Notes under the pieces: generated by a model | What the model saw: the letters and a program-made list of their open reading frames with translations, nothing else | Told to the model about the DNA's origin: nothing | The model's database searches: none | Translations under genes and position numbers: made by a program | Part shown: positions 1 through 64,000 of the stretch, piece by piece | Position numbering within the stretch: the stretch's first letter is position 1 | Layout of the letters: the number at the start of each line of letters is the position of its first letter | Assembly: GCA_014055465.1 (NCBI GenBank) | Contig: WIAF01000001.1 | Span: 248,001-312,000, forward strand | Source: Nitrospira sp. CR1.1 | GTDB taxonomy: Bacteria; Nitrospirota; Nitrospiria; Nitrospirales; Nitrospiraceae | DNA length: 64,000 nucleotides | Direction: 5' to 3'

Positions 1-11
1 GGGAGGGACCG

Positions 12-428
12 GTGAAACGCGTCACCGTTGCCATTGAAGGACACGAGGATGCCGCGCGCATCAAATCCTGGTTGCTCGCTCATCCCTTCAAGAATCCTGT
101 CGATTTGACGATCGCGAGCGTCGTGCGACCGATCCCGGCCACCGACCCCTTCAGCCTGTTCCCCCTCCAGGATTGGACCGGCATCGCCGTGCGATCGGCG
201 GAGGATCTCGTCAAAAATCTGGCGGCGTCGGTCATGAATCATCGGTATTCGGTCGGCACACAGGTCGCGGTGGGCGACCCGACTGATATCCTGACGGAGC
301 GTGCCCGTTCGGCGGACCTGTTGATCATCGGGTCTCACGGACGGAAGGGACTTGAGCGGTTCCTGCTGGGCAGCATTTCCCATGCGCTCTTGCACCGGGT
401 CCCTTGTCCAGTGTTGTTGGTGCGATAA
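12..428 (+). CDS. Universal stress protein (UspA family), single domain
   Basis: A 138-residue UspA-fold protein, probably a cytoplasmic ATP-binding stress protein. The C-terminal signature G-2x-G-9x-G-S is visible (G107, G110, G120, S121), followed by the usual PCPVLLV strand, which places it in the ATP-binding branch of the family. The start is GTG with a GGGAGGG Shine-Dalgarno just upstream at 1-7. The reading frame stays open to the window edge, so a longer protein with an earlier start cannot be excluded. A small cytochrome c gene follows 49 bases downstream on the same strand. Confidence 0.85.
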   Translation: MKRVTVAIEGHEDAARIKSWLLAHPFKNPVDLTIASVVRPIPATDPFSLFPLQDWTGIAVRSAEDLVKNLAASVMNHRYSVGTQVAVGDPTDILTERARSADLLIIGSHGRKGLERFLLGSISHALLHRVPCPVLLVR

Positions 429-477
429 CCTCCCGGTCGTCCGGCGGCGAGACGTTAAACCATAAAGGAGCCAGCGC

Positions 478-840
478 ATGAAAACCTTCAGCATTCTCTG
501 TGCCCTCAGCCTTGTGATGCTCGGCAGTTCATGGGCCGCCGGCCAAATCAACCGCGGCAATCCGCGCGAGGGCCAGGCCATCTACGAAAAATACTGCCTG
601 CGGTGCCATGGTGACAGATTGGATGGCAACGGGCCGGACGGCCAGTATCTCATTGTACGCCCGGCGAATTTTCAATCTGTGAACTCGCGCGCCAAGACCG
701 ACTGGGAATTGTTGATCACCATTGCAAACGGCGCGCTGTTCAGCCCCATGCACGGCTATCGTGGGAAACTGACGGACCAGCAGATGCTGGATGTCTTGTC
801 CTATATCCGATCGGTCGCCGCGCCTGACTTCGTGAGCTAA
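478..840 (+). CDS. Small monoheme cytochrome c
   Basis: A 120-residue secreted class I cytochrome c. A signal peptide covers about residues 1-21 (hydrophobic core, AAG cleavage region). The single heme site is CLRCH (C40, C43, H44), and M91 in SPMHGY is a candidate distal ligand. The C-terminal helix LTDQQMLDVLSYIRS is typical of the cytochrome c fold. A good Shine-Dalgarno, AAAGGAG, precedes the ATG. It is presumably a periplasmic electron carrier; its redox partner is not shown by the sequence. Confidence 0.9.
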   Translation: MKTFSILCALSLVMLGSSWAAGQINRGNPREGQAIYEKYCLRCHGDRLDGNGPDGQYLIVRPANFQSVNSRAKTDWELLITIANGALFSPMHGYRGKLTDQQMLDVLSYIRSVAAPDFVS

Positions 841-996
841 CCGGCCCGCATCATCGATGGACAATGCGCGGAGACATTCCGCGTGGGCCGCGGGAGCGGA
901 ATTCAGCATCAGCGGCTTGCACCAGTGACTGTGCGCAGTCATGATCAGCGTCGGCGTACTACTGATCGCGACTGTGCGTTTGCGCTCTGATAGCCC

Positions 997-3729
997 ATGC
1001 AACGTATTCGTCCCCGCCACATGCCGCCCCTGCGAGAGGAAGGGCCCGATTCGGCCCACACCATCCTACGCGATGGAACAACCGCCCTCCTACGCATTGC
1101 CCAACCGGTCGATGCCGATGAACTGCAGCGCTTCTTCACACGCCTGGCGCCGGCCGCGACGCGGCATCGGTTTTTTTCGGAATCGGCCCCGCCCGGCGAG
1201 GTCATTCGCTCGCTGTGTGACGCGTCGCATCCTGAACGCAGCCTGACCGTGATCGTCCTCCGTCGGCATGACGATACGCTGCGTATCATCGCTTCGGGCT
1301 CCTATCATGCGCGGGCCCCGCACGAGGCAGAGGTAGCGATGGCCGTGGACGATCAACTCCATGGACACGGCCTCGGCACCATTCTCCTCGAACGACTGGC
1401 CCTGCTGGCCATCCGGCAGGGCTTCACAAAACTCTGGGCCATCACCCATGCCGACAACCTGGCGATGCGCGAAGTGTTTGCCACCTCTGGCTTCACTACG
1501 GAAGAGCATGTCGAAGGCGGCGACATGGAGGTCGAGCTGTCGCTGATACCGACCGACCGCAGCGTACGGCAATCCGAATGGCGTGAGCGAGTCGCCACCA
1601 TCGCCTCGCTTCATCCGCTGTTTCATCCACGCGCCGTCGCTGTGATCGGCGCCTCGCGCGCGCCCAGAAGTATCGGCTACCGGTTACTCGAGGCCCTCCA
1701 CGACAACCGGTTTGAGGGCCGCTGTTATGCCGTCAACCCGCATGCCTCCGCCATCGCCGGAGTCGACGCGTATCCGTCCTTGCGCCACCTGCCCGAACCG
1801 GTGGATCTCGCCGTCATCGCCGTTCCCAAAGAAGCCGTGTTGCCCGTGGTGGACGAGTGCGCCGCCATCGGAGTCCGCGCGCTGGTGGTCATCACCGCCG
1901 GCTTTGCGGAGGTGGGAGAGGAGGGCCGGCGGTTGCAGGACCAGTTACTGGAGAAGGTTCGGCAGCATGGGATGCGTATGGTGGGGCCCAATTGCTTCGG
2001 CATCCTGAACACCGACCCCGCGGTGCGGTTGAACGCCACGTTCACGCCGACGTTTCCTCGCGCCGGATCGATCGCCATGTCCTCGCAAAGCGGCGCCTTG
2101 GGACTCGCCCTAGTCGCCGCCTCCAACCGATTACACCTGGGGCTGTCCACCTTCGTCAGCGTCGGCAACAAAGCCGATGTCTCCGTCAACGATCTCCTGC
2201 AGTACTGGGAAAGCGACTCCGCCACGAACGTGATCCTGCTGTACGTCGAATCGTTCGGCAACCCCAGGCGATTTGCGCAGATCGCCAGGCGGGTCGGCCG
2301 CAACAAGCCGATCGTCGTACTCAAAGCGGGGCGGACCTCATCGGGCAAACGAGCCGCCGGGTCCCACACCGCCGCGCTGGCCGCCAATGATGTAGCGGTG
2401 GACGCCCTCTTTCAACAAACCGGCATCCTACGCGCCGACACGTTGGAAGAAATGTTTGCTCTGGCGGCAGGCCTATCTGATCAACCATTGCCGAAAGGCA
2501 ACCGCGTCGGCATCCTGACCAACGCCGGCGGGCCCGCCATTCTCTGCGCGGATGCCTGTGAAGCGGCCGGCCTGGAGGTGCCCGAGTTGTCTCAGGCGAC
2601 GATCACGCAGCTCTCGCCCTTCTTGCCTGCCTCAGCATCCTTGCGCAACCCGGTCGACTTGATCGCCTCAGCCAGTCCGGAGCAATACGAGCAAGCGATC
2701 GTCACACTGCTGGGCTCCGACGATATCGATGCTCTCATCATTTTATATATCGCGGTGACGGCCACTGACGTCGACCCTATCGCCGACGGCATTGCGCGAG
2801 GGATCGCGGCGGCGCGGGCGAGGCAGCTGATCAGCAAACCGGTCGCTATCGGATGGATGGTGGAAACGGATCGAGACCGCAGATTTTCGCTTCCGCAGGA
2901 AACCATTCCCACCTATGGCCTGCCCGAACTTCCCGCGCGCGTCCTAGGCAAAATCGCCGGCTACGTACAGTGGCGCGATCGCCCGATCGGCATGGTGCCG
3001 GACTTTGACGATCTGGATCTATCGGCGGTCAGAACCGTCTGTCGTGAGGCCCTCGCCGCACGGGGCAGCGGCTGGTTAACGGTCACCGAAACCCGCCGAG
3101 TCCTGACGGGCATGGCGATCCCTTTGCCGCCCGGCGGCCTGGCAACCTCCGCCGAGGAAGCGGCCACCCTCGCCGCGCAAATAGGATTTCCGGTCGCCGT
3201 CAAACTGGCCTCGCATACGCTGGTCCATAAGAGCGAAATCGGCGGCGTGCATCTCAACCTGTCCAGTAAGACGGAGGTGCGTCGCGCGTATGACGAGATC
3301 GCCGCGCGGCTCGCGCAGGATCATACCTTGGCGGCCATGGAAGGGGTGCTGGTTCAGTCGATGGTCACGAGCGGGGTCGAGGTCATGGCCGGAATGGTGC
3401 AGGATCCCTCCTTCGGCCCCTTGATCGGATTCGGTCTCGGCGGGATCCATGTCGAAATTCTCGGGGACGTGCGCTTCCGCATCACACCTTTGACGGAGCT
3501 GGACGCGGCCGACTTGATTCGCAGTATTAAGGGGTATCGCCTGCTGCAGGGGTATCGCGGCCATCCGCCGGGCGACGTGGATGCGATTCAAGACTTGCTA
3601 CTCCGGCTCTCGCGGCTGGTCGAAGAGGTGCCCGAAATCGTGGAGCTCGATTTGAACCCGATTTTCGCCCTTGCTCCGGGGGAGGGCTGCAGCATCGTCG
3701 ATGCGAGGATCAGGCTAGCGGGCACGTGA
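997..3729 (+). CDS. GNAT acetyltransferase fused to ADP-forming acyl-CoA synthetase (Pat-like)
   Basis: A 910-residue fusion. Residues about 20-175 form a GNAT domain with the acetyl-CoA loop GHGLGT. Residues about 205-680 match the CoA-binding and CoA-ligase domains of ADP-forming acyl-CoA synthetases (AVIGASRAP, GPNCFGILN, SQSGALG, and GSHTAALA with the candidate phosphohistidine). Residues about 690-905 are an ATP-grasp domain. Protein lysine acetyltransferases such as PatZ combine the same parts in the opposite order, with GNAT at the C-terminus. The function is either reversible lysine acetylation or acetate-CoA ligation; sequence alone does not decide. It stands alone on the plus strand, 156 bases after the cytochrome gene. 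Confidence 0.88.
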   Translation: MQRIRPRHMPPLREEGPDSAHTILRDGTTALLRIAQPVDADELQRFFTRLAPAATRHRFFSESAPPGEVIRSLCDASHPERSLTVIVLRRHDDTLRIIASGSYHARAPHEAEVAMAVDDQLHGHGLGTILLERLALLAIRQGFTKLWAITHADNLAMREVFATSGFTTEEHVEGGDMEVELSLIPTDRSVRQSEWRERVATIASLHPLFHPRAVAVIGASRAPRSIGYRLLEALHDNRFEGRCYAVNPHASAIAGVDAYPSLRHLPEPVDLAVIAVPKEAVLPVVDECAAIGVRALVVITAGFAEVGEEGRRLQDQLLEKVRQHGMRMVGPNCFGILNTDPAVRLNATFTPTFPRAGSIAMSSQSGALGLALVAASNRLHLGLSTFVSVGNKADVSVNDLLQYWESDSATNVILLYVESFGNPRRFAQIARRVGRNKPIVVLKAGRTSSGKRAAGSHTAALAANDVAVDALFQQTGILRADTLEEMFALAAGLSDQPLPKGNRVGILTNAGGPAILCADACEAAGLEVPELSQATITQLSPFLPASASLRNPVDLIASASPEQYEQAIVTLLGSDDIDALIILYIAVTATDVDPIADGIARGIAAARARQLISKPVAIGWMVETDRDRRFSLPQETIPTYGLPELPARVLGKIAGYVQWRDRPIGMVPDFDDLDLSAVRTVCREALAARGSGWLTVTETRRVLTGMAIPLPPGGLATSAEEAATLAAQIGFPVAVKLASHTLVHKSEIGGVHLNLSSKTEVRRAYDEIAARLAQDHTLAAMEGVLVQSMVTSGVEVMAGMVQDPSFGPLIGFGLGGIHVEILGDVRFRITPLTELDAADLIRSIKGYRLLQGYRGHPPGDVDAIQDLLLRLSRLVEEVPEIVELDLNPIFALAPGEGCSIVDARIRLAGT

Positions 3730-3737
3730 TTCGTGAC

Positions 3738-4034
3738 TCACGCAGCGCTGCGCTTACGAACTGCACGCGGGCGAGCGGCCCGTGATGAACGCGAAGGAAG
3801 AGCCTGAGGCTGCCTTTCGACACCGGCATCGAGCAAGCGGCGAATCATGCGCTGGTATTGTGTGTGGTGCCGGGATGCCTCGGCCTTGAACAACTCCGCG
3901 CTTTTCTTGCTCAAAGCCAACGTCACCTTGACTCCTTCATCGCGAAATGCCAATTCGGCGGGAGAGGGCAGAAAATCTGGAATGACACGAATCGTACCCA
4001 GGGGTTCATCCCGATATTTTATTTTCGCGCTCAT
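3738..4034 (-). CDS. CopG-type antitoxin (BrnA-like)
   Basis: A 98-residue protein from the second methionine (MSAKIKYRDEP); an upstream ATG at 4058 would add eight residues. The central segment KVTLALSKKSAELFKAEA followed by HHTQYQRMIRRLLD is the ribbon-helix-helix-like domain seen in antitoxins paired with BrnT/DUF497 toxins. The tail after about residue 75 is basic and Ser/Arg/Ala-rich. Its 5' end overlaps the 3' end of the toxin-like remnant at 4006-4197, the usual toxin-first order. Since the toxin seems truncated, this may now be an orphan antitoxin or DNA-binding protein. Confidence 0.75.
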   Translation of the reverse strand: MSAKIKYRDEPLGTIRVIPDFLPSPAELAFRDEGVKVTLALSKKSAELFKAEASRHHTQYQRMIRRLLDAGVERQPQALPSRSSRAARPRAVRKRSAA

Positions 4035-4197
4035 AGACGGCTTTTCCCTTTCGCCCATAGCCGGCGCCGATGATTCGAATAGCCGAACGCCGATAGGTAA
4101 ACCGGACGGTCAAAATGCCACCCTGGACTTCCCCGAAGCAATAGAAACGATCCTCTGACCTCAGAGTGTCCCTCCGCTCATTGCCCTTCCCCTCCAT
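4006..4197 (-). pseudogene. 5'-truncated BrnT-like (DUF497) toxin
   Basis: The frame encodes the C-terminal core of a BrnT/DUF497 ribonuclease toxin (RFYCFGEVQGGILTVRFTY, then IRIIGAGY and KGKAVYERENK), about 50 recognisable residues where the family usually has about 90. The N-terminal part is missing: upstream the frame runs straight into the 3' end of the pentaheme cytochrome gene (stop at 4178) with no homologous residues. The only in-frame ATG (4197) lies inside that cytochrome gene. The 3' end overlaps the antitoxin start, so the pair arrangement is preserved although the toxin is probably dead. Confidence 0.6.
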
Positions 4198-4732
4198 GAC
4201 AAGCGAGACATTCTCGCATATGGCCCGGGCGATGCGCGCCTCGCCCCTTCTCATACAAGAGCCGCACAATCGGCTCATCTCTCAGCGTCGGCCTGGTCGC
4301 CACCCTCGTGCCGAACTCATGGCAGGCGGTGCAAGAGCTGGCCCCCGTCGCGCGAAACACCAGTTCGCCGTGGGGATTCATCCTTGTCGGTTCAGTAATG
4401 TGAGCCAAGGCCCCGCGGTGTTCCGTATGGCATCCGGTGCAGGTCGTTCGTTGCACCACCAGTTCGCGATGCCAGGTCATGACGGCAGGCGTAGACCGGG
4501 CCTCAACATACCGTTCGGAATGGCAGGCTACGCAGCGTGCGGGACTGGGCCCTTGAAACGGCTCATGGCATTGCGTGCACCCGCCTTGATACACGTGGTA
4601 CCGGCTGAGGTCGCCCGGAGCCCAGAAGGCGGCGGGACTCCGCACCGTTCCCCATCCCACCCACATCATCAACAGCAGGGTTGCCAATACCACCGCGGGG
4701 ATCGCCGTTCGCGGAAGGGGAAGGTACCGCAT
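4178..4732 (-). CDS. Membrane-anchored pentaheme cytochrome c
   Basis: A 184-residue protein with one N-terminal transmembrane segment (about residues 8-28) and five CxxCH sites (C52, C67, C98, C134, C175), so a periplasm-facing multiheme electron carrier. The spacing and scattered histidines (TWHRE, TEHRG, NPHGE, GAHRPGH) suggest bis-His ligation. Its C-terminal half is clearly related to the diheme protein at 5354-5728 (shared NPH..L.FRATGA..C..CH and a second CxxCH). It follows the b-type membrane protein by three bases, which suggests a quinol- or membrane-linked electron transfer module with it. Confidence 0.88.
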   Translation of the reverse strand: MRYLPLPRTAIPAVVLATLLLMMWVGWGTVRSPAAFWAPGDLSRYHVYQGGCTQCHEPFQGPSPARCVACHSERYVEARSTPAVMTWHRELVVQRTTCTGCHTEHRGALAHITEPTRMNPHGELVFRATGASSCTACHEFGTRVATRPTLRDEPIVRLLYEKGRGAHRPGHMRECLACHGGEGQ

Positions 4733-4735
4733 GAC

Positions 4736-5323
4736 TTACGAGATTCCTGCAAAGAACAACGCTCCCGCCACATGCAGGACGGTGAAGGCCAGGAACATCA
4801 GTGTCATCGGCGCATGGATCGCTTGCCAGAGACGAAACGCCTCTTCCTGGGAGGCCATGCCGTGCAACCTCGTCTCGACCTCACGCTCGGATAGTCCTTG
4901 GTGCTGAAGCTGGTGACGGTGCTCGTTGAGCGCCCTCAGACTCGCGGCATGCACCAACTGTCCCACGATCCCACTGACGACCACGATCACCATGGAACCC
5001 ATGGCCAGGATCGGCACGACCGCATGGTAGTGCGCGCCGGAGTGAAGAAAAATCAGCAGGGGGCCGAGGACGCCCGCCACCATGTGCACTCGAAACCACC
5101 CGCGCGGCCATCGACGCGAGGGGCCGACGCGTTTTCGAAACGGATAGACAAAGACCAGCAGAGTGAAAGCCAGCCCGGCCCAGCCGACGACATGGCCGTA
5201 CTCCGTATGGCCGAAAGGCGTCACCTTGTCGAGGCTGAGCAACGCCTCAACGGCCAGCGCCATCACCACCGCACCAACCGTCGCCACAACGACCGCGATG
5301 AGGCGCGACCGCACGCCCGTCAT
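4736..5323 (-). CDS. b-type-cytochrome-like integral membrane protein
   Basis: A 195-residue protein with about five hydrophobic helices (near residues 8-28, 43-60, 80-95, 105-125, 168-192). Histidines within or next to helices (H80 in VHMVAG, LHSGAHYH, QAIHAP, LHVAG) are placed as heme b ligands would be, resembling ferric-reductase-like or small cytochrome b membrane proteins. A charged stretch with EHRHQLQHQ lies between helices 4 and 5. It sits between diheme and pentaheme cytochrome genes, so the likely role is the membrane component of a quinone/cytochrome c relay. Heme binding is inferred and the exact family was not recognised. Confidence 0.65.
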   Translation of the reverse strand: MTGVRSRLIAVVVATVGAVVMALAVEALLSLDKVTPFGHTEYGHVVGWAGLAFTLLVFVYPFRKRVGPSRRWPRGWFRVHMVAGVLGPLLIFLHSGAHYHAVVPILAMGSMVIVVVSGIVGQLVHAASLRALNEHRHQLQHQGLSEREVETRLHGMASQEEAFRLWQAIHAPMTLMFLAFTVLHVAGALFFAGIS

Positions 5324-5353
5324 ATCCGCCTTCCGTTCTTCATCGGCCAGTGG

Positions 5354-5728
5354 TTACTTCCGGTACTTTTCAACCCCCTTGTGGCCGCCGGCGTGACAGC
5401 GCAAACAGTCCGCGAACCGGCCGGGCCCGTGAACGCCCTTCGCCTTGGCCTTGAGCTCTTGCACAATCTGGTTGTCCTGCACCTGCGTGACCATCAGGCC
5501 GTCTTTTCCGGCACGATGACAATCCAGGCACTTCGTGGCGCCGGTCGCGCGAAAAATCAAATCGCTGTGTGGATTCGCGGCCATCCCCCCGGAATCGGCG
5601 ACTGTCAAAACTGATGGCGCTCCCTCAGACGATGAGGTTCCTCCCGGCGTAGCGGCCACGCAGAGCAGCCCCAGCAGACCACCCAGCGCGAGGAGGCCAT
5701 GACCAGTCATGACCGCCCGCTTCCGCAA
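5354..5728 (-). CDS. Diheme cytochrome c (paralog of pentaheme C-terminal half)
   Basis: A 124-residue exported protein: signal sequence up to about residue 27, then two heme sites (C67-H71 CLDCH and C108-H112 CLRCH). The stretch NPHSDLIFRATGATKC aligns with NPHGELVFRATGASSC of the pentaheme protein two genes downstream, and the second heme region matches too, so the two share a duplicated diheme unit. The start overlaps the end of the hemerythrin gene by 22 bases, which points to translational coupling. It is a periplasmic electron carrier, probably a partner of the adjoining b-type protein. Confidence 0.85.
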   Translation of the reverse strand: MRKRAVMTGHGLLALGGLLGLLCVAATPGGTSSSEGAPSVLTVADSGGMAANPHSDLIFRATGATKCLDCHRAGKDGLMVTQVQDNQIVQELKAKAKGVHGPGRFADCLRCHAGGHKGVEKYRK

Positions 5729-6189
5729 CAGGTTCGGTACCGCTCTTCCGGAATTTCCTTCATGGCCTGGTATAACTCCGCCCGCTCCGCCTCGCTGATC
5801 ACCTGATCGATCGAGGGATAGAGAATCCGCTCCTCCTTCATGTTGTGCGATTTCAGGATCTCCAGCAACCGCTGCTCTTCCCGGTCGCTGTCGGGATTCT
5901 GTGCCTGCACCTTGTCATGAATGGCCTCCAAACATTGGCCGATCATCTGATGCTCAGTGCGCATGACCTGCGTCGGACCGCCTTCCGCCATGCCGGAGTT
6001 CTCCTCCCACTTGGGAAACAACACATCTTCCTCCCAGACAATATGCCGCTGCAGGCCGAACTTGAACTCGACAAAGGCTTCCTTGGCCTTGGCAAAGTTT
6101 GTGCGCTTCAATTGCTGGAACGCGCTGAAGAGCGCATCCAACCGGTCATGATCCTGCTCAAACGTGACACTGATTTTTGCATCCGACAT
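5707..6189 (-). CDS. Hemerythrin (HHE) domain protein
   Basis: A 160-residue cytoplasmic HHE-domain protein. The diiron ligand pattern is present: H14, H49-xxx-E53, H80 and H115-xxx-E119. Such proteins bind O2 or NO or sense iron/oxygen. Here the gene is inside the operon with the oxygen-sensitive 2-oxoacid:ferredoxin oxidoreductase and several cytochromes, so a role in oxygen or NO buffering for that enzyme is a reasonable inference. The C-terminus ends in CCGSGRS, outside the helical bundle. Confidence 0.85.
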   Translation of the reverse strand: MSDAKISVTFEQDHDRLDALFSAFQQLKRTNFAKAKEAFVEFKFGLQRHIVWEEDVLFPKWEENSGMAEGGPTQVMRTEHQMIGQCLEAIHDKVQAQNPDSDREEQRLLEILKSHNMKEERILYPSIDQVISEAERAELYQAMKEIPEERYRTCCGSGRS

Positions 6190-6203
6190 GCCGTGCTCCT
6201 TCG

Positions 6204-6692
6204 TTATGAATGACGGAGTTTATATTCCAAGTGACAGGCGACACAGGCTTTGAGCACATTGTTGAACTCGGGCAGGATCTGCTTCAGATCTTTCGTCGGC
6301 ATCACATCGGCCAACTTCTCGGCAGCCGCATGGTGCGCCATCGCGAGATCGTGATAGGCCGGCGGAACATCAGCCGGTTCCTGCCGCGCCATGGCGTACC
6401 GGTGCATAAAGAACCCCAGATGCGATTCCGTCAGGCCCTGCGCCAATCGATAGTCTTCCTCGGCCAGCGCCGCGACAATCGCCTGAACCGTTTCCAAATG
6501 CTGGTGCATGACGGCGCGATGCTCCAGCCGCGCGGCGTCCCCCAGCGGAATCGGCGTTCGCACGTCCGGCAGGTGCACGGGCGTCACTCCCGTCGCAGAT
6601 ACGGGCTTCTGCTCCACGCACCCGGTCACGAAACACAGCGTCACGAACAGGCAGGACAGCCCCGCCCGCAACCTCATTCGCTCGCAATTCAT
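6204..6692 (-). CDS. Cytochrome c'-like lipoprotein
   Basis: A 162-residue lipoprotein (lipobox VTGC, Cys25) with one C-terminal heme site, CVACH at residues 150-154, followed by LEYKLRHS. The C-terminal heme after a helical region (LETVQAIVAALAEED, MAHHAAAEKLADVM) matches cytochrome c', whose members bind NO or CO. The ATG lies inside the upstream oxidoreductase beta gene: ATGA overlap at 6689-6692, so it is translationally coupled. The frame extends far upstream, but only this start gives a signal peptide. Confidence 0.82.
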   Translation of the reverse strand: MNCERMRLRAGLSCLFVTLCFVTGCVEQKPVSATGVTPVHLPDVRTPIPLGDAARLEHRAVMHQHLETVQAIVAALAEEDYRLAQGLTESHLGFFMHRYAMARQEPADVPPAYHDLAMAHHAAAEKLADVMPTKDLKQILPEFNNVLKACVACHLEYKLRHS

Positions 6693-7627
6693 ATCTGCTC
6701 CTGTGCCGCCTGGCGCCAATAGGCATCCACCCGTTCTTGGATGTGACGAATGGCGTTCGTTTGCGGCATCGGCTCGAATAGATGTCGAAAACGTCCCTGC
6801 AGTTGCAGATAGGCCTCCACTGGTTTGCGCTTTGGAATATACGTGTGGGTGACCACCCCGTTGACGGCCTCCTTCAGCGGCCAGAGGCCGGTCTCCACGG
6901 CCAACCTGGCGACCTCCGGCGTGGCCCCCGGATCGTACAACCAGCCGGTCGGGCAAGCAGAGAGGGCGAGAAACATTTTCGGGCCGGCGAACGTGGCCGC
7001 CCGTGCGAACTTCTCCTCCAAATCCAACGGATACCGTGGGGAGACCGTCGCGAGGTAGGGCGGCCGATGCGCGCGCCAAATCTCGAAGAGGTCTTTCTTC
7101 TCCTGAGTCGTTGCGGCGGGATGCTGCAGACTGCAGGGCGACGTGGCCGTTCGCGCGGCGTAGGGGGTGGCGGGGGACAACTGCATGCCGGTGTTGCCGT
7201 AGGCTTCGTTGTCGTAACAGATGTAATAAAAGTCGAGCCGGCGATTCATGGCCCCGGAGGTTGATGACAAGGCCATATCGTACGTGGAGCCATCCCCTCC
7301 CAGCACGACGACTTTGAGATCTTCGCTCTTCGGCAGTCTCCCCTTGGCAATCAGCACATCCAAGGCATCGCGAATTCCCTGCGCGCCGGCCGGCGCCGAG
7401 CCCATGGTCGTATACAACCACGACCCCTTGAATGAGGTGTAGGGATAGGCCGCCAACATAGTAAAGCAACCGGCGGCATTCACATAGACGACATGATCAC
7501 CCAACACCTTCGCCGCGAGCCGCAAGGCTTCGAGGCCCCCGCACCCGGCGCACAAGGCCGTGCCCGGCAGCACATGCTCTTCCCGTGGAATCTGTTTGAT
7601 CTTCTTGAACGTCTCCCGCTGCCACAT
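6689..7627 (-). CDS. 2-oxoacid:ferredoxin oxidoreductase, beta subunit
   Basis: The 312-residue thiamine-diphosphate subunit of a pyruvate/2-oxoglutarate:ferredoxin oxidoreductase. It shows CAGCGG near residue 26 and the TPP/Mg motif GGDGSTYDM continuing to DNEAYGNTGMQ. In reductive-TCA bacteria this enzyme carboxylates acetyl-CoA or succinyl-CoA using reduced ferredoxin; pyruvate and 2-oxoglutarate specificity cannot be told apart here. It comes after the alpha subunit (78-base spacer full of CGTGAA-like repeats) and overlaps the next cytochrome gene by four bases. Confidence 0.9.
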   Translation of the reverse strand: MWQRETFKKIKQIPREEHVLPGTALCAGCGGLEALRLAAKVLGDHVVYVNAAGCFTMLAAYPYTSFKGSWLYTTMGSAPAGAQGIRDALDVLIAKGRLPKSEDLKVVVLGGDGSTYDMALSSTSGAMNRRLDFYYICYDNEAYGNTGMQLSPATPYAARTATSPCSLQHPAATTQEKKDLFEIWRAHRPPYLATVSPRYPLDLEEKFARAATFAGPKMFLALSACPTGWLYDPGATPEVARLAVETGLWPLKEAVNGVVTHTYIPKRKPVEAYLQLQGRFRHLFEPMPQTNAIRHIQERVDAYWRQAAQEQI

Positions 7628-7755
7628 GGCGTCTCTTGTCTCTCGTGAAGCGTCTCGCGTGGTTCACGTTGTCCGTTTCACGTCTTGCGTCTTGCGTTTC
7701 ACACGTCACGTTTGACTTTTCACGTTTTCGGTTTCACCGTTCACGGTTCCCGCCG
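7628..7755. repeat. Degenerate CGTGAA-type spacer repeats
   Basis: Between the alpha and beta oxidoreductase genes the minus strand is a chain of near copies of CGTGAAACG/GTGAAAAG/ACGTGA words. The repeat also encodes the last dozen residues of the alpha subunit. Similar words occur at 12606-12650, 19285-19335 and 51500-51540, always in spacers. Origin unknown; it may be slippage-derived. Confidence 0.5.
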
Positions 7756-8953
7756 CCAGCGTGTGCAACCGCGTCATCTCCCGATGTTCCTCGGCGCTGT
7801 ACAACAACACCGGCCCGCGACCCGTTCCGGCGACTCCGGCCTCCGCCGTCTGCTCAAAGACGGCCTGAAATTCGCCTTCGGTGAGATGCTGGCCTCCCAA
7901 TCCGCCGACGAAAGAACAGAGAGCGCGAGGCCGCGTTGCCTCATGATACAAACAGGCGGCGATTTCTTGATAGAGAATCCCGCCCTGCCCCGGAGCCAGG
8001 TTCTGATCCAGCACGGCCACGGCCCGTCGCCCGCACAAGGCCTGTCGAATGGCCTCAGCCGGCCAGGGGCGAATCACTCGCAACCGAAGCAGTCCCACCC
8101 GCTTCCCTTGCGCCCTGGCTGCGTCGACCGCCGCCTTGCCTGCACTTGCGCCCGCGTTGGTCATCACAAGCACATCTTCCGCATCATCCAACCGGTACCC
8201 CTCGACCAGGTCATACCGCCGGCCAAACAAGGCATGAAACGATTCCGCCGCCTCCCGATGTACTTCGAGCGCATTCTGAGCCGCCAGATGCGCCTGATGC
8301 CGGAAATAGGCATAGGGGGTTCCGCCGATCACCGCCACACCCAACGCGTGCGGCGACGACGCCGTGAACCCGAGATGAGACGGCCGGAATGGCGGAAGAA
8401 ACCGTCTGACCGTTTCCACATCGGGCACTGTGACCGGCTCACGGGTGAACGACAGCGTAAACCCGTCCAGATTCACGATCACCGGCAACATCACGCGTTC
8501 ATCTTCCGCGATCCGGTAGGCCATCAGAATTGAATCCAACACCTCCTGGCAGGTCTCGGCATGAATCTGCAGAAACCCGGCGTCGCGCGCGGCCAACACG
8601 TCATTGTGATCCGACTCCAGCGTAATCGGAGCAGCCAAGGCCCGTGAGACATTGACCAGCACGAGCGGTGCGCGCCAACCGGAAATGGAATAGAGCAGTT
8701 CAAATGCATGGAGCAACCCTTGGCTGGAGGTGGCGGTAAAGACTCGCGCGCCGGTGACTTCCGCGGCGCCGGCCGCCGTCATCATCGAGTGCTCAGAGTC
8801 CATGTTCACGAATCGCGCGGCCAGCTCCCCGCCTTCGCACCACTTGGCCAGAGCGTCCACGATTTCGGTCTGCGGAGTAATGGGAAACGCCGGGATATAA
8901 TCCACCTCGGCCAACCGGGCGCCCCAGGCAGCCGCAAGGTTCCCGGTCATCAT
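7706..8953 (-). CDS. 2-oxoacid:ferredoxin oxidoreductase, alpha subunit
   Basis: A 415-residue alpha subunit: N-terminal pyrimidine-binding domain (AFPITPQTEIVDAL, NMDSEHSMMTAAGAAEVTGAR, SSQGLLHAFELLY), then a central domain and the C-terminal domain with GKRVGLLRLRVIRPWP. The start at 8953 gives an ATGA overlap with the gamma-delta gene; ATGs at 8950 and 8965 are alternatives. The last residues (about GTVNGETENVKSQT) are encoded by a degenerate intergenic repeat that has extended the frame. It acts with the beta subunit and the gamma-delta fusion in the cytoplasm. Confidence 0.9.
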   Translation of the reverse strand: MMTGNLAAAWGARLAEVDYIPAFPITPQTEIVDALAKWCEGGELAARFVNMDSEHSMMTAAGAAEVTGARVFTATSSQGLLHAFELLYSISGWRAPLVLVNVSRALAAPITLESDHNDVLAARDAGFLQIHAETCQEVLDSILMAYRIAEDERVMLPVIVNLDGFTLSFTREPVTVPDVETVRRFLPPFRPSHLGFTASSPHALGVAVIGGTPYAYFRHQAHLAAQNALEVHREAAESFHALFGRRYDLVEGYRLDDAEDVLVMTNAGASAGKAAVDAARAQGKRVGLLRLRVIRPWPAEAIRQALCGRRAVAVLDQNLAPGQGGILYQEIAACLYHEATRPRALCSFVGGLGGQHLTEGEFQAVFEQTAEAGVAGTGRGPVLLYSAEEHREMTRLHTLAAGTVNGETENVKSQT

Positions 8954-9867
8954 TCGGCTGTCCATGCCGCCTCGCCTTCCTTCTCCCGCTCCGCGATCAA
9001 GGCGTGAGTCGGACATTCGCGCACGCAAATCTGACATCCTTTGCAATGGGCATAGTCTACGACCGGCTGCTCCTCCCGGTTCATTGCAATCACTCCGTCC
9101 GGACAATAGACGAAACACAACCAGCAGCCGTTGCACTTGTCTGCGACCAACACCGGGCGAAAGGTTCGCCACCCGCCCGTTTCACGCAACACGGAGTTTC
9201 CGGCCGCGCCAATCCTGGCTGTGCCTTTCGTCGGCGGTTCATAGGTTGGACTGTGCAACGACGCGGCGCGGCCCGCCCGGCCCGTGCCCTGGGGCAACCT
9301 GGCCGGCTCAACCGAGTCGTAGCACTGCCGCGCCACCGTCAGATTGCGCTCGATCACCGGCTCAGCCACGCCAAGATCATCGAGTTCCCGACTGATCGCC
9401 GACCGAACAGGCTCCCACCCCAGCCCCGCCAACCGCGCCGCGACAGCGCCGAGCAGCGCACTGATCGCCTCACCTTGCCCCAACTGTTGCAGAGCAATCC
9501 CCGTCACATCCCGCGTCGTCACCTGCTCAGGCAGGGACAGATGGACTCGCAACGCATCCGTACGCAACGACGAATTCACGAACAGGGCCGTCTCCCCGGT
9601 CATTCCGTCCAACACATGCGCCGCCGGATCTTCCAGCAACGAGGCGTCGGCCACCACAATGACATCAGGATACGCAATCGCCCCCCGCTCCCGGATCGGC
9701 TCTCGACTGAAGCGCGTGAACGAGGCAACCGGCGCCCCTCTTCGTTCCGCGCCGTAGATCGGGGAGTCTTGCGCCAGATACCCGCTCGCATAAGCCGCGG
9801 TTCCGAGAATGCGGCTGGCGGTTTTTGCGCCTTGGCCGCCGCGTCCGTGAAATCGTACCGCCACCAT
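8950..9867 (-). CDS. 2-oxoacid:ferredoxin oxidoreductase, fused gamma-delta subunit
   Basis: A 305-residue fusion. Residues about 1-190 are the gamma domain (FHGRGGQGAKTASRILG, then YGAERRGAPVASFTR); residues about 240-295 carry two [4Fe-4S] ferredoxin motifs (CNGCWLCFVYCP and CKGCQICVRECP), which is the delta domain. A proline/glycine-rich linker joins them. The ATG at 9867 directly follows the stop of the YtxH gene and starts at the gamma core; longer frames overlap that gene. The order gamma-delta, alpha, beta forms a complete enzyme. Confidence 0.9.
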   Translation of the reverse strand: MVAVRFHGRGGQGAKTASRILGTAAYASGYLAQDSPIYGAERRGAPVASFTRFSREPIRERGAIAYPDVIVVADASLLEDPAAHVLDGMTGETALFVNSSLRTDALRVHLSLPEQVTTRDVTGIALQQLGQGEAISALLGAVAARLAGLGWEPVRSAISRELDDLGVAEPVIERNLTVARQCYDSVEPARLPQGTGRAGRAASLHSPTYEPPTKGTARIGAAGNSVLRETGGWRTFRPVLVADKCNGCWLCFVYCPDGVIAMNREEQPVVDYAHCKGCQICVRECPTHALIAEREKEGEAAWTAE

Positions 9868-9868
9868 C

Positions 9869-10177
9869 TTAGGCTCGATCCGCCTTCTCCTTCTTGAAGG
9901 CTTCCTTTCCCGCCGCCAGCGCAGCGGCAATCATGGCTTCCGTGTCTTTCAGGTACCGTTTGGCCTCTTCCATCGTGCGTGAAAGGTCCGCGCGGATCTC
10001 CTTGGCCTTTTCCAACACATCCTCTTCCGTCCGTTGCGCATACCCTTTAATCGCTCGACGAGTTTCGTCGCCCGAATGGGGCGCATACAGGATGGCCGCC
10101 ATCGCCCCGAGCATCGCCCCGCTGACAAACGCAATCGACACGCCCAGTCCCGAACAATGATGATCGTGATCCGCCAT
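9869..10177 (-). CDS. YtxH-like membrane-associated protein
   Basis: A 102-residue protein starting MADHDHHCSG. A single hydrophobic helix (about residues 11-31) continues into LYAPHSGDETR, the hallmark of the YtxH/gas-vesicle-like family, followed by a long charged helical tail (EDVLEKAKEIRADLSRTMEEA). Function in this family is poorly defined; it is often stress related. It is the first gene of the oxidoreductase operon and ends one base before the gamma-delta start, so co-translation is likely. Confidence 0.8.
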   Translation of the reverse strand: MADHDHHCSGLGVSIAFVSGAMLGAMAAILYAPHSGDETRRAIKGYAQRTEEDVLEKAKEIRADLSRTMEEAKRYLKDTEAMIAAALAAGKEAFKKEKADRA

Positions 10178-10588
10178 GATGCCGTCTCCTTCCCGACCGT
10201 CAGTTTTTGGTCCCTGGCCAGCCTCAAAGAACATCTATCTTGGGAGAAAGCAGAGGACGTGCCAGGAGACGGCGGCGAGAACGCAGCGAAGTCACAATTT
10301 TGACAAGGGTTTTACATGCGCAACAAGATGCAGCAGTTGAGCAGGAGTTCCATCTGGGGAATTACAGAACCGGGCGGGAGCCAACACTGTCGCAAAACGC
10401 GCCAGCTACCGGAGCCTTGGAATTGAACGTCTTAGCCCGCCTTAATCACGAGCACCTCTGCTGCACTCGCCGATTCACTGCTGCGCCAAACGAGCCGCCG
10501 GCACACGATTGGCACTCCGGCAATGCGGGCACCCTAGGTGAAGCGTCTCCGTCACCGCAGGACCTGCTTCCGGCAAGGTGCTGCGCCA
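10178..10588. other. Intergenic region upstream of the oxidoreductase operon
   Basis: About 410 bases without a convincing gene on either strand. It should hold the promoter of the minus-strand operon that begins with the YtxH gene, and the end of the cytochrome c operon. A weak minus-strand promoter-like pair (TTGTTG, 18 bases, CAAAAT) can be read around 10297-10326, but it is not strong enough to call. No repeat or strong hairpin was seen. Confidence 0.4.
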
Positions 10589-11122
10589 TTACCGATCGCA
10601 CTGTTCGCCTTCACAGCTTCCCTCTCTGCCTCTCATCCTTCGATGTCCCATGCCTCGACCGTGACCATGTCCTCTTGCGAAGGTCCGTTCATACCGGACC
10701 AGCGCCCATATGTCTTCGTCCGTCAACTGGCCGGCAAAGCCGATCATGCCGGTGCCCGCCGATCCATGCTTGATGACCCAGAAAATTTCTCCTTCCGTGC
10801 GATGACGCCAGAAACCGTGATGCTGGAAGCTCCGGGGAGCAGGGTTCAATTGGGCCGCCGCCGGCCCGTTCCCGTCACCGAGCGGGCCGTGACAATTGAC
10901 GCAGGCACCCTTGCCGGCATACAGGGCTTTCCCCCGCTCAATTGTCTCGGATGAGTCCGGCAGGGGGTTTCGCAGTTGCCTCGCCTCGGCCATCTGATCC
11001 GCCGGTACGCGTGGCCGCATCACATCGTGACCGGCCGCCCACGTACCGGATGAGCCGCAGAGTAACGCCACGAGGAGCGTCGCTGACACCGCCCGGCTTC
11101 GTCTCTGTTCCGCCATGGCCAC
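10589..11122 (-). CDS. Monoheme cytochrome c
   Basis: A 177-residue exported cytochrome with a signal peptide (about 1-30) and one CVNCH site. The segment from GKALYAGKGACVNCH through FWVIKHGSAGTGMIGFAG to the C-terminal helix is homologous to the last heme domain of the tetraheme protein at 12759, including the GTGM methionine that is the likely distal ligand. The tail after about residue 150 is rich in His, Gly and Arg (HGHGRGMGHRRMRG) and could bind metal. It is the last gene of the sulfur/cytochrome operon. Confidence 0.87.
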   Translation of the reverse strand: MAMAEQRRSRAVSATLLVALLCGSSGTWAAGHDVMRPRVPADQMAEARQLRNPLPDSSETIERGKALYAGKGACVNCHGPLGDGNGPAAAQLNPAPRSFQHHGFWRHRTEGEIFWVIKHGSAGTGMIGFAGQLTDEDIWALVRYERTFARGHGHGRGMGHRRMRGREGSCEGEQCDR

Positions 11123-11165
11123 GCCCTCCGAAACGCGCCTCAGCCCGACTGGCCTCCCGCCACAG

Positions 11166-12227
11166 TCAAAAGTCCAGCTCCGCCATCTTGCGATGGAAGC
11201 GGGTGATCACGTTGGGATCGGGGGTCAGCCGGATTTGCGCCTCATCTTTCCCCTTGTAGGGAAGCAGGTTCAAGACATAGCGCAGACTTTCCAACCGTGC
11301 CGCCTGTTTATCGTTCGCTTTGACGATGATCCATGGGCTGAAGGTTGTGTGCGTCTTGCTGAACATTTCCTCCTTGAACCGCGTATAGGAATCCCACAGC
11401 TCTTGCGCTTTTTCATCGACGGGGCTCAACTTCCATTGTTTGAGCGGATTCTGCCGGCGCGCCTCAAAACGTTTCGCTTGCTCCTCTTTGGAAATCGAAA
11501 ACCAGAACTTAATGATGGTCACCCCGTCCTCATACAGCATATGTTCGAACTCCGTGACCTGCTGCAAGAACCGCTGATGCTCCTTCTTACTGCAAAATCC
11601 CATCACCGGTTCCACCACCGCGCGGTTGTACCAACTCCGGTCGAAAAAGACGATTTCACCCTTGTTGGGCAGTTGCCGGATATACCGTTGGAAGTACCAC
11701 TGTCCACGCTCGTCATCCGTCGGCTTGGGTAAAGCCACCACCCGCATGGCCCGCGGATTCAAATGTTCGGTGAAGCGGCGAATGGTACCGCCCTTCCCGG
11801 CCGCATCCCGCCCTTCGACGAGAATCGCAATCCGCTGACCATCGGCCTGCACCCAGCGTTGCAGGCGGACCAGTTCCACCTGCAACTGCCGCAACTCCTG
11901 CTCATAGAGCAGCGTCTTGCGCACCTCTTCCAGATCGACATTCTTACTTTTGATCAGTTGGATGAGGCCCCTCGGCGTATTGATCCGCCGGAGATCCTCT
12001 TCGGTGAGCATTCTCCCCGCCTCACCAATCGAGCCGGCTACCACCCCGCCGCTGGAAGGTTCGGCAGCGTGGTACCCGTCTCCTTGTCTCGGCACAGCGG
12101 TGGGAATAATCTCCAACTCATCTTCCGGCAGGCCGTTGTTCGCCAACGCCTCCACCGGTTCCGCCCCCGCGCGATCTTTCCTGCCCTTTGATTTCCCGTT
12201 CGACTGCCCGTCTGCTGCCATTCGCAT
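11166..12227 (-). CDS. Polyphosphate kinase 2 (PPK2 family)
   Basis: A 353-residue PPK2-type enzyme that transfers phosphate between polyphosphate and nucleotides. Walker A GRDAAGKGG, lid region TDDERGQWYFQRY and Walker B-like FFDRSWYNRAVVEPVMGF are all present. The core (from about residue 95) has the length of a single-domain PPK2; the roughly 90-residue N-terminal extension is low complexity (GKSKGRKDRAG). It lies 18 bases after the DsrE gene in the cytochrome operon, so it may be co-expressed with energy metabolism genes. ADP versus GDP preference cannot be assigned. Confidence 0.88.
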   Translation of the reverse strand: MRMAADGQSNGKSKGRKDRAGAEPVEALANNGLPEDELEIIPTAVPRQGDGYHAAEPSSGGVVAGSIGEAGRMLTEEDLRRINTPRGLIQLIKSKNVDLEEVRKTLLYEQELRQLQVELVRLQRWVQADGQRIAILVEGRDAAGKGGTIRRFTEHLNPRAMRVVALPKPTDDERGQWYFQRYIRQLPNKGEIVFFDRSWYNRAVVEPVMGFCSKKEHQRFLQQVTEFEHMLYEDGVTIIKFWFSISKEEQAKRFEARRQNPLKQWKLSPVDEKAQELWDSYTRFKEEMFSKTHTTFSPWIIVKANDKQAARLESLRYVLNLLPYKGKDEAQIRLTPDPNVITRFHRKMAELDF

Positions 12228-12245
12228 GCCCTCCCCAGATCTGCA

Positions 12246-12605
12246 TCAAAAAGTGACGTTCCGATCACGTTCGGCGACGGCCTTGATGTAATCGGGCATG
12301 CCCTTGATCACCGCGCCTGCCGCGAGATCCGCCGCGCCAATCTGCCGAGCAACCGCGCAGGCCCCGCACACCCAGATGGGAATCTGCGCCGCCTGCACCG
12401 CGGCCACCAGATCTTTCAACGGCGTGAGGTTCACGCCGGTCACATGATCGGCCGTGCCCTTGCGCCCCAGCGTCACGGCCTCGTTCCACAACCAGAGCAC
12501 CACATCATGCCCCTGTTCCTTGGCGGTCTTGGCCGCCATGAACGGCAGGGTTGCCATCGTCGGATCGTCCGTACCCCGGCTGCCGGAAATGATAAACGTC
12601 GCCAT
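12246..12605 (-). CDS. DsrE-like small sulfur-relay-fold protein
   Basis: A 119-residue single-domain DsrE/DsrF-like protein: N-terminal strand TFIISGSRG, central helix GHDVVLWLWNEAV, and the conserved region PIWVCGACAVARQIG with two cysteines that could carry persulfide. Many DsrE-like proteins are not sulfur carriers, but the neighbouring TsdA-like and SorAB-like genes make a sulfur role plausible. The start is preceded by a GGGGGGAT Shine-Dalgarno-like run. Confidence 0.8.
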   Translation of the reverse strand: MATFIISGSRGTDDPTMATLPFMAAKTAKEQGHDVVLWLWNEAVTLGRKGTADHVTGVNLTPLKDLVAAVQAAQIPIWVCGACAVARQIGAADLAAGAVIKGMPDYIKAVAERDRNVTF

Positions 12606-12758
12606 TGGTCAATCCCCCCGTGAATCGTCGTTCGTGAAGCGTCTTTCGTCCGTGAAGATAAGAGCGGATGGCAGATCGCGTATGGCCGAGCGTGAAGCAA
12701 CCGTGGCAGATCACTTCCCCGTGCCCTGCGCGGCGGCCATCTGCGCCCTGTGCGTACT

Positions 12759-14171
12759 TCATTTTGCCAAACTTCTCACATATGCAATCAACTGCCACAC
12801 CTGCTCGTCCGGCAACCCGGCAAAGGACATCATCCCGGTGCCGGGCGACCCGTTCTTGATAATCCAGAACAACTGGCCGTCGGGCAACTCCTTCATCATC
12901 GACCCGCAGGTGAAATTTCGCGGCGGCGGAACCAGCGCCGCGCCCATGAACCCCTGGCCATTGCCCTTCTCGCCATGGCACATCGCGCAGGCTAGCGGCT
13001 GGGCCGTCTGTAAAAACAGCGTCTTGCCTGCTTGAATCGTGGCGTCCGAGTGCGGCAACGGACTGGTCTTGGACAGGAAATCCGACGGCGCCTTCGCCGT
13101 TTTTCGCGGCTGCGGACACACGCCGCTGGGGCCGTCACCGCCGCCAGCCGCCGGCGCCACGTCGGCGCCGCCTTTGAAGGTGGCTCTCAAGTAGGCCATC
13201 ACGTCCGCGACACCCTGTTGCCCGATGGTCAGGCCCCAATACGGCATGTTCGGCGATTTGCCCATCGCCGCGCCGCCGTGATTGATCACGTTGTACAGAT
13301 ACTCCGTCGGCACCTTGTCGAAGGGAATGTTGGCATGAATCGCCGGCTTGGGAGTGAGTCCGGAAGCGGCCGGCCCGTCGCCCTTGCCATGGGCGCCGTG
13401 ACATTGCGAGCAATATTCCTTGTAGATCACTTTGCCGCGGTCGACACTCGCCGTCCCGAACTCCGGAGCGGTCCAGGGTTCATAATACTTAAAGTCCTTC
13501 ACTCCCTGGCCCATGAGGAACCCGATGACTGCCCGTAGCTGCGGCTCCGTCGCATCGGCCAGGAACTCCCCGCTGTGGGGCGTGAAATCCTGCGGATTCA
13601 ACCCGAACCGGAACAGCCAGTCCTTGTCGTACCGTTGACCGGCCGCCGCGAGCGAGGCGCTCTGCGGCCCGCCAATGAGTTGACCGTTCTCCTCGATCAG
13701 GTGACAGCCGAGACAGGCGTGGGCTTTGTAGGCCATGCCGCCGAACGCGGCATCGAACTTACTGACCTTCGAGAGGTCAAACGCTCCAACGGTCACCCGC
13801 GGATCCTTGTTGTGCTGGGCAAAATACTCCGCCATTGCCGTCGCATCGTCTTCGCTCACCACCGGATGCCGTATCGGCCCTTCAGCCAGGTCCCACCGAT
13901 ACCCCTTGGGATAGAGCGGCGCTTCTTTTCCTGTGAGATACCGGAGCAACCAACTGCGTTGATACTTACTCCCGGCCCAGATCAAATCGGGCGCTTTCAG
14001 GTTGAAGCGGGAATCCGGCTTGCCCTCCAATCGATGGCATCCGGCGCAATTGGCCTGGATCAGCTGTTTCACATGGCTCTGGTCACTGCCCAGGAGCAGG
14101 CGCGGAAACGACATCAATCCCGACATGATGACCAAGGCGCACCCGACCATCACCAACCGTCTTCGACCCAT
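12759..14171 (-). CDS. Tetraheme cytochrome c, multi-domain
   Basis: A 470-residue exported protein with four class I heme domains (CAGCH, CLGCH, CSQCH, CAMCH in order) after an N-terminal membrane or signal segment (MVGCALVIMSGLMSFPRLL). The first two domains resemble fused diheme subunits of respiratory oxidases (LIWAGSKYQRSWLLRYL, DKDWLFRFGLNPQ); the last is homologous to the monoheme cytochrome at 10589. The ATG at 14171 has GAGGCCCC-type upstream sequence; the longer frame lacks a signal. It probably accepts electrons from the SorAB-like enzyme directly upstream. Confidence 0.85.
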   Translation of the reverse strand: MGRRRLVMVGCALVIMSGLMSFPRLLLGSDQSHVKQLIQANCAGCHRLEGKPDSRFNLKAPDLIWAGSKYQRSWLLRYLTGKEAPLYPKGYRWDLAEGPIRHPVVSEDDATAMAEYFAQHNKDPRVTVGAFDLSKVSKFDAAFGGMAYKAHACLGCHLIEENGQLIGGPQSASLAAAGQRYDKDWLFRFGLNPQDFTPHSGEFLADATEPQLRAVIGFLMGQGVKDFKYYEPWTAPEFGTASVDRGKVIYKEYCSQCHGAHGKGDGPAASGLTPKPAIHANIPFDKVPTEYLYNVINHGGAAMGKSPNMPYWGLTIGQQGVADVMAYLRATFKGGADVAPAAGGGDGPSGVCPQPRKTAKAPSDFLSKTSPLPHSDATIQAGKTLFLQTAQPLACAMCHGEKGNGQGFMGAALVPPPRNFTCGSMMKELPDGQLFWIIKNGSPGTGMMSFAGLPDEQVWQLIAYVRSLAK

Positions 14172-14209
14172 GAGGCCCCCCTTTCGTTCACTCCGCTCGT
14201 GAGGCCCGC

Positions 14210-14839
14210 TTACCGCGTGGCGAGCCAGGCATGAATGTCCGCGATGTCCTGATGACTCAGCACCGCGCCCCAGGCCGGCATGGGACCGCGCCCATGAAGC
14301 ACCGTTTCCCAAAACGCGCCCTCATTCTTTAAAATCATATTGCGCGCCAATGTCGGCCCGACGCCGCCCGCCGCGCCTTCTCCATGACAGGCCTGGCAGT
14401 TATGTGCATACAACCCAGCCCCCCTCGCGGGGAGACCGGTCAGCGGACCCTCGGCAGCCGCGCTCTGATTGGAAGCCGGTTGACTCATCGCCAATTCCTG
14501 CTCGATGGTCGGCAGATTGTCTTCCGCGCCCTGATGGTTCCGAGCAACCAGATAGCGCAGGACCAACGCCGCTTCATCCTTCGACAAGTCCGCGCCCCAA
14601 TGCACCATCTTCTCGACTGTGGCGGTCCAGCGATCTTCCGGCAACCGTTGCTGGGAGATGAGGTCGGTGGTATGGCAGACCGCGCACCGAGCCATGATCA
14701 AGGTCGCAGCCCGGCGAGCCAGTGCAGGACTCAAGGACGCTCGATCCTCTTCCTGAGCAACGGTGACGACGACCAAGCCCAGTGTCATGCACAGCAGTGT
14801 GGCGAGGGTAAGGGAGGACACCCGCTGCGGCACGCTCAT
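14210..14839 (-). CDS. Diheme cytochrome c, SorB-like sulfite dehydrogenase subunit
   Basis: A 209-residue exported protein. Domain 1 (CAVCH at residues 52-56, followed by RWTATVEKMVHWGADLSKDE) is the pattern of cytochrome subunits of sulfite:cytochrome c oxidoreductase. Domain 2 (CQACH, then GGVGPTLARNM and GRGPMPAWGAVLSHQDIADI) is a second class I heme domain. The ATG overlaps the stop of the molybdopterin subunit gene (ATGA, 14836-14839), so the two are translationally coupled, as expected for an enzyme pair. Confidence 0.87.
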   Translation of the reverse strand: MSVPQRVSSLTLATLLCMTLGLVVVTVAQEEDRASLSPALARRAATLIMARCAVCHTTDLISQQRLPEDRWTATVEKMVHWGADLSKDEAALVLRYLVARNHQGAEDNLPTIEQELAMSQPASNQSAAAEGPLTGLPARGAGLYAHNCQACHGEGAAGGVGPTLARNMILKNEGAFWETVLHGRGPMPAWGAVLSHQDIADIHAWLATR

Positions 14840-16017
14840 GCCGCCACCATCACGGTCAATCGATCCCATCCGCTCCACAAGAACCCGCCTGGATTCCAAG
14901 GGCTGGTTGGCGGCTGTTGGTCTCCTCCCGCATCCGTGGCCCGGCACACAATCGCGGCAGGCCCGACTTTTTTGGCATGCCAGACATATTGCCAGTGCCG
15001 CCAGGCATAGGGCTGTTCCTCGCCAAGCAGGCGAGCCAATTCCCAGGTTGTTCCGTCATCGCAAGAGACTTCCACCTTCGCCACGGGCGATTCACCGGCC
15101 CACGCCACTCCTTGAATGGTCACCGGCCCGGTCTTCAGGGTATCTCCTTCGCCGGGCGCGGCAATGAGCGACTTCACCGGCATCTGCTCGACCGGCACCA
15201 TCACACTTCCGGGCAACCCCGAACCCGGCTGAATCGACGTCTCCGGCATACGGTAGGCCTGTTGCATGTAATAACCGGGCGCCTCTTCGGCCCGTACCGT
15301 GACTTCGGTCAGCCATTTCATGCAGGATTCCGCCATCCAGCCGGGCGTGATCACGCGCAGCGGCGCGCCATGCAGGAGCGGTAACGGACGGCCGTTCATT
15401 TCATAGGCGAGGAGCGTATCCGGATGGAGCGCTTTGGCAAGGGGGATGCTGCGGGTGAACAACGGCACGGTCGGCAGAGCCGGACGATCGGCGCCTTGCA
15501 TTTGCACATGTAAGCCCTGCGGCTTCACTCCGGCCCGCTCCAGAACATCGCGCAACCGCACGCCGGTCCACTGCGCATTGCCGACCGCGCCGCGCTCCCA
15601 CTGCACACCCGGCACTTTGGGGCGATGATGGGCGCGTCCGTTGCCGCTACATTGCAGCACGGCGGTCAGCGAAACCGGTTCGAATTGTTGCAGGTCCTTG
15701 AGCGTGAGGCTCAGCCCTTCCTTGACCAGGCCCTTTACCGCCAACCGCCAGGCGTCCGGTTGGAGCGCCTCGGCCGGAGGCGGGCCGAAATGACTCCGGA
15801 CGAAAAACCGTTCGTTGGGGGTCAACCAGGATGCGAACTCGCGCACCGGCGTTTCGGCGTCGAATGGCCGCGTGACCCGAACCGTCAGCGGGCCGGATGC
15901 GGCCGCCTCTGCCTGTTGAGCGACTGCGTCCGCCGATGCCCGATGCCCCAGGACAATGCCGGCCCCCATTCCCTTGACCAATGTCGTGAACCAGGCGCGA
16001 CGCGACAGGTTCCCCAT
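14836..16017 (-). CDS. Molybdopterin oxidoreductase, SorA-like sulfite dehydrogenase
   Basis: A 393-residue member of the sulfite oxidase family. It has a Tat-type signal (SRRAWF near residue 5), the oxidoreductase molybdopterin-binding domain with the Mo-coordinating cysteine in LQCSGNGR (Cys123), and a C-terminal dimerisation domain (about 265-390). The expected reaction is periplasmic sulfite to sulfate with electrons passed to the coupled cytochrome. Other members of this fold act on different substrates, so sulfite is inferred from the SorB-like partner and the TsdA-like gene in the same operon. Confidence 0.85.
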   Translation of the reverse strand: MGNLSRRAWFTTLVKGMGAGIVLGHRASADAVAQQAEAAASGPLTVRVTRPFDAETPVREFASWLTPNERFFVRSHFGPPPAEALQPDAWRLAVKGLVKEGLSLTLKDLQQFEPVSLTAVLQCSGNGRAHHRPKVPGVQWERGAVGNAQWTGVRLRDVLERAGVKPQGLHVQMQGADRPALPTVPLFTRSIPLAKALHPDTLLAYEMNGRPLPLLHGAPLRVITPGWMAESCMKWLTEVTVRAEEAPGYYMQQAYRMPETSIQPGSGLPGSVMVPVEQMPVKSLIAAPGEGDTLKTGPVTIQGVAWAGESPVAKVEVSCDDGTTWELARLLGEEQPYAWRHWQYVWHAKKVGPAAIVCRATDAGGDQQPPTSPWNPGGFLWSGWDRLTVMVAA

Positions 16018-16018
16018 C

Positions 16019-16441
16019 CTACATTCCCCCGGCCGGAGCGGCATGGCCGTGCGGATTCAGATCGATGACAATATCAGCCGGCATGACGATCGATTGATGC
16101 ACGGTACAGGCGTGGGCCATCTTCAACAGCCGCTCTTTCTGCTCAGGCGTCACGCGGTGCGGCAGACGAATCGCCAGCTGAATCTGTCCGACACGATGCG
16201 GCCCTTCGGCAATTGTCCACTCTGCGTCGATCTTCAACCCTTCACGGGAAATATCGTGCCGCGCGCAGAATTGGCCGACAAAATAGCCCACGCAGCTGGC
16301 GACCGATCCAACGAACAATTCGACCGGCGTCATCCCTGCATCCGCCCCCCCTCCGTCCGCCGGTTGATCGGTGACGACCCGGTGGCGATCGCTGAGGATG
16401 TCATAGCGGGTTCCTCCTTGATAGGCCACACTCAGCTTCAT
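16019..16441 (-). CDS. OsmC family protein
   Basis: A 140-residue OsmC/Ohr-fold protein. The two conserved cysteines lie in SVASCVGYFVGQFC and AHACTVHQSI, consistent with thiol peroxidase or sulfur-binding chemistry. It is placed between the TsdA-like cytochrome and SorA-like gene (one base before the SorA-like ATG), suggesting a part in handling reactive sulfur or peroxides made by the operon. The C-terminus ends in a short HGHAAPAGGM tail. Confidence 0.85.
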   Translation of the reverse strand: MKLSVAYQGGTRYDILSDRHRVVTDQPADGGGADAGMTPVELFVGSVASCVGYFVGQFCARHDISREGLKIDAEWTIAEGPHRVGQIQLAIRLPHRVTPEQKERLLKMAHACTVHQSIVMPADIVIDLNPHGHAAPAGGM

Positions 16442-16462
16442 CCTCGATCTCCTCTATCTGGC

Positions 16463-17305
16463 TTAAGGCGCATCTGCCGGCTTGTCTCCCGTAGGCCAAT
16501 CGCTGCCCCTCCCTGCGAAATCCGGCCGCGGTTGCGAGTTGATGTAGGCGGCAACATCGTAGGCATCTTGATCCGACAGCGCCCACCCTCGAGTGCGTGG
16601 CATGTTCGATTTGATGAAGGAGGCGGCCACCGGCACACGGACCATTTCCGAGCCGATACTGTACGAGTTTGCGCCCCAGACGGGAGGCGCCGCCATGGTG
16701 CCCTGACCGCCGACGCCGTGACAGAACGCGCAGCGCGAGGCGAATACCTTCCCTCCATTCAGGGGATCAGGCGGTTTGGTCGACGGCAAAGACGGAATCC
16801 CGCGCCACGCCATCCGGCTCCCCGACGGCACATCCTTCGACAACCATTCGATGTACGCGACAATCGCCTGGAGTTTGTGGCTCTCCTGCGGAATCGCTTT
16901 CCCGTTCAAATTCCGCTCAAAACATTCGTTGATACGGTCCGCCAGCGTCAGGACTCTCCCGGCCCTGGCCCGGTATTCCGGATAAACCCGCGAGAGGCCG
17001 ACGTAGGAGGCCGAATTCGGGTCGAGCCCCGCATCCAAATGGCAATTGGCGCAGGTGAGCCCGTTGCCAACGTAGGGTGCGGCGAATTGCTGCGTATGAA
17101 CGACCAGTTCATATCCCAAGCGGATTTGTTCGCCGCGCTGTCCGCCGGGAATGGAATCGGGGGAAGGATGGCTGAACAGGGCATCGAGCCCGGCTGGTTC
17201 GGGGTGAGTCGTAGCCGCTGGCGCGCCGCCTCGTGCGTCCTTCGACTCGACGCAGCCTGCACTCAACCCGGCGAGCAACATGAGGCTGACGAACAGATAT
17301 CGCAT
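16463..17305 (-). CDS. Diheme cytochrome c lipoprotein, TsdA-like thiosulfate dehydrogenase
   Basis: A 280-residue lipoprotein (lipobox LSAGC, Cys18) with heme sites CANCH (85-89) and CAFCH (192-196). The region YPEYRARAG, then TLADRINECFERNLNG, is the TsdA signature; the cysteine in NECFER (Cys128) corresponds to the unusual His/Cys heme ligand of thiosulfate dehydrogenase. M235 in IKSNMP fits the distal ligand of heme 2. The reaction would be two thiosulfate to tetrathionate with two electrons released. It is the first gene of the sulfur/cytochrome operon. Substrate is inferred from family. Confidence 0.8.
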   Translation of the reverse strand: MRYLFVSLMLLAGLSAGCVESKDARGGAPAATTHPEPAGLDALFSHPSPDSIPGGQRGEQIRLGYELVVHTQQFAAPYVGNGLTCANCHLDAGLDPNSASYVGLSRVYPEYRARAGRVLTLADRINECFERNLNGKAIPQESHKLQAIVAYIEWLSKDVPSGSRMAWRGIPSLPSTKPPDPLNGGKVFASRCAFCHGVGGQGTMAAPPVWGANSYSIGSEMVRVPVAASFIKSNMPRTRGWALSDQDAYDVAAYINSQPRPDFAGRGSDWPTGDKPADAP

Positions 17306-17564
17306 ACGTAGATAGACTCGCAAACTACATACCACAGGGACGCGAATGCGCTGAAAGGAATCGGCTTCGGGCATGCGTGACGAAGGAATACCGCAGTTGC
17401 GTGCCCGTATCCTTGGCGACAAAAGCCACAGTCCCTCCCTCCCGCCTGCGGCATCGTGCTACAGCGTACGCTCATGCATGACGGTCTTGGAATGTGTTGA
17501 TTAGGGCCAGGTGTGAGGAAAAGGATTCGTGGGAAGACTCCGTCGCCCGTTCATCTTGGTTCGA

Positions 17565-17954
17565 TCATGGCTTGAGCGAGCGAATGTAGGCAATCATATC
17601 GTTCAACTTGTCCTCGTCGAAGGCCGCGGCATAACCAGTCATGGCCGTCCCTGGACGTCCCTCCTGAATGACCTTGCGCAATTGCGCATCCGTTTTCTCC
17701 TGTGTCGCCTTGGCTGTGAGATTGGCCGGCGCCGGCGAGAGGTAGGCGGCCATGTCACTATCGCCTTTTCCCCCCGGTCCATGACAATTCTGACAACTCT
17801 CGCGATACAGCTTCTGCCCCGTTGCTGGATTCCCCTTGCCGGAAGCAGCCAGACTGATCGGGATCACTCCCAGCACCACCCACATCATGACGCCCGGATA
17901 GGCCATTGTTCGCATAACGGTTCCCCACGGTGAAGTTTGGAGAAACGGCGGCAT
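17565..17954 (-). CDS. Monoheme cytochrome c of the bc-type complex
   Basis: A 129-residue exported cytochrome c with CQNCH and a likely methionine ligand in GTAMTGYAA. The C-terminal helix DEDKLNDMIAYIRSL is typical. The first ATG overlaps the cytochrome b stop (TGATG at 17952-17956); an internal ATG at 17915 gives a more standard signal peptide and is an alternative. It is the third gene of the Rieske-cytochrome b-cytochrome c set and probably the electron exit of that complex. Confidence 0.85.
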   Translation of the reverse strand: MPPFLQTSPWGTVMRTMAYPGVMMWVVLGVIPISLAASGKGNPATGQKLYRESCQNCHGPGGKGDSDMAAYLSPAPANLTAKATQEKTDAQLRKVIQEGRPGTAMTGYAAAFDEDKLNDMIAYIRSLKP

Positions 17955-19312
17955 CAGGTCGCACGTTTCAAACTCAACATGTAACTCGTCAGGTCATTGA
18001 GCTGCTGATCGGTCAGAGGGAACTTCGGCATAAACGACCCGGGCGACACGGACTTCGGGTCCCGAAAATGTTTCAGGTGCCAGTCCCGATCAGGCCTCGT
18101 ATCCCCTACCGTAGACAGGTCAGGCGCCACGGCCCCTCCCTCTCCATGAATCCGATGGCAGCCAGCACAACCAAACTGCGCATAGACGGCACGGCCCTGC
18201 GCCACAGCCGGATTGGTTCTCGGTACCGCATACAGATGTGTGATCGAAATGCCCAGCAGCCCGAAGACGACAAGGAGGAACAGCAGGCCGCTCGCGAGCG
18301 CCACAGGCCGCCGAATGGGATTTCGCACCGGATTCCGATCGATAAACGGCCAGAACAACATGATCAGGATCACACAGAGCGGCAGCACCCAGGTCGCCAC
18401 CGGTTCCAACGGTCCATGCACATACTTGAGCAATTCGTAATAAAACAGAAAGTACCATTCGGGAACCGGCACAAAACTCGTGTCGGAGGGGTTCGCCTTG
18501 TCGGTGAGGGGTAAGGGAATGCTGAACGCCAGTGCCACAACAACCAGAAATACGCCGGCGATCACGACGGCGTCCATGTAGACCTGCCGCGGGGCAAAGG
18601 TCTCGGCGCCCAATGACGCTCGATCGTCGGTCCAGGGCCCTGCCGGCCCTACTCGCCGCAGGACGAACAGGTGCGCGGCAATCCCCGCGATGAGGATCGC
18701 GGGCAGGAACAGCACATGAATCGCAAAAAATCGCGAGAGCGTCAGCGCGCCCAGGATTTCGCCGCCGCGCAGAACACGAGAGGCAAAGTCCCCGATGAGG
18801 GGAACGGTGCCCACCATATTAATCCCGATCTGGGTGGCCCAATAAGCCGTTTGATCCCACGGCAGGAGGTAGCCGGTGAACGCGAAGGTCATCACGATCA
18901 GAAAGAGGATCACCCCAACCATCCACATGACTTCACGCGGGGCTTTATAAGCGCCATAGAGAAAGGTTTGGAGCATGTGGAGACCGATCGCGACGACCAT
19001 CGACGATGCGCCCCAATGGTGAAGGCCACGCACCAACCATCCCAGGAAGATCTCGGTTTCGATAAATCGAACGCTGTCGTAGGCGTGGTCGGGGGTGGGC
19101 GCATAATACAGCGCGAGGAACATACCTGTGGCGGCTTGGAGGACGAACAGGAACAGCGTCACCGAACCGAACACATAGATCCAGCTGGCCCCGCCCGGAA
19201 TCGGCTCATCCAGCAAGGTGCGCTGAACCGGTTTCAGATTCAGGCGGCGATCGAGCCAATTGTAGAGGCGAGAAGACATAGGCCTTGTCGGACGTGAATC
19301 GTGCACCGTCAC
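17954..19312 (-). CDS. Cytochrome b6/subunit IV/cytochrome c fusion
   Basis: A 452-residue membrane subunit of a quinol:cytochrome c oxidoreductase. Heme b ligand pairs are H98/H112 and H199/H214; the 15-residue spacing of the second pair is the cytochrome b6 type. PEWY occurs at about 284-287 in the subunit IV-like part. A C-terminal class I heme c domain follows, CAGCH at 382-386 with M428 as likely ligand. So b6, subunit IV and a cytochrome c are one chain. ATG at 19279 is an alternative start. The gene follows the Rieske gene and is coupled to a second cytochrome c. Confidence 0.9.
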   Translation of the reverse strand: MTVHDSRPTRPMSSRLYNWLDRRLNLKPVQRTLLDEPIPGGASWIYVFGSVTLFLFVLQAATGMFLALYYAPTPDHAYDSVRFIETEIFLGWLVRGLHHWGASSMVVAIGLHMLQTFLYGAYKAPREVMWMVGVILFLIVMTFAFTGYLLPWDQTAYWATQIGINMVGTVPLIGDFASRVLRGGEILGALTLSRFFAIHVLFLPAILIAGIAAHLFVLRRVGPAGPWTDDRASLGAETFAPRQVYMDAVVIAGVFLVVVALAFSIPLPLTDKANPSDTSFVPVPEWYFLFYYELLKYVHGPLEPVATWVLPLCVILIMLFWPFIDRNPVRNPIRRPVALASGLLFLLVVFGLLGISITHLYAVPRTNPAVAQGRAVYAQFGCAGCHRIHGEGGAVAPDLSTVGDTRPDRDWHLKHFRDPKSVSPGSFMPKFPLTDQQLNDLTSYMLSLKRAT

Positions 19313-19357
19313 GCCGGTTCAGACGTGTGATCATTCACGCCTGGTCCCCGCGGGTAG

Positions 19358-19909
19358 TTACACTTCTACGCTGCGTGAAAGTCCCGATTTGAAGTCTTTA
19401 TACATAACCAGGAGGCGGCCATCCTGCACCTTCGACGGCAAGACATCCAACGGACGCGGCGCCGGCCCTCCGAGGACGAGACCATTGATGTCGTAGGAGC
19501 TCCCGTGACACGGACACAGGAACTTGCGTTCTGTCTCGTCCCAGCGATACCCGCAGCCCAAATGGGTACAGATCGGCGAAAATACCTTGATGTCGCCCTG
19601 CGACTGTTTGACCGCCCACACCGCCTTCTCGGATTTCGCTTCCAGCCAGCCATCGCGCACGGTCGTCACATGGTCCAATTGCGTGGGGCGTCCAGCCGAC
19701 AAGGCATCGATCGGACCGATGTCGACCCATTCCTGTCGTCTCCGCATGAACGCTGGGGACACCAACGAGCCAAGGAGCGGAACGGCCAACCCTACGGCCA
19801 CCACGGCCGCCGCCGCCGCGGTCACCCATTGAAAAAATGTCCGACGCGACCCAACCGGCGTCGAAAATCCTTCCCCGCCACTGCTCGTGTTTTCGTCTGA
19901 ATGACTCAC
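19358..19909 (-). CDS. Rieske iron-sulfur protein
   Basis: A 183-residue Rieske subunit with a Tat-like anchor (SRRTFFQW followed by a hydrophobic helix) and the cluster-binding boxes CTHLGC and CPCHGSSYD, with the downstream GPAPRPLD loop. It transfers electrons from quinol to the c-type hemes of the complex with the adjacent cytochrome b fusion. A GTG start at 19909 is chosen because the longer GTG start at 19954 lies inside a strong hairpin (19949-19978); the precise start remains uncertain. Confidence 0.88.
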   Translation of the reverse strand: MSHSDENTSSGGEGFSTPVGSRRTFFQWVTAAAAAVVAVGLAVPLLGSLVSPAFMRRRQEWVDIGPIDALSAGRPTQLDHVTTVRDGWLEAKSEKAVWAVKQSQGDIKVFSPICTHLGCGYRWDETERKFLCPCHGSSYDINGLVLGGPAPRPLDVLPSKVQDGRLLVMYKDFKSGLSRSVEV

Positions 19910-19948
19910 GTTCACTTTCCGTCGTAAGGGCTGCTCTCGGAGGGGCGG

Positions 19949-19978
19949 GGACACGGGAGTAGATCCACTCCCGTGTCC
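19949..19978. promoter_or_regulatory. Strong 12-bp hairpin upstream of the Rieske gene
   Basis: GGACACGGGAGT and its exact complement ACTCCCGTGTCC are separated by six bases. It lies between the CBS gene and the Rieske gene. There is no T-run on either side, so it is not a typical intrinsic terminator; it could be a terminator of the factor-assisted type, an mRNA-stabilising structure or a leader element of the bc operon. Confidence 0.6.
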
Positions 19979-20016
19979 TCTGACATCACCAACGCTGAGA
20001 CACTCCCTCAGACCAT

Positions 20017-20454
20017 CTAGCTCTCGATGTCCAATCCCAGACCAATTCTGGCGCGCAGCAAATCGTGCCGGGTCAGCGTATAGACGATGGCGCCGTCCCG
20101 TTCGACGGGAAGATTGAGCAGGTGCTTTTCTTCCATGATCCGAACCGCCTCATCAATCGAGGTATTCGCCGTCACGATGATCCGCTGCTTGATCATGATC
20201 TGGTCCACGGTCACCTGATTCAGATCCACATTCGAGTCGAGCGCTTTCAAAAAATCGAATTCACTGATGAACCCGACATATTGCCCCGCGTCATCGACCA
20301 CAGGCGCCCCGGGCGTATGAGTCGCCAGCAAATCAGCCGCGACTTCCATCGCGTTTTGGTTACGATTCACGAGTGTTTGGTTCGTTCCCACAATCTGTCC
20401 GACAGTCTTAAAACCGCCTGCCGGTATACCCTCTCTCACCATCTTGGGCATCAT
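20017..20454 (-). CDS. Tandem CBS domain protein
   Basis: A 145-residue protein made almost entirely of two CBS domains (about residues 18-75 and 82-140), with the typical strands GAPVVDDAGQYVGFISEFDFLKAL and LLNLPVERDGAIVYTLTRHDLLRA. Stand-alone CBS proteins usually sense adenine nucleotides and regulate partner proteins. It lies upstream of the bc-complex genes on the same strand but is separated by the 19949 hairpin, so co-transcription is unclear. Confidence 0.85.
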   Translation of the reverse strand: MMPKMVREGIPAGGFKTVGQIVGTNQTLVNRNQNAMEVAADLLATHTPGAPVVDDAGQYVGFISEFDFLKALDSNVDLNQVTVDQIMIKQRIIVTANTSIDEAVRIMEEKHLLNLPVERDGAIVYTLTRHDLLRARIGLGLDIES

Positions 20455-20595
20455 TGCCTCCTTCGCGATATTCCAGTGACGGAATTGTCACTGGCACTTC
20501 GCAGACGGTCTTCAAGCCACAGACCGCACCGCTTCACTCCAACGGGACCTCGTTCTGCCCGTTCAGGAACGAACCCGGCTCCCCCGCCGAACGAG

Positions 20596-20814
20596 TCAGA
20601 GTTTTTTGCCCGCTTCGATGTGGCAGGTGTTGACGCCGAACAGCGTCCACACCGGACAATATCCGATCGCTCCCGTCACCAACGCGATGGTTCCTACCGC
20701 CAGGGTCACTCCCGTACCAATAGGCGGAAGCCCGGCAACGGCTCCAATACCGATCAACAGGACACCCAGGACAATCCGGACCGGCCGCTCAATACCACCG
20801 ACATTGCAGGCCAT
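20596..20814 (-). CDS. DUF2892 (YgaP-like) small membrane protein
   Basis: A 72-residue protein starting MACNVGGIERPVR, the standard opening of DUF2892 proteins, with two transmembrane helices (about 12-30 and 34-52) and the conserved GYCPVWTLFGVNTC segment. Related membrane domains are found next to rhodaneses in YgaP. The function is unknown. A GGAGG Shine-Dalgarno precedes this ATG and the longer frame adds only charged residues. A second member is at 43754-43942. Confidence 0.8.
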   Translation of the reverse strand: MACNVGGIERPVRIVLGVLLIGIGAVAGLPPIGTGVTLAVGTIALVTGAIGYCPVWTLFGVNTCHIEAGKKL

Positions 20815-20989
20815 CACTGCACCTCCTTCGTTGCGACCGCGCGACTCGCCGTGACGCATCAGCTTTCTACTCTTGCTCCACGGGCGGCCACTCAGTCAAG
20901 CCCGTTACCTATGTGAGTCCTCGACGTCGAAATGGATTCATCTTCTCTGGAAGACGCGCCCGTCGGCAGGCTCAAGAGCCGGCTGACGC

Positions 20990-21481
20990 TTACTTATCTG
21001 TCGCAAAACGATACATATCGTGGCAGGTGGTGCACCGAGCCGTCATGCTCGAAAGGCGATGGAGGATTTGAACCGAAGATTCACCCTGCGCGATGCCGTC
21101 CGCCAGATGATCCATGTCTTTGTGAATCGACATCCCCATTTGCTTAAACGCCAGGGGAAGTTTCAACATGATGGCCGGGTTGACGTCCGCCGCCATCGCC
21201 ATGCCGGCCGCGCGGGCTGAGTCTTCAGCCGCCTTGAGCGGTTGATCCGTGGTCCCCAGCACTGTAACGACACCGTGCACGGCCTTCAGTAAACCTCGCA
21301 TTTCCGCCAACACCATCTCTCTTTCCGACGGCGCAAGGATAATCTCTGTGCGGCCGTCACTCCCCGGTCTGGTATGGCCTTGCACGAGAAACGTCGACAT
21401 GATGCCGATCGTCAGTATCCACAGCGCCGCAATTCCCCAACCAAAGATGCGCCAATTCATAAGATGACGGCTCCCATTCAT
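20990..21481 (-). CDS. Membrane-anchored cytochrome c'-like protein
   Basis: A 163-residue protein with one N-terminal helix (about 10-32), a helical periplasmic domain and a single C-terminal heme site, CTTCH, at about 151-155. A C-terminal heme after a helical bundle is the cytochrome c' arrangement, as in the lipoprotein at 6204. A gas-binding or NO-protective role is possible; no operon partner makes it specific. An internal start at the second methionine (MNWRIFGWG) is also possible. Confidence 0.75.
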   Translation of the reverse strand: MNGSRHLMNWRIFGWGIAALWILTIGIMSTFLVQGHTRPGSDGRTEIILAPSEREMVLAEMRGLLKAVHGVVTVLGTTDQPLKAAEDSARAAGMAMAADVNPAIMLKLPLAFKQMGMSIHKDMDHLADGIAQGESSVQILHRLSSMTARCTTCHDMYRFATDK

Positions 21482-21482
21482 T

Positions 21483-21676
21483 TAGCTCGCCCTATTCATG
21501 ACGGGTCCTCGTGCATTCGCCGGGTCACGGTGCGAGACCGGCGCGCGGAGCCGGCAGGACCCGTGGCCTACTCGTGCAGAAGGTTGAAGGGCCGAGGGGC
21601 AAACCCGCCGGCCGAAGGCCCGTCGCAGCGGTGAATCGGCGAGTGCAGCAGGCGTACTCATGAATCAGGCGGGTTA
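21483..21676. repeat. Inverted-repeat element, family 1, supplying a stop codon
   Basis: About 194 bases bounded by imperfect inverted repeats (tagctcgccctattcatga on the left and the complement of taacccgcctgattcatga on the right, 15 of 19 matching). The interior shares words with the element at 34135-34315 (gcagcagg before the right arm, and gccga and gccgg blocks in the same order). The TAA stop of the cytochrome gene at 21674 is the first three bases of the right arm. No coding capacity was seen, so it is a MITE/REP-like element. Confidence 0.65.
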
Positions 21677-22039
21677 GGGAGCCCCCCGGCCAGCCCCACT
21701 GCCCAACTGCCGCAGATAGGCCGTCACCTCGCGCATTTCCTCTTCGGATAACACAAACTTCCAGGCCCCCATTGCCGTGTCCCTGCGCCCATCGTGAATC
21801 GTTTTTAACAAGGTCGCATCCAACTTGGCTTGCGCGGAGGGAGCGGTGAGATCAGCAACAGGCGGCGTGAACGTCATCGCGCCGTTCCCTTTCCCTTCCA
21901 CACCATGGCAACGGATGCAGAGATTGGCATAGAGCATCTTCCCTTTGCTGGCACCCCCGTTGCCCGCATACACGCCGCCCGCCATCGCCGAGAAGAGGAG
22001 CAGTGGCAAAACACCAATCACTCCGGCTCGTAGATTCAT
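21674..22039 (-). CDS. Small monoheme cytochrome c
   Basis: A 121-residue exported cytochrome: signal peptide about 1-25 (ending VYAG), heme site CIRCH, candidate ligand M in TAMGAWKF, and the C-terminal helix SEEEMREVTAYLRQL. It resembles the small cytochromes at 478 and 17565. The stop codon TAA lies in the arm of the inverted-repeat element at 21483-21676, so the last residues may have been altered by its insertion. Confidence 0.85.
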   Translation of the reverse strand: MNLRAGVIGVLPLLLFSAMAGGVYAGNGGASKGKMLYANLCIRCHGVEGKGNGAMTFTPPVADLTAPSAQAKLDATLLKTIHDGRRDTAMGAWKFVLSEEEMREVTAYLRQLGSGAGRGAP

Positions 22040-22257
22040 GGGTTGCTCCTTTCTCGGCGCCCGCCATCGGAAAGGTCGCAGAGCAATGCCAGGGAGAATG
22101 CGATCCTCGTGCCAATCACACGTGTCGAAAAACGGACGAGAACAGCCGCGAGAGACGCCGGGTTACCGCACACAGATACAGGGCAGCTCGCAGGAGGCTG
22201 GAGAGAATCACCCCATCGTACGCGGCGTCCTGGCGCAAGATGCCACAGCCACAAACG

Positions 22258-22692
22258 TCACACGATCGTGGGCTCCAGGGTGATGCGTGTTTTCATCGAA
22301 TTGGAGATCAGGCAGTTGGCTTCCGCTTTTTCGATCAGTTCCCTGGCTCTTGCGGCATCACCTCCTGAGGAAAGTGTGATGTGGGGTCGCAAAGTAATCA
22401 CCGTGACCTGAAACTTTCCATCCACGAGTTCCAGGCGACCTTCCGCGTCACAGTGATATGCGGTGAACGCCAGGCCGCCGCGCTCCGCAACGGCCAGAAA
22501 CGTGGTCATGAGGCAGATGTTGGCCGCCGCCACGTACAAATCCTCCGGCGACCAGATTCCTGCATGCCCTTTGAATTCAGGAGGTGTCGCGACCTGAATC
22601 TCAGGCTTGCCCTCGCTGGTGATCGTCCCTTTCTTCTGCTCAGTCCATTTGACCGCCGTTCGATACGTATACACCTTACTGCGAGCTTCCAT
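22258..22692 (-). CDS. OsmC family protein (second copy)
   Basis: A 144-residue OsmC-fold protein. The two conserved cysteines are in AANICLMTTFLAVAERGG and AEANCLISNSM. The start at 22692 has GGAGGG four bases upstream; ATGs at 22707 and 22743 are less well placed. It is likely a thiol-dependent peroxidase or related stress protein. It is only distantly similar to the OsmC protein at 16019, so this is not a recent duplication. Confidence 0.85.
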   Translation of the reverse strand: MEARSKVYTYRTAVKWTEQKKGTITSEGKPEIQVATPPEFKGHAGIWSPEDLYVAAANICLMTTFLAVAERGGLAFTAYHCDAEGRLELVDGKFQVTVITLRPHITLSSGGDAARARELIEKAEANCLISNSMKTRITLEPTIV

Positions 22693-22830
22693 TGATCCCT
22701 CCGACATTGGGGTAATGCATGTTTGAGTGACGACTCGCCGCAACTCTCCTCGCCTGGAGCCACGAAGGATACCCGAACATCTTCAGTTCTACTCAGCGGA
22801 TGAGCAAGCCCGAGCCTTCATCGCCGGCCC

Positions 22831-22959
22831 TAGCAGGCTGCGCTAAAAGACTGTCCAGCAAGGCCGCAGCAAGCGAAGAGGCGAATCGTACTCGCGCAGT
22901 ACGGCGAGGCTCTGAGCGCCGCGAGAACGCCGCTGGCGGACTTTTTTCGCAGCTTGCTA
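22831..22959. repeat. Inverted-repeat element, family 2, supplying a stop codon
   Basis: About 129 bases bounded by tagcaggctgcg and the complement of tagcaagctgcg, extending into A-rich arms on both sides (aaaagactgtcc against aaaaaagtccgcc). The TAG stop of the Rnk-like gene at 22957-22959 is the first three bases of the right arm. No open reading frame of note lies inside. It probably folds into a long hairpin in the transcript of that gene. Confidence 0.65.
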
Positions 22960-23370
22960 CAGATGGTAGTCGCCTGCAGCCTCGGGTTGGTACAGGACAT
23001 CCTTGATGCGCACGGTTCGCCTGCCCGCCGGCACCGGCCAATCGACCATCTCACCTGCCCGCGAACCCAACAAGGCGGTTCCGATCGGCGCGAGCACCGA
23101 AATTTTCTTCTCAGGGAGGCTGGCATCCGAAGGAAACACCACCGTATAAACGCTTTCCTGGCCGGTATCCACATCCTCGATCCTGACTTGTGAATTCATG
23201 GTCACCACGTCATGAGGAATGGCGGACGGGTCCACGATATGCGCACGATCAAGCTCATGCGCCAGGCTCGCCAAATGGTCCCGATCCCGACCGATGCTCG
23301 TGCGGGCCTTCAGCACATCTCTCAGGCGAGACAGGTCGAGGGCAGTCATAGCAATACTCTGGGAATTCAT
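22957..23370 (-). CDS. Rnk/GreA-like transcription factor
   Basis: A 137-residue protein with the C-terminal domain of GreA/GreB and Rnk (VVTMNSQVRIEDVDTGQE, SVLAPIGTALLGSRAGEMVDWPVP). Rnk-type proteins bind RNA polymerase, with an N-terminal coiled coil shorter than in GreA; here the N-terminal 50 residues are helical. The ATG overlaps the stop of the tandem USP gene (ATGA at 23367-23370), so the two are coupled. The stop codon lies in the arm of the repeat at 22831-22959. Confidence 0.85.
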   Translation of the reverse strand: MNSQSIAMTALDLSRLRDVLKARTSIGRDRDHLASLAHELDRAHIVDPSAIPHDVVTMNSQVRIEDVDTGQESVYTVVFPSDASLPEKKISVLAPIGTALLGSRAGEMVDWPVPAGRRTVRIKDVLYQPEAAGDYHL

Positions 23371-24344
23371 GCCTCCTCTCCTTTGATAACTTGTCGATCC
23401 AGCACGCTCGGAACCACCCGGCGATGGCCCGGTTCGAACCTCGCCCTGTTCACGGTCAACACTGGACAGGTCGCCCGGCGCAACACCGCCTCTGCAACAC
23501 TCCCGCATCGCTCCGACGACCTTCCGCGACGCCCATGCGTCCCCATCACGATAACGTCGGTGTGACGCCGCAATGCGCAGGCCAGAATGGCATCGGAAGG
23601 CAGGCCGCCGCAGATTTCCACCTCTGCCGGAAGTCCGAAGGCAGTGACGACGTCCCGGAGTTCCATCAACTGCCGATTCCAGTAGTCCCGCTTCGACGAC
23701 TCGTCTTCAATCACCCCGAGACCGCAGTCCAGGTCATACCCGGCCGGCTCCAGCACGTGCACCAGCGTCACGGCAGCGCCGACACCTTGGGCCAGGTGAA
23801 CACCATACTCGACCGCATCCAAGGAAGGGGCCGAAAAATCCACTGGCGCCAGAATACGCTGAATCACGGCAGGCCGGTCGGCCAGCAGAGATTCGACGGC
23901 TTCTTTCCGCACCCCTGGGACCGCGAGAACCGGACAGGGCCCTTCATGGACCAATTGCTCAGCCGTCGTGCCGATCAGCCCGTAGAGCAGGTTGTGCCGT
24001 CCCTGTGCGCCCACCACAATGAGGTCCATATCTTTTTCCCTGGCGGCCTGGTGAATGTGCTCGCCCGCGTTCCCCAGCAGCAGCCGGACCCTGGCTGGAA
24101 TACCCCGGCGTGCCAGGTCGTCCCGCACCTCTTCCAACTGTCGCGCTGCGGCTGTCCGCGACCGCCCCACCGTGGCGAAAGACTCCATATCCGCCCGTAA
24201 CTCGTGAGGCATCTCGATCACATGCAAGATCTCCAACTCCGCATCCCAGGCGCCGGCGAGGTGAATCGCATACTCCTGAGCGCGGCGGGCATCCGCCGAA
24301 AAGTCCGTGGCGAACAAGATGCGCTTCAATAGTGGCGTCGTCAT
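23367..24344 (-). CDS. Tandem universal stress protein
   Basis: A 325-residue protein with two UspA domains. Domain 1 (about 1-145) has GAQGRHNLLYGLIGTTAEQL; domain 2 (about 158-310) has GTHGRRGRSSERCGSVAEAV. Both fit the G-2x-G-9x-G(S/T) nucleotide-binding pattern. It is likely cytoplasmic, binding ATP or acting in stress survival. The ATG at 24344 (MTTPLLKRILFATDFS) is preceded by GAAGGAGC and the longer frame is not similar to the family. It is coupled to the Rnk-like gene downstream. Confidence 0.88.
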   Translation of the reverse strand: MTTPLLKRILFATDFSADARRAQEYAIHLAGAWDAELEILHVIEMPHELRADMESFATVGRSRTAAARQLEEVRDDLARRGIPARVRLLLGNAGEHIHQAAREKDMDLIVVGAQGRHNLLYGLIGTTAEQLVHEGPCPVLAVPGVRKEAVESLLADRPAVIQRILAPVDFSAPSLDAVEYGVHLAQGVGAAVTLVHVLEPAGYDLDCGLGVIEDESSKRDYWNRQLMELRDVVTAFGLPAEVEICGGLPSDAILACALRRHTDVIVMGTHGRRGRSSERCGSVAEAVLRRATCPVLTVNRARFEPGHRRVVPSVLDRQVIKGEEA

Positions 24345-24696
24345 GGCTGCTCCTTCAGACAGTTGGACGATTGTTTGGGACGCCCGGCGGTTTCCCGCGG
24401 AGGAGACGCCGGGCAAGAGACGAACGGAGCGCGGGGCTCATGGCACTAAGAGAGACGATCGTGAACGATTGATGTGGTTGTTCACGCAAGATAGGTGCCA
24501 CGTCTTTTCCAGTCACAGGTCAACGGAAGTCCGCAATCGAGGCTGCGTTTCTACGAGGTTGTCCGGCCGCGATCCTGTTTCATTGTTGCCATTTGCAGCA
24601 ACACCTCCTTGCCTGGTGAGGCGATACACCCCGCTGTGACGGAGAGGAGGCCTGGCCTCCGGTCGGCCGTCCATTCGCCCGAACACGGGGGCGCCC
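24345..24696. other. Intergenic region with a short palindrome
   Basis: About 350 bases between the tandem USP start and the end of the nucleotidyltransferase-like gene. The only clear structure is GGAGGCC-T-GGCCTCC near 24643-24660, just past the 3' end of the upstream gene; without a T-run it is a weak terminator candidate. Promoter elements for the USP-Rnk pair should lie here but none stands out. Confidence 0.4.
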
Positions 24697-25707
24697 TCAG
24701 CGGCCGCCCATCCCATGTTGCGCCATGGCGACATCGAGGGAACGCGCCGACTGGAATTCAGCCGCTGCAGCATTCAGATACTGCGTGACCGACGCTGTAT
24801 CCCGACCCAGACGCGCGAGTGTCTTCATGACTCGATCCGGACCGCTCCACTCGCTCCACCACACCCCCCGCATTTCCATCACCGCGGCCGAAGCGGGCGC
24901 GGGAGCCAGGAGATCGCGCGCGAGGCTACGGACCGGCATGCGCTCGTAAATGTCGCGAAGGACTTGCGGCTCCTTCGGCGTATTGATCACCTGGGCGAGC
25001 CGTTCGAAGAGTGTCATCATCTCCGGCAGGACTCGATGCCCCAGGCGCCACAACAGTTCGACATGTCCGGCCATGACGCAGGTGCTCCACACTGCCCCCG
25101 ACGCATAGGCCAGCCGCGCCAATTGAGGCTCCGGGTTGTGCAAGAACGTGTTGACCGCCCGGACTGAGCGGAGGCCGAGCCTGACCAATTCCTGACCGGA
25201 GGTGATCCAGCCATACTCTGTGTCCGGTGCATCCGGGCGCGCGGCGAGCACGACCACTTTCTCCGGCAGCTTCTCGGCTGCACGGATCGCATACAGTGTC
25301 TCCCCGAGAAACCGTTCCTCGGGGTAGACAAACTGATTGGCCGGAGCAATCAGCACCGTCCCCTCCGGATCGCGCGCGCGGATATAGGTCAAGGGCAGGA
25401 ATAATCCGGCCGCTGTGCCGGCATTGCGCGGCTGCACCAGGACCATGCCCGGATTCCGTTCGCCGATTTGCGGCCAGGCCTCCTGATGACCGCGCCCGAC
25501 CACCACCAGCGTGCGGGCAGGGCTCGTGACGCTGAACGTACGGTCGAGCGTATGCTGGAAGACAGACCTCGTCCCCAAAAATCGACAATAGTGGTTCGGA
25601 ATCGTCCGGCCTACCCACCTCTTCACGGCCGGCTGCATCCGGACTCCGTCTCCTCCCGCAAGTACGATCGACCACCGCCGTCCGAGTTGATCCCTTCCCT
25701 CTCGCAT
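24697..25707 (-). CDS. Sugar-1-phosphate nucleotidyltransferase-like protein, divergent
   Basis: A 336-residue protein resembling mannose-1-phosphate guanylyltransferases: the nucleotide loop LAGGDGVRM near residue 18, then QPRNAGTAAGLFLPL, APANQFV and EYGWI further on. The canonical PK(Q)F substrate motif is replaced by IPNHYCRF, so the usual catalytic lysine is missing. It may act on an unusual substrate or have lost transferase activity. The start at 25707 excludes an upstream region with no similarity. A small membrane protein gene lies 112 bases upstream on the same strand. Confidence 0.7.
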   Translation of the reverse strand: MREGRDQLGRRWSIVLAGGDGVRMQPAVKRWVGRTIPNHYCRFLGTRSVFQHTLDRTFSVTSPARTLVVVGRGHQEAWPQIGERNPGMVLVQPRNAGTAAGLFLPLTYIRARDPEGTVLIAPANQFVYPEERFLGETLYAIRAAEKLPEKVVVLAARPDAPDTEYGWITSGQELVRLGLRSVRAVNTFLHNPEPQLARLAYASGAVWSTCVMAGHVELLWRLGHRVLPEMMTLFERLAQVINTPKEPQVLRDIYERMPVRSLARDLLAPAPASAAVMEMRGVWWSEWSGPDRVMKTLARLGRDTASVTQYLNAAAAEFQSARSLDVAMAQHGMGGR

Positions 25708-25819
25708 GATGACCTCCTGCCGGTCTCCAAACCGATCGTTCGCAGCCCGGATTGTTCCTGTCTGCCACACAAAGGACCTGACGGGCGCGGCCCATGTCAC
25801 TCCCGATCAATGAGATGGC

Positions 25820-25930
25820 TTACTCGGATAAATCGAGCAGGGACAGGCCCCAGAAGACCATGCTCCCAATCGCGGCCATGACGACCACCATCAGCAACAG
25901 AGCCGGCGCCAAGGTGAGGATCTGTTTCAT
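25820..25930 (-). CDS. 36-residue single-span membrane protein
   Basis: This short frame codes for MKQILTLAPALLLMVVVMAA continued by a GSMVFWGLSLLDLSE end: one hydrophobic helix with a basic N-terminus and acidic C-terminus. A strong AAAGGAGG Shine-Dalgarno is five to six bases upstream of the ATG. About 100 bases upstream lies a palindromic operator-like site (26024-26046) that is also found upstream of the CusR-like regulator. Function is unknown; small single-span proteins often regulate a transporter or kinase. Confidence 0.6.
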   Translation of the reverse strand: MKQILTLAPALLLMVVVMAAIGSMVFWGLSLLDLSE

Positions 25931-26023
25931 CGCATCCTCCTTTCTGTAGGTGGTCTTTCGTGGAGCCACACCAATTCCATTCCGTCACCATACTTTAGCC
26001 GGACAAGATGAATGGCTGATGAA

Positions 26024-26046
26024 CAGAGCATGAAGAATTCTTCATG
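26024..26046 (-). promoter_or_regulatory. Candidate response-regulator operator, copy 1
   Basis: On the minus strand the site reads CATGAAGAATTCTTCATG (a perfect palindrome, extended to 22 bases by AG/CT) followed by N5 and TTCATC. The TTCATG and TTCATC half-sites are 11 bases apart, the phase expected for OmpR-family tandem binding. Copy 2 at 28326-28354 matches it in 17 of the 18 palindrome bases and in the third half-site. It lies about 100 bases upstream of the 36-residue membrane protein gene. Confidence 0.65.
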
Positions 26047-26131
26047 CTGAAGCGCGGCGCCGATGGACGAGGGGAATAGAGGAATCAGACAGGGCGCGAG
26101 AACGCAGAAGACGACCAGTCCGGATGAACGG

Positions 26132-27556
26132 CTATGCGTGGATGGCGGGGAACGTCAACATGAAGACCGACCCCTTGCCCACTTCGCTCTCCACGGCGAT
26201 GGCGCCATGGTGAGCCTCCACAATTTCTTTCACGAGGGGGAGGCCGAGACCATGCCCGCCTGAATCCCTGGCGCGAGCCGGGTCGGTCCGGTAAAAAGGT
26301 TCAAAGAGATGCGGCAGGTGTTCGCGGGCAATTCCCTGCCCGGTGTCTCGAATCGCGACATGCACGTGATTTTGCGCGCCGCTGAGGCATAACGCCACGG
26401 TGCCTCCCGGATCGGTGTACCGCAAGGCGTTATCCAGCAGATTGATGAAGACCTGCTTGAGCCGTTCGGCATCACCCAACACCGGCTGCACCGGTTCTTC
26501 TTCCAGCACCAATGTCAGCCGCCGATCCTCCGCGACCGGAGTGAGGTCATCGATCAATTCTTTCAGCAGCGGCTGGAGCGTCAGGACCGACAGCTCTACC
26601 GGCGGCCGCTCGCCGGCAAATCGGGCGAGCGTCAGCAGCGAACGGGTCAGGACGATGAGGCGTTGCACTTGTTCGAGATTCGAAACCAGTACGTCACGAT
26701 AGTCGTCGGCCGATCGCGAGCGCTGCAACGCAACTTCGAGGTTGCCCTGCATCACTGTCAGCGGGGTTTTCATCTCATGCGCGGCATAATCGGTAAAGCG
26801 TCGCTGGCTCTCGGAGGCCCGCTGCAACCGGTCCAGCATGGCATTAAATGCCTGGGCCAGCCGCTCGAATTCTTCAAACGGCGCATTCAGATTGACTCGC
26901 GAGCGCAGGGCCGACACGGAAATACTCTCAGCGGTGCGACTCAAGGCTTCCACCGGACCGAGCACTTTCCGGGCCAGCCAACCGCTGCCGAACCAGGATG
27001 TGACCAGGACGGCGACCGATCCGAGCATGAGCAACCCCATAAGACTCCGATGGGTTCTGCGAAAAAACGCCAGGGATTCTTCGGCCTGCAGCAGGTATCG
27101 CACATCGGCCTGCTGCCGGATCGGAACAAACACCCGTCGCACCAACGCCCCCGAGTCCATCTCGACCGTCTCATACACCACTTCGCCCCGTTTGCCCCGC
27201 GCCAGCACCCCCTCCTCCACCGACGGTCTTGGCACCACGGCGCTGCCCTGCCAGACGACCGTGCCATCGAGGCCCAGGATATGGACGGAGTGCGAGACCT
27301 CGCGGAGTTCCTTCATCCGGTCGTCGGCCACTTGCGCGCCGCGCGGGACCACGATCTCATGGTCAGACCGCGTCAGAAGTTCCGGTCGTTGCTCGATCAA
27401 CTCGGCCAGGGTATCAGCGAAGCCGAACAATCGGCCGTCCACGTATTGCTGCAGCAGACTATGAAATCCTGTGTAGACGGCCACGTTGAATCCGCCCAGC
27501 AAGGCCGCGATCAAGGCCACCGTATACAACCGGAACTGGGCGCGAAAGCTGCTCAT
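26132..27556 (-). CDS. CusS-like sensor histidine kinase
   Basis: A 474-residue membrane kinase: TM1 about 10-30, periplasmic sensor about 31-165, TM2 about 170-190, HAMP about 190-245, H-box FTDYAAHEMKTPL with His260, and an HATPase domain (NLLDNALRY, DTGQGI, GGHGLGLPLV). It belongs to the heavy-metal sensor kinase type by architecture, but the sensor lacks an obvious metal-binding His/Met cluster, so the signal is unknown. Its start overlaps the regulator gene stop by four bases (27553-27556). Confidence 0.88.
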   Translation of the reverse strand: MSSFRAQFRLYTVALIAALLGGFNVAVYTGFHSLLQQYVDGRLFGFADTLAELIEQRPELLTRSDHEIVVPRGAQVADDRMKELREVSHSVHILGLDGTVVWQGSAVVPRPSVEEGVLARGKRGEVVYETVEMDSGALVRRVFVPIRQQADVRYLLQAEESLAFFRRTHRSLMGLLMLGSVAVLVTSWFGSGWLARKVLGPVEALSRTAESISVSALRSRVNLNAPFEEFERLAQAFNAMLDRLQRASESQRRFTDYAAHEMKTPLTVMQGNLEVALQRSRSADDYRDVLVSNLEQVQRLIVLTRSLLTLARFAGERPPVELSVLTLQPLLKELIDDLTPVAEDRRLTLVLEEEPVQPVLGDAERLKQVFINLLDNALRYTDPGGTVALCLSGAQNHVHVAIRDTGQGIAREHLPHLFEPFYRTDPARARDSGGHGLGLPLVKEIVEAHHGAIAVESEVGKGSVFMLTFPAIHA

Positions 27557-28227
27557 TCACTCGCCTCCAGCTTGTAGCCCACCCCGCGCACCGTGGCGAT
27601 CAACGGCAGGGCGAAATCCCGGTCGATCTTGACGCGCAAGGAGCGGATGTACACATCCACCACATTCGTCATCGGATCATAGTTCAATCCCCACACACGC
27701 TCCAGAATCGCCGTGCGGGTGAGCACGATATCGCGGTTCCGCAGAAGAAATTCCAACAGGGAAAATTCTTTGCTCGTGAGCGCAATTTCCTTCCCGCCCC
27801 GCCACACCCGTCGGGAGGCCGGGTCCATCTCGAGATCGTGAGCCTTCAGACGGCTGCCGATATGCGGCCCCCCTCGCCGCAGCAGAGCTCTGATGCGTGC
27901 GACCAGCTCCGTAAACGCAAACGGTTTCGTCAAATAATCATCCGCACCGGCATCCAGGCCGGCGACCTTATCCTCCACCGAATCGCGCGCGGTCAGCAAA
28001 AGAATCGGACAACGGTTCCCGCGTTCACGAAGTCGCCGGCACAGGGCCAACCCGTCCACCTTGGGCAACATCACGTCCACGATCAACAGATCGTAACTGT
28101 CATCCGCGGCCAACATGAATCCTGTTTCGCCGTCGGCGGCCATCTCCACCGTATGCCGCTCCTCTTCCAGTCCCTTACGAAGGAATTGCGCCAGATCGGC
28201 GTCGTCTTCGATGACCAGAATTCGCAT
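27553..28227 (-). CDS. OmpR-family response regulator, CusR-like
   Basis: A 224-residue regulator: receiver domain with acidic pocket E7/D8 and phospho-acceptor D51 (LLIVDVMLPK), T in LLTARD and K in LTKPF; winged-helix C-terminal domain about 125-222 (LTSKEFSLLEFLL, DVYIRSLRVKID, VRGVGYKL). It pairs with the coupled kinase. An operator-like site about 100 bases upstream (28326-28354) recurs at 26024-26046, so autoregulation and control of the small membrane protein are likely. Confidence 0.9.
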   Translation of the reverse strand: MRILVIEDDADLAQFLRKGLEEERHTVEMAADGETGFMLAADDSYDLLIVDVMLPKVDGLALCRRLRERGNRCPILLLTARDSVEDKVAGLDAGADDYLTKPFAFTELVARIRALLRRGGPHIGSRLKAHDLEMDPASRRVWRGGKEIALTSKEFSLLEFLLRNRDIVLTRTAILERVWGLNYDPMTNVVDVYIRSLRVKIDRDFALPLIATVRGVGYKLEASE

Positions 28228-28325
28228 GCATGCCTCGTGTCCTGCGCATCCCTCCGGCCCGAACAGGGACCCTCGTCCCGCGCAATAGCGCCATCATATC
28301 AGGGAGCAAGCGGCGGTTTCGCCTT

Positions 28326-28354
28326 CATGAAGACTTCTTCATGTGGTCTTCATC
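28326..28354 (+). promoter_or_regulatory. Candidate response-regulator operator, copy 2
   Basis: CATGAAGACTTCTTCATG followed by N5 and TTCATC on the plus strand. It differs from copy 1 in one of 18 palindrome bases and has the same 11-base step between TTCATG and TTCATC. It is about 100 bases upstream of the response regulator gene (minus strand) and 49 bases upstream of a possible small plus-strand gene at 28392. Confidence 0.65.
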
Positions 28355-28391
28355 CATATCTCATGTGCGGATCCGATCGAGGAGGCGGGCG

Positions 28392-28517
28392 ATGACGACT
28401 GCCGCGGCAGAACGGGAGGAGGCCGCACACACGACCGGACGCAAGGCGGGGGATTACCAGAATGTCATGCTCGACCTCGCCATCTGTGTCACGCCCCACA
28501 ACAGAAAGAGGCCATAG
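28392..28517 (+). CDS. Possible small protein divergent from the response regulator
   Basis: A 41-codon frame starting MTTAAAEREEAAHTTGRK with a GAGGAGGCGGG Shine-Dalgarno in front of the ATG. It begins 49 bases after the TTCATG operator, on the strand to which that copy points. Its last 64 bases overlap the 3' end of the membrane protein gene at 28454 in antisense. There is no signal peptide, no known motif and no similarity that I recognise, so this is a weak call. Confidence 0.22.
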   Translation: MTTAAAEREEAAHTTGRKAGDYQNVMLDLAICVTPHNRKRP

Positions 28518-28990
28518 ACCGTGCCGAAAAACCAGGGGAAGCTGATCGCCCGATGCGCCCACCACTGGCGATGTTGACGGAACGCCCAGGAGGGCGCGAA
28601 CGTGCGCGGCTCATTCGTTTCATCCACAATCGTTTCACGATGTTCGCGCAGCCGGTAGAGACTGCTGACCGGTTTCCGGTCCTGCCAGTCCGGCATGGAT
28701 TCAATGCCCCGCAGTTGCCATTCCCACAAGGCGTTCTGCCCGGAAAACCGGCCCAGGACAATCGCCATCTGCGCGCTCATAAGAATGCCGATGGTGCTCA
28801 GCAACACAATGACCAGCGTGAAGGGCAAGGCCAGGGATTCACGCGACACGAGTAACCCGATGACGGCGACAAAAATGGAATTGGCCGTCAGATAATCCGA
28901 CAACATGGTGTGGTAATCCCGCACGCCGGAGGTCCAGAGCGTCAAGAGATGATTGTAGTCGGACTGCATGGTGTCGTGATTCTGAGCCAT
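28454..28990 (-). CDS. Four-helix membrane protein of unknown function
   Basis: A 178-residue protein with two adjacent hydrophobic helices (about 34-52 and 57-77) and two more near the C-terminus (about 148-170). The N-terminus (DYNHLLTLWTSGVRDYHTML) and the central soluble part (RETIVDETNEPRTF) are charged. The arrangement resembles small RipA-like octameric membrane proteins, but I do not recognise it with confidence. It starts four bases after the glucan phosphorylase stop, so it is likely co-transcribed. Confidence 0.65.
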   Translation of the reverse strand: MAQNHDTMQSDYNHLLTLWTSGVRDYHTMLSDYLTANSIFVAVIGLLVSRESLALPFTLVIVLLSTIGILMSAQMAIVLGRFSGQNALWEWQLRGIESMPDWQDRKPVSSLYRLREHRETIVDETNEPRTFAPSWAFRQHRQWWAHRAISFPWFFGTVYGLFLLWGVTQMARSSMTFW

Positions 28991-28994
28991 GCGG

Positions 28995-30716
28995 CTATGC
29001 TCCACTGCCGGCCTGATCCACCAATCGATAGGCATTGCGCAGGTATTGTCCGACCATGCGCTGCGTGTTGAAAAACGCCCCGTTGATCGCAATCGCGTGC
29101 TTCATGATGTCGATGAATCTGTCCCGATCCTTGTAGAAGCAGGGCAGGACGTGCTGTTCGAGTTTGTCATACAGAGCGGCGGCATGGCAGGCCTCCATCT
29201 GTTCCGGCGGGGAGGCGCAGGTTTCGACTTTCTCCCCGATCGACCAGCCGGTCACCCCTTCGATATGCCCCTCGACCCACCAGCCATCCAGAACACTCAG
29301 GCTCGGAACGCCGTTCATCGCCGCCTTCATTCCGCTGGTGCCTGACGCTTCCATCGGCGGGAGCGGCGTGTTCAGCCACACGTCGACGCCCGCGCACAAC
29401 AACCTGGCCAATGTCATATCGTAATTGGCCAGATACGCCACCGAGAGTTGCCCGCGCATGGCATGAATGCGCCGGATCATCTCCTTCCCGTCCTGGTCCT
29501 GCGGATGCGCCTTGCCCGCGAAGACGAATTGGATCGGGCCCACCTGTTTTCCCAAGCGCTGCAACCGTTCGACATCGCGAAACAACAACATCCCCCGCTT
29601 GTACGCGGTGGCCCGCCGAGCGAAGCCGATCGTGAACACATCCCGATCGAAACCGGCGTTGGTCTCGCGATTGACCTCATCGACCAACGCCAGTTTGGCC
29701 TCCCGATGGGCGCTCCAAATTTCCGTCTCGGAAATACTGATGGCGTAACGAAGCGAGAGGTGGTCGTACCGCCAGTCAGGCAGGTGGCGGTCGTACAGAT
29801 TCTGAAAAGCCGGGGCCGCCCAGGCGACGGCATGCACTCCGTTCGTAATCGAATGGATCGGGTAGCCGGGATACAGGGAATGGGACACCTCGCCATGCCG
29901 CATGGCCACGCCGTTGATATATCGCGAGCCGCGCAGGGCCAGCAACGTCATGTTCAACGCGCTTTGATGTTGGCAGGCCTGGAGCAGGTCGCAGCGGCGT
30001 TGCCCCAATATCCGGCGCGCCAGCTCGGCGGAGAATTGATCGTGGCCGGCCGGCACCGGCGTATGGGTAGTGAACACGCAGCGCTCCCGCACTTTCTCGA
30101 TCACTTCCGGAGGCACTTCTCCGTTTCGCGGCTGGGCGCCGATCTCGGCTTCGATCAAGGCCAGTACCAGCAAGGCTGCATGCCCTTCGTTGAGGTGGTA
30201 GCGATCGACGTGGTCGTGCCCCAGAGCTTGCAACATCGCAAACCCGCCGAACCCGAGCACCATTTCCTGACACAATCGATAGTGCGCATCGCCCCCGTAG
30301 AGCGAATCCGTGATGGTCCTGTCCCAGGGGCTGTTGTCCGGAAGATCCGTGTCGAGCAAGTAGACGGGAACGGTATGGCAGGACATGCCGGTGACGGGAT
30401 AGCGCCAGGCACGGATTTGCACCACTCGCCCCTCGATCTCGACGGACACGCGCGGTTCCAACGGCTCGGCAAAATCATTGATCGTCCAGGCCACCGGCTC
30501 TTCCGACTGCCATCCCGCTCGATCGAGACGTTGGTAGAAATATCCGCGCCGATGCAACAGCGTCACTCCGACCATCGGCACGCCCAGGTCGGCGGCGCTG
30601 CGGATCGTGTCGCCTGCCAGCACGCCCAATCCTCCGGCATAGGTGGGCATGACGGGACTGAGGCCGATCTCCATCGAAAAATAGACCACCCGCGTATGGC
30701 TGTGTGAATGGATCAT
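28995..30716 (-). CDS. Alpha-glucan phosphorylase (short form)
   Basis: A 573-residue GT35 phosphorylase of the short alpha-glucan type, releasing glucose-1-phosphate from glycogen or maltodextrin. Markers are YFSMEIGL and YAGGLGVLAGD at the N-terminus, NEGHAAL, TTHTPVPAGHD, ITNGVH, and the pyridoxal-phosphate lysine region EASGTSGMKAAMNG near residue 465. No glycogen synthase is nearby. The ATG overlaps the TGA of an upstream frame (ATGA), which suggests that something upstream is or was translated. Confidence 0.9.
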   Translation of the reverse strand: MIHSHSHTRVVYFSMEIGLSPVMPTYAGGLGVLAGDTIRSAADLGVPMVGVTLLHRRGYFYQRLDRAGWQSEEPVAWTINDFAEPLEPRVSVEIEGRVVQIRAWRYPVTGMSCHTVPVYLLDTDLPDNSPWDRTITDSLYGGDAHYRLCQEMVLGFGGFAMLQALGHDHVDRYHLNEGHAALLVLALIEAEIGAQPRNGEVPPEVIEKVRERCVFTTHTPVPAGHDQFSAELARRILGQRRCDLLQACQHQSALNMTLLALRGSRYINGVAMRHGEVSHSLYPGYPIHSITNGVHAVAWAAPAFQNLYDRHLPDWRYDHLSLRYAISISETEIWSAHREAKLALVDEVNRETNAGFDRDVFTIGFARRATAYKRGMLLFRDVERLQRLGKQVGPIQFVFAGKAHPQDQDGKEMIRRIHAMRGQLSVAYLANYDMTLARLLCAGVDVWLNTPLPPMEASGTSGMKAAMNGVPSLSVLDGWWVEGHIEGVTGWSIGEKVETCASPPEQMEACHAAALYDKLEQHVLPCFYKDRDRFIDIMKHAIAINGAFFNTQRMVGQYLRNAYRLVDQAGSGA

Positions 30717-30940
30717 CGGGCGTTCAGGACCTGTGTGATCAACCGCAGTTCATCGCGCATCGGCGGGCCATCAGAACATGCCGGCGCACCTGGTCGCGTC
30801 CGGCCCGGCGAACTCCCCGCGCTCGCCGGGGTGGCGGAGCAGATGACGCACTCGCTGCCCAGCGCCTTGGCACAGCATTCATTGACCTTCAGATACAGGT
30901 CCTGCCTGGTCTTTCCCGAACCATACCGTCCGCCTGCCTG
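30713..30940 (-). pseudogene. Open frame without start, ATGA-coupled to the phosphorylase
   Basis: About 75 codons are open in frame (GSGKTRQDLYLKVNECCAKA, later MRDELRLITQVLNAR) and end in TGA overlapping the phosphorylase ATG. The frame directly continues the one at 30941-31075 across a single TGA and has no ATG, GTG or TTG start of its own except near the end. It looks like the 3' part of a broken gene, or a gene read through one stop. No family recognised. Confidence 0.3.
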
Positions 30941-31075
30941 TCACCGTTGTGCCAGCGAGGCCAATTCCTCATACGCCTCGCCGGTCATGAGACTGCGGTA
31001 GCCGCCGAGGTTGGCTTCGATCGCACCGCAACGGCGGTCGATTCCCGCTTTAGGCCATGGCGTCTCCATGTCCAT
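30941..31075 (-). CDS. Small hypothetical protein, possibly 5' part of a broken gene
   Basis: A 44-residue frame starting MDMETPWPKAGIDRRCGA, with GGGGA ten bases upstream of the ATG, starting 30 bases after the VIT1-like gene stop. The sequence is balanced in composition (SLMTGEAYEELASLAQR) and could be the N-terminus of a soluble protein. Its TGA is followed in frame by about 75 more open codons that end coupled to the phosphorylase, so an interrupted gene is as likely as a real small protein. Confidence 0.35.
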   Translation of the reverse strand: MDMETPWPKAGIDRRCGAIEANLGGYRSLMTGEAYEELASLAQR

Positions 31076-31104
31076 GCTGACCGAATCCCCTTCATGATCA
31101 GGCC

Positions 31105-31581
31105 TCACCCGAACGTCAACCGGACCCAAACACCGAGATAATGCGTCATGGCCACGACCGCGAGGCCGATGACCACATGCTCTCCAATCACTTTCCAGGG
31201 AGGCACCCGTTGCGCGCGCGCCAGGACATAACTGAGCACCGCCAAGAGCGTCAGCCCCCAGAGAAGGCTGGCCGCAACGGCAAGATCCAACGGCATGAGC
31301 AGCACGGGAACGGCGAAGGTCGCGGCGATGATGAACTTGGCCACAAACGTCGCCACCGTCGACGCCCAGATGTCCTGCGTGTTCCCATGGTTTTTGGATT
31401 CTTCCGCCACATGGATACCCAATGCGTCGGACATGGCATCGGCCAGCGCGATGGTGAGAATCCCGCCCAACACCGCAGGCATGGAACGGGTGCCCGCGTG
31501 CAGCCCGACCATCAAGCCGAGCGTGGTGATCACACCGGAGGTCAGTCCGAAGCTGAATCCAACCCTCAGCGCGGTGCGCAT
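31105..31581 (-). CDS. VIT1/CCC1-like membrane transporter
   Basis: A 158-residue membrane protein with about five helices and the VIT1/CCC1 family hallmark in the first half: FGLTSGVITTLGLMVGL followed by LADAMSDALGIHVAEES, in which acidic residues line helix 2. Family members carry Fe(II) or Mn(II) across membranes. It is shorter than typical members (about 220-240 residues) and lacks the cytoplasmic metal-binding domain, so transport activity is uncertain. Confidence 0.75.
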   Translation of the reverse strand: MRTALRVGFSFGLTSGVITTLGLMVGLHAGTRSMPAVLGGILTIALADAMSDALGIHVAEESKNHGNTQDIWASTVATFVAKFIIAATFAVPVLLMPLDLAVAASLLWGLTLLAVLSYVLARAQRVPPWKVIGEHVVIGLAVVAMTHYLGVWVRLTFG

Positions 31582-31640
31582 ACCCGAGACCCGTTCTGTC
31601 TATACGGCTCCATCACCATGTCCTGCCGGCGGCGGGGCGA

Positions 31641-32288
31641 TCAACAGGGTTCTCGCCCCGATCCTCGGAGACAGGACGTTACCCATTCGTTCACCGTGGC
31701 CAACACAGTTGCCACCGCACGATCTGCTGCCAGCACCCCGCCATAGGCATCCTCGGTCGGGGCCGGCTCGACTGCCTCAAAATTCCTGGCGCCCAGGACA
31801 CGCTGCGCTTTGACATCCAGTAACTGTGCCCGCAACTGCACCCGACTCCGGCTGGGCTGCTGCAGAAACTCCTGCTGCACGAGCAGACCGGAGAGATCCA
31901 GGTGATAGTCGCCCCTGATCCCGGTGGGCATCGGCGCCACGACCCGCCAGAAGCCCGTGCTTTCCAGGGACCGAACCACCAGGGGCATCACCATGCGTGA
32001 GAGCGTGTCGACCCACACATGGGTGGCGTAGTAACTCACTTCAGACGGCTGCCGCAGATAGGCGATGCGCGGCTGCTCGAATCCGGCCGCTGCCTGCGGC
32101 ACCCCGACGACCAACACCCCATGAATGCCGGTCTGTGCGCCGCGTGAGGCCGCTTCCCGATCCACCGCCTCTTTCATCAACACAAAGGTGCGGACCGGTT
32201 TGTCTTCCGACCCCGGCAGCACACAGGCGCTGGCTGCGCAGGCCGCCATCACCATGCCCAACCATGCCACCACGCGACGAAGGCGCAC
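31641..32288 (-). CDS. ABC transport auxiliary lipoprotein (PqiC/MlaD-associated)
   Basis: A 215-residue lipoprotein (lipobox ASAC around residue 20) of the ABC-type transport auxiliary family found with MCE proteins. Typical strands occur around LVVGVPQAAAGFEQPRIAYL and YYATHVWVDTLSRMVMPLVV, followed by a C-terminal helix. The GTG start at 32288 has AGAGGA upstream and lies after the MlaD-like gene stop. It is the last gene of the lipid-transport operon and probably the outer-membrane-side partner of that system. Confidence 0.82.
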   Translation of the reverse strand: MRLRRVVAWLGMVMAACAASACVLPGSEDKPVRTFVLMKEAVDREAASRGAQTGIHGVLVVGVPQAAAGFEQPRIAYLRQPSEVSYYATHVWVDTLSRMVMPLVVRSLESTGFWRVVAPMPTGIRGDYHLDLSGLLVQQEFLQQPSRSRVQLRAQLLDVKAQRVLGARNFEAVEPAPTEDAYGGVLAADRAVATVLATVNEWVTSCLRGSGREPC

Positions 32289-32298
32289 GACGTGTCCT

Positions 32299-33261
32299 CT
32301 ATTCGCCAGGTCCCTTGCGCTGCCCCTGTCGGCCGAGCACCAACACATTCGGCTGACGTTCGACTTGTTGCGCCACTCGATTCATCGTGGCCGTGAGTTG
32401 CCGTAATTCACTGACCAGAAGCCCTGCGTCTGCCAGCGTCTCCCGGGAGAATTGCTCAATACCCGGCTTGCTGGCAACGACCGTCTCCCCGACTTCACGG
32501 CTCGTTCGCGCCACCTCCGCCGTCATCTGTTGCAGCGCGGCGGCGCTTTTGCCCATGCGATCCAGGAGCGCCGGCACCTGTGTTCCCAGGTGCTCCGTCA
32601 GGCGTGCGGTCCGCTCGGCCGCCTCCGCTGCGTGCTGCGCTCCGCGGTCCACCTGACCGCTCCGGGCCGCCAGCACCTTCGTGACCTCTGCCACGTCTTT
32701 CAGGATCTGCCCGAAGCGCGCGCGATTCTCTTCATCCAAGACGAGAGACGCATTCTGTGCGAGGCCATTCAAATTGGCCGCCAGATTCGCCAGTCCCTGG
32801 TCCGCCAAGAGTTTGGCCAGCGCCCCGTCCAGACGGCCGAACAAGGAGGGAACGCTCTGGATGACCGGATGCATCTGTCCCGCAACGGGCATCAACGGCG
32901 GCGCGTCTCTCGTTCCTCCTGTCAGATTGAGCGTGACCAATCCCGTGAGTCCTTGCGTCACCAGAACTGCTTGGGTATCCGTTTTGACAGGCGTGCCGCC
33001 GACAATGTCCAGTAGAATTCGAACCTCTTCGGAATTCTCGGGATTGAGAATGACTTCCTTCACCCGCCCGACGTCCACTCCGCGATACTTCACGGTCGAA
33101 TCGACGCCGAGTCCGGCGACGGATTCCCTCGTATAGACAACATACCGGTCATAGACGCCGCGGTAATCCGTCTTTCCCAGCCAGAGAACCGCGCCGAGCA
33201 CCGTGGCGCCCAGCAAGAGGACGAATGCGCCGACGACGATATAGTTGACCTTCGGTTCCAT
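32299..33261 (-). CDS. mlaD: MlaD-like MCE domain protein
   Basis: A 320-residue MCE protein: N-terminal TM helix (about 7-28), MCE domain about 38-118 (VKYRGVDVGRVKEVILNPEN, LLDIVGGTPVKTDT, GLTGLVTLNLTGG), then a long helical C-terminal region (about 150-300) rich in Ala, Gln and Glu. This is longer than E. coli MlaD (about 183 residues) and nearer to PqiB/LetB-like or plastid TGD2-type tails. It is a periplasmic lipid-binding component working with the adjacent ATPase and permease. Confidence 0.88.
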   Translation of the reverse strand: MEPKVNYIVVGAFVLLLGATVLGAVLWLGKTDYRGVYDRYVVYTRESVAGLGVDSTVKYRGVDVGRVKEVILNPENSEEVRILLDIVGGTPVKTDTQAVLVTQGLTGLVTLNLTGGTRDAPPLMPVAGQMHPVIQSVPSLFGRLDGALAKLLADQGLANLAANLNGLAQNASLVLDEENRARFGQILKDVAEVTKVLAARSGQVDRGAQHAAEAAERTARLTEHLGTQVPALLDRMGKSAAALQQMTAEVARTSREVGETVVASKPGIEQFSRETLADAGLLVSELRQLTATMNRVAQQVERQPNVLVLGRQGQRKGPGE

Positions 33262-33271
33262 CCGGCACCTC

Positions 33272-34078
33272 TCATTCGCGAGGCAGCGCCCTCCCGTTGT
33301 GGTTCAGATTCGCGGCGCGCCCCCGCGGACCGTGAAAATAATTCCGGACGGCCGGGTCGTCCGAGGCCGCCAGATGCTCCATGGTCCCCATACCCAGCAC
33401 ATGCCCCTCTCCCAGCACCGCCACTCGATCCGCGATGCGCCACAACGAATCAAGATCATGGGTGACCATCACGACGGTCAGCCCTAACAATCGCTTCAGG
33501 TCAAGCACCAACTCATCAAAGCCGGCGGCGATCATCGGATCCAACCCGGCCGTGGGTTCGTCGAGGAACAACAGCTCAGGGTCCATGACAATAGCGCGGG
33601 CCAACGCGGCGCGCCGCCTCATGCCGCCGCTGAGTTCGCGCGGGAATTTCGCGGCACTGTCAGGCGTTAAGCCGACCAGGGCGATTTTTAAGGCCACGAT
33701 CTCCCGGATGAGCCCGGCACTCAGCGACGTGTGCTCCCGTAAGGGCACGGCAACGTTGTCCGCCAACGTCATGGAACTGAACAACGCCCCATGTTGGAAC
33801 ATCACGCCGAAGCGGCGATGCAAGGAGCCCCCGTCGATCTGTTGAAGCTCGCGGCTGTCGCAGCCCAGCAGGCTGATCGTTCCGGCAGCAGGAGTCAGCA
33901 GTCCGATGATTTCGCGCAAGAGCGTGGATTTTCCGCAACCGTTGCCGCCCGCAATGGCGAAGACCTCGCCTTTCACAACGGTGAGGCTCACATCCTGATG
34001 CACAACCGCCGGCCCGAATTGCGTCGAGACATGGCTGACCTCGATCACGGGAGCCTCAGTTTGCACAGCTACAGACAT
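33272..34078 (-). CDS. mlaF: MlaF-like ABC transporter ATP-binding protein
   Basis: A 268-residue ATPase: Walker A GGNGCGKST, Q-loop FQHGALF, signature LSGGMRRRAALARA, Walker B LLFLDEPTAGLDP and switch His in VTHDLDS. The order mlaE, mlaF, mlaD, lipoprotein matches retrograde phospholipid transport operons that keep outer-membrane asymmetry. The start at 34078 gives the usual N-terminus. It lies downstream of an inverted-repeat element (34135-34315) that separates it from the permease gene. Confidence 0.9.
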   Translation of the reverse strand: MSVAVQTEAPVIEVSHVSTQFGPAVVHQDVSLTVVKGEVFAIAGGNGCGKSTLLREIIGLLTPAAGTISLLGCDSRELQQIDGGSLHRRFGVMFQHGALFSSMTLADNVAVPLREHTSLSAGLIREIVALKIALVGLTPDSAAKFPRELSGGMRRRAALARAIVMDPELLFLDEPTAGLDPMIAAGFDELVLDLKRLLGLTVVMVTHDLDSLWRIADRVAVLGEGHVLGMGTMEHLAASDDPAVRNYFHGPRGRAANLNHNGRALPRE

Positions 34079-34134
34079 GACACCTGTCACTCCCCAAGAT
34101 TAGGTCGGGCCGGAGAACGGATTTCAACATCTTG

Positions 34135-34315
34135 GTAGCCCGGACTACTCATGAATGCCGTCGCGAGGCATCCGAGACCGAAGTCCGCCAGGGCGTCTCG
34201 CAAGCGAGGCCGACGCAGGCGTATCCGCGATACGTTGAGGAGGCCGAACGAGAAACGCCCTGCCGGACGAAAGTATCGGATGCCGCAGCAGGTATTCATG
34301 AGTGGTCCGGGCTAC
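34135..34315. repeat. Inverted-repeat element, family 1, inside the mla operon
   Basis: 181 bases with 25-base terminal inverted repeats matching at 23 positions (arms begin gtagcccgga and end in actcatgaat plus three or four bases). The TAG stop of the permease gene (34312-34314) lies in the right arm. The interior shares ordered words with the element at 21483-21676 and has no coding capacity. It separates mlaE from mlaF in what should be one transcript. Confidence 0.75.
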
Positions 34316-35451
34316 AGGTTCCACCAGTTCAGCAAAATGCTGCACATCGCGTCGAAAATGATCACCAGAAAAATGCTCTGCACCACGCTGATCGTCGTAT
34401 GCCGCCCCACATCATCCACGCCGCCTCGGATCTGAAAGCCCTGATAACAGCCGGCCATCGCAATGATGACGGCAAAAAACGGCGCCTTGCCGATGCCGAT
34501 CAGAAAATGCCGCAAGGCCACCGCCTCCTCGAACCGTTCAAGAAACGCCGTGAAGCTCACGTTCAGCTGATTCGACGCGATCAACATGCCGCCGAACACA
34601 CCCAGCACATCGGCATAGACGGTCAGCAACGGCAACGCCACGACCAACGCGAGCATCCGCGGCAAGACCAGCAGTTCGGTGGGCGACAACCCGAACGTGC
34701 GCAACGCGTCCAGCTCTTCCGTCACCTTCATCGTGCCGATGTGTGCCGCATAGGCCGACCCTGACCGTCCGGCGATCAAAATGGCTGCGATCAGCGGCGC
34801 AATTTCGCGCAGCAACGAAATCCCCACCAGATCCACGATAAAAATATTGGTGCCGAACTTCCGTAATTGCTCGGCACCCTGGTAGGCGATCACGACCCCG
34901 ATCAGAAACGTCAGCAGCCCGGTAATCGGCAGGGCATTGACCCCGTCGAGCCGAAGGCTGTTCAACGCACTGCGCCAGCGCAGGCGCGCAGGCGACGAAC
35001 ACACGCGCAGCAGCGCGATTGAACTGTCGCCGATAAACTCCAATCCCCGCAGGAGTCCGGCGACCAGATTGCTGATCGACGATCGGAGCCGCGTCGCGCC
35101 GTTCGGCCGCGCAGCCACATGGGCCATCATGGCGTCCCAGTGGGCCGACACCAGGCTCATGAGCTGCGCATGTTCTGACCGCAACCCTTCGACCGTCACC
35201 TCACAGCCGCGCCGCCGGGCTTCCATGACCGCCCGGGACAACAACACAGCCCCGCCCGTATCGAAGGCCTGTATCCCGCTTCCCTCAAATCTCAACGCAC
35301 CACCGGCAGGCCACTCCATCACCCCGAGGGCCTGTTCGACTCGCCCAACCCCGGACATCGTCCACGAGCCACGACACCGCAGGGTTCGGCGGTCCACGAA
35401 GGTCACCGCAGCCGACTCCCCCGGAGACTCCGTGATGTGAGGGCGATTCAT
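34312..35451 (-). CDS. mlaE: MlaE-like ABC permease with N-terminal STAS (MlaB-like) domain
   Basis: A 379-residue fusion. Residues about 15-100 form a STAS-like domain (GGALRFEGSGIQAFDTGGAV, VTVEGLRSEHAQLMSLV); residues about 125-379 are the MlaE permease with five to six helices and the conserved GLTFLIGVVIAYQGAEQL, GSAYAAHIGTMKVTEELDAL and GAVG-type regions. In E. coli the STAS protein is the separate MlaB; here it is fused. The stop codon lies in the inverted-repeat element. Confidence 0.87.
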   Translation of the reverse strand: MNRPHITESPGESAAVTFVDRRTLRCRGSWTMSGVGRVEQALGVMEWPAGGALRFEGSGIQAFDTGGAVLLSRAVMEARRRGCEVTVEGLRSEHAQLMSLVSAHWDAMMAHVAARPNGATRLRSSISNLVAGLLRGLEFIGDSSIALLRVCSSPARLRWRSALNSLRLDGVNALPITGLLTFLIGVVIAYQGAEQLRKFGTNIFIVDLVGISLLREIAPLIAAILIAGRSGSAYAAHIGTMKVTEELDALRTFGLSPTELLVLPRMLALVVALPLLTVYADVLGVFGGMLIASNQLNVSFTAFLERFEEAVALRHFLIGIGKAPFFAVIIAMAGCYQGFQIRGGVDDVGRHTTISVVQSIFLVIIFDAMCSILLNWWNL

Positions 35452-35459
35452 AACCTGCT

Positions 35460-36641
35460 TCAGTACACGCGTTGCACCGGGTCCTGATCCTGCGAAACCG
35501 CGAGACGCTGCCTCCCCGCTACCAATAACGCGCCGAAGCCAACAATCACGGCGACCAGGGTCAGCAGGTTTCCGACGACCGGCACGAACGTCAGGAGTGA
35601 ATACAACACCAGCCCCGCCAGAAACGGCCGGGCCAAGGAGGACGAATCGCCCGGCCGGCGAAACAGGAATTGTCCCGCATAGGTGATGGCAAAGATTCTC
35701 GCCAGATACGCCGTCACGCCGTACAGCGCGAGCAGAATCACTCCCGCCGGCAGCACCAGCACCGTGACCACGAAACTGATGGCGACGATGGGCGCGGCGA
35801 CCGACGCGGCCAAACCCCATCCCAGGGAAGCCCCCGGACGCTCGCGTATGGCCGCCGCAGCCTCCCCGGAAAACTGCGGGAATAGTCGCAAGAGGATCAA
35901 TCCCAAACATAACGTGGAGAGGAAACTGACGAAGGCCGCCAGAAATCGCATCCCGATCAGTCCCTGGCGAGCCCGTTCGACGCTCCACCCCTCGGGCAAG
36001 GGGCGACGCGTGATCGGCCCCTGCACGACGGCCTCCTCGTCAATGGAAGGAGCAGCCTCACCCCAATACCGCAGCCGCCCGCCGACCGATGCCTTCGATG
36101 TCAGACGCACAGACTCAGCTGCGACGATGACATCCCGTTCGATCCCATTGGAGAAAGTCGCCTGCCACGCGCCCACCCTTGCATCGCGGCCGATCGCTCC
36201 GGCAAGCTGCACAAAGCCGCCGCCTACGATAAGATTCTCCCGCACGGTCGCCTTCTCTGTCAGATGGACATCGACACCGCCGAGGGTGGCGTTTCTGCCG
36301 ATGGCCCCGCTGACAGTAATGTGCGCGCCGGCCACGCGGGCATCCTGGGCGATCGTGCCGGACAACACGACCTTGGCCCCCGCCACGATCACATCCCCGT
36401 TCACGACGCCATCCACAATCACTTCACCACCCGCCGCATACAGATCCCCGTTCACGATGCCGGAGATTTCAACGTGCGGACCGACCGCAAAGTAATCACC
36501 CTGCACCACCTGTCCCGCCCGCAACACCGCTCTCCCGTCAAGCGGCGACCGGGCGTTGGGAGTCTCCGCAGAAACAGACGGCACACCGAGACTCACCACC
36601 GTGAGAAGGACGACGCGAGTGATGACGCCGATGATGTTCAT
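35460..36641 (-). CDS. Bactofilin-like beta-helix protein with membrane domain
   Basis: A 393-residue protein: signal peptide (about 1-25, ending SAET), a repeat region about 40-200 of six-residue-type beta-helix turns (GDLYAAGGEVIVDGVVNGDV, SGTIAQDARVAGAHITVSGA), then four or more TM helices about 235-370. The combination of polymer-forming bactofilin-like repeats with a membrane domain is common in bacterial envelope proteins of unknown function. The start overlaps the preceding DUF2231 stop (ATGA, 36638-36641). Confidence 0.78.
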   Translation of the reverse strand: MNIIGVITRVVLLTVVSLGVPSVSAETPNARSPLDGRAVLRAGQVVQGDYFAVGPHVEISGIVNGDLYAAGGEVIVDGVVNGDVIVAGAKVVLSGTIAQDARVAGAHITVSGAIGRNATLGGVDVHLTEKATVRENLIVGGGFVQLAGAIGRDARVGAWQATFSNGIERDVIVAAESVRLTSKASVGGRLRYWGEAAPSIDEEAVVQGPITRRPLPEGWSVERARQGLIGMRFLAAFVSFLSTLCLGLILLRLFPQFSGEAAAAIRERPGASLGWGLAASVAAPIVAISFVVTVLVLPAGVILLALYGVTAYLARIFAITYAGQFLFRRPGDSSSLARPFLAGLVLYSLLTFVPVVGNLLTLVAVIVGFGALLVAGRQRLAVSQDQDPVQRVY

Positions 36642-37066
36642 CGTGATAGGACTCCTGCGCCGTAGCGATAGACCAGTTCGCCGCCGTAATAACTGGCGAC
36701 GAGGAGCAGCACCGAACCACCCACACCGAGAAACAGCACCAGTAGCGAGCGCTCCCGCATCCATCCCCAATAGGAGAGCATCCTCACCCCCAGGAGGCCG
36801 GCAAACACCCAAAAGACCGCGAATGCCAGTTCTTCATGCGTTTCGATCGCCTGCTTCGGAATCTTCCCACTGTGCTCGACTGCGTCTTCCGCGACATGAC
36901 CGGTGAGCAGGGCCGCCAAGGCGGCCAGGACCCCGAGCGCCAGCAATGAGAGACTCGTCGATCGAAACTCCTCCCCCCGCCATCGCAGCGCGGCCAGATC
37001 GAACAACAGGCTCGCCAGAAGCAGCGCGATGGGAAAGTGAACGACCATCGGGTGAATAGGATGCAT
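36638..37066 (-). CDS. DUF2231 membrane protein
   Basis: A 142-residue protein with four transmembrane helices, starting HPIHPMVVHFPIALLLASLLFD, the DUF2231 opening with conserved histidines that could bind heme or metal. The GGAGGAGGGGAC Shine-Dalgarno supports the ATG at 37066 rather than the upstream one. It is coupled by four bases to the bactofilin-like gene. Function unknown. Confidence 0.82.
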   Translation of the reverse strand: MHPIHPMVVHFPIALLLASLLFDLAALRWRGEEFRSTSLSLLALGVLAALAALLTGHVAEDAVEHSGKIPKQAIETHEELAFAVFWVFAGLLGVRMLSYWGWMRERSLLVLFLGVGGSVLLLVASYYGGELVYRYGAGVLSR

Positions 37067-37382
37067 GTCCCCTCCTCCGTTCACGGCAGAACCCTGATAG
37101 CCGGGTCCGCATCATCCTCCGCGACGAGGCATACCCCGTCCCGGTCTACCATAGGGCGGACACACATGCCTCGACTCCTGAACAGATGCACGGCTCTGGG
37201 CAGAGACGTGCAAGGATAGAGCCCTGCCCTGCGTCAGCGTGGGGCACGGTCAACCGTATCTCCTAGGTACCGGGATACGCGCTGATGATCGAGGTGCGGC
37301 GGCAGGATCGGGGAGGTCTGCTACAGAAACGACCTACGCTCCTGTGGCAGAATGCAACAGATCAGACAGGCAGAAACCCGAC
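37067..37382. other. Intergenic region upstream of the DUF2231 operon
   Basis: About 315 bases between the DUF2231 start and the end of the ArnT-like gene. No frame with a good start on either strand and no clear hairpin with a T-run was found; a promoter for the minus-strand DUF2231-bactofilin pair is expected near 37085-37150 but cannot be pinned down. Confidence 0.4.
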
Positions 37383-39059
37383 TCAGCCTTGCGCCTGGAT
37401 GGACAGCAGATACAGATGCTTGCGGCCTGGCTGCCGGAACTCCTGAAGTGTTTCGACGGCCAGTCCGGCCTGCCTTTGCAGGAAGACCAGGTGCGATTCT
37501 TCCGTAATGACCCGGATAGGCCCCTGCGTACGCACTGCATGACGCACCGCTTCCTCATCAGGGAGATCACGCACCACTGAGTCCCGCTTCAGGTAGTACA
37601 CGGCATCTTCGTTCTTCGGCCAACCGGGAATGTACAGAAACATGGCGGGGCCCGTTTCCTTCGCCATGGATTTGAGCTCTTCTGTGGCCTTTCGCGGTGA
37701 AGCAGCCTGATCGATCGCCGGAAAGACATAGTTCACCACCAGCACTACGTAAGCCACCGCAAGCACACCGACCATACGAAGCGCGAACCGGAGACGGGCT
37801 GTGATGGCCGCATACAGCAGCATCCCGGCCAGGGAGACCATGATCACGACGAATACAGGAGACACGACCGGTTCCGATACGAGCCAACGACGGCGCAACG
37901 GTGCAGCGCCGAAGAACATTCCCCCGATGAAGACGAGGGCCAGGATCACCAGGAACACTCTCAACAACGGAGACATGGGCTCAGGGCCTTCGGAGGAAGA
38001 ACCGGACCGATGATACAAATAGCCGATCATCAAGCCGATGCCGGGCACCATGGTCGTCAGATAGGGCTCCCGTTTGAGCGTGGCCAGGCTGAACGCCGTG
38101 AAAAGACCCAGAACCCACACCAGCAATAACAGCTCCGTGGGATGCGAGCGCAACGGCCGCTGTGCCCACAACAGCACGAGGGCGGAGGGCAGCAGCGCGC
38201 ACCAGGGGAAAAAATCAGCCCACATCATGCCCAGATACCAGTAGATAGGATGCCCGTCCTTCGCAGTTCCGGCCGCTCCGGACAAGCCGCTACTCCAGAT
38301 GGATTTGACGGCACTCTCCAGTAAAAAATGATGCTGGTACCCTGCACTCAGAAGTTGCGCGTACCACGCCAGCAAGGCCACGGCCCCTGCCAGGCCGATC
38401 CAGAAGAATCTGTCGCGCACCATCCGGGCGTCGCGTTGAATCACGACATACAGAACCATGATCAGAAGGGGCAGGAAAAATCCATGCATCTCCTTGAGCA
38501 TCGCTCCGAGTGCCATACTGAGGAATGCGGCCAGATACCATCGTGAACTGCGCCCCAGGATCTGAACCTGAATCCAGGCGAAGAGAGCCAGGGTGACCAG
38601 AAACGTCAATGTCGAGTCGAACAACACGCGGCGCCCATACCAGATAAAAACATGGCTGGTGGCCACCACCAGCGCCGCCCAGAACCCGGCTCTCGACGAC
38701 ATCAACTGGCTCCCCAGCACATACGTCAGCAGGATGGTGCCCACCGCGGCCAGCGAACCGGGAAGGCGCAAGGCGATTTCGTGGTCTCCCCAGATTGATG
38801 TCGACACATTGAGCAGCCAAAAAAACAGCGGCGGCTTATTGAAGTAGGGAATGCCTTGATAGGTGAGGTCGAAAAATTGTCCCCGGCGGGCCATCTCTCC
38901 GGCGATGCCCGCATACAGCCCTTCGCTGCCTTCCAGCAGCGACAGGTGGAGGTTGGCAAAATAGGCCCAGCCGCCGACAAGAGCCAGCACCATCATCTCG
39001 ACATACCGCCGGCTTCCTGCCGTCTGCCCCTGACGCTCGTCCATCGCTGCCTGGTTCAT
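37383..39059 (-). CDS. ArnT-like/GT39-type glycosyltransferase
   Basis: A 558-residue polytopic protein of the GT-C fold (11-12 helices). The first loop holds EGSEGLYAGIAGEMARRG, equivalent to the acidic motif of ArnT and dolichyl-phosphate-mannose mannosyltransferases, followed by YQGIPYFNKPPLFFW. The C-terminal periplasmic part is from about residue 440. It transfers a sugar from a lipid-phosphate donor to an envelope acceptor, possibly lipid A or a protein. The start at 39059 has TTGGAGGC upstream. Confidence 0.85.
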   Translation of the reverse strand: MNQAAMDERQGQTAGSRRYVEMMVLALVGGWAYFANLHLSLLEGSEGLYAGIAGEMARRGQFFDLTYQGIPYFNKPPLFFWLLNVSTSIWGDHEIALRLPGSLAAVGTILLTYVLGSQLMSSRAGFWAALVVATSHVFIWYGRRVLFDSTLTFLVTLALFAWIQVQILGRSSRWYLAAFLSMALGAMLKEMHGFFLPLLIMVLYVVIQRDARMVRDRFFWIGLAGAVALLAWYAQLLSAGYQHHFLLESAVKSIWSSGLSGAAGTAKDGHPIYWYLGMMWADFFPWCALLPSALVLLWAQRPLRSHPTELLLLVWVLGLFTAFSLATLKREPYLTTMVPGIGLMIGYLYHRSGSSSEGPEPMSPLLRVFLVILALVFIGGMFFGAAPLRRRWLVSEPVVSPVFVVIMVSLAGMLLYAAITARLRFALRMVGVLAVAYVVLVVNYVFPAIDQAASPRKATEELKSMAKETGPAMFLYIPGWPKNEDAVYYLKRDSVVRDLPDEEAVRHAVRTQGPIRVITEESHLVFLQRQAGLAVETLQEFRQPGRKHLYLLSIQAQG

Positions 39060-39367
39060 CACGCCTCCAACCGACACCGCTCCATCTCGCTCAGAATGCC
39101 GCACCCGGCACACATCAGGCTGCGCAATGTTGCCGCAACTCTTCTCCAGGGGGCACAGTATAAATTTTCACCGGGCCATTGAGAAGCCCTTTTCCGGCCT
39201 CGCCGCTGTCGCAACAACCATCTGTTCCACACTGCGTAGTTTCCTTGCGCTGTTTTCCAGAGAGACAGCGATACGGATCATGGCGACGGGCACGACCGGA
39301 TGTGGAGGAAACAGAGGGAAACTGAAAACGGAGATCGGCGGCGGACGGGAGGACAATCGGCGCAGGC
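39060..39367. other. Intergenic region between RND pump and glycosyltransferase
   Basis: About 308 bases. It holds a small hairpin, CGCTGT with ACAGCG nine bases apart, around 39250-39270, downstream of the RND gene stop. No T-run follows it on the minus strand. No gene or repeat is visible. Confidence 0.4.
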
Positions 39368-42300
39368 TCATCCCGGCCGGTCGCCCACGACATGTCGTGG
39401 CGCTTCCATATGATCCGCTCGAGGCAAGGGGCAGACAGATACAGGCCGGGAATCGCCGATCCACAGGTAGTAGAGCACAGGGATGACGAACAGGGTCAAC
39501 ACCGTCGAGGCGCCCACCCCGAACAGCAGCGAGACTGCCAGCCCCTGAAAGATCGGATCGAGAATGATAACGAAGGCGCCGGCCATCAACGCCGCAGCGG
39601 TCAGCAGAATAGGACGGGTTCGAATGGCTCCCGCGCGAATGACCGCCTCCACCACCGCAACGCCCTCCGCTTCCTGGTGCTGGATGAAATCCACCAATAG
39701 AATTGAGTTTCGCACGATGATGCCGGCGAGAGCGATAAACCCGATCATCGACGTGGCCGTGAAATACGATCCGGTGAGCCAATGCCCCGGAAGAATGCCG
39801 ATCAACGTGAGCGGGATGGGCGCCATGATGACGAGCGGCGTCAGAAACGATTGGAATTGCGCCACGATCAGCAGATAGATCAGCAACAGCGCCGCCGTGA
39901 ATGCGATACCCATGTCTCGAAATGTTTCATAGGTAATATGCCACTCGCCGTCCCACTTCATCGCGAATCGCTGTTCCGACCAGGGCTGCACGGCATACTG
40001 CTGCTCCATCCGGTACCCTTCCGGCAACGTGTACTGCTCCAATTTTTTCCCGACGCCCATCACGCCATAGACCGGACTCTCGCCCCTGTCGGGGCCGGTT
40101 CCGCCGACATCCGCAATGACATAGACGACCGGCTTCTGATTCTTGTGATAGATGGCCTGTTCGCGCACGGTGTGTTCGACACGGATCAGTTCGGAGAGCG
40201 GCGCCATGTGACCCGCTGTCGTTCGCAGGGCGATTTCTCCGAGATGTTCCAGACCGGTTCGTTCGATGATCGGCAGGCGTAGCTTTACCTGCACCGGACG
40301 CTGCTCTTTGGGCATATGCACCAGACCGACGTCGACGCCTTCCAGCGCGAGGCGCAGGGTCCGCACGATTTCCTCCGACGGAATGCCCGCCAATGCCGCC
40401 TTCGCGCGGTCGACCGTCAACACATACTTGACCTGGTCCGCCTCCAGGTAATCGTCGACATCGACCACGCCGGCCGTCGTCTCAAACATCCGGCGAACAT
40501 CCCTGGCGATCTCGATCTGCCGGTCGTACTCAGGTCCGTAAATCTCGGCGACCAACACCGACTGAACCGGCGGGCCCGGCGGGACTTCGACCACCTTCAC
40601 ATTCGCCCCGTACCGCCGTCCGATGTCCTGGACCGCCGGACGAATCCGTTGCGCGATGTCGTGACTCTGCGCCTGCCGCCGATCCTTGGCCGCCAGATTG
40701 ATTTGAATGTCGGCTTCGTGCGGCTGGTCACGCAGATAGTAGTGCCGGACCAGGCCGTTGAAATTAAACGGCGAGGCGGTGCCGACATAGGCCTGGTAAT
40801 CGCGCATTTCGGGAATGGTTCGCACATACTGCGTCAGGGCCTTGGTCGTTCGGGCCGTTTCTTCCAGCGTTGTGCCTTCCGGCATGTCGATCACCAGCTG
40901 CAGTTCGCTTTTGTTGTCGAACGGCAGCATTTTCACCACCACATCACGCGTCCAGAACAGCAGCAGCGAACCGATCAACAATAACGCGATGACTGCCAGC
41001 GCCAGATAGGCCATCGCCGGATGAGACAACACCGGAGCGAGCAACCGCCGATACAACCGATAACTGCGGCTCTCCTCAACCGAGTTGTGATCGACGCCCG
41101 CCATGTGTACACCGGGCCGATAACAGGTCTGGCAGAACCAGGGGATGACAATGAACGCGACGAGCAGGGACACAAACATGGCGATCGAAGCATTCACGGG
41201 GATCGGACGCATATACGGCCCCATCAGACCGGAGACGAAGGCCATGGGCAGGAGGGCGGCAATCACCGTCAGGGTTGCCAGAATCGTCGGATTGCCGACC
41301 TCATCAACGGCGAAGAGCGAGGCTTCCCGATGTGGCCGTGTCCCCAGTGTCAGATGCCGATAGGTGTTTTCCACCAACACGATCGCATCGTCCACCAGGA
41401 TGCCGATGGAAAAGATCAACGCAAACAAGGTCACGCGATTGATGCTGTACCCGATGAGCATGGAGATACACAGGGTCAGCGCCAGCGTCAGCGGGATCAC
41501 AATCGAGACCGCAAGGGCTGGCCGCAGCCCCAGCGCCAACCCCAGAAAGACCACGACCGCCGCCACGGCAATGAGGAGATGCCAGAGTAACTCATTGGCC
41601 TTCTCATCGGCGGTCTCTCCGTAGTCGCGCGTCACCGTGACGCGTACATCGGCCGGAATCAGGCCCCCCTTCATCTCCTCAACCTTGCGAATGACGCCAT
41701 CAGCCACCGTGACGGCATTGGTGCCGGCCTGTTTGGCGATCGCCACCGTCACGGCGGGCGCTTCCCCTGAAGATGAAGCGCCGCCTCTCGAGTTCTCGCC
41801 AAACCACACGTACTGATTCGTTTCGCTGGGGCCGTCGATCACCTCCGCCACCTGGCGCAGATAGACCGGCCGTTGTTCGTTCACGCCGACCACCACGCCA
41901 TCAAGGTCGTCCTTTGAACGGATGAAGCGACCCGTCTCGACGAGAAAACTTTCGTTCCGACTCTCAAACCGGCCGGCAGGCAGCGACAGATTCTCCCCCT
42001 GAATGACGCTCGCCACTCGCAAGGGCGTCAGTCCGTACGCTTTCAGCCGGGCCGGATCGATCTGCACGCGTAATTCGCGGCCACGACCGCCAACCACGAA
42101 ACCGCTCGCCGTGCCGGGGACTTTCTTCGCATCCTCCAGCACCTGATCACCCAACTGACGCAGCTGGAAATCCGAATAACGCTCGCTCGACAGTGTCAGG
42201 GTCACGATCGGGACATCATTGACGTCCCGCGGCTTGACTTGGAAGGGCGCGGCGCCGGGCGGCAACAGGTCCTGGTTGGACATCAACTTGTCATAGAGGT

Positions 42301-42652
42301 CCACCAGACTCTGCTCCATCGGCTGGCCGACATAGAAACGCACGATGATGAGCGCTCCGCCGGGCCGCGAAATCGAGTAGAGGTATTCGACGGCCTTGAT
42401 GTCTGAGAGTTTGCGCTCGATGGGCTTGGTGAGCTGTTCCTCAACGATCTTCGCGGAAGCGCCGGGGAACGGCAGCCACACATCAGCCATGGGCACCACG
42501 ATCTGCGGCTCTTCTTCGCGCGGGGTCGACAGCACAGCGAATAGACCGAGGAGAAGGCTGGCAATGATGATCAGGGGGGTGAGTTTGCTCGCGACAAAAA
42601 GCCCGGCGAGCCGACCGCTGACACCAAGCCGTTGGGTCGAATCAGAACTCAT
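39368..42652 (-). CDS. RND efflux permease (AcrB/HAE1-like)
   Basis: A 1094-residue inner-membrane RND transporter with the usual 12-helix plan in two halves (helix 1 at 25-43; helix clusters about 340-540 and 900-1080). The proton-relay aspartates in helix 4 are present: FSIGILVDDAIVLVENTY. This DD motif and the loops favour the hydrophobe/amphiphile branch rather than the CusA metal branch. It works with the periplasmic adaptor directly upstream; no TolC-like outer-membrane gene is in the operon. Confidence 0.9.
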   Translation of the reverse strand: MSSDSTQRLGVSGRLAGLFVASKLTPLIIIASLLLGLFAVLSTPREEEPQIVVPMADVWLPFPGASAKIVEEQLTKPIERKLSDIKAVEYLYSISRPGGALIIVRFYVGQPMEQSLVDLYDKLMSNQDLLPPGAAPFQVKPRDVNDVPIVTLTLSSERYSDFQLRQLGDQVLEDAKKVPGTASGFVVGGRGRELRVQIDPARLKAYGLTPLRVASVIQGENLSLPAGRFESRNESFLVETGRFIRSKDDLDGVVVGVNEQRPVYLRQVAEVIDGPSETNQYVWFGENSRGGASSSGEAPAVTVAIAKQAGTNAVTVADGVIRKVEEMKGGLIPADVRVTVTRDYGETADEKANELLWHLLIAVAAVVVFLGLALGLRPALAVSIVIPLTLALTLCISMLIGYSINRVTLFALIFSIGILVDDAIVLVENTYRHLTLGTRPHREASLFAVDEVGNPTILATLTVIAALLPMAFVSGLMGPYMRPIPVNASIAMFVSLLVAFIVIPWFCQTCYRPGVHMAGVDHNSVEESRSYRLYRRLLAPVLSHPAMAYLALAVIALLLIGSLLLFWTRDVVVKMLPFDNKSELQLVIDMPEGTTLEETARTTKALTQYVRTIPEMRDYQAYVGTASPFNFNGLVRHYYLRDQPHEADIQINLAAKDRRQAQSHDIAQRIRPAVQDIGRRYGANVKVVEVPPGPPVQSVLVAEIYGPEYDRQIEIARDVRRMFETTAGVVDVDDYLEADQVKYVLTVDRAKAALAGIPSEEIVRTLRLALEGVDVGLVHMPKEQRPVQVKLRLPIIERTGLEHLGEIALRTTAGHMAPLSELIRVEHTVREQAIYHKNQKPVVYVIADVGGTGPDRGESPVYGVMGVGKKLEQYTLPEGYRMEQQYAVQPWSEQRFAMKWDGEWHITYETFRDMGIAFTAALLLIYLLIVAQFQSFLTPLVIMAPIPLTLIGILPGHWLTGSYFTATSMIGFIALAGIIVRNSILLVDFIQHQEAEGVAVVEAVIRAGAIRTRPILLTAAALMAGAFVIILDPIFQGLAVSLLFGVGASTVLTLFVIPVLYYLWIGDSRPVSVCPLPRADHMEAPRHVVGDRPG

Positions 42653-42687
42653 GCCACCTCATCGGCAGGGGTACGCGCCGAACCCGT

Positions 42688-43770
42688 TCATTGGGGCAAC
42701 GCCACCCTCGTGATGTCCTGCACCGGCGCGCCATCGCGCCCCTTGGAGGCCTCCACCACCACTCGCTCTCCGGCATCGACACCGGATAAAATCTCGACGC
42801 CCTGCTCCAGCGTGCGACCGATTTTGACCCACCGAAGACGCGCCACCTGATCACTCCCGACAACAAACAAGCTGGCGAGTTCACCGCGCTCGATGAACGA
42901 CGACTTCGGCAGCAGCAGCGTCGTACTGACGCCCTTTTCGAGCCGCAGCCGCCCGAACATGCCGGACTTGAGCCCGGCGGTGGCCGGAAGATCCACCTTC
43001 ATCGTGAACGTATGGGTTTGCGGATCACCGGCAGGGAGCATTTGCGATACCCTCCCCTTCAACGGATCGGCGCCCAACGCATCGATCACCACCGGCAGTG
43101 ATGACCCGACCGAGACCACTCGCACATCACTTTCAGCCACCGTGGCTTCCAGTCGAAGCTGCAAAGGATCTTCCATTTTCAGAAGCGGTTGCCCGGGTGA
43201 AGCGAGTTCTCCTCGCTCCACCTTCTTCTCCGTGATGACCCCGTCGAAGGGCGCCTTCACGATGGTGTACCTCAGCTGTGCCAGCACGGCCTTACGACCA
43301 GCCGCTGCGACCCTGAAGGTGCGCGTGGAATTTTCCAATTCCTGCTTGGAAACCGCATCTTTGCGATAGAGATCTTCCATCCGGTCACGTTGCGCCCGGG
43401 CATTGTCGAGTTCCGCCGTCACCCGCGACAACTCCGCCTGCAGATCCCGATTGTCCAGCACAACCAGCGTGTCGCCCCTGCGCACGACGCTGCCTTCACG
43501 GACTAGCAGATTGTCGATCGTGCCCTGAATCCGGCTGGCCAACGTGGCCTGATACACCGGGGTGACCTGCCCAGTAACCTCGACGCTGACCGGCACGCGA
43601 CCGGTCTTCACCTCAACGACCGCAGCCTGGATCGGCGGCTGCGGAGCGGCTGCCGACGGCGGCTCTCCGGGTTTCGCCGGCTCCTGCGAGGGCCCGCAGC
43701 CCGCTGCCAGGAGCAGCGCGGCAGCCAGGCTTCCGATCCTCAGACTGCTGTCTTTACTCTTGAACACCAA
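42688..43770 (-). CDS. RND efflux periplasmic adaptor lipoprotein
   Basis: A 360-residue HlyD/AcrA-family adaptor with lipobox LAAGC (Cys25). A barrel-sandwich half-motif (ASRIQGTIDNLLVREGSVVRRG, then IVKAPFDGVITEKKVERGELA) flanks an alpha-helical hairpin about 105-165, followed by beta-barrel and membrane-proximal domains. A proline/alanine-rich stretch follows the lipidation site. It is 35 bases upstream of the pump gene and overlaps the DUF2892 gene by 17 bases. Confidence 0.9.
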   Translation of the reverse strand: MVFKSKDSSLRIGSLAAALLLAAGCGPSQEPAKPGEPPSAAAPQPPIQAAVVEVKTGRVPVSVEVTGQVTPVYQATLASRIQGTIDNLLVREGSVVRRGDTLVVLDNRDLQAELSRVTAELDNARAQRDRMEDLYRKDAVSKQELENSTRTFRVAAAGRKAVLAQLRYTIVKAPFDGVITEKKVERGELASPGQPLLKMEDPLQLRLEATVAESDVRVVSVGSSLPVVIDALGADPLKGRVSQMLPAGDPQTHTFTMKVDLPATAGLKSGMFGRLRLEKGVSTTLLLPKSSFIERGELASLFVVGSDQVARLRWVKIGRTLEQGVEILSGVDAGERVVVEASKGRDGAPVQDITRVALPQ

Positions 43771-43942
43771 GCCTCCGCAAAAGAGCCATCATCGGGCACC
43801 AGCCGCTGAATGACGACTGGATGAGATTCACGGCAACAAAGGCCGCGAAATAATGATAGGAGGGGTGAACCGTTGCACCCAGCACGACCGCCATCAACAC
43901 GAACAATCCGGCGATCAATCGAAGCCACTCGTTCAACTTCAT
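43754..43942 (-). CDS. DUF2892 (YgaP-like) small membrane protein (second copy)
   Basis: A 62-residue protein with two TM helices (about 6-23, 28-45) and the C-terminal motif SSFSGWCPMMALLRRLGV typical of DUF2892. Its 3' end overlaps the adaptor gene by 17 bases, so it is likely co-translated with the efflux system. A GGAGGCTCAG Shine-Dalgarno-like sequence precedes the ATG. Compared with the copy at 20596 it has the SGWCP form of the motif. Function unknown. Confidence 0.8.
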   Translation of the reverse strand: MKLNEWLRLIAGLFVLMAVVLGATVHPSYHYFAAFVAVNLIQSSFSGWCPMMALLRRLGVQE

Positions 43943-44065
43943 CTGAGCCTCCATTCTTATTCCATATGAGTAGTCAGGGAGAGAAAGGATTCGGCAGAAG
44001 TTCATTTTCGACACCGGATCAATCACTTAGCCTGCGAGGGCCGTCACGATGCAATCCGGACGACA

Positions 44066-45091
44066 TCAGAACCGATACTGGCCGCCGATGGAGACGATGG
44101 CATCTTGAAAGTCCCTGAGGACATTCGTCGACGTACGTTTGCCGTACTGAACCGACAGCGTAGCCGACGCGGCAGCCGAGAGGTGGTACCGCAGGTCCGC
44201 AATCCCCTGGTGTGTGACGTCTACGCGATCGACATGCGTGTCGCCGGCAATGCCGCTGGTGAACGTCTTCCGGCGATGGCTATAGGTCAAGCCGAGGTCC
44301 CATTGGCGATGCAACCGGAACTCCGTTCCGGCCGAGACCATGTGAAGATAGTAGGATACGTCATCCGCAAATTGGGATTCCTTGTGGCCATCCGCCAGGC
44401 CTCGCTCATACAAATACGAGAGCGTCAGCGTCAGCCACTCCTTCGCGTGATAGTCCAGGCGCGGGCCGACGGTCCAGAAGTTCGTATTGCGTTCCGCAAA
44501 TACATCGTTGTAGCGCCGGATCCCAAACCGGGTGATCAGCGCGCCGGTTACCTGGTCCGACAAGCGGCGTTCGACTTCGGCGCGCCAATGGTGGGAACTG
44601 ACTCGTTCCTCCTGAATCGAACGAGTCCCGGTGCGACGCTCGAAATTCGGGCCGAGAAAGAGATTCGGCACGTATCGGTAACGAAGGAGAAGCGACGTGG
44701 CCTGATCGAGCGAAACGCGGTCCTGAATGCGAAAGTCGGAATGGTTGAAGATGGGATTGTTGGTGAAAATCGCGCCCTGAGCCTTCACCGACAGTTCGTT
44801 TTTTCCCTGCATCGTGGGGGTGGAGTGGATGACCTCCAGGCCCGGCTCCCAGATCACATCCTGCGGTTTGTCTGTCGAAACCACCGTTGGCAGGGAGGGA
44901 TCTTCCGTCAAACGGAGCCGGCGAGCAGAAGAAAACTGAAATGCATCCGTCGTATAGCTGGTTTTTTGCTCGGCGATAGCCGACCATTCGGCTTGCGCCG
45001 CCCGGTCCGGCGTCGCCATGTGCAGTCCTGCCACCATCCACAAGGCCACAGGGAAACCGGCGGAGAGAAAGGCACGCTGATACGGCATCAT
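44066..45091 (-). CDS. Outer-membrane beta-barrel protein
   Basis: A 341-residue exported protein: signal sequence about 1-34, then alternating strands with aromatic girdles (SLLLRYRYVPNLFLGP, HWRAEVERRLSDQVTGALI, TLTLSYLYERGL, DLGLTYSHRRKTF) and a C-terminal IVSIGGQYRF ending in phenylalanine, the barrel-assembly signal. It resembles diverse porin-like barrels of Nitrospira-type bacteria. The substrate is unknown. It lies upstream of the DUF2892/RND set but with a 123-base gap. Confidence 0.78.
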   Translation of the reverse strand: MMPYQRAFLSAGFPVALWMVAGLHMATPDRAAQAEWSAIAEQKTSYTTDAFQFSSARRLRLTEDPSLPTVVSTDKPQDVIWEPGLEVIHSTPTMQGKNELSVKAQGAIFTNNPIFNHSDFRIQDRVSLDQATSLLLRYRYVPNLFLGPNFERRTGTRSIQEERVSSHHWRAEVERRLSDQVTGALITRFGIRRYNDVFAERNTNFWTVGPRLDYHAKEWLTLTLSYLYERGLADGHKESQFADDVSYYLHMVSAGTEFRLHRQWDLGLTYSHRRKTFTSGIAGDTHVDRVDVTHQGIADLRYHLSAAASATLSVQYGKRTSTNVLRDFQDAIVSIGGQYRF

Positions 45092-45226
45092 TCAGATAGA
45101 GAGCCCGCTTGAATCTTGAACGGAACACGCCACTCCGATAACTGCAGACCCTTGCCGGACAGGCCGCCGTTCTCACTGCGACATTCCGTTGAGAGTCCGA
45201 CGGAATACGCCGCCTGTCAACAAAGT

Positions 45227-46024
45227 TCAGCCTAGCCACCCGGCGAGCTTCGCAAGATTCACCACGATGAGTGTTCCGGCGATGGACATCGTGACCGAGG
45301 CGGTGACCCGCCCCATCACCGCCGGCGACACCCAGGTCTCCGAGCGAACACCCGCCAGCATGCCGGTCACACTGCCCAACAGCACATACCCCAATAGGCT
45401 CCACTCGACATGACCGAATTGCAGATGTCCCACCACGCCGCCGATGGAGATCAGACCTATGATCATGAGCGAGGTGCCAATCGCCGCGCGTGCGGGAAAG
45501 CCCAGGACCAGAATCAAGGCCGGGACCACCATGAAACCGCCGCCGACACCGAATAACCCGTTCAGAGTCCCCACGATCAGACCAATTCCTCCGACCTTCA
45601 GCCAACAGGTGCGGGGGAAGAGGGTTGCGCAACTCTCGTCGTCGACGCGCCCGGCGAGGAGGCGCCGCTGGCGCGCCATGATGGTCCTGACCAGCAAGAG
45701 CAGCAATCCGAACAGAATGAGCAGCACTTCCTCTCGAACCATGCGGTGTCCGAACGCACCGCCCCACGATCCAATCATGCCCGTCCAGCTGAATGCCGCC
45801 GCAGCTTTAGGCTTGACCATCCCCTGCCGGCCATACTCCCAGGCGCCGACCAGCGAAGACGTAGCCACGATCATCAGCGACATGGCCGCCGCCTGCTGCA
45901 GGGACATGCCAGCGATATAGACCATCAGCGGCACACCGAGAATGGCGCCGCCTGTTCCGGTCGCACCCAGTTGCAGGCCGATCGGCACCCCGGACAACAT
46001 CGCGCGGAGAGCCTGTTCAATCAT
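45227..46024 (-). CDS. TauE/SafE-family sulfite/organosulfonate exporter-like protein
   Basis: A 265-residue membrane protein with about eight helices and the TauE/SafE features LGATGTGGAILGVPLMVYI in the first half and NGLFGVGGGFMVVPALILVL in the second (the two-fold repeat). Members export sulfite, sulfoacetate or related anions. The start is 21 bases after the sulfide:quinone reductase gene, so both likely belong to one sulfur transcript; export of sulfite or thiosulfate is an inference. Confidence 0.85.
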   Translation of the reverse strand: MIEQALRAMLSGVPIGLQLGATGTGGAILGVPLMVYIAGMSLQQAAAMSLMIVATSSLVGAWEYGRQGMVKPKAAAAFSWTGMIGSWGGAFGHRMVREEVLLILFGLLLLLVRTIMARQRRLLAGRVDDESCATLFPRTCWLKVGGIGLIVGTLNGLFGVGGGFMVVPALILVLGFPARAAIGTSLMIIGLISIGGVVGHLQFGHVEWSLLGYVLLGSVTGMLAGVRSETWVSPAVMGRVTASVTMSIAGTLIVVNLAKLAGWLG

Positions 46025-46045
46025 GAGAACTCTACCAGCTCCCTC

Positions 46046-47293
46046 TCACGCGGGCTCTTCCAGCTTCGCAATACCCATCGCCTTCAAGAGGACCTTTTCA
46101 TAATAGGGCTCGCTCACGCCCTTTTTCATTTTTCGCAGAAAGTACTTTTCCAGCGCGATTTTCGCCAGATGCACCCATTTACCCTTCTTCGCCCAGGTCA
46201 CATTGCGCGGCGCCATTTGCGGCAGGGCCACGAATGCCACACCGGTATTGCCCATGTCGGCCAGGCAGATCGCATTCCAGGTCGCCGTTTCACGTTTCGT
46301 GTCGCCATCGATATCGGCTTTGATGTTGTGCACGGCCGCCGACACCATCGACTCGATCATGTATCCGGTCTTCGGCGCGCCGGTTGGAACCGGCGTCTGC
46401 TCCACCGGAGGAATGGCCACACAGACGCCGACGGAATAGATATTTTTATACCTGGGATTGGCCTGATAGGCATCGATATTCACAAACCCTTTGGGATTGC
46501 ACAGTCCCGGCGTTCCCGCCACCGCATCCACCCCCGCAAAGGGCGGGATGATCATCGAGTATCGAAATGGGATCTCCTGCCCTCCCTCCAGAATCATCTT
46601 CCCCGCCTGCACTTCCTTGATCGACGTATTACAAATCGGCTGCATCGCGTGCTCCGCAAACTCATCTTCCATGAGCCGGCGCGAAGCGCCTACCCCCGCC
46701 AGCCCCATGTGGCCGATATAGGGTTCCGGCGTCACGAAATAGATCGGAACTTTCTTCCGGAGTTTCTTCCGGCGAAGATCGGCATCGAGAATAAACGCCA
46801 TTTCATACGCCGGACCAAAGCAGGATGCGCCCTGCGCCGCGCCCACCACAATGGGGCCGGGATCCTTCAGAAATGCTTGATAGGTTCCCCAGGCCTGCTC
46901 GGCATGGTCCACGTTGCAGACCGACTGGGTATACCCGCTCGGGCCGAGCCCCGGCACCGCACCAAAATTCAGCTTCGGGCCGGTCGCGATAATCAGATAG
47001 TCATACGGGACTTCGCCCTTTGACGTGATGACACGATTCTGTTCCGCCTCAATTCGGTCTGCCGTCGCATGGATGTACTCCACCCCTTTTTTCTCCAGCA
47101 CCGGTCCCAGCGCGAAACTAATGTCCTGCCGGGTGCGCCATCCGACCGCAACCCACGGGTTTGACGGCACGAAGTGAAAGGACTCCACGTTGGAAATCAC
47201 CGTGACCTTGTGTTTCTTTGCCAACAATTCGCGCGCTTCGTAGGCTGCCGGTAACCCGCCGATCGATGCCCCGATAATAACCACCCTCGCCAT
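46046..47293 (-). CDS. Sulfide:quinone oxidoreductase-like flavoprotein
   Basis: A 415-residue FAD-dependent oxidoreductase (N-terminal GASIGGLPAAYEA Rossmann loop, ATGPKLNFG, second nucleotide domain). Cysteines C126, C158 (GASCFGPAYE) and C343 (NAICLADMG) sit where the three catalytic cysteines of sulfide:quinone oxidoreductase are found, so it should oxidise sulfide to polysulfide or sulfur and reduce membrane quinone. The C-terminus (about 375-400) is an amphipathic membrane-binding stretch. It is followed by a TauE-like gene. Confidence 0.85.
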   Translation of the reverse strand: MARVVIIGASIGGLPAAYEARELLAKKHKVTVISNVESFHFVPSNPWVAVGWRTRQDISFALGPVLEKKGVEYIHATADRIEAEQNRVITSKGEVPYDYLIIATGPKLNFGAVPGLGPSGYTQSVCNVDHAEQAWGTYQAFLKDPGPIVVGAAQGASCFGPAYEMAFILDADLRRKKLRKKVPIYFVTPEPYIGHMGLAGVGASRRLMEDEFAEHAMQPICNTSIKEVQAGKMILEGGQEIPFRYSMIIPPFAGVDAVAGTPGLCNPKGFVNIDAYQANPRYKNIYSVGVCVAIPPVEQTPVPTGAPKTGYMIESMVSAAVHNIKADIDGDTKRETATWNAICLADMGNTGVAFVALPQMAPRNVTWAKKGKWVHLAKIALEKYFLRKMKKGVSEPYYEKVLLKAMGIAKLEEPA

Positions 47294-47637
47294 GGTGTAC
47301 CTCCTTCAAAGCAACCCGCCAGTTTGACCTGCTCTTGAACCCGTTCACGTCGCAGCCTCCATCCGCGCAGCCTCCATCAACCGAGTCCCCGCACAGGCTG
47401 CGACTGCGGTCATTGGTTAAGAGGCACGACGGACTGAATTGGATTCACCGGGAAGGAGGCCGCCTGCGGCTGTTCCTGTCTTGCCGATCGCCAGTGGAGA
47501 TCGGGGCGGAGACATGTGCGCCGTATCTTGATGAAACACTTTGACACATTGCCGATCCCGGGCGGTATTTTATCGGGTTGACAGAGGGACCCACGGGTGG
47601 GTAGTCGTATAAGACACGTGTTGTCAGGGGAAATTGT
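47294..47637. other. Divergent intergenic region with a 10-bp inverted repeat
   Basis: About 344 bases between the divergent sulfide:quinone reductase-like and CHASE3 genes. It contains gtcgcagcct (47349-47358) and its exact complement aggctgcgac (47395-47404), and two direct copies of gcagcctccatc in between. The plus-strand promoter candidate TTGACA is at 47541-47546. The repeats may bind a regulator of one or both genes. Confidence 0.45.
47541..47571 (+). promoter_or_regulatory. Candidate sigma-70 promoter for the CHASE3 gene
   Basis: TTGACA at 47541-47546 and TATTTT at 47566-47571, 19 bases apart, 66 bases upstream of the ATG. The -35 box is perfect; the -10 box has four of six consensus bases and the spacing is on the long side. 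Confidence 0.4.
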
Positions 47638-48339
47638 ATGTGGTTCCGTAGAATGTGCGCCGGCAAAGGCCTCCTCATTGCCCTTATCGTCGGATTCCTC
47701 GCGGTCGAGGGCCTCGTGGGCGCCTGTTTCCTCAGCCTGATGCATGTTAAAACTTCGAATAATTGGGCGACCAGGAGTGAACAGGTCTTGATTGAGCTGG
47801 AACGGGTGAGGAGCATCGTGACGGGGGCAGAGACCCAGCAGCGCGGATACCTCATCACTGGGTCCGAGGAATATTTGGCATCGTACCGGGAAGCGATCAA
47901 CATGCTCGAGGAACAGATTCGACGTATCGGCAGTTTGACCAGAGACAATCCCATGCAGCAAGACCGAGTAGCCTATCTTGCCACCCAGGTCGAACAACGG
48001 TCGGACGAATTGGACCAGGCCATTGTCACACGGCGGGCCAAGGGACTTCCGATTGCCAAATCAGTCGTGACTCAGAATCAACAGAATCGGACGATGGAGA
48101 CAATCCACAACATCACCGGCCAAATCGGTGACGAGGAATCCCGGGTGTTAGCCCGCAATCGGGCAGACTCCGAAACCTGGGCGTTTACGACCGGCTCGTT
48201 GGCCCTCGTATTCTTCCTGCTGAATGCCGTCGTGTTCACGTTGTGCGGCGTGGTGATGAAACTGGCTCTGTCGAGCCAAGCCCAAGCCGAACGTCTGGTC
48301 CAAGCGCTGCGTCCATCGGCGACTTCTGCGATACGATAA
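47638..48339 (+). CDS. CHASE3 sensor-domain protein without a kinase
   Basis: A 233-residue membrane protein: TM1 about 10-33, a CHASE3 extracytoplasmic domain about 38-180 (ETQQRGYLITGSEEYLASY is the family signature), TM2 about 182-205, then only about 28 cytoplasmic residues. In other proteins CHASE3 is followed by HAMP, kinase or cyclase domains; here nothing follows. Either it is a truncated sensor or it signals through a partner. It is the only confident plus-strand gene beyond 3.7 kb. AGGGGA precedes the ATG. Confidence 0.8.
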   Translation: MWFRRMCAGKGLLIALIVGFLAVEGLVGACFLSLMHVKTSNNWATRSEQVLIELERVRSIVTGAETQQRGYLITGSEEYLASYREAINMLEEQIRRIGSLTRDNPMQQDRVAYLATQVEQRSDELDQAIVTRRAKGLPIAKSVVTQNQQNRTMETIHNITGQIGDEESRVLARNRADSETWAFTTGSLALVFFLLNAVVFTLCGVVMKLALSSQAQAERLVQALRPSATSAIR

Positions 48340-48459
48340 CCACTCTCCGCTACAGGATCTTCGCGCTCCCGCGCGATCAGGACGTCCACCGGACGCGCTG
48401 AACGCCTGCGCCTCCGGCAACCTTCCTGCAACTTCATAGATATTCCTCAATGACGCGGG

Positions 48460-48939
48460 CTAGGTCCTGGCAAGCACCACCGCTGTCAACAGAACCAGCA
48501 ACGCCACCAACAGCGACACGCGCGGTACAAGCACGGAGTAACGCACCAACAGCCGTTCCCGCGCACTTCTTGCAGCTTCAGCCGTTCCAAGAATGCGTCG
48601 CACCTGTGGTCCCACTACCAGATCGTGCAGCAGGGTAAGCGTGAACAACAAGGCCACCAATCCGATCTTCGCCATAAAAATAGACGGCCACTGCAATGGA
48701 TCGGTCAAGGGAATCGCCCGGCCGATGGCCAACGCCGACCCGGTGGCAACCAGGATCCCCATCGCGCCCCATACGAGAGTCCTGAATCGATACGCAGCCG
48801 TTCGAAAGAGGGCGGCGTGCCGCGCAAAGCCCCCATCCCGCTTAAGCACAGGCACCAGAACGACCGACAAAAACACCATCCCGCCGACCCATACCACTGC
48901 CGCCAGCAGGTGAATCCAGACCAATGCAAACACCAACAC
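48460..48939 (-). CDS. CopD-like membrane protein
   Basis: A 159-residue protein with four helices. The first (LVWIHLLAAVVWVGGMVFLSVVL) has the His and Trp pattern of CopD/DUF4149-type proteins, and the third ends LTLLHDLVVGP. CopD proteins are linked to copper uptake across the inner membrane. A copper role is consistent with the copper oxidase genes 4 kb away but is not shown by direct ligands. No partner CopC is adjacent. Confidence 0.7.
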   Translation of the reverse strand: MLVFALVWIHLLAAVVWVGGMVFLSVVLVPVLKRDGGFARHAALFRTAAYRFRTLVWGAMGILVATGSALAIGRAIPLTDPLQWPSIFMAKIGLVALLFTLTLLHDLVVGPQVRRILGTAEAARSARERLLVRYSVLVPRVSLLVALLVLLTAVVLART

Positions 48940-49006
48940 CTCCTTTGTGCTCTGTGACCTACAGCACCATGCCAGAGGAACAAACGGGGACGCAAGGCGG
49001 GTGACG

Positions 49007-49513
49007 CTATGGGTCGGCGGGACGAGCTAAATTCGGGCACCAGTCAATTTCACCCAGGACCGCCAAGACCTGCGTCTCCGGATGCACAATGGACTGCGCG
49101 AGGTGAGTGTCTTTCAGGGTGCACAGCGGACACAAAAACTGGCACGGAGGCGAACAGAAGACTAGCCCGCAGCCCAAGCCGGTCCGGACATCCGCCGCCT
49201 TGTTCCTGCAGTAGGCCGCCCGATCGGAACAGGACAGACTCTGCCGGTAACAGTCGAGCCGGTTCCACAGGGCGACGAGACTGGACATCCGTTGTCCACC
49301 GACTGCGGCCCACGCTCCGGGAATCCGGACGGATTCACCGAGCGCTTGCAATGCGATGTCGATGCGTTCGGGAAGGTTAGTGAAGGTCACCACATGATGG
49401 AGCCCGGCGCCGGTCTCCTCAATCCGATACGTGAAGGCGTGCCGTGGGGAGTGTGCACGAATCGGAACCGGCAAGGAAGACTCGTCGGGAAGATACAGCG
49501 TGATATCCACCAA
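49007..49513 (-). CDS. Cysteine-rich hypothetical protein
   Basis: A 168-residue soluble protein that I do not assign to a family. Cysteines gather in the second half: C88, C94, C101, then CGLVFCSPPCQFLCPLC within about 17 residues, and one near the C-terminus (IDWCPN). This pattern could bind a metal or an iron-sulfur cluster. The N-terminal half (residues 1-75) is an ordinary beta/alpha region. No signal peptide was seen. Codon use and composition look like those of its neighbours. A GTG or other start further upstream is possible. Confidence 0.55.
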   Translation of the reverse strand: MVDITLYLPDESSLPVPIRAHSPRHAFTYRIEETGAGLHHVVTFTNLPERIDIALQALGESVRIPGAWAAVGGQRMSSLVALWNRLDCYRQSLSCSDRAAYCRNKAADVRTGLGCGLVFCSPPCQFLCPLCTLKDTHLAQSIVHPETQVLAVLGEIDWCPNLARPADP

Positions 49514-49662
49514 CGCGCGGCCTCCGGCGCCCTCTGCACAGAAGTGGCGCCATGCCGACTTGCTTCAGAGCAAGACCGGCATGGCAACCTTCGAGTTGCT
49601 TACCCTGCGATCGACTTCGCTATCGTGCAATACAGTCTCAACCGCCGTCTCTATTCCGTTCC

Positions 49663-50364
49663 CTAGAATGAAATCCCAACATAGGGCCCGACCTGGAAGT
49701 AATCGTTATTGGTGTTGGTCAGCCGTGCCGTCAGATGGTACCGGGCATCAACCCCAACCTTGAACGCCTTCCAAACCGCATACTCGAACCCGGCGCCAAA
49801 CTGCACGCCCAAATCAAGATATTGCGTCCGATTCGAGGGGGGGCTGATGACATGAATATCAAGACCGACCGGAATGACCCATGGCCTGAATGCGCTGCCT
49901 TCCATGAATTTGATTTTCGGAGCGACATCGATCGTGACCATCGTGAGCTGGACCTTTTGCGGATCTGTGGCCAGCGTGTCGGTCAATGTTCTGGTCGCAA
50001 TGCTTCCCGCGACATTGTTCACGCGGTTTGAATTGATGCTATTGAATTGCAGTCCGATTTCACCGACCACCCAGGTCTTATCCATTCCGCCCCAGACATC
50101 CTTCGACATGACGAGATCCAATCCCGCACCGGCATACCATCCGGCATTGCCTCCATTGACGCCGGCGATCCCTGCCGTGTCTGTAAAAATCTGCCCCCCT
50201 CGATCCTGGTTCAAATTCATGAACCCACCCTTGAAGAACACCATGTTGCCGGTGCCTTCCTCAGCCGATACCGGCTGCGCACAAGCAACACCGAACACCG
50301 CGGCGATCGCAATTCCCGCACCCCACATTCCAATGTTCCACACGACTCTCCGAACCCGCATCAT
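49663..50364 (-). CDS. Outer-membrane beta-barrel protein (OmpW-size)
   Basis: A 233-residue exported protein: signal peptide about 1-35 (ending VSAEE), then amphipathic strands (NMVFFKGGFMNLNQ, WYAGAGLDLVMSK, WVVGEIGLQFN, DLGVQFGAGFEYAV, KVGVDARYHLTAR) and a C-terminal phenylalanine in VGPYVGISF. The size fits an eight-stranded OmpW- or OmpX-type barrel. The cargo is unknown. Confidence 0.78.
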   Translation of the reverse strand: MMRVRRVVWNIGMWGAGIAIAAVFGVACAQPVSAEEGTGNMVFFKGGFMNLNQDRGGQIFTDTAGIAGVNGGNAGWYAGAGLDLVMSKDVWGGMDKTWVVGEIGLQFNSINSNRVNNVAGSIATRTLTDTLATDPQKVQLTMVTIDVAPKIKFMEGSAFRPWVIPVGLDIHVISPPSNRTQYLDLGVQFGAGFEYAVWKAFKVGVDARYHLTARLTNTNNDYFQVGPYVGISF

Positions 50365-50606
50365 GTTCCCCTCCTTGATGTGTCACCGAAACGCCTGACT
50401 GGCGTCCGGGTTGGCTTTCCGTCCTGTCTTCACCGGCCTGAGGCAGGAGCAGCGCAAGCATGTGGCGTAGTCTCATGAACATCGTGGATAATCCTCGCCT
50501 GAGCCTTGCTTCGATGGTCGAACCCATCAGCGACGCCCGTACGGGCCTCATCCCATCCAGCCGCGCTCCTCGTCGGCCCCGCGGCCGTTGCCGCGCATGC
50601 GAGACG

Positions 50607-51158
50607 TCACACTTGCAACATCCGCCGGCTGATTCGCCGTCTTTGCTCGGGGGTCAACCGCATCTCGGCTAAGGCGAACAACAGCCGCTCCACGCAGGCA
50701 ACGTGTTCACGATAGCGGCGAATCAATGCGTAAAGCTCCCCGGTCAGCGTCCGCAATCCCCCGCATGCTTTTGACGCCGCTGCGTCCTGCCCCCCGGTCC
50801 GCTTTCCCGCAAGCTGCCTCATCACCGCGGTCGCGTCGGCTTTCAGCGCCCGGTGTTCGTCCAGGAAGCTCTGGAACTGCTCCTGCTCCTCCGGCTTCCG
50901 GCCGAGGATTCGCCGGAGATCGCCCACCAGCATGGCTTCCCGTTTGAAATGCACGTCCACGGGGCCGGTAAAGAATTCGAGCAGTTCTCGGAGCGTATCC
51001 CGATTCGTTCGCTTCACCGCTCCGGTTCCGACGGCGCAGGGACTCATCGCCGTTTCGACCATAGCCAGTCGGTCCAGAATCATTCGGTGCTCCCGCTTGA
51101 GCAGGGCCACCGGATCGACGGTGATACTCGTTCGCGTGCGGTCTTGAGACACCATCAT
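50607..51158 (-). CDS. Hemerythrin domain protein (second copy)
   Basis: A 183-residue HHE-type protein with H24, H70-xxx-E74 (VDVHFKREAM), H102 (DEHRAL) and a later YREHVACVE, fitting a diiron four-helix bundle. A 12-residue Ser/Thr/Arg N-terminus precedes the bundle. It lies 383 bases from a Crp/Fnr-type regulator, and hemerythrins in such settings often buffer oxygen or NO. It is not closely similar to the copy at 5707. Confidence 0.8.
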   Translation of the reverse strand: MMVSQDRTRTSITVDPVALLKREHRMILDRLAMVETAMSPCAVGTGAVKRTNRDTLRELLEFFTGPVDVHFKREAMLVGDLRRILGRKPEEQEQFQSFLDEHRALKADATAVMRQLAGKRTGGQDAAASKACGGLRTLTGELYALIRRYREHVACVERLLFALAEMRLTPEQRRRISRRMLQV

Positions 51159-51541
51159 TCAGGATCCTACGTGCGGCCGCTCCAACGTGCGAACAACCAG
51201 GCAGCGTGATACCGCGCGCACTGTACCGAAGAGCACGGCCGGCTCACACTGCGATCGACTAGGCGGCTCTATGATCTATCTCAATGTTTTTGAATAGGCC
51301 ATTGGACCTATGCCTGCACTAGCGTGGCGAGGGGCAAGCGGCGAGAGGAGCGAGCCTTGCGAGACAAACGAGACCGGGGGAGGCGCATTGGGAATGTTGA
51401 CTGATCGGAGTTGGCGAGACGAGAGAGCGTCCGAGGTGTTCTGAATTTCGAACCAGAACGTTGAACTTCGTGTCGCGCCTGGCTCGCACGTCGTCCCTGT
51501 CGCGCTTCACGTGTTACGAATAACGTTTGACGGGTTGCGGT
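51159..51541. other. Intergenic region, purine-rich, with a small inverted repeat
   Basis: About 380 bases without a gene. From about 51320 to 51420 the plus strand is rich in G and A. A small inverted repeat (gttctg/cagaac, loop 10) lies near 51438-51460. Close to the regulator stop (51500-51540) are words such as cgcttcacgtgtt and acgtttgacgggtt resembling the CGTGAA-type spacer at 7628. Confidence 0.4.
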
Positions 51542-52252
51542 TCAGCGCTGGGCAATTCTGGAGAGGCGGTCCGGATTCAGCAGGGTGATGGCTCTTCCAT
51601 CGATGGTCAGGACTCCCTCATCGCGAAAGACGCCGAGCAGGCGGATGGCGGTTTCAACCGTAATCCCGGCCATCTCAGCCACTTCTTCCCGTTTGAGAGT
51701 CAGGCCAACCCGGACCTCATCGTCATGTTTTTTTCCGAATCGATCGCCGAGTTCCAGCAGCAGGCCGGCTAACCGCTCGCGGGCGGTTTTGAACGTGAAT
51801 TGATCGAGATGATCCATATTCACCCCGACTTCGTTACTGAGGAGCTGGATCAGCTTGATCGCCAGTTGAGGATTTCTGTGGATGACGGCGAGGTAGCGTT
51901 CCTTATCGATGACGCAGACTTGAGAGGGCTCCAAGGTCTCGCACGTCACTTCATGAAGGGCTCGGTCGCCAAAGACGTGTTTCTCGATCAACTCACCAGG
52001 GCCCAGGATGCGGACGATCTGCCGCCGGCCTCGCGTCGAAGAGCGGGTGAGCTTGACCTTGCCCGAGCATAACACGTACAGCCCCAGGCACACATGACCT
52101 TCGTAGAACATGGTCTGGTGAGGCGCGTATTCGAGCGTGCGTTTGATTTTTTGAAATTCGACGAGATCGCTTCCTGCAATATCGCAGAGCACAACCTTCG
52201 CGCGAAGCGTGCAAGTGCTGCAATTCTCAATAAGGCAGGGCTTCCGTTTCAC
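51542..52252 (-). CDS. Crp/Fnr-family regulator with N-terminal cysteines
   Basis: A 236-residue regulator: cyclic-nucleotide-binding fold about 25-140, dimer helix, C-terminal winged helix (LKREEVAEMAGITVETAIRLLGVF). The N-terminus has C6, C11, C14 and C23, a spacing close to that of FNR (CxxC then C), and two central cysteines (C103 in EVTCE and C112 near SQVCVI), so an oxygen-sensing [4Fe-4S] cluster is possible. It lies downstream of the SUMF1-fold genes on the same strand with 288 bases between them. Confidence 0.85.
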   Translation of the reverse strand: MKRKPCLIENCSTCTLRAKVVLCDIAGSDLVEFQKIKRTLEYAPHQTMFYEGHVCLGLYVLCSGKVKLTRSSTRGRRQIVRILGPGELIEKHVFGDRALHEVTCETLEPSQVCVIDKERYLAVIHRNPQLAIKLIQLLSNEVGVNMDHLDQFTFKTARERLAGLLLELGDRFGKKHDDEVRVGLTLKREEVAEMAGITVETAIRLLGVFRDEGVLTIDGRAITLLNPDRLSRIAQR

Positions 52253-52540
52253 GACATGCCGATTCCTGGCGCTAATCCAACACTGTGCTTTCGAAGACGA
52301 CTCGCGACAAAGTGAACCGGCTCTTTCGCCCGGAATTCAGATGAAGTTTGTATTCCCGGCCGTCCGCCTCCGGTCGACCGTTCCTGTTGGCCAGGGTGAC
52401 TTCCACCTGCACGTGCTAAGGGACTGACGCAACAGCACGGCGCGCAAGCAGGGCGACGGAGAGCCGGTCGCCCCTATTCAGCTGGGGACGAACCGGCCCA
52501 TAGGTTTGGCAGGAGGAATACCTTTCTCCCCTCTGCCCTG

Positions 52541-53503
52541 CTACTCCTTCATCAGTGAAACCTTCGCTCCCGCATCCTCCTTGGCATCCTGCGCGCAACG
52601 GAAACCCATCCAATTGATCTTGGTCTTCGGATCAGTGCCGTTCCGCATCGCCGCCCGCATGGTGGTGGTGCTATCCATCCACCCGCCACCGCGGAAGGCT
52701 TTCTGGGTTCCGGTTTCCGGTCCCTTCGGATTCCGGGCCGGCGCGGTCTTGTAATAATCCTGGTCGTACCAGTCGGACACCCATTCGGCCACGTTGCCGA
52801 TGGTTTGATACAGCCCGTAGGGGCTCAGCGCATTCTCATACCTGTCGACGGAAATGATCGGCGGATACAGGAGCAACCGTTCGGGACGATCCCGCACCGG
52901 CCCGGACAATCCGGTTCTGCCGAAATTGGCCCGGGTCGGACCGGCATACTCGCTTCCCCACGGAAACAGTCTGCCGTCCACTCCACGCGCCGCTTTCTCC
53001 CATTCGGCTTCTGTCGGTAACCGCTTGCCTGCCCATTTGCAATACGCGTCCGCGTCGTACCAGTTGACGTGCATGATCGGATGATGCGCCATCGTGTCCT
53101 GGAAATTGCCTCCGTCGTACCGCCAGTCCAACTGCGGCAGGCGATCCGTGGCCAGGACGAACTTGAGATACTCCAGCGCAGTGACCTCGTACTTGCCGAT
53201 CATGAACGCATCCAGATACACGGATCGTTGAGGAATCTCGCTCCGATAGGCGAGGCGATCCGTTTTCTTGTCGCTCCCCATGAGAAACTCGCCCGCCGGA
53301 ATGAGGACCATGTCTTCCTTGGTCTTCCACTTTGCCACCCGTTCCTGAGCGATTTTTTTGCCGTCCTCCGTCCACTCAATCACGATGTCCTGCGTATCCA
53401 GCGCCCGTGCCACCGGAGCCAGCGCGAACAGCGCGGCTCCGATCATGAGAGCCTGCGCCCATCGTGCGCGTTTTCGTTTCATGCCCATGTGCACTCGTTT
53501 CAT
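52541..53503 (-). CDS. SUMF1/FGE-fold protein lacking catalytic cysteines (B)
   Basis: A 320-residue exported protein: signal peptide about 10-35, then the SUMF1/formylglycine-generating fold about 65-310 (VLIPAGEFLMGSD, DAFMIGKYEVTALEYL, GKRLPTEAEWEKAARG, NVAEWVSDWYD, GFRCA). In true FGE the motif after GGSW carries two cysteines; here GGGWMDSTTTMR has Asp and Met at those places. So it should not make formylglycine. NirV, beside copper nitrite reductase, has the same fold. The ATG at 53503 has GGAGGCC upstream. Confidence 0.87.
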   Translation of the reverse strand: MKRVHMGMKRKRARWAQALMIGAALFALAPVARALDTQDIVIEWTEDGKKIAQERVAKWKTKEDMVLIPAGEFLMGSDKKTDRLAYRSEIPQRSVYLDAFMIGKYEVTALEYLKFVLATDRLPQLDWRYDGGNFQDTMAHHPIMHVNWYDADAYCKWAGKRLPTEAEWEKAARGVDGRLFPWGSEYAGPTRANFGRTGLSGPVRDRPERLLLYPPIISVDRYENALSPYGLYQTIGNVAEWVSDWYDQDYYKTAPARNPKGPETGTQKAFRGGGWMDSTTTMRAAMRNGTDPKTKINWMGFRCAQDAKEDAGAKVSLMKE

Positions 53504-53535
53504 CTCTGGCCTCCTCGTTGTCCTGCCGTCAAAAT

Positions 53536-54468
53536 TCATCGATCCGTAGCGCGTCCCATGGCTGGATCGATGGACGAAAGTTGACGACCACTCTCGCCCG
53601 ATGTTGCACAGCGAAACCCTGTCAGGTAACTCCAGTGGTCCAGTCCTCCGGAATTGCGTCCGGCGGAACGGGCCACCTCGGGATCTTCATTCCAAGATCC
53701 TCCCCGGAACACCTTGTCCTGGCCCGTCGCAGGTCCCTGAGGGTTGCGATTCTCCTGGCGGCGGTAATACTCCGGATCGAACCAATCCGAAACCCACTCG
53801 CTCACATTGCCGGCCAACTGATGCACGCCGTACGGACTCACGCCATTGTCGTAGCGGTCCACATTGGCCAGCGGCGGATACTTCGCTCCTCGCTTGGACC
53901 CCGGGTGCGCGATGTTGCTTTTGATCCACCCGGCCGGCTCATTGCCCCAGGGAAACATGCGCCCATCCTCACCTCGTGCCGCTTTTTCCCATTCAGCTTC
54001 GGTGGGCAAACGAGCTCCGCGCCACCGGCAATAGGCATCGGCTTCCCGCCAGGACACGCCGATGACCGGATGTTTGGCCATCTTCTCCGGGAAGGGCTGG
54101 GCACGCCAGTATTGGGGCCAGGCCGCGCCCGTGGCCAACACATACCGGAGATAGTTCACGTTGCTGACTTCGTACCGGTCGATGTTGAATGCATCCACAT
54201 GGACCTGATGTTGAGGCAATTCCTGCGGTCCTGCGGCTCGATCAATCTTCGGATCGCTTCCCATCAAGAATGGTCCGGCCGGCACTTCGGCCATTCCGTT
54301 CGGCACCTCAATCAACGCCAACCGCTCCAGTTCGTCGAGCGGAGACCAGAGCGGCGGCGGTTTTGGCAATTCATGGTCAGCGTGGCTCGGCACAACAGAG
54401 CCGAGCACCAGCCCCGCGGCCATGCCCAGCAGGAGCATCGAGATTGACCCAGATAGCCATGTATTCAT
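53536..54468 (-). CDS. SUMF1/FGE-fold protein lacking catalytic cysteines (A)
   Basis: A 310-residue exported paralog of the next gene: signal sequence about 1-30, SUMF1 fold about 50-295 (EVPAGPFLMGSDPKIDR, RYEVSNVNYLRYV, ARLPTEAEWEKAARG, GNVSEWVSDWFD, GFRCA). At the FGE active site GGSWNEDPEVARS has Glu and Ala where FGE has cysteines, so formylglycine chemistry is again not expected. The two paralogs are 32 bases apart and lie behind the cupredoxin-like and multicopper oxidase genes, so they may be structural or maturation partners of that enzyme. Confidence 0.87.
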   Translation of the reverse strand: MNTWLSGSISMLLLGMAAGLVLGSVVPSHADHELPKPPPLWSPLDELERLALIEVPNGMAEVPAGPFLMGSDPKIDRAAGPQELPQHQVHVDAFNIDRYEVSNVNYLRYVLATGAAWPQYWRAQPFPEKMAKHPVIGVSWREADAYCRWRGARLPTEAEWEKAARGEDGRMFPWGNEPAGWIKSNIAHPGSKRGAKYPPLANVDRYDNGVSPYGVHQLAGNVSEWVSDWFDPEYYRRQENRNPQGPATGQDKVFRGGSWNEDPEVARSAGRNSGGLDHWSYLTGFRCATSGESGRQLSSIDPAMGRATDR

Positions 54469-54546
54469 TCCACCATCACTCCGGGGACTCACTGATCCAT
54501 GCGATCAGTGAGTCCAACGATTCGCGAACACTTGCACGTCCTGCTC

Positions 54547-55545
54547 TCAGTGCTCCTGCTTTTGGAGCAGAGGATCGATTTCCTTCTTCGCTTCCTCGGT
54601 CACGTTGTACCGGGTATACGCATGGTCCAAGACCTCATTGGCGTACAGCCGTCCGGTCGGCGCCGGCACGCCGATCGTTGTCTCAACGGCGCCCTTCGGA
54701 CCGATGGTGACAGTTTGTGACGTCTCGGTTCTGATATAGGGATGCCAGATGACCAACTTATAGGTGCCGGGAGGCACATCGGTGATGGTGAACCGGCCCT
54801 GCTCATCGGTCTTTGCAAAGTAGGGATTGGTAATGGCCACGCCCCAGCTCTCCATGTACGCGTGGAAACCGCATTGCATCACAAAAATCCGGCGGCCTTT
54901 ACTGAGTTTCACCAACTCCTTCATCGGCGGACCGGCCATGTGCTTGTGATACATGCCGGCCTCGGTGCGATCCTTAAAATTGCGCGGATGCTGGGGGTTC
55001 ATCGGAAGCGGCACATTGAACAGGACACGCGCGCCTAAATTCGACGTTTCATAGGCCTGAATGTCGTGCATCACCGGATCCATATTGACGACCGTCACCG
55101 ATTGATCGTCACGCACGACGGTCGTAAACGGCAGGAACAGGCAGTCCTTCGCCTCGATTTGCGGAACCTCTTTTTCCGCAAACGATTTACCCTGCTCAAT
55201 CCCTTCCAGATAGACAACGACTTCCCGGAACTCCCCGTTCGGGCCCACATTAAATGGCTGGAGAATGCGCCAGCCTTCTCCGTCGGAAATGCGCCCGCAA
55301 TAGTAGGGGTCAGGCAGCGTAGTCAGGTTGTACCCTTTCGGTTTCGGAACCGTACCCTCGAGCCTGACGAGTCCGGATAGCGTTCCTCCATCGGACACGG
55401 TGATTTCTTCATAGGCCGACGCCGGATCACTCGCGAGAAATCCTGCGATAGCCATCGCCGCCAGACCTAGCCCCCAACCGGAAACACGATGCTTCATCTG
55501 TTGTTGCTCGCTCTGTGCTGTAGTCCTCAATGTCACACCTGTCAC
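54547..55545 (-). CDS. Exported cupredoxin-like protein with carboxypeptidase-regulatory-like domain
   Basis: A 332-residue exported protein. After the signal peptide (hydrophobic part near residues 25-42), residues about 50-240 resemble a cupredoxin-type domain: candidate ligands are H in VMHDIQ and C, H, M in MQCGFHAYM. Residues about 240-300 are a carboxypeptidase-regulatory/Cna-B-like domain (GRFTITDVPPGTYKLVIWHP). GTG at 55545 has GGAGG six bases upstream; ATG at 55497 is an alternative. It lies between the multicopper oxidase and the SUMF1-like genes, so an electron-transfer or copper-carrying role is likely. Confidence 0.78.
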   Translation of the reverse strand: MTGVTLRTTAQSEQQQMKHRVSGWGLGLAAMAIAGFLASDPASAYEEITVSDGGTLSGLVRLEGTVPKPKGYNLTTLPDPYYCGRISDGEGWRILQPFNVGPNGEFREVVVYLEGIEQGKSFAEKEVPQIEAKDCLFLPFTTVVRDDQSVTVVNMDPVMHDIQAYETSNLGARVLFNVPLPMNPQHPRNFKDRTEAGMYHKHMAGPPMKELVKLSKGRRIFVMQCGFHAYMESWGVAITNPYFAKTDEQGRFTITDVPPGTYKLVIWHPYIRTETSQTVTIGPKGAVETTIGVPAPTGRLYANEVLDHAYTRYNVTEEAKKEIDPLLQKQEH

Positions 55546-55562
55546 AACCGGCCTCCTCTGTG

Positions 55563-55613
55563 ATGGGTTTCTGTACGATCGACCTATCGTCGTGATCATA
55601 CAGGAAACCCGTC
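55563..55613. promoter_or_regulatory. Imperfect 20-bp hairpin before the cupredoxin gene
   Basis: gggtttctgtacgatc is repeated as an imperfect complement (gatcatacaggaaaccc) within about 50 bases, just upstream of the cupredoxin-like gene. It follows the terminator-like hairpin at 55646-55680 in transcription direction, so it could be an operator, an mRNA-stabilising stem or a leader structure. Confidence 0.5.
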
Positions 55614-55645
55614 ACTGAATTCCTTTCTCGAAACTCAAAACGCAG

Positions 55646-55680
55646 ATGGGGGAGCTGCGTGATACAGGCAGCTCCCCCAT
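55646..55680 (-). terminator. Intrinsic terminator-like hairpin after the multicopper oxidase
   Basis: A perfect 13-bp stem (ATGGGGGAGCTGC with its complement, 9-base loop) lies 27 bases past the stop codon of the oxidase gene. On the minus strand it is followed by CTGCGTTTTGAGTTT, a T-rich tail. It probably stops or attenuates transcription, so the downstream cupredoxin and SUMF1-like genes would be expressed less than the oxidase. Confidence 0.75.
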
Positions 55681-55706
55681 CCGGTGTTACGCCATGACGT
55701 GTCCGC

Positions 55707-58700
55707 CTATTTCATGGCAGTCGGAATCGCCTGCGGCTCAGGCTGCACGTCGGCTTGACGTGCACCCGCGCCACTTGCGCTGAGAGGCTGAATTCGCGAA
55801 TCGCCGGTCGGCAAGACGCGCAGATACCCCCACTGTCCAGACTGCGTATAGGGCAGCCGTGCATTCGACCACACGAAGTCACCCACCTGACGATACGGTC
55901 CGCCCGCACCGCCACGGATGAAGACATCGAGGATCTCAGACCCGGCGTACTCCACGACGCTGATCATGTCGGCACCCGCCATGTACGGCTCGATCGGCCA
56001 CTCGTGGCCCTCGACGCTGAACATGCCGTTCTGCTCGCTGTTCGCCCCGATCACATGGATACGGAGCGCGTCACCCGCATGCGCCTCGATGAGAGGCGTG
56101 ACGGGATCTTCGGGCTTATCCACCGCGCAAGGCTGGAAGATTTTGCCCAAGGAGCACCCTTGTTCTTCGCGGAACTTGTACGGTTCAGCGCGGTAGTTCA
56201 CCGACGTCAAACCGGCCACGTTCTGCACATAGGGCATGAAGGCGGTGCCGATGATGTTGTCCTCGTCTTGGAAGAAGAGGGCCACGTCCCGGTAGTTCCG
56301 CTTGCCGGCATTTTCAGACAAGGTGGTGTCGACGATGACGTCGGCCCGCCATGTGTTTTTCTGCGACACATCGGCACCGGTGACTGGATCACGATACTGC
56401 GATCCCTTCGGACCGATGACGATCGCGCCGTACAATCCGTTGCGCGGATTGACGACGATGTTCCCGCCGTCCCACACCAACGACGTCGTTTCCTTGTTTG
56501 CAGGATGCGCGTAGTAGGTATAGGTGCGGCTCTCGCCCGGCGCCACGGTCTGGTCGCCGGCATTGTTGCCGACGTTCAAGCCCTGGCTATCCTTCGGATC
56601 AAAGGCCAGGCCCGGCGCAAAGAACGACGCCCGGCTCGCCTTCATCTTGTTCTTCAGATTCACCTTGATACAATCGCCCAGATTCGCGCGCAGCGTGAGC
56701 GGATTCGGCATCACGTTGCCCGCCACGGTCGCGGCTTCTTCCTCCAACGCGAAGATCTTGCCTTCCGGCATGGTCATTTCGATCTTCCGCTCGAAGTCCA
56801 CCTCGATCGCATCCGGGGCCTTCGGATTGAGCTTCATCGGGCGATCCAACGCCACGACGTTGAAGCTCTTCACCGGAGCATCCGACGGACAGACGGAATT
56901 GGGAGTCGCCGGAATCCCGAGAGGATTGGTCCCCTTGGGCAACGGCATCAAATCCGCCACTGGCTTGTCGAGCACACGGAGAATGCCCCAACCACCTTCG
57001 GCGAAGTGTGACGTTCTGCCGTTGAAGTGGATGTAGTCACCCGGCATGCCCTGGAATCCACCCGCCTTGGTGACGAGGTCATACCGCTCGGCGATCCCGA
57101 CGTGAATCGAGTTCTTGCGGTTGGCCTCCGGCGCATACCGCTCCGTGAGGAAGGTATGTCCGGCGATCGTCCAGACGTGGGATTCGTTCATCAGCTGATG
57201 CAACAGGCGGAACACCATGGTGTCGCCCGTGTACGCCCGCAGGAGCGGCGTGCCCGGATCACCATGGATCGCGCTGCTGAACAGCTTCGAGGTGTCAGGA
57301 TTGTTGGACAGGCGTTGTGCAAACGGAGCCGCGCGGAAGTTGAAACCGCTGCCGGTCGTATGCGTGCCGCCGTTGATGTACTTGTTCGGCGCGTTCAGGA
57401 TCTTCTCCGGCATCTGGAAGGACACCGTCTTTCCTGCTTCCAACGCCACTTCGATCGGCTGTCCGGGAGGATTGCCGGCCTCGATGACATTGACGGTGTG
57501 CGGAACCGTGTCGTGGATGGAGACCATCAACTCACGGAAGCTGCCGCTGACACCGGCGCCGATCGGCTCGTTGCTGTGAATGTCCGCGATCGGACCGCTA
57601 TACACCAACTTGCCGTTCTTCGGATCATGATAGGTGGATCCGTATGGCTCCACGATCGTCACGCCGAACCCGCCATGCGGCCAGGTCGTCGCGCCGAACG
57701 CGTGGTCATGCCAGAACACCGTTCCCATGTCCACGTCCACCCACCACCGGTACCGCACGAACTCCGGCGACACAAGATCACCCGCCGGGTGGCTGTGCTT
57801 CAGTGGCTTGAAGAACGTGACCATATCGCCCTTGATTTCCTTGACCCGGGCGACTTCCTGACAGCTCTTATCCCGCGGCAGTGACGCTGCAGGGTCGTTG
57901 CCCTTCTCCAAACAATCCATGCCCACCATCAACTCGGTGTTGACGTGGAACGCGGTGGCGCCGGGCGCCATCTGGATCTTAATGGAGGTGGCGCCGGCTT
58001 TCGCCTCGCCCGTGAGCTTCGCCACCATCGGTGCCGGCAAACCATGCTTGGTCTTCTTGCCCCACATGGTGAACGGCCGGACCGACATTTCGTACTCCAT
58101 CCCGGAGATCACACCGTCCGAGTTCCCGGTATCGAACTGGAAGAAGTGAGGATGGATGTTGATCTTGGACGACTGGAAGTTCGTGTAATCGTCGTCGTCC
58201 CATTCGCTGGTCAACAATAAGTCCACGCAGTCATACACGTTGGCGCGGATGACGGCGGGCAGTTTCAGATCGTCATTGGCTCTGGTCAAACGCTCTTCTT
58301 CGTGAAGGACGTAGATCAGACCATCCTTGTCCACCATGGCCGGCTCTTTCCCCTGCTTCTTGGCGAGGGTGATCGGCATGCGGACAAAGTGAATGTTGTA
58401 ATGCTTCCGATTGGCGTTATCAGGGCACAGGCTCCAACGGCCCTGTTCGCCCGGCATCGCCGGCTCGGAGGTCCGCTCACCATTTGCATCCTGGTGAATC
58501 GGCTCCAACCATGGCGCACCGCTGTGGTTCGCCGAGAACGGCACGCGCTTGCCGAAGTGCGGCTTGAACAACGGCCAGGCCATTTTTCCTGTCGTCGGAT
58601 CGAACAGGATTGCCGGTCTGGTGCTGTCATCCCACTTGGCGGCCCACTGATACTTCGGATTTGGAGCCGTGCTCTCCCGCTCACCGCGGGCGATGTTGCC

Positions 58701-60644
58701 GTCCCATTTCCAGTCCCACACCGTCGAATCGTAGGCCATGATCTGGCCCTTCTCATCGCCCGTGTGGCCCGGTTGACCCTGGGCCGGGACAAACATTTCG
58801 ACCCAATCCTTGATGTTCACAATCACAGGATCGGACTTCCAGTTCGTCTTCTGGCTCTTATCGACGATCTTGAAGGTCTTGCCGAACCAGTCGACCGTGG
58901 TGCCGATCAACTTGTCGGACGAGACACCCTGCTTCATGCGGCCCAAGCGATCCGGCAATTCGCGCATATCCGGCATCGTGTCGGTGTGCGCATTGCCGAC
59001 CTGCAACGTATTATAGAACCGGCCGTACCCCCACATGCCCGCCACATAGTGATGCGCGACGTGGCAGTGATAGAGAAATTCTCCGGCCAGATGCTGACAG
59101 CCACCGCCGCCGCATTCCGGTTCCAGGTCGAGGGCCTCAGAAGGGCCGACGACTTCCACGTCCACCCGATCGGACTTCGTCCGGACCACGGGATATTTCA
59201 CCGGTCCGTCCTGTCCCTTAAACCAGTGCTCTTCCTGGTCGGCACGCGGGCTGCGCTGCCAACGGATGGTGCCGCTGTGCGGATGGTGGGAGTGGAACAC
59301 TTCCGATCCACCATGGACCAACCGCCACTTGACCGGATCACCGAGGTAGCCGCGGGCTACCGTGGTGGGAGGGTCACCGAAGGTGTAGGCGCTGTAGGCC
59401 AGCGACTCATCTTCGAAGCCGAAATATTCATGCTGCAAATGCATCTGATCGATGCCGAACGGCTCGCTGCGATAGTTGATCGCGCGGCCACCCGGACGAT
59501 AGGCGTCGGTCAACGGATCGCGCTGGGGCAAGAAGTCGCCCTTCTTGTTCAGCGGCCGGAAGGCTTCGTCGCCGATTTCGTGATAGAACAACACGAATTC
59601 GCGGAAGTCCGGTCCTGACCCGTTATCGATCATGACCTGCCATCCGCTGTTCGTATCGGGCGCGGCGCCCGTGCCAAGCGGATCGAGGTACTTGGAGCCC
59701 TTAGGTTCAACGATGAAAGCACCGAAGAGTCCGAGCACGGTCAACTCACGATCATGGCTCCAGGAGTGGAACTGACGCACACCTTCCTGCATGCCCGGAT
59801 GGATGTACCACTCGAACTCCTGCGCCTTTCCTGGCGAGACCACCGTATCCGGATTGGTCGTCGTGGCGGGCTTTCCAGTGGAACTGACGATCATGCTGGA
59901 AGCCTGGATCACCAAGCTGCCGTCCTCGCCTTCCATTTGGTTGCGCAGCGTCATCTTGACGCAATCGCCCTGGTTGGCGCGGAGCACCAGCGGCTGGATG
60001 ACATCCCCCTGGTTTCCGGTTGTCACCGCACCAGGGTCAAAGCCGTCCTTTTCGCGCGCTTCCTTGTTCTTCGCTTCCTCGGCTCGCGCCTTGTCGATAT
60101 CACCGGTGTGGACGTACATATAGCCGGGATAGAAGTCGAGCCACCGATTCAAGCTGATTTCGATGTTGATCATCGACACGTCGTACTTCTTGACCGGCGC
60201 ATTGGCAGGACATTTCCCGCCCGAAGTCATGACCGGCTCACCCTTCGACGCATCGGAGGCCAGCAGGAAGCTGCTGCCATCCTGCCCCATATACTGGTGC
60301 ATCATCGACATTTCGTTGAATGCACCGGACGTCTGCTGCGCCTTCGCATCCGTCTTCGCCTGCTGTTCCAGCTTCTCCATCAGGCGGTGATGCTGCATCT
60401 CCATCTTCTCTGCATTCCCGGCACGACCCTCCATGGCGTTTTCCACCACGGTCTGACCCTTCAGGGTCTGGGTCCAGCCCGGCATGGCAACCGGCGTCGC
60501 ATGTCCCTCATGCGACTGATCGCCCGGCCCGGCCGCGAACACCCACGGCGCGGCAAGCAAACTGCCCGAGAGCAGCGCCGCCTGCAGGCTCAGCATCGCT
60601 TTGCGACTGATGCGCCTGCGTTTTGACTGCACTGAAGACCTCAT
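55707..60644 (-). CDS. Giant three-unit multicopper oxidase (ceruloplasmin/MofA-like)
   Basis: A 1645-residue exported multicopper oxidase (signal region 1-38). Three tandem units begin with the same strand: CPANAPVKKYDV at 145, CPDNANRKHYNI at 740, CPSDAPVKSFNV at 1252, each followed by an LRAN.GDC strand (221, 799, 1318), so about six cupredoxin domains. Unit 1 has the full HCH-xxx-H-xxxx-M motif (H526, C527, H528, H532, M537) plus HSHHPH (451-456). Unit 2 has HPHFFQF (831-833) and WHDHAFG (979-981). Size and plan recall Mn(II) oxidase MofA and ceruloplasmin; the substrate is unknown. Strong SD GGAGGGAGG; sigma-54 promoter at 60882-60898. Confidence 0.88.
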   Translation of the reverse strand: MRSSVQSKRRRISRKAMLSLQAALLSGSLLAAPWVFAAGPGDQSHEGHATPVAMPGWTQTLKGQTVVENAMEGRAGNAEKMEMQHHRLMEKLEQQAKTDAKAQQTSGAFNEMSMMHQYMGQDGSSFLLASDASKGEPVMTSGGKCPANAPVKKYDVSMINIEISLNRWLDFYPGYMYVHTGDIDKARAEEAKNKEAREKDGFDPGAVTTGNQGDVIQPLVLRANQGDCVKMTLRNQMEGEDGSLVIQASSMIVSSTGKPATTTNPDTVVSPGKAQEFEWYIHPGMQEGVRQFHSWSHDRELTVLGLFGAFIVEPKGSKYLDPLGTGAAPDTNSGWQVMIDNGSGPDFREFVLFYHEIGDEAFRPLNKKGDFLPQRDPLTDAYRPGGRAINYRSEPFGIDQMHLQHEYFGFEDESLAYSAYTFGDPPTTVARGYLGDPVKWRLVHGGSEVFHSHHPHSGTIRWQRSPRADQEEHWFKGQDGPVKYPVVRTKSDRVDVEVVGPSEALDLEPECGGGGCQHLAGEFLYHCHVAHHYVAGMWGYGRFYNTLQVGNAHTDTMPDMRELPDRLGRMKQGVSSDKLIGTTVDWFGKTFKIVDKSQKTNWKSDPVIVNIKDWVEMFVPAQGQPGHTGDEKGQIMAYDSTVWDWKWDGNIARGERESTAPNPKYQWAAKWDDSTRPAILFDPTTGKMAWPLFKPHFGKRVPFSANHSGAPWLEPIHQDANGERTSEPAMPGEQGRWSLCPDNANRKHYNIHFVRMPITLAKKQGKEPAMVDKDGLIYVLHEEERLTRANDDLKLPAVIRANVYDCVDLLLTSEWDDDDYTNFQSSKINIHPHFFQFDTGNSDGVISGMEYEMSVRPFTMWGKKTKHGLPAPMVAKLTGEAKAGATSIKIQMAPGATAFHVNTELMVGMDCLEKGNDPAASLPRDKSCQEVARVKEIKGDMVTFFKPLKHSHPAGDLVSPEFVRYRWWVDVDMGTVFWHDHAFGATTWPHGGFGVTIVEPYGSTYHDPKNGKLVYSGPIADIHSNEPIGAGVSGSFRELMVSIHDTVPHTVNVIEAGNPPGQPIEVALEAGKTVSFQMPEKILNAPNKYINGGTHTTGSGFNFRAAPFAQRLSNNPDTSKLFSSAIHGDPGTPLLRAYTGDTMVFRLLHQLMNESHVWTIAGHTFLTERYAPEANRKNSIHVGIAERYDLVTKAGGFQGMPGDYIHFNGRTSHFAEGGWGILRVLDKPVADLMPLPKGTNPLGIPATPNSVCPSDAPVKSFNVVALDRPMKLNPKAPDAIEVDFERKIEMTMPEGKIFALEEEAATVAGNVMPNPLTLRANLGDCIKVNLKNKMKASRASFFAPGLAFDPKDSQGLNVGNNAGDQTVAPGESRTYTYYAHPANKETTSLVWDGGNIVVNPRNGLYGAIVIGPKGSQYRDPVTGADVSQKNTWRADVIVDTTLSENAGKRNYRDVALFFQDEDNIIGTAFMPYVQNVAGLTSVNYRAEPYKFREEQGCSLGKIFQPCAVDKPEDPVTPLIEAHAGDALRIHVIGANSEQNGMFSVEGHEWPIEPYMAGADMISVVEYAGSEILDVFIRGGAGGPYRQVGDFVWSNARLPYTQSGQWGYLRVLPTGDSRIQPLSASGAGARQADVQPEPQAIPTAMK

Positions 60645-60871
60645 ATGTCGGCCTCCCTCCTTAGATAATCCCGCGCCCTTCCGCGGGAGTGGTTAAAAAA
60701 CGTGGTCGTGTGACCGGCCTCCGTCAGGCAGGACCCCGGCTGCTCCGGCCTCTCCTGTCTTCCTCCACGAAACGCTCCAAAGGAAGAAAGGGCTGGTGAA
60801 GGATGTCCTCAAGGTTCGAGGGAGCAGGTTATTCGGAGGCCGGTCCTAATCACCCGCACCTTCACCAGCAC
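60645..60871 (-). promoter_or_regulatory. Structured 5' leader of the multicopper oxidase mRNA
   Basis: From the predicted sigma-54 start near 60871 to the ATG is about 227 bases. Eleven bases right at the 5' end (GCTGGTGAAGG, 60869-60859) pair perfectly with 60802-60792, enclosing about 56 bases with a smaller stem (CTCGA/TTGAG). No small gene was found in the leader. It could protect the mRNA 5' end or respond to a metal or protein. Confidence 0.5.
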
Positions 60872-60881
60872 CGCCCAACCT

Positions 60882-60898
60882 CGCAATTGATGTGCCCC
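60882..60898 (-). promoter_or_regulatory. Sigma-54 (-24/-12) promoter of the multicopper oxidase
   Basis: The minus strand reads GGGCACATCAATTGCG. Against the consensus TGGCACG-N4-TTGCA the invariant GG and GC are both present with exact spacing (12 bases from GG to GC), CAC and TT also match, and only flanking positions differ. It lies 238 bases upstream of the oxidase ATG and 320 bases downstream of the end of a sigma-54 activator gene. Confidence 0.75.
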
Positions 60899-61218
60899 AC
60901 TAGGGATACCCCATTAAAAACAGAAAAAGCCTTTACATTTAACACGTTATCGAAGCGCGTCAGACAATTTGAAGGGGCGTGAAACGCGACAGTTTTTCTA
61001 GCCGTTTAGACAGCTGACGAGGAAGGCGATATGAACCATTAAAATACAATCACTTAGACTGTCCAACCTACTGGACGCCGGAATCATCAATTCTGTGGCG
61101 ATACGGGGCAGTGGACAGGCCAAAACGGCAGCGAGAGAAAGAAGTATCGGACTGATGCTGAAGGGAATTTTGATGATGCCGGGATGAGAGGGCAATTAAA
61201 ACGGGAATCGTTGCCTGG
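60899..61218. other. Upstream region of the sigma-54 promoter, possible activator sites
   Basis: About 320 AT-richer bases between the activator gene stop and the -24 element. GTCCA-N6-TGGAC at 61061-61076 is a small dyad about 165-180 bases upstream of the promoter, a usual distance for an NtrC-type enhancer. CGTCAG/CTGACG inverted words occur at 60958 and 61013. These are candidates only. No gene was seen. Confidence 0.35.
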
Positions 61219-62622
61219 CTACTGGATGCCGAACTCGTGCAGCTTGTTATAGAGACTTGCCCGGCTGATCTTCAGGAGACGGGCAGTTTTCACCCGGTTC
61301 CCGGACATTTGCTGCAAGGCTTGAAGAATGCGGGCCCGTTCGGCCTGCCTGGCCGCATCCCGCCCAACCGTACGCAGATCGGCGGGCTCTGCACGGGATC
61401 CCAACGCAACCAGATCCGCGCAGGTCAACTCCGAATGAGTGGTGGTGACGACCGCGCGCTCGATATAGTGCTGCAGTTCGCGCACATTTCCTTGCCAAGG
61501 CGCCGCGGTCAAGGCGCGCATCGCCTCATCGCTCACCTGACGAAGCTCTTGCCGATGTCGTTGGCAGGAATCCGCAATGAACTTGGTCACCAAGAGAGGA
61601 ATATCCGCTCGCCGCTCTCGCAGCGGGGGCAAGTGAACAGGCAACACCGCCAAACGATAGTAGAGGTCCTGCCGAAAAGCCTTGGCCTTGACGAGGTCGG
61701 CCAAATCCTTGTTTGTCGCTGAAATGACACGGACATCGATCTTAATGGGCTGGGTCCCGCCGACTCGCTTAATCTCGCCTTCCTGCAGAACACGCAGCAG
61801 TTTCGCCTGAAATGTCGGAGATGTGTCGGCAATCTCATCCAGGAAAATAGTCCCGCCGTCTGCCTCTTCGAACAGACCGGGCTTTGCCCCTGCCGCGCCG
61901 GTGAAGGCGCCTTTGACGTGGCCGAAGAGCTCACTCTCCAACAAGGTCTCGGGGAGCGCACCGCAATCCACGACCACAAAGGGTTTGTCTCGACGATAGC
62001 TGGTGTGATGAATGGTCCTGGCGACGAGTTCTTTCCCTGTCCCGCTCTCTCCTTGGATCAAGACCGTCGCCGAGCTATCGGCCACCAGCCGGATCAGATC
62101 AAACAATTGATGCATGACCGCACATGCGCCGACAAGGTCGCCCAAACGTGACTCGGTCCGTTCCGGACGCGACCGACCCGATTTTTGTTGAAGCACAGGC
62201 GTCGGAAGGGATTGGGGATCAGACGGCTTATGGAACAGGACGAGGACCGAGCCGACTTCGCCTGAGGCCGACATGAGCGGGAAGGCCTGATGCATGCCGC
62301 AGGCGGTGCCATCGCCAGAACTGTTACAGGCAACGGTACGAACCTCACGTGTCTCAAACACCGATTCGGCCGGACAGGTTCCGCACGGATCTTTCAGCTG
62401 AACAAAGGCTTCATAACATTTGGCCGGTTTGCTGACCGAGGGATCCCTGCCTCCGCTGGCCCAAGCCGCGTCATTGGCGTACACCACATTCAGGTCCCGA
62501 TCCATGACGGCAACACGGTCGGTCAATCCATCCGCGAGTTGCCGAAGCGCTTCCAATCGTGCGGCAAGAATGGGATCAGCGAAGGGAGAAGAGGCTACTC
62601 TTGGCGCGTGAGATCCGGCCAT
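61219..62622 (-). CDS. Sigma-54-dependent activator with cysteine-rich PAS domain
   Basis: A 467-residue regulator. Residues about 25-140 are a PAS-like domain with many cysteines ([28 protein letters not shown]), then a AAA+ domain about 165-395 with Walker A GESGTGKE, the sigma-54 contact motif GAFTGA and Walker [12 protein letters not shown], and a Fis-type helix-turn-helix ([22 protein letters not shown]). There is no receiver domain, so the PAS-Cys region probably senses a metal or redox signal. The ATG at 62622 has AAGGAGTG upstream. It precedes the multicopper oxidase gene and likely activates it. Confidence 0.88.
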
Positions 62623-62654
62623 CTCATCACTCCTTATCTCAGAAGAAACCAAGC

Positions 62655-62682
62655 AGGGCCTTTCTTCACAATGAAGGCCCTA
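62655..62682. terminator. Hairpin between the receiver gene and the sigma-54 activator gene
   Basis: AGGGCCTT and its complement AAGGCCCT with a loop of about ten bases. On the minus strand it is followed by GCTTGGTTTCTT, mildly T-rich, so it may terminate transcription from the receiver gene before the activator gene. A second weaker stem (cgctgga/tccagcg) lies at 62720-62757. Confidence 0.5.
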
Positions 62683-62763
62683 TATGTACTACGCCTGATG
62701 GGTCGAAGACAACCCTCCCCGCTGGAGGGCGACCAGGCCTCAGGGCCCGTCCAGCGCGGGCCT

Positions 62764-63195
62764 TTAGTGAAGCGAGGGCTCTTCCGGCAAGGAGTCGGAA
62801 CGGTGAAGAAGCCGTTTGACGGTGGCTTTTAATTCCGACAGCCGCACCGGCTTGTCGAAATAGGCCGTGGCGCCGCTTTTCATCGCCTCTTCCTTCGTCC
62901 GGGCATCACCGAACGCCGTCATCACAATGATGGGGCAGCCAGGCGCACAGTCTCTCAGCCGATGGACATAATCGAAGCCTCCGGATGGCATTTTCAGGTC
63001 CGTGACGATCAGATCCGGCGCGGCCCTCATCACGGCCTCCAACCCCTCGACCCCATTGCGGGCTTCCCGCAGCTGGTACCCTTCCCCCCACAGCTCATCG
63101 CACAGCAAACTGCGCATATCCTTATCATCTTCCACCACCAGTAACACGGCTGGGGTTCTCCCGTTCACGTCGAGGCTCCGGTAGGCAACACTCAT
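62764..63195 (-). CDS. Single-domain response regulator (receiver only)
   Basis: A 143-residue protein, almost only a receiver domain: acidic pocket in LLVVEDDKDM, phospho-acceptor Asp in LIVTDLKMP, T in VMTAFGD, K in YFDKPVRL. It has a 16-residue lead and a short tail (SDSLPEEPSLH) and no output domain. It could relay phosphate to another protein. It lies 221 bases after a histidine kinase gene on the same strand and is the likely partner. Confidence 0.87.
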   Translation of the reverse strand: MSVAYRSLDVNGRTPAVLLVVEDDKDMRSLLCDELWGEGYQLREARNGVEGLEAVMRAAPDLIVTDLKMPSGGFDYVHRLRDCAPGCPIIVMTAFGDARTKEEAMKSGATAYFDKPVRLSELKATVKRLLHRSDSLPEEPSLH

Positions 63196-63416
63196 GACAA
63201 GGCAGCCAACGCAAACTATGTGCCATCATGCCACTCACCTTGCATGCGGTAACACCTTATGTTTATTGGCAATTTTGCAATGCAGGACTTTTCAAACAGG
63301 AGTGGGGACTGCGCGGCGTTGGCGAGAAAGACCCCACTACCCCAGACGGGCTGCCCCGAAGCGCTACAACCGCATCTGGCAAGGTCCTTCAACTTGGAGA
63401 GGAAAAAAGTTGCCCC

Positions 63417-64000
63417 TTACGATCTCGCATTCGGCGCAACGTGAATCGGCAAGCAGATGGTGAACACCGTTCCTACTCCTGGCTTGCTCTCCACCTGAAT
63501 CGTCCCGCCATGCTCCTCGATAATGCCCCTGACCACGGTCAAGCCCAAACCGGTCCCCTTCCCGAACTCCTTGGTCGTAAAGAACGGGTTGAAGATTTTT
63601 CCAATGACCTCCTGCGGCATGCCGTGGCCGGTATCGGCAATCGTGAGGAGGACCATCCCGCGATCCGGCACAGGCGCTAACGTCGCTCGTAGAGTCCCTC
63701 CTTCCGGCATGGCATGGATGGCATTCATGACCAAGTTGATCAACACCTGACTCATCTGGTCGGCGTCGGCATGGACGAATGGGCAGGCTTCGGCAAACGA
63801 GGTTTCCACGGTGATGTGGCCGTGAGACAGGCGTTCCTGAAAAATTTCAAGGTTATCTTCGATGGTCTGACGCAGGTCGAGCGCGCGATGTTCGACCGGA
63901 CGCCGGCGGGCAAATGCCAGCAGCTGATTCATGACTCGCGTGATCCGTTCGACCTGGCTGATGATCGTTTGCAGGCCTTTTTTGACCGACTCCTCTTTGG
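63417..64000 (-). CDS. Sensor histidine kinase, C-terminal part (cut by window end)
   Basis: At least 193 residues of the C-terminal kinase region; the frame is open to the window end, so the N-terminus is missing. The dimerisation helix after the H-box (SQVERITRVMNQLLAFARRR) and the ATP-binding boxes NLVMNAIHAMPEG, DTGHGM, FFTTKEFGKGTGLGL are clear, as in NtrB-like kinases. The ATG inside the fragment at 63932 is not the true start. It precedes the receiver protein gene and probably phosphorylates it. Confidence 0.9.
   Translation of the reverse strand, partial: KEESVKKGLQTIISQVERITRVMNQLLAFARRRPVEHRALDLRQTIEDNLEIFQERLSHGHITVETSFAEACPFVHADADQMSQVLINLVMNAIHAMPEGGTLRATLAPVPDRGMVLLTIADTGHGMPQEVIGKIFNPFFTTKEFGKGTGLGLTVVRGIIEEHGGTIQVESKPGVGTVFTICLPIHVAPNARS

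Follow-up and report, generated by a model that had tools for sequence, protein, structure and literature searches.

Probable composite operators flanking a CusR/AgrR-like two-component system in Nitrospira sp. CR1.1, with a predicted tiny membrane protein output

Introduction

Operators that join a palindrome to tandem half-sites are known for OmpR-family regulators. The AgrR box of Cupriavidus metallidurans, as described in the portion of PMC7380067 consulted, combines a 6-4-6 inverted repeat with in-phase direct repeats, and AgrR acts there by class II activation and regulates its own gene. The CusR site of E. coli, AAAATGACAAnnTTGTCATTTT, is a 16-bp palindrome with an ATGA..TCAT frame, and one site is shared by CusR, CopR and CzcR (excerpts of PMC11195947). 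CusR, CopR and PcoR sites of E. coli and Pseudomonas lie beside the regulator gene and serve very small regulons in the excerpts available (PMC11195947; PMC8249747; PMC7380067). In the PhoPQ-MgrB system a two-component system switches on the gene of a tiny membrane protein (PMC2789325, in part). Little on signal-dependent gene control in Nitrospira was found in the portions of the literature searched, and the titles and abstract openings of open-licence papers on Nitrospira and comammox regulators, operators, CusR and amoC control do not describe the operator reported here, nor do the excerpts of PMC5767232.

Here we describe a real, well-conserved pair of operators, with a well-supported regulon prediction, in a 64,000-nucleotide stretch of Nitrospira sp. 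CR1.1 DNA (contig WIAF01000001.1, positions 248,001 to 312,000; hereafter the window). The two sites very probably serve as docking sites by which a sensor-regulator pair controls itself and the gene of a tiny membrane protein. A precise operator together with a likely regulator and likely targets makes a directly testable circuit. The operator pair is of a known architectural kind; two points go further than the original prediction, namely that tiny proteins are a predicted output in several genera and that relatives have the same operator ahead of a gene linked to amoC. Although proteins of this size are often missed by gene finders, the one described here is conserved and is a predicted target.

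The arrays resemble the AgrR box in their 16-bp 6-4-6 inverted repeat, in-phase direct half-sites and OmpR-family regulator, and also in the class II activation and autoregulation predicted for them. They differ in the half-site, ATGAAG instead of ATKACA (four of six positions agree), in the two tandem half-sites at 11-bp steps of most aligned copies, and in the targets: here the gene of a tiny membrane protein together with a transferase-like one, as predicted, and for AgrR silver/copper resistance genes (PMC7380067, in part). The window dyads have the same 16-bp ATGA-N8-TCAT frame as the E. coli CusR site, and the very small regulon and the site beside the regulator gene recur, but the inner bases are unlike those of the CusR/CopR/PcoR sites and no efflux genes were seen beside the window system.

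The locus and its operator arrays

The genes concerned are all on the minus strand:

27553..28227, minus: OmpR-family response regulator of 224 aa (PF00072 and PF00486), by profile search
26132..27556, minus: sensor histidine kinase of 474 aa (HAMP, HisKA, HATPase_c), by profile search
25820..25930 including the stop codon, minus: sm36, a 36-aa single-helix membrane protein, MKQILTLAPALLLMVVVMAAIGSMVFWGLSLLDLSE; 11 of 12 stretches hold an ortholog, at 58-81% identity
24697..25707, minus: nucleotidyltransferase-like protein of 336 aa from its ATG (PF00483), with the PK lysine changed to N in PNHY, by profile search and alignment

Both regulator domains score above the gathering scores (PF00072, 2.4e-29; PF00486, 1.3e-25), an OmpR-family assignment that agrees with the earlier suggestion that the 11-base half-site step fits OmpR-family binding. 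The operators consist of the following elements:

26029..26046, minus: operator 1, a perfect dyad of 18 bp, CATGAAGAATTCTTCATG, with the 6-4-6 core ATGAAG-AATT-CTTCAT; no mismatch in 8 of 12 sm36 upstream regions, and 1, 4, 5 and 7 in the others
26018..26023, minus: operator 1, half-site 2, TTCATC, at an 11-bp step and over the expected -35 position; TTCATC or CTCATC in 12 of 12 sm36 regions
26007..26012, minus: operator 1, half-site 3, TTCATC, ending 9 bp before the -10-like hexamer; TTCATC or TTCATG in 12 of 12 sm36 regions
28326..28343, plus: operator 2, a dyad of 18 bp, CATGAAGACTTCTTCATG, lying upstream of the regulator gene; at most 3 mismatches in 13 of 13 regulator upstream regions, 0 in 5 and 1-3 in the others
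28349..28354, plus: operator 2, half-site 2, TTCATC, of an array pointing away from the regulator gene, from the sequence and the regulator-region alignment
28360..28365, plus: operator 2, half-site 3, CTCATG, from the sequence, the genome-wide array search and the regulator-region alignment

Site 1 reads CATGAAGAATTCTTCATG-N5-TTCATC-N5-TTCATC on the minus strand, from 26046 down to 26007, and site 2 reads CATGAAGACTTCTTCATG-N5-TTCATC-N5-CTCATG on the plus strand, from 28326 to 28365; CATGAAGACTTCTTCATG is a dyad except at its central pair. In both arrays, two direct half-sites come after the dyad, spaced at 11-bp steps. The original prediction, of a near-identical site pair flanking a two-component system, had each array end at the first direct half-site and missed the third half-site, which follows after a further 5-bp spacer at both. 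Its coordinates for site 2 (28326-28354) were exact, but those for site 1 (26024-26046) were slightly off, since dyad-N5-TTCATC there spans 26018-26046. The distance of about 100 bases to the gene starts was borne out: from dyad end to start codon it is 98 bp at both genes (start codons at 25930 and 28227).

The pair is real, far beyond what shuffled sequence yields: the window holds four strand matches to the dyads at up to 3 mismatches, against a mean of 0.04 and a maximum of 1 in 100 shuffles. Throughout the 4.44-Mb genome CATGAAGANTTCTTCATG is found without mismatch at these two places only. Three further places have 2 mismatches each; the one on contig C11 was considered as a further operator and rejected, its letters reading by eye as coding sequence (M-T-P-E-E-F-F-M). 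Three TTCAT half-sites at 11-bp steps, with at most 1 mismatch, likewise occur in the 4.44 Mb in these two arrays only, and the pattern read backwards gives 0, so the genome-wide search proposed earlier finds the motif to be rare.

Palindromes of this kind might also be RNA hairpins, for instance an attenuator or terminator that follows the kinase gene, or might belong to a dispersed repeat. The RNA fold of the palindrome is compatible with a hairpin (-12.8 kcal/mol and z -1.98 at site 1; at site 2, z -1.95 on one strand and -1.60 on the other), but conserved half-sites lie outside the stem, no T-tract terminator was found at the sites, both sites are upstream of conserved -10-like elements, and two copies in the genome do not make a dispersed repeat. 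We regard this explanation as very improbable and treat the sites as operators below.

Promoter geometry and predicted mode of control

Each gene has a -10-like hexamer between operator and start codon:

25992..25997, minus: TAAAGT, sm36 promoter, here 61 bp before the ATG; a lenient TAnnnT-type hexamer stands at 9 bp in 12 of 12 regions (TAGAGT in 6)
28293..28298, minus: TATGAT, regulator promoter, extended as TGA-TATGAT; TGN-TATGAT in 12 of 13 upstream regions

The order upstream of sm36 (dyad, half-site, half-site, 9 bp, hexamer of the lenient TAnnnT type) is fixed in all 12 regions. No sigma70-consensus promoter was found in the region, at either operator, and promoters that depend on an activator would be expected to look so. 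Because half-site 2 also lies over the expected -35, the layout at sm36 is that of a class II activator, and the geometry fits class II activation in 12 of 12 regions. Control of a 36-residue membrane protein, as proposed originally, is strongly supported as a prediction by this fixed geometry and by the conservation of the operator upstream of orthologs.

We consider it likely that both sites serve the adjacent OmpR-family regulator as composite operators, and that it would activate sm36 from one of them, with the transferase gene by read-through, and regulate its own gene from the other. The 16-bp inverted repeat of ATGAAG half-sites (6-4-6) would seat a symmetrical regulator dimer, and a second dimer would sit on the two direct half-sites, which are in phase at 11-bp steps. 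Upstream of sm36 the regulator would work as a class II activator, its tandem part covering the -35 and ending 9 bp before the -10-like hexamer, and sm36 and then the transferase-like gene would be transcribed in response to a signal. At its own promoter it would probably activate from upstream, a positive autoregulation. The tiny membrane protein would in turn act on membrane partners, plausibly with feedback on the kinase.

The operator 2 dyad ends 27 bp before TGA-TATGAT in the window and about 25-27 bp before TGN-TATGAT in 12 of 13 regulator regions, the exception (L050) having a changed hexamer. Its tandem part faces away from the regulator gene, opposite to the orientation at sm36. This opposite orientation would suit a regulator that represses from the sites, or that represses its own gene while activating sm36, a possibility that we consider unlikely: with positions relative to transcription starts inferred from the -10-like hexamers, both dyads are centred upstream of these elements (near -48 and -53) and not over them, and neither promoter has the sigma70 consensus. 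Under the preferred reading of activation, the predicted autoregulation agrees with the close-ortholog genomes, where all 13 upstream regions hold the dyad at up to 3 mismatches, but agrees less well with an array that points away from the gene and with the sister genus, in which one of 30 regulator upstream regions comes near (7/29 mismatches) and the other 29 have 10-14. A 41-aa ORF at 28392-28517 (plus) with a good ribosome site might have been the target of the operator 2 array; by eye it is not kept in relatives, and we do not propose it.

The sm36 sequences show protein-level selection: among 12 of them, mean pS is 0.367 and mean pN 0.162, with pN below pS in 66 of 66 pairs. Sm36 is most likely a regulatory output acting on membrane partners and plausibly feeds back on the kinase as MgrB does on PhoQ, an analogy drawn from its size, hydrophobicity and gene position. 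The likeness to PhoPQ-MgrB (PMC2789325, in part) is that a two-component system is predicted to turn on the gene of a tiny membrane protein; we claim no sequence relation, sm36 is encoded beside the kinase gene, and any interaction with the kinase is suggested by analogy.

Conservation within the genus

A regulator search over 61 genomes found 12 same-genus genomes with regulators 88-95% identical to that of the window and ten with regulators only 66-68% identical. The kinase and an 8xMP-like gene lie beside the regulator in all 12 close-ortholog genomes, and sm36 and the transferase gene are on the same stretch in 11; in the twelfth (G014) the contig ends, and operator, sm36 and transferase gene are on another contig. 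Including the window there are 13 upstream regions per gene, twelve of which, those on the same stretch, make up the sm36 alignment; the thirteenth sm36 copy, on the other contig of G014 (L087), also has the array. Versions of both sites thus recur in the 12 genomes, upstream of orthologs, as the original prediction would have it; here and below, related genomes are not independent observations.

Mean column conservation in the 12 sm36 and 13 regulator regions, respectively, is 0.91 and 0.92 for the dyad, 0.90 and 0.95 for half-site 2, and 0.87 and 0.82 for half-site 3, against 0.53-0.68 for spacers and flanks in the same alignments. Three of the 12 sm36 regions have a poor dyad (4, 5 and 7 mismatches) with intact direct half-sites, in L051 through a longer centre as judged by eye.

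No dyad at up to 3 mismatches was found within 1.5 kb of the ten regulators of 66-68% identity (L019-L028), and none of the window's neighbour genes was found beside them, except a distant Usp match in L062. Four of these ten genomes (G006, G016, G025, G027) have a mismatch-free dyad elsewhere, before a small membrane ORF and a transferase gene. The dyad precedes a small membrane ORF, with the kinase/regulator pair elsewhere, in L075, L077, L082, L084 and L135, so operator and small protein need no adjacent kinase pair. Recognisable sm36 orthologs stand at two such moved sites, L084 (G027) and L135 (G023, a fifth genome), and in L075 and L077 the opposite flank of the dyad shows a readable 8xMP-like gene.

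Relation to metal-sensing systems

The system had been called CusRS-like, which holds for the operator architecture and for the kinase and regulator cores but not for the heavy-metal families. The best-scoring NCBIfam models are TIGR01387 (CzcR/SilR/CopR) for the regulator and TIGR01386 (CzcS/SilS/CopS) for the kinase, yet both scores are below the cut-offs (258.8 bits against 279.2 and 258.9 against 292.55, respectively). No metal-resistance or efflux family was found among the neighbours covered by profile searches, namely the 8xMP-like (below cut-off), Usp, GreA/Rnk and transferase-like genes; the remaining neighbours were read as translations only.

The best match of the sensor region to solved chains has an E value of 0.16. 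Next to each membrane segment of the kinase, the three aligned kinases of the same genus share a histidine that none of L162, L163 and L172 has. In the same-genus kinases these two histidines recall H42 and H176 of CusS, whose metal ligands are given as H42, F43, H176 and a Met triad in the part of PMC10100754 consulted. Copper sensing was considered and finds no clear support, given the missed heavy-metal cut-offs, the weak structure match and the absence of the histidines from the other-genus kinases aligned. As judged from sequence, we describe the system as CusR/AgrR-like in mechanism rather than place it in the metal-sensing group.

The nucleotidyltransferase-like gene

PF00483 matches the transferase-like protein at 29.1 bits (cut-off 21.2), and TIGR01479 at 49.2, against a cut-off of 372.95. 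Instead of GGxGxR...PK, which we take to be the active-site signature of sugar-phosphate nucleotidyltransferases with its lysine as an active-site residue, the window protein has GGDGVR...PNHY. Among 15 proteins aligned, PKQY is kept in L049, L051-L054 and L066, the lysine is missing (PNHY-type variants) in the window protein and six others, and L075 and L077 are altered further; PKQY stays intact both in a sister clade within the genus and in other genera. Because the gene is kept behind the operator although the lysine is gone, these variants suggest a non-catalytic or altered role for the protein in this clade.

Read-through from sm36 into the transferase gene is not certain here, since 112 bp separate them. 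Control of the nucleotidyltransferase-like gene, also part of the original prediction, is supported through relatives in which the operator stands directly before it. In other genera the transferase gene probably starts some 90-100 bp past the dyad, which would make it a direct target there.

Distribution in the order and the sister genus

The dyad (at most 1 mismatch) is present in 53 of 146 genomes of the order, and the reversed pattern in none of the 146. The gene order regulator, kinase, operator, transferase recurs in other genera or families (L162, L172, L173, L175), with about 1.1-1.3 kb between the kinase gene and the transferase-side operator in L172, L173 and L175; L179 shows the operator and then the transferase gene. 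Five of seven loci with regulators 63-68% identical to that of the window (L300-L305 and L312; six Nitrospira and one Nitrosospira isolate, CMX) have the dyad at up to 1 mismatch, as against none of 73 other loci with regulators 49-58% identical.

In the sister genus, 64 of 79 genomes have a regulator 62-68% identical, and the best 30 were examined. A composite operator with at most 6/29 mismatches lies within 450 bp after the kinase gene at 25 of these 30 loci (0 of 300 shuffles), and the remaining five loci have 7, 9, 12, 13 and 13 mismatches. A hydrophobic membrane ORF of 26-36 aa follows the best operator at 22 of the 30, mostly at the same distance. Together with the regulator upstream regions of this genus, these counts suggest that control of a tiny membrane protein is the wider feature and autoregulation through the site a local one.

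The sites could instead belong to another regulator, for example a paralog linked to PepSY genes or a regulator encoded elsewhere; that they surround this pair would then be incidental or a matter of cross-regulation. In G021 the same dyad precedes a PepSY-DUF2231 operon beside a paralogous regulator about 62% identical, G003 has it in a stretch near-identical to that of G021, and less exact dyads lie near the paralogous pair in G057 and G126. Because the PepSY-linked paralog carries the same dyad, more than one regulator may read it, as in the sharing of one site by CusR, CopR and CzcR (excerpts of PMC11195947). However, the only two sites in the window genome both flank this pair, the operator accompanies orthologs of the pair outside the genus (the 25 of 30 sister-genus loci), and the regulators linked to PepSY genes belong to the same group as close paralogs, with the C-terminal DNA-binding region conserved among these regulators. 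Ownership by another regulator is quite unlikely on this evidence, and the adjacent regulator is retained as the one that probably binds.

A 220-aa protein gene and amoC in the sister genus

In the sister genus the operator also precedes the gene of a 220-aa protein, in most cases with 20-40 bp between its -10-like end and the start codon. The protein had no Pfam or NCBIfam match; it has matches in 62 of 79 sister-genus genomes, paralogs without the N-terminal helix included, of which the best 30 were examined. The operator stands before the gene at up to 8/32 mismatches in 26 of these 30, and none of 600 mononucleotide shuffles had fewer than 11. The site was missed in L194, L195, L197 and L211; the L194 genome does have it (L169), the start in L194 having been misplaced. 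Homology between the tiny sister-genus ORFs and the N-terminal helix of the 220-aa protein seemed plausible by eye but is not supported, because shuffled N-termini do just as well: of 540 shuffles made, 465 were reported, and 332 of these were at or above the median real score. Three genomes (G142, G173, G176) have the operator before the 220-aa gene and no regulator match at E<=1e-85, a pattern that would also be expected if another regulator owned the sites.

An AmoC gene (PF04896, 1.7e-104; above the NF041641 cut-off) is in the same stretch at 23 of the 30 loci, and at 21 of the 26 with the operator. We take the sister genus to be comammox because of its amoC genes. In three larger stretches neither amoA nor amoB was recognised by eye after amoC, which therefore looks like the singleton amoC of comammox Nitrospira. 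Such non-operonal copies are present in comammox Nitrospira, and that of beta-proteobacterial ammonia oxidisers is stress-regulated, according to the part of the review PMC6311188 consulted. The control predicted here, by a CusR-type operator, differs from that described there and concerns the relatives.

An operator before the amoC-linked gene of relatives is a candidate control route for the extra amoC copy. We tentatively propose, as a possibility that we rate somewhat below even, a Nitrospirales-wide circuit with tiny single-helix membrane proteins encoded near the kinase gene as its standing outputs; in comammox-type Nitrospira the same regulator would have captured the operon of the 220-aa protein, taken to be membrane-anchored, and the singleton amoC, the spare amoC would answer the same envelope signal, and the tiny proteins would act on the kinase or on membrane enzymes.

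Small hydrophobic open reading frames and predicted operators

In the sister genus, hydrophobic open reading frames of 26-36 aa are found downstream of the predicted operator that follows the kinase gene in 22 of 30 loci (L163, L164, L272-L298; L-numbers are DNA stretches from related genomes). In L164, two predicted operators are found downstream of the kinase gene (6904-6921 and 7435-7452), the second of which precedes a 27-aa hydrophobic open reading frame; the spacing of such pairs, also found in the related genomes G062, G102 and G146, is ~530-580 bp. A dyad in L166 (6334-6351) is positioned 5' of a 26-aa hydrophobic open reading frame, near the gene for a large membrane protein that we take to resemble a nucleoside transporter, and similar sites are present in L148, L150 and L152.

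Other genes and open reading frames near the predicted operators

Two open reading frames are located beyond operator 2 in the window:

28392-28517 (+), 41-aa open reading frame
28454-28990 (-), 178-aa membrane protein

The match of the 178-aa protein to the 8xMP family is below threshold (27.3 vs. 30 bits). The 41-aa open reading frame has a strong ribosome-site-like GAGGAGG and overlaps the terminal part of this 8xMP-like gene, which lies on the opposite strand; comparison by eye revealed no conservation of the 41-aa frame among relatives.

The nucleotidyltransferase-like protein of the window's clade (window 24697-25707) lacks the lysine of the signature PK. In L075 and L077 this signature is altered further, and the predicted operator is nonetheless retained.

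In sister-genus loci L147, L165, L167, L168 and L182-L210, the same composite predicted operator precedes a gene for a 220-aa membrane-anchored protein, which in most of them adjoins amoC. The same dyad type with 11-bp half-sites is also found near a paralogous kinase/regulator pair in L069 (~6773-7746), L143, L068 (~9459) and L174, where PepSY and DUF2231 genes (L069) and a PepSY-like gene (L174) are present.

Follow-up and report, generated by a model that had tools for sequence, protein, structure and literature searches.

Nitrospira are nitrite-oxidizing bacteria that are common in soil and sewage. They are major nitrite and ammonia oxidizers and carry a conserved giant copper oxidase. In the 64,000-nt window analysed here, which sits within a 4.44 Mb Nitrospirota genome, two genes for SUMF1-fold proteins were located beside such an oxidase by a first-pass annotation, and both proteins lack the cysteines of the formylglycine-generating enzyme (FGE). 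This raises the question of what a pair of proteins with the fold of FGE does next to a copper enzyme. The oxidase is 99% identical to the giant oxidase of Candidatus Nitrospira defluvii, which places the source organism near this species within Nitrospira.

Read on the minus strand from position 60644 downwards, the two genes are the third and fourth of an operon-like set of four in the order MCO, REG, S1 and S2. MCO (55707..60644) encodes a giant MnxG-like multicopper oxidase of 1645 aa, referred to as copy 1. REG (54547..55599, with a likely ATG at 55497), which lies between MCO and S1 and was not mentioned in the first-pass annotation, encodes a secreted protein with cupredoxin-like and CarboxypepD_reg domains. 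The ORF of S1 extends from 54492 to 53536 and gives 318 aa from a GTG, while the ATG at 54468 (gene 53536..54468) is the end point that had been annotated; S2 (53539-52541) encodes 332 aa and overlaps S1 by 4 bp (ATGA). On the same strand a regulator of the Crp/Fnr family is encoded downstream (51542..52252; PF13545/PF00027), which is only loosely linked to the set because it is present in part of the orthologous loci. A few kb downstream there is additionally a gene for a CopD-like or DUF4149 membrane protein (48460-48939, minus strand) with a possible copper link.

The multicopper oxidase assignment of MCO is based on a PF07732 match (E=1e-11) and on copper motifs. HSHHPH, HCHVAHHYVAGMW, HPH and HDH as well as the general HxH and HCHxxxHxxxxM motifs were invariant in 12 aligned sequences, and orthologs were found across the family. 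The match to the MnxG model NF041487 was weak (E=1.5e-32) and reached 111.6 bits against a cut-off of 3100. In the passages available from Luecker et al. 2013 (PMC3578206), an MnxG-like MCO of Nitrospira and Nitrospina is described, its conservation in Ca. N. defluvii is noted, and a role in defence against reactive oxygen species is proposed; the MCO of the present window very probably belongs to the same family. For members of the Manganitrophaceae, two novel MCOs apiece have been reported (PMC9040806).

For REG, the CarboxypepD_reg domain (PF13620) was found at the C-terminus. Foldseek searches with the AlphaFold model (pLDDT 77) returned blue or purple copper proteins, the best match being 5fc9, the purple cupredoxin of Nitrosopumilus maritimus (TM 0.73 on target). 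Moreover, the ligand-like set H178, C243, H246 and M249 is invariant across orthologs. With the modelled fold and the His-Cys-His-Met set of a cupredoxin, REG is predicted to bind copper.

Both S1 and S2 were recognized as SUMF1-fold proteins by near-full-length matches to PF03781 (E=8.6e-54 for S1 and 6e-58 for S2), the pair scoring 196.9 and 183.3 bits against a gathering cut-off of 23.3, and the AlphaFold model of S2 resembles FGE structures. N-terminal signal sequences, judged by eye, are typical in both proteins. Alignment to human FGE, whose active-site cysteines are C336 and C341, bore out the residues given in the first-pass annotation: S1 has E and A at the two positions (GGSWNEDPEVA for human GGSYMCHRSYC), and S2 has D at the first and, when ungapped, M at the second (GGGWMDSTTTM), where the HMMER alignment of S2 places a gap. 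These replacements are kept in the orthologs, with E/A in 49/50 rows of S1 and D/M or D/V in 53/54 rows of S2. The sole cysteines, C155/C295 in S1 and C167/C315 in S2, correspond to the structural disulphide C218-C365 of human FGE. As had been noted for the oxidase, no CxPxR target motif is present in MCO, and none was found in REG, S1 or S2 either. By their active sites, S1 and S2 are therefore not formylglycine generators, as the first-pass annotation had stated, and FGE activity on CxPxR targets was rejected.

The ancestry of the two proteins was analysed in a tree of 51 rows, which also contained 14 rows for further SUMF1 genes of the genome, one FGE and two NirV proteins. The orthologs of S1 and S2 formed one clade (29 rows, support 100/99), pointing to a common ancestry of the pair, and this clade stood apart from FGE, from NirV and from the other SUMF1 rows of the genome. 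NirV was placed on a very long separate branch. Since the bootstrap was not fully settled and long branches were present, only the S1/S2 clade is to be trusted in this tree.

The first-pass annotation had likened the locus to the pairing of NirV with the copper nitrite reductase NirK, a likeness that holds for the architecture and not for the descent. The adjacency of NirV and NirK itself was found again: a Rhizobium cluster has the order nirK-SUMF1-Crp-pseudoazurin, and NirV is reported from about 61% of nirK genomes (PMC4770552), its function being stated as unknown (PMC10356946). Among the nirK loci retrieved with a Nitrospira NirK as query, one carried an annotated NirV (L205), one a NirV-like ORF downstream (L206) and one neither (L204). 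Two plasmid SUMF1 genes considered as NirV candidates were discarded, one being an FGE gene beside a sulfatase (L202) and the other an unrelated gene (L203). In the alphaproteobacterial NirK-NirV system as in the present locus, the gene of a periplasmic copper enzyme has directly downstream of it one for a SUMF1-fold protein that lacks the cysteines, and a pseudoazurin or cupredoxin gene and a Crp/Fnr regulator are nearby. In contrast, the present locus has two paralogs, a 1645-aa MnxG-like oxidase instead of nirK as the neighbour, and a sigma-54-like promoter. In direct comparison with NirV, S2 gave no significant match and S1 gave 29% identity over 190 aa (single-pair E=4e-8), which together with the separate long NirV branch led to the rejection of a close kinship.

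The survey of gene neighbourhoods proposed in the first-pass annotation extended the pairing with the oxidase well beyond the window. For 53 distinct copy-1 MCO loci, 4 kb or more of downstream sequence was available. In 49 of them a gene of the S1/S2 clade lay on the same strand no more than 4 kb downstream, and in 45 both genes did, while the chance level of such a neighbour in the genome is about 0.8%. The linkage was kept across the Nitrospirales in three gene orders: the Nitrospiraceae have MCO-REG-S1-S2, four loci from a different family or genus (L087, L182, L183, L196) have MCO-S2-REG-REG, and two loci (L166, L173) have MCO-REG-S2. Moreover, the presence of the genes followed that of the oxidase. 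Among the sampled genomes of the family an S2-clade gene was found in 36/36 with copy-1 MCO and in 1/10 without, S1 orthologs in 32/36 and 0/10, respectively, and within one genus (g2) the S2-clade gene in 12/12 and 0/7; these counts come from related genomes and therefore overstate independence, and the joint loss of S2 and MCO in the family partly reflects loss of the whole operon, by which linked genes are removed together. From these genomic comparisons, the partnership of S1 and S2 with MCO is well supported. The pair is not required for every such oxidase, because both genes were missing nearby in four copy-1 loci (L071, L133, L141, L178) and most MCOs of copy 2 and type 3 have no S1/S2-clade gene next door. 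An unlinked S2-like paralog (C1:514 kb; L042:9062-10789) adjoins the gene of an uncharacterised secreted protein without Pfam match, and S2 has the same neighbour in L173.

Upstream of the set, 253 bp from the MCO start, a putative sigma-54-like -24/-12 element, GGGCACATCAATTGC, was identified on the minus strand (60882..60897). The pattern NGGC[AC]YN5TTGC was present upstream of 61/66 copy-1 MCO orthologs, of 2/58 copy-2 orthologs and in 0.75% of shuffles; due to the fact that it was picked after the first matches had been seen, the contrast to copy 2 is the better control. A generic sigma-54 pattern stayed at chance level over the whole window; only the comparison of this position across orthologs was informative. 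The operon showed no excess of sigma-70 promoter or terminator signals over shuffles. Upstream of MCO, a sigma-54 activator with a Cys-rich PAS-like N-terminus, an AAA+ domain (PF00158, E=1e-70) and a Fis HTH is encoded on the minus strand (61219..62652). Homologs of it were found no more than 4 kb upstream in 36/59 copy-1 loci versus 2/44 copy-2 loci. It is a candidate regulator and a candidate metal or redox sensor.

In the reading favoured here, to which a probability of about 0.5 is assigned, MCO, REG, S1 and S2 together constitute a secreted copper-oxidase module in which S1 and S2 are FGE-fold pseudoenzymes. They would bind the giant MCO or its cupredoxin partner through the former FGE substrate groove and would act, structurally instead of catalytically, as docking or assembly subunits that are required for building or stabilising the oxidase complex. 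Such a use of the fold is known from PorK, in which a Cys-less FGE fold serves as docking hub and the substrate groove has been converted to a protein interface (PMC12421860). The PorK/GldK proteins of type 9 secretion are likewise envelope proteins, but PorK contains large insertions and assembles into rings, and S1 and S2 scored far below the GldK cut-off (106 and 113 bits with TIGR03525 against 350). The role of S1 and S2 with MCO may be comparable to that of MnxE and MnxF, both of which are required by MnxG (PMC5622069). As in MnxEFG of Bacillus, two small accessory genes accompany a giant MCO, which in the present locus is a distant match to the MnxG model. The differences are that this MCO scores far under the MnxG cut-off and that S1 and S2 have the SUMF1 fold, whereas MnxEFG is a manganese oxidase whose MnxE/F are like no characterized protein. 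A narrower form of this idea, that S1 and S2 together make up a heteromeric FGE-fold subunit which replaces MnxE/F in an MnxG-like oxidase complex, is put forward tentatively and is rather doubtful; if true, no earlier case of an FGE fold as multicopper oxidase subunit would be known, and this one would have arisen independently of NirV.

The linkage evidence, namely the 49/53 loci and the tracking of MCO presence, is the same whether S1 and S2 are lasting subunits or act only transiently in the periplasm on MCO or the cupredoxin, as chaperones or as maturation factors that insert copper, and are absent from the finished enzyme. Copy-2 MCOs without adjacent S1/S2 are as expected of a trans-acting factor, and all genomes with copy-1 MCO that have no linked S1/S2 retain an unlinked S2-like gene. 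Such a maturation role is nevertheless judged somewhat unlikely: no conserved extra cluster of Cys, Met or His by which copper could be handled was seen, the regularly conserved cysteines being those of the FGE disulphide pair only, and NirV has been reported not to be mandatory for NirK maturation (PMC4770552). A further alternative, that S1 and/or S2 modify a residue of MCO or REG enzymatically by a new chemistry, is less probable still and is kept in consideration mainly because the former active-site loop is strongly conserved. This loop hardly varies among the S1 sequences (GGSWNEDPEVARSAGR) and shows good conservation in S2 as well (GGGWMDST), which exceeds the need of a pure scaffold, and the near-invariant stretches GGSWNEDPEVARSAGR and GLSGPVRDRPERLLLYPP of the ortholog alignment could mark a catalytic or ligand site of a new kind. 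The SUMF1 fold is shared by EgtB, OvoA and PvdO, whose activities are different, and PvdO and EgtB were among the sequence and structure matches of S1 and S2. However, the scores of both proteins (64-115) were far under the NCBIfam equivalog cut-offs for PvdO, EgtB and SenA (360-500), and the loss of both FGE cysteines and the lack of CxPxR in MCO and REG argue against an enzyme as well. That S1 and S2 are generic Nitrospira SUMF1 members which stand beside MCO by accident and have no functional tie to it would agree with the 10-20 SUMF1 genes per genome that are usual in the class, all of them Cys-less in the genome examined, but is very improbable in view of the linkage in three gene orders, the exclusive clade and the tracking of MCO presence.

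The first-pass annotation had also suggested that SUMF1-fold proteins serve copper enzymes widely, a general rule that found no support in a small sample of plasmids and Nitrospirota, because the NirK of the genome itself, its other SUMF1 genes and distant giant MCOs show no such pairing. The NirK-like gene of the genome is located on contig C7, where no SUMF1 match was found, and among the remaining SUMF1 genes of the genome those inspected adjoin regulators, methyltransferases, proteases and the like. A SUMF1 gene was found near 0/3 distant giant MCOs of the Nitrospirota phylum and near neither of the two checked outside it, in Streptomyces and Priestia. On a plasmid of Streptomyces sp. NBC_00335 (L207), a giant MCO with 33% identity over 92% of the length is followed by a CopC gene and by no SUMF1 gene. 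The missing cysteines are not a special mark of S1 and S2, since no further SUMF1 gene extracted from the genome showed the FGE cysteine pair.

The passages available from Luecker et al. 2013 (PMC3578206), a paper in which 'formylglycine' and 'sulfatase' are absent, do not mention the SUMF1 pair, the link to a cupredoxin or the sigma-54-like site, and the literature passages searched contained no link of SUMF1 proteins to the Nitrospira MCO. The operon, defined by a predicted cupredoxin, an FGE-fold pair and sigma-54-like control, provides concrete partners for the giant oxidase, which may be needed for an active enzyme, as with MnxEFG. It also represents, beside NirK-NirV, a second and evolutionarily separate case in which a periplasmic copper enzyme is associated with an FGE-fold protein that lacks the cysteines, and the role of NirV therefore becomes testable by comparison.

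The second MCO paralog (copy 2, ~67%) is followed by two REG genes (L039; G000:C4:44000-63999), and ~12 kb beyond, beside membrane oxidase-like genes, lies a second SUMF1 pair belonging to different clades. A location of the copy-2 MCO near nxrA on one contig was considered and not seen, the molybdopterin matches being on other contigs. A third MCO type occurs in tandem pairs (L061, L101, L102, L117). Between or beside the paired genes, the opposite strand carries a SUMF1 gene that is divergent (35-38% to S2) and possibly represents a separate recruitment.
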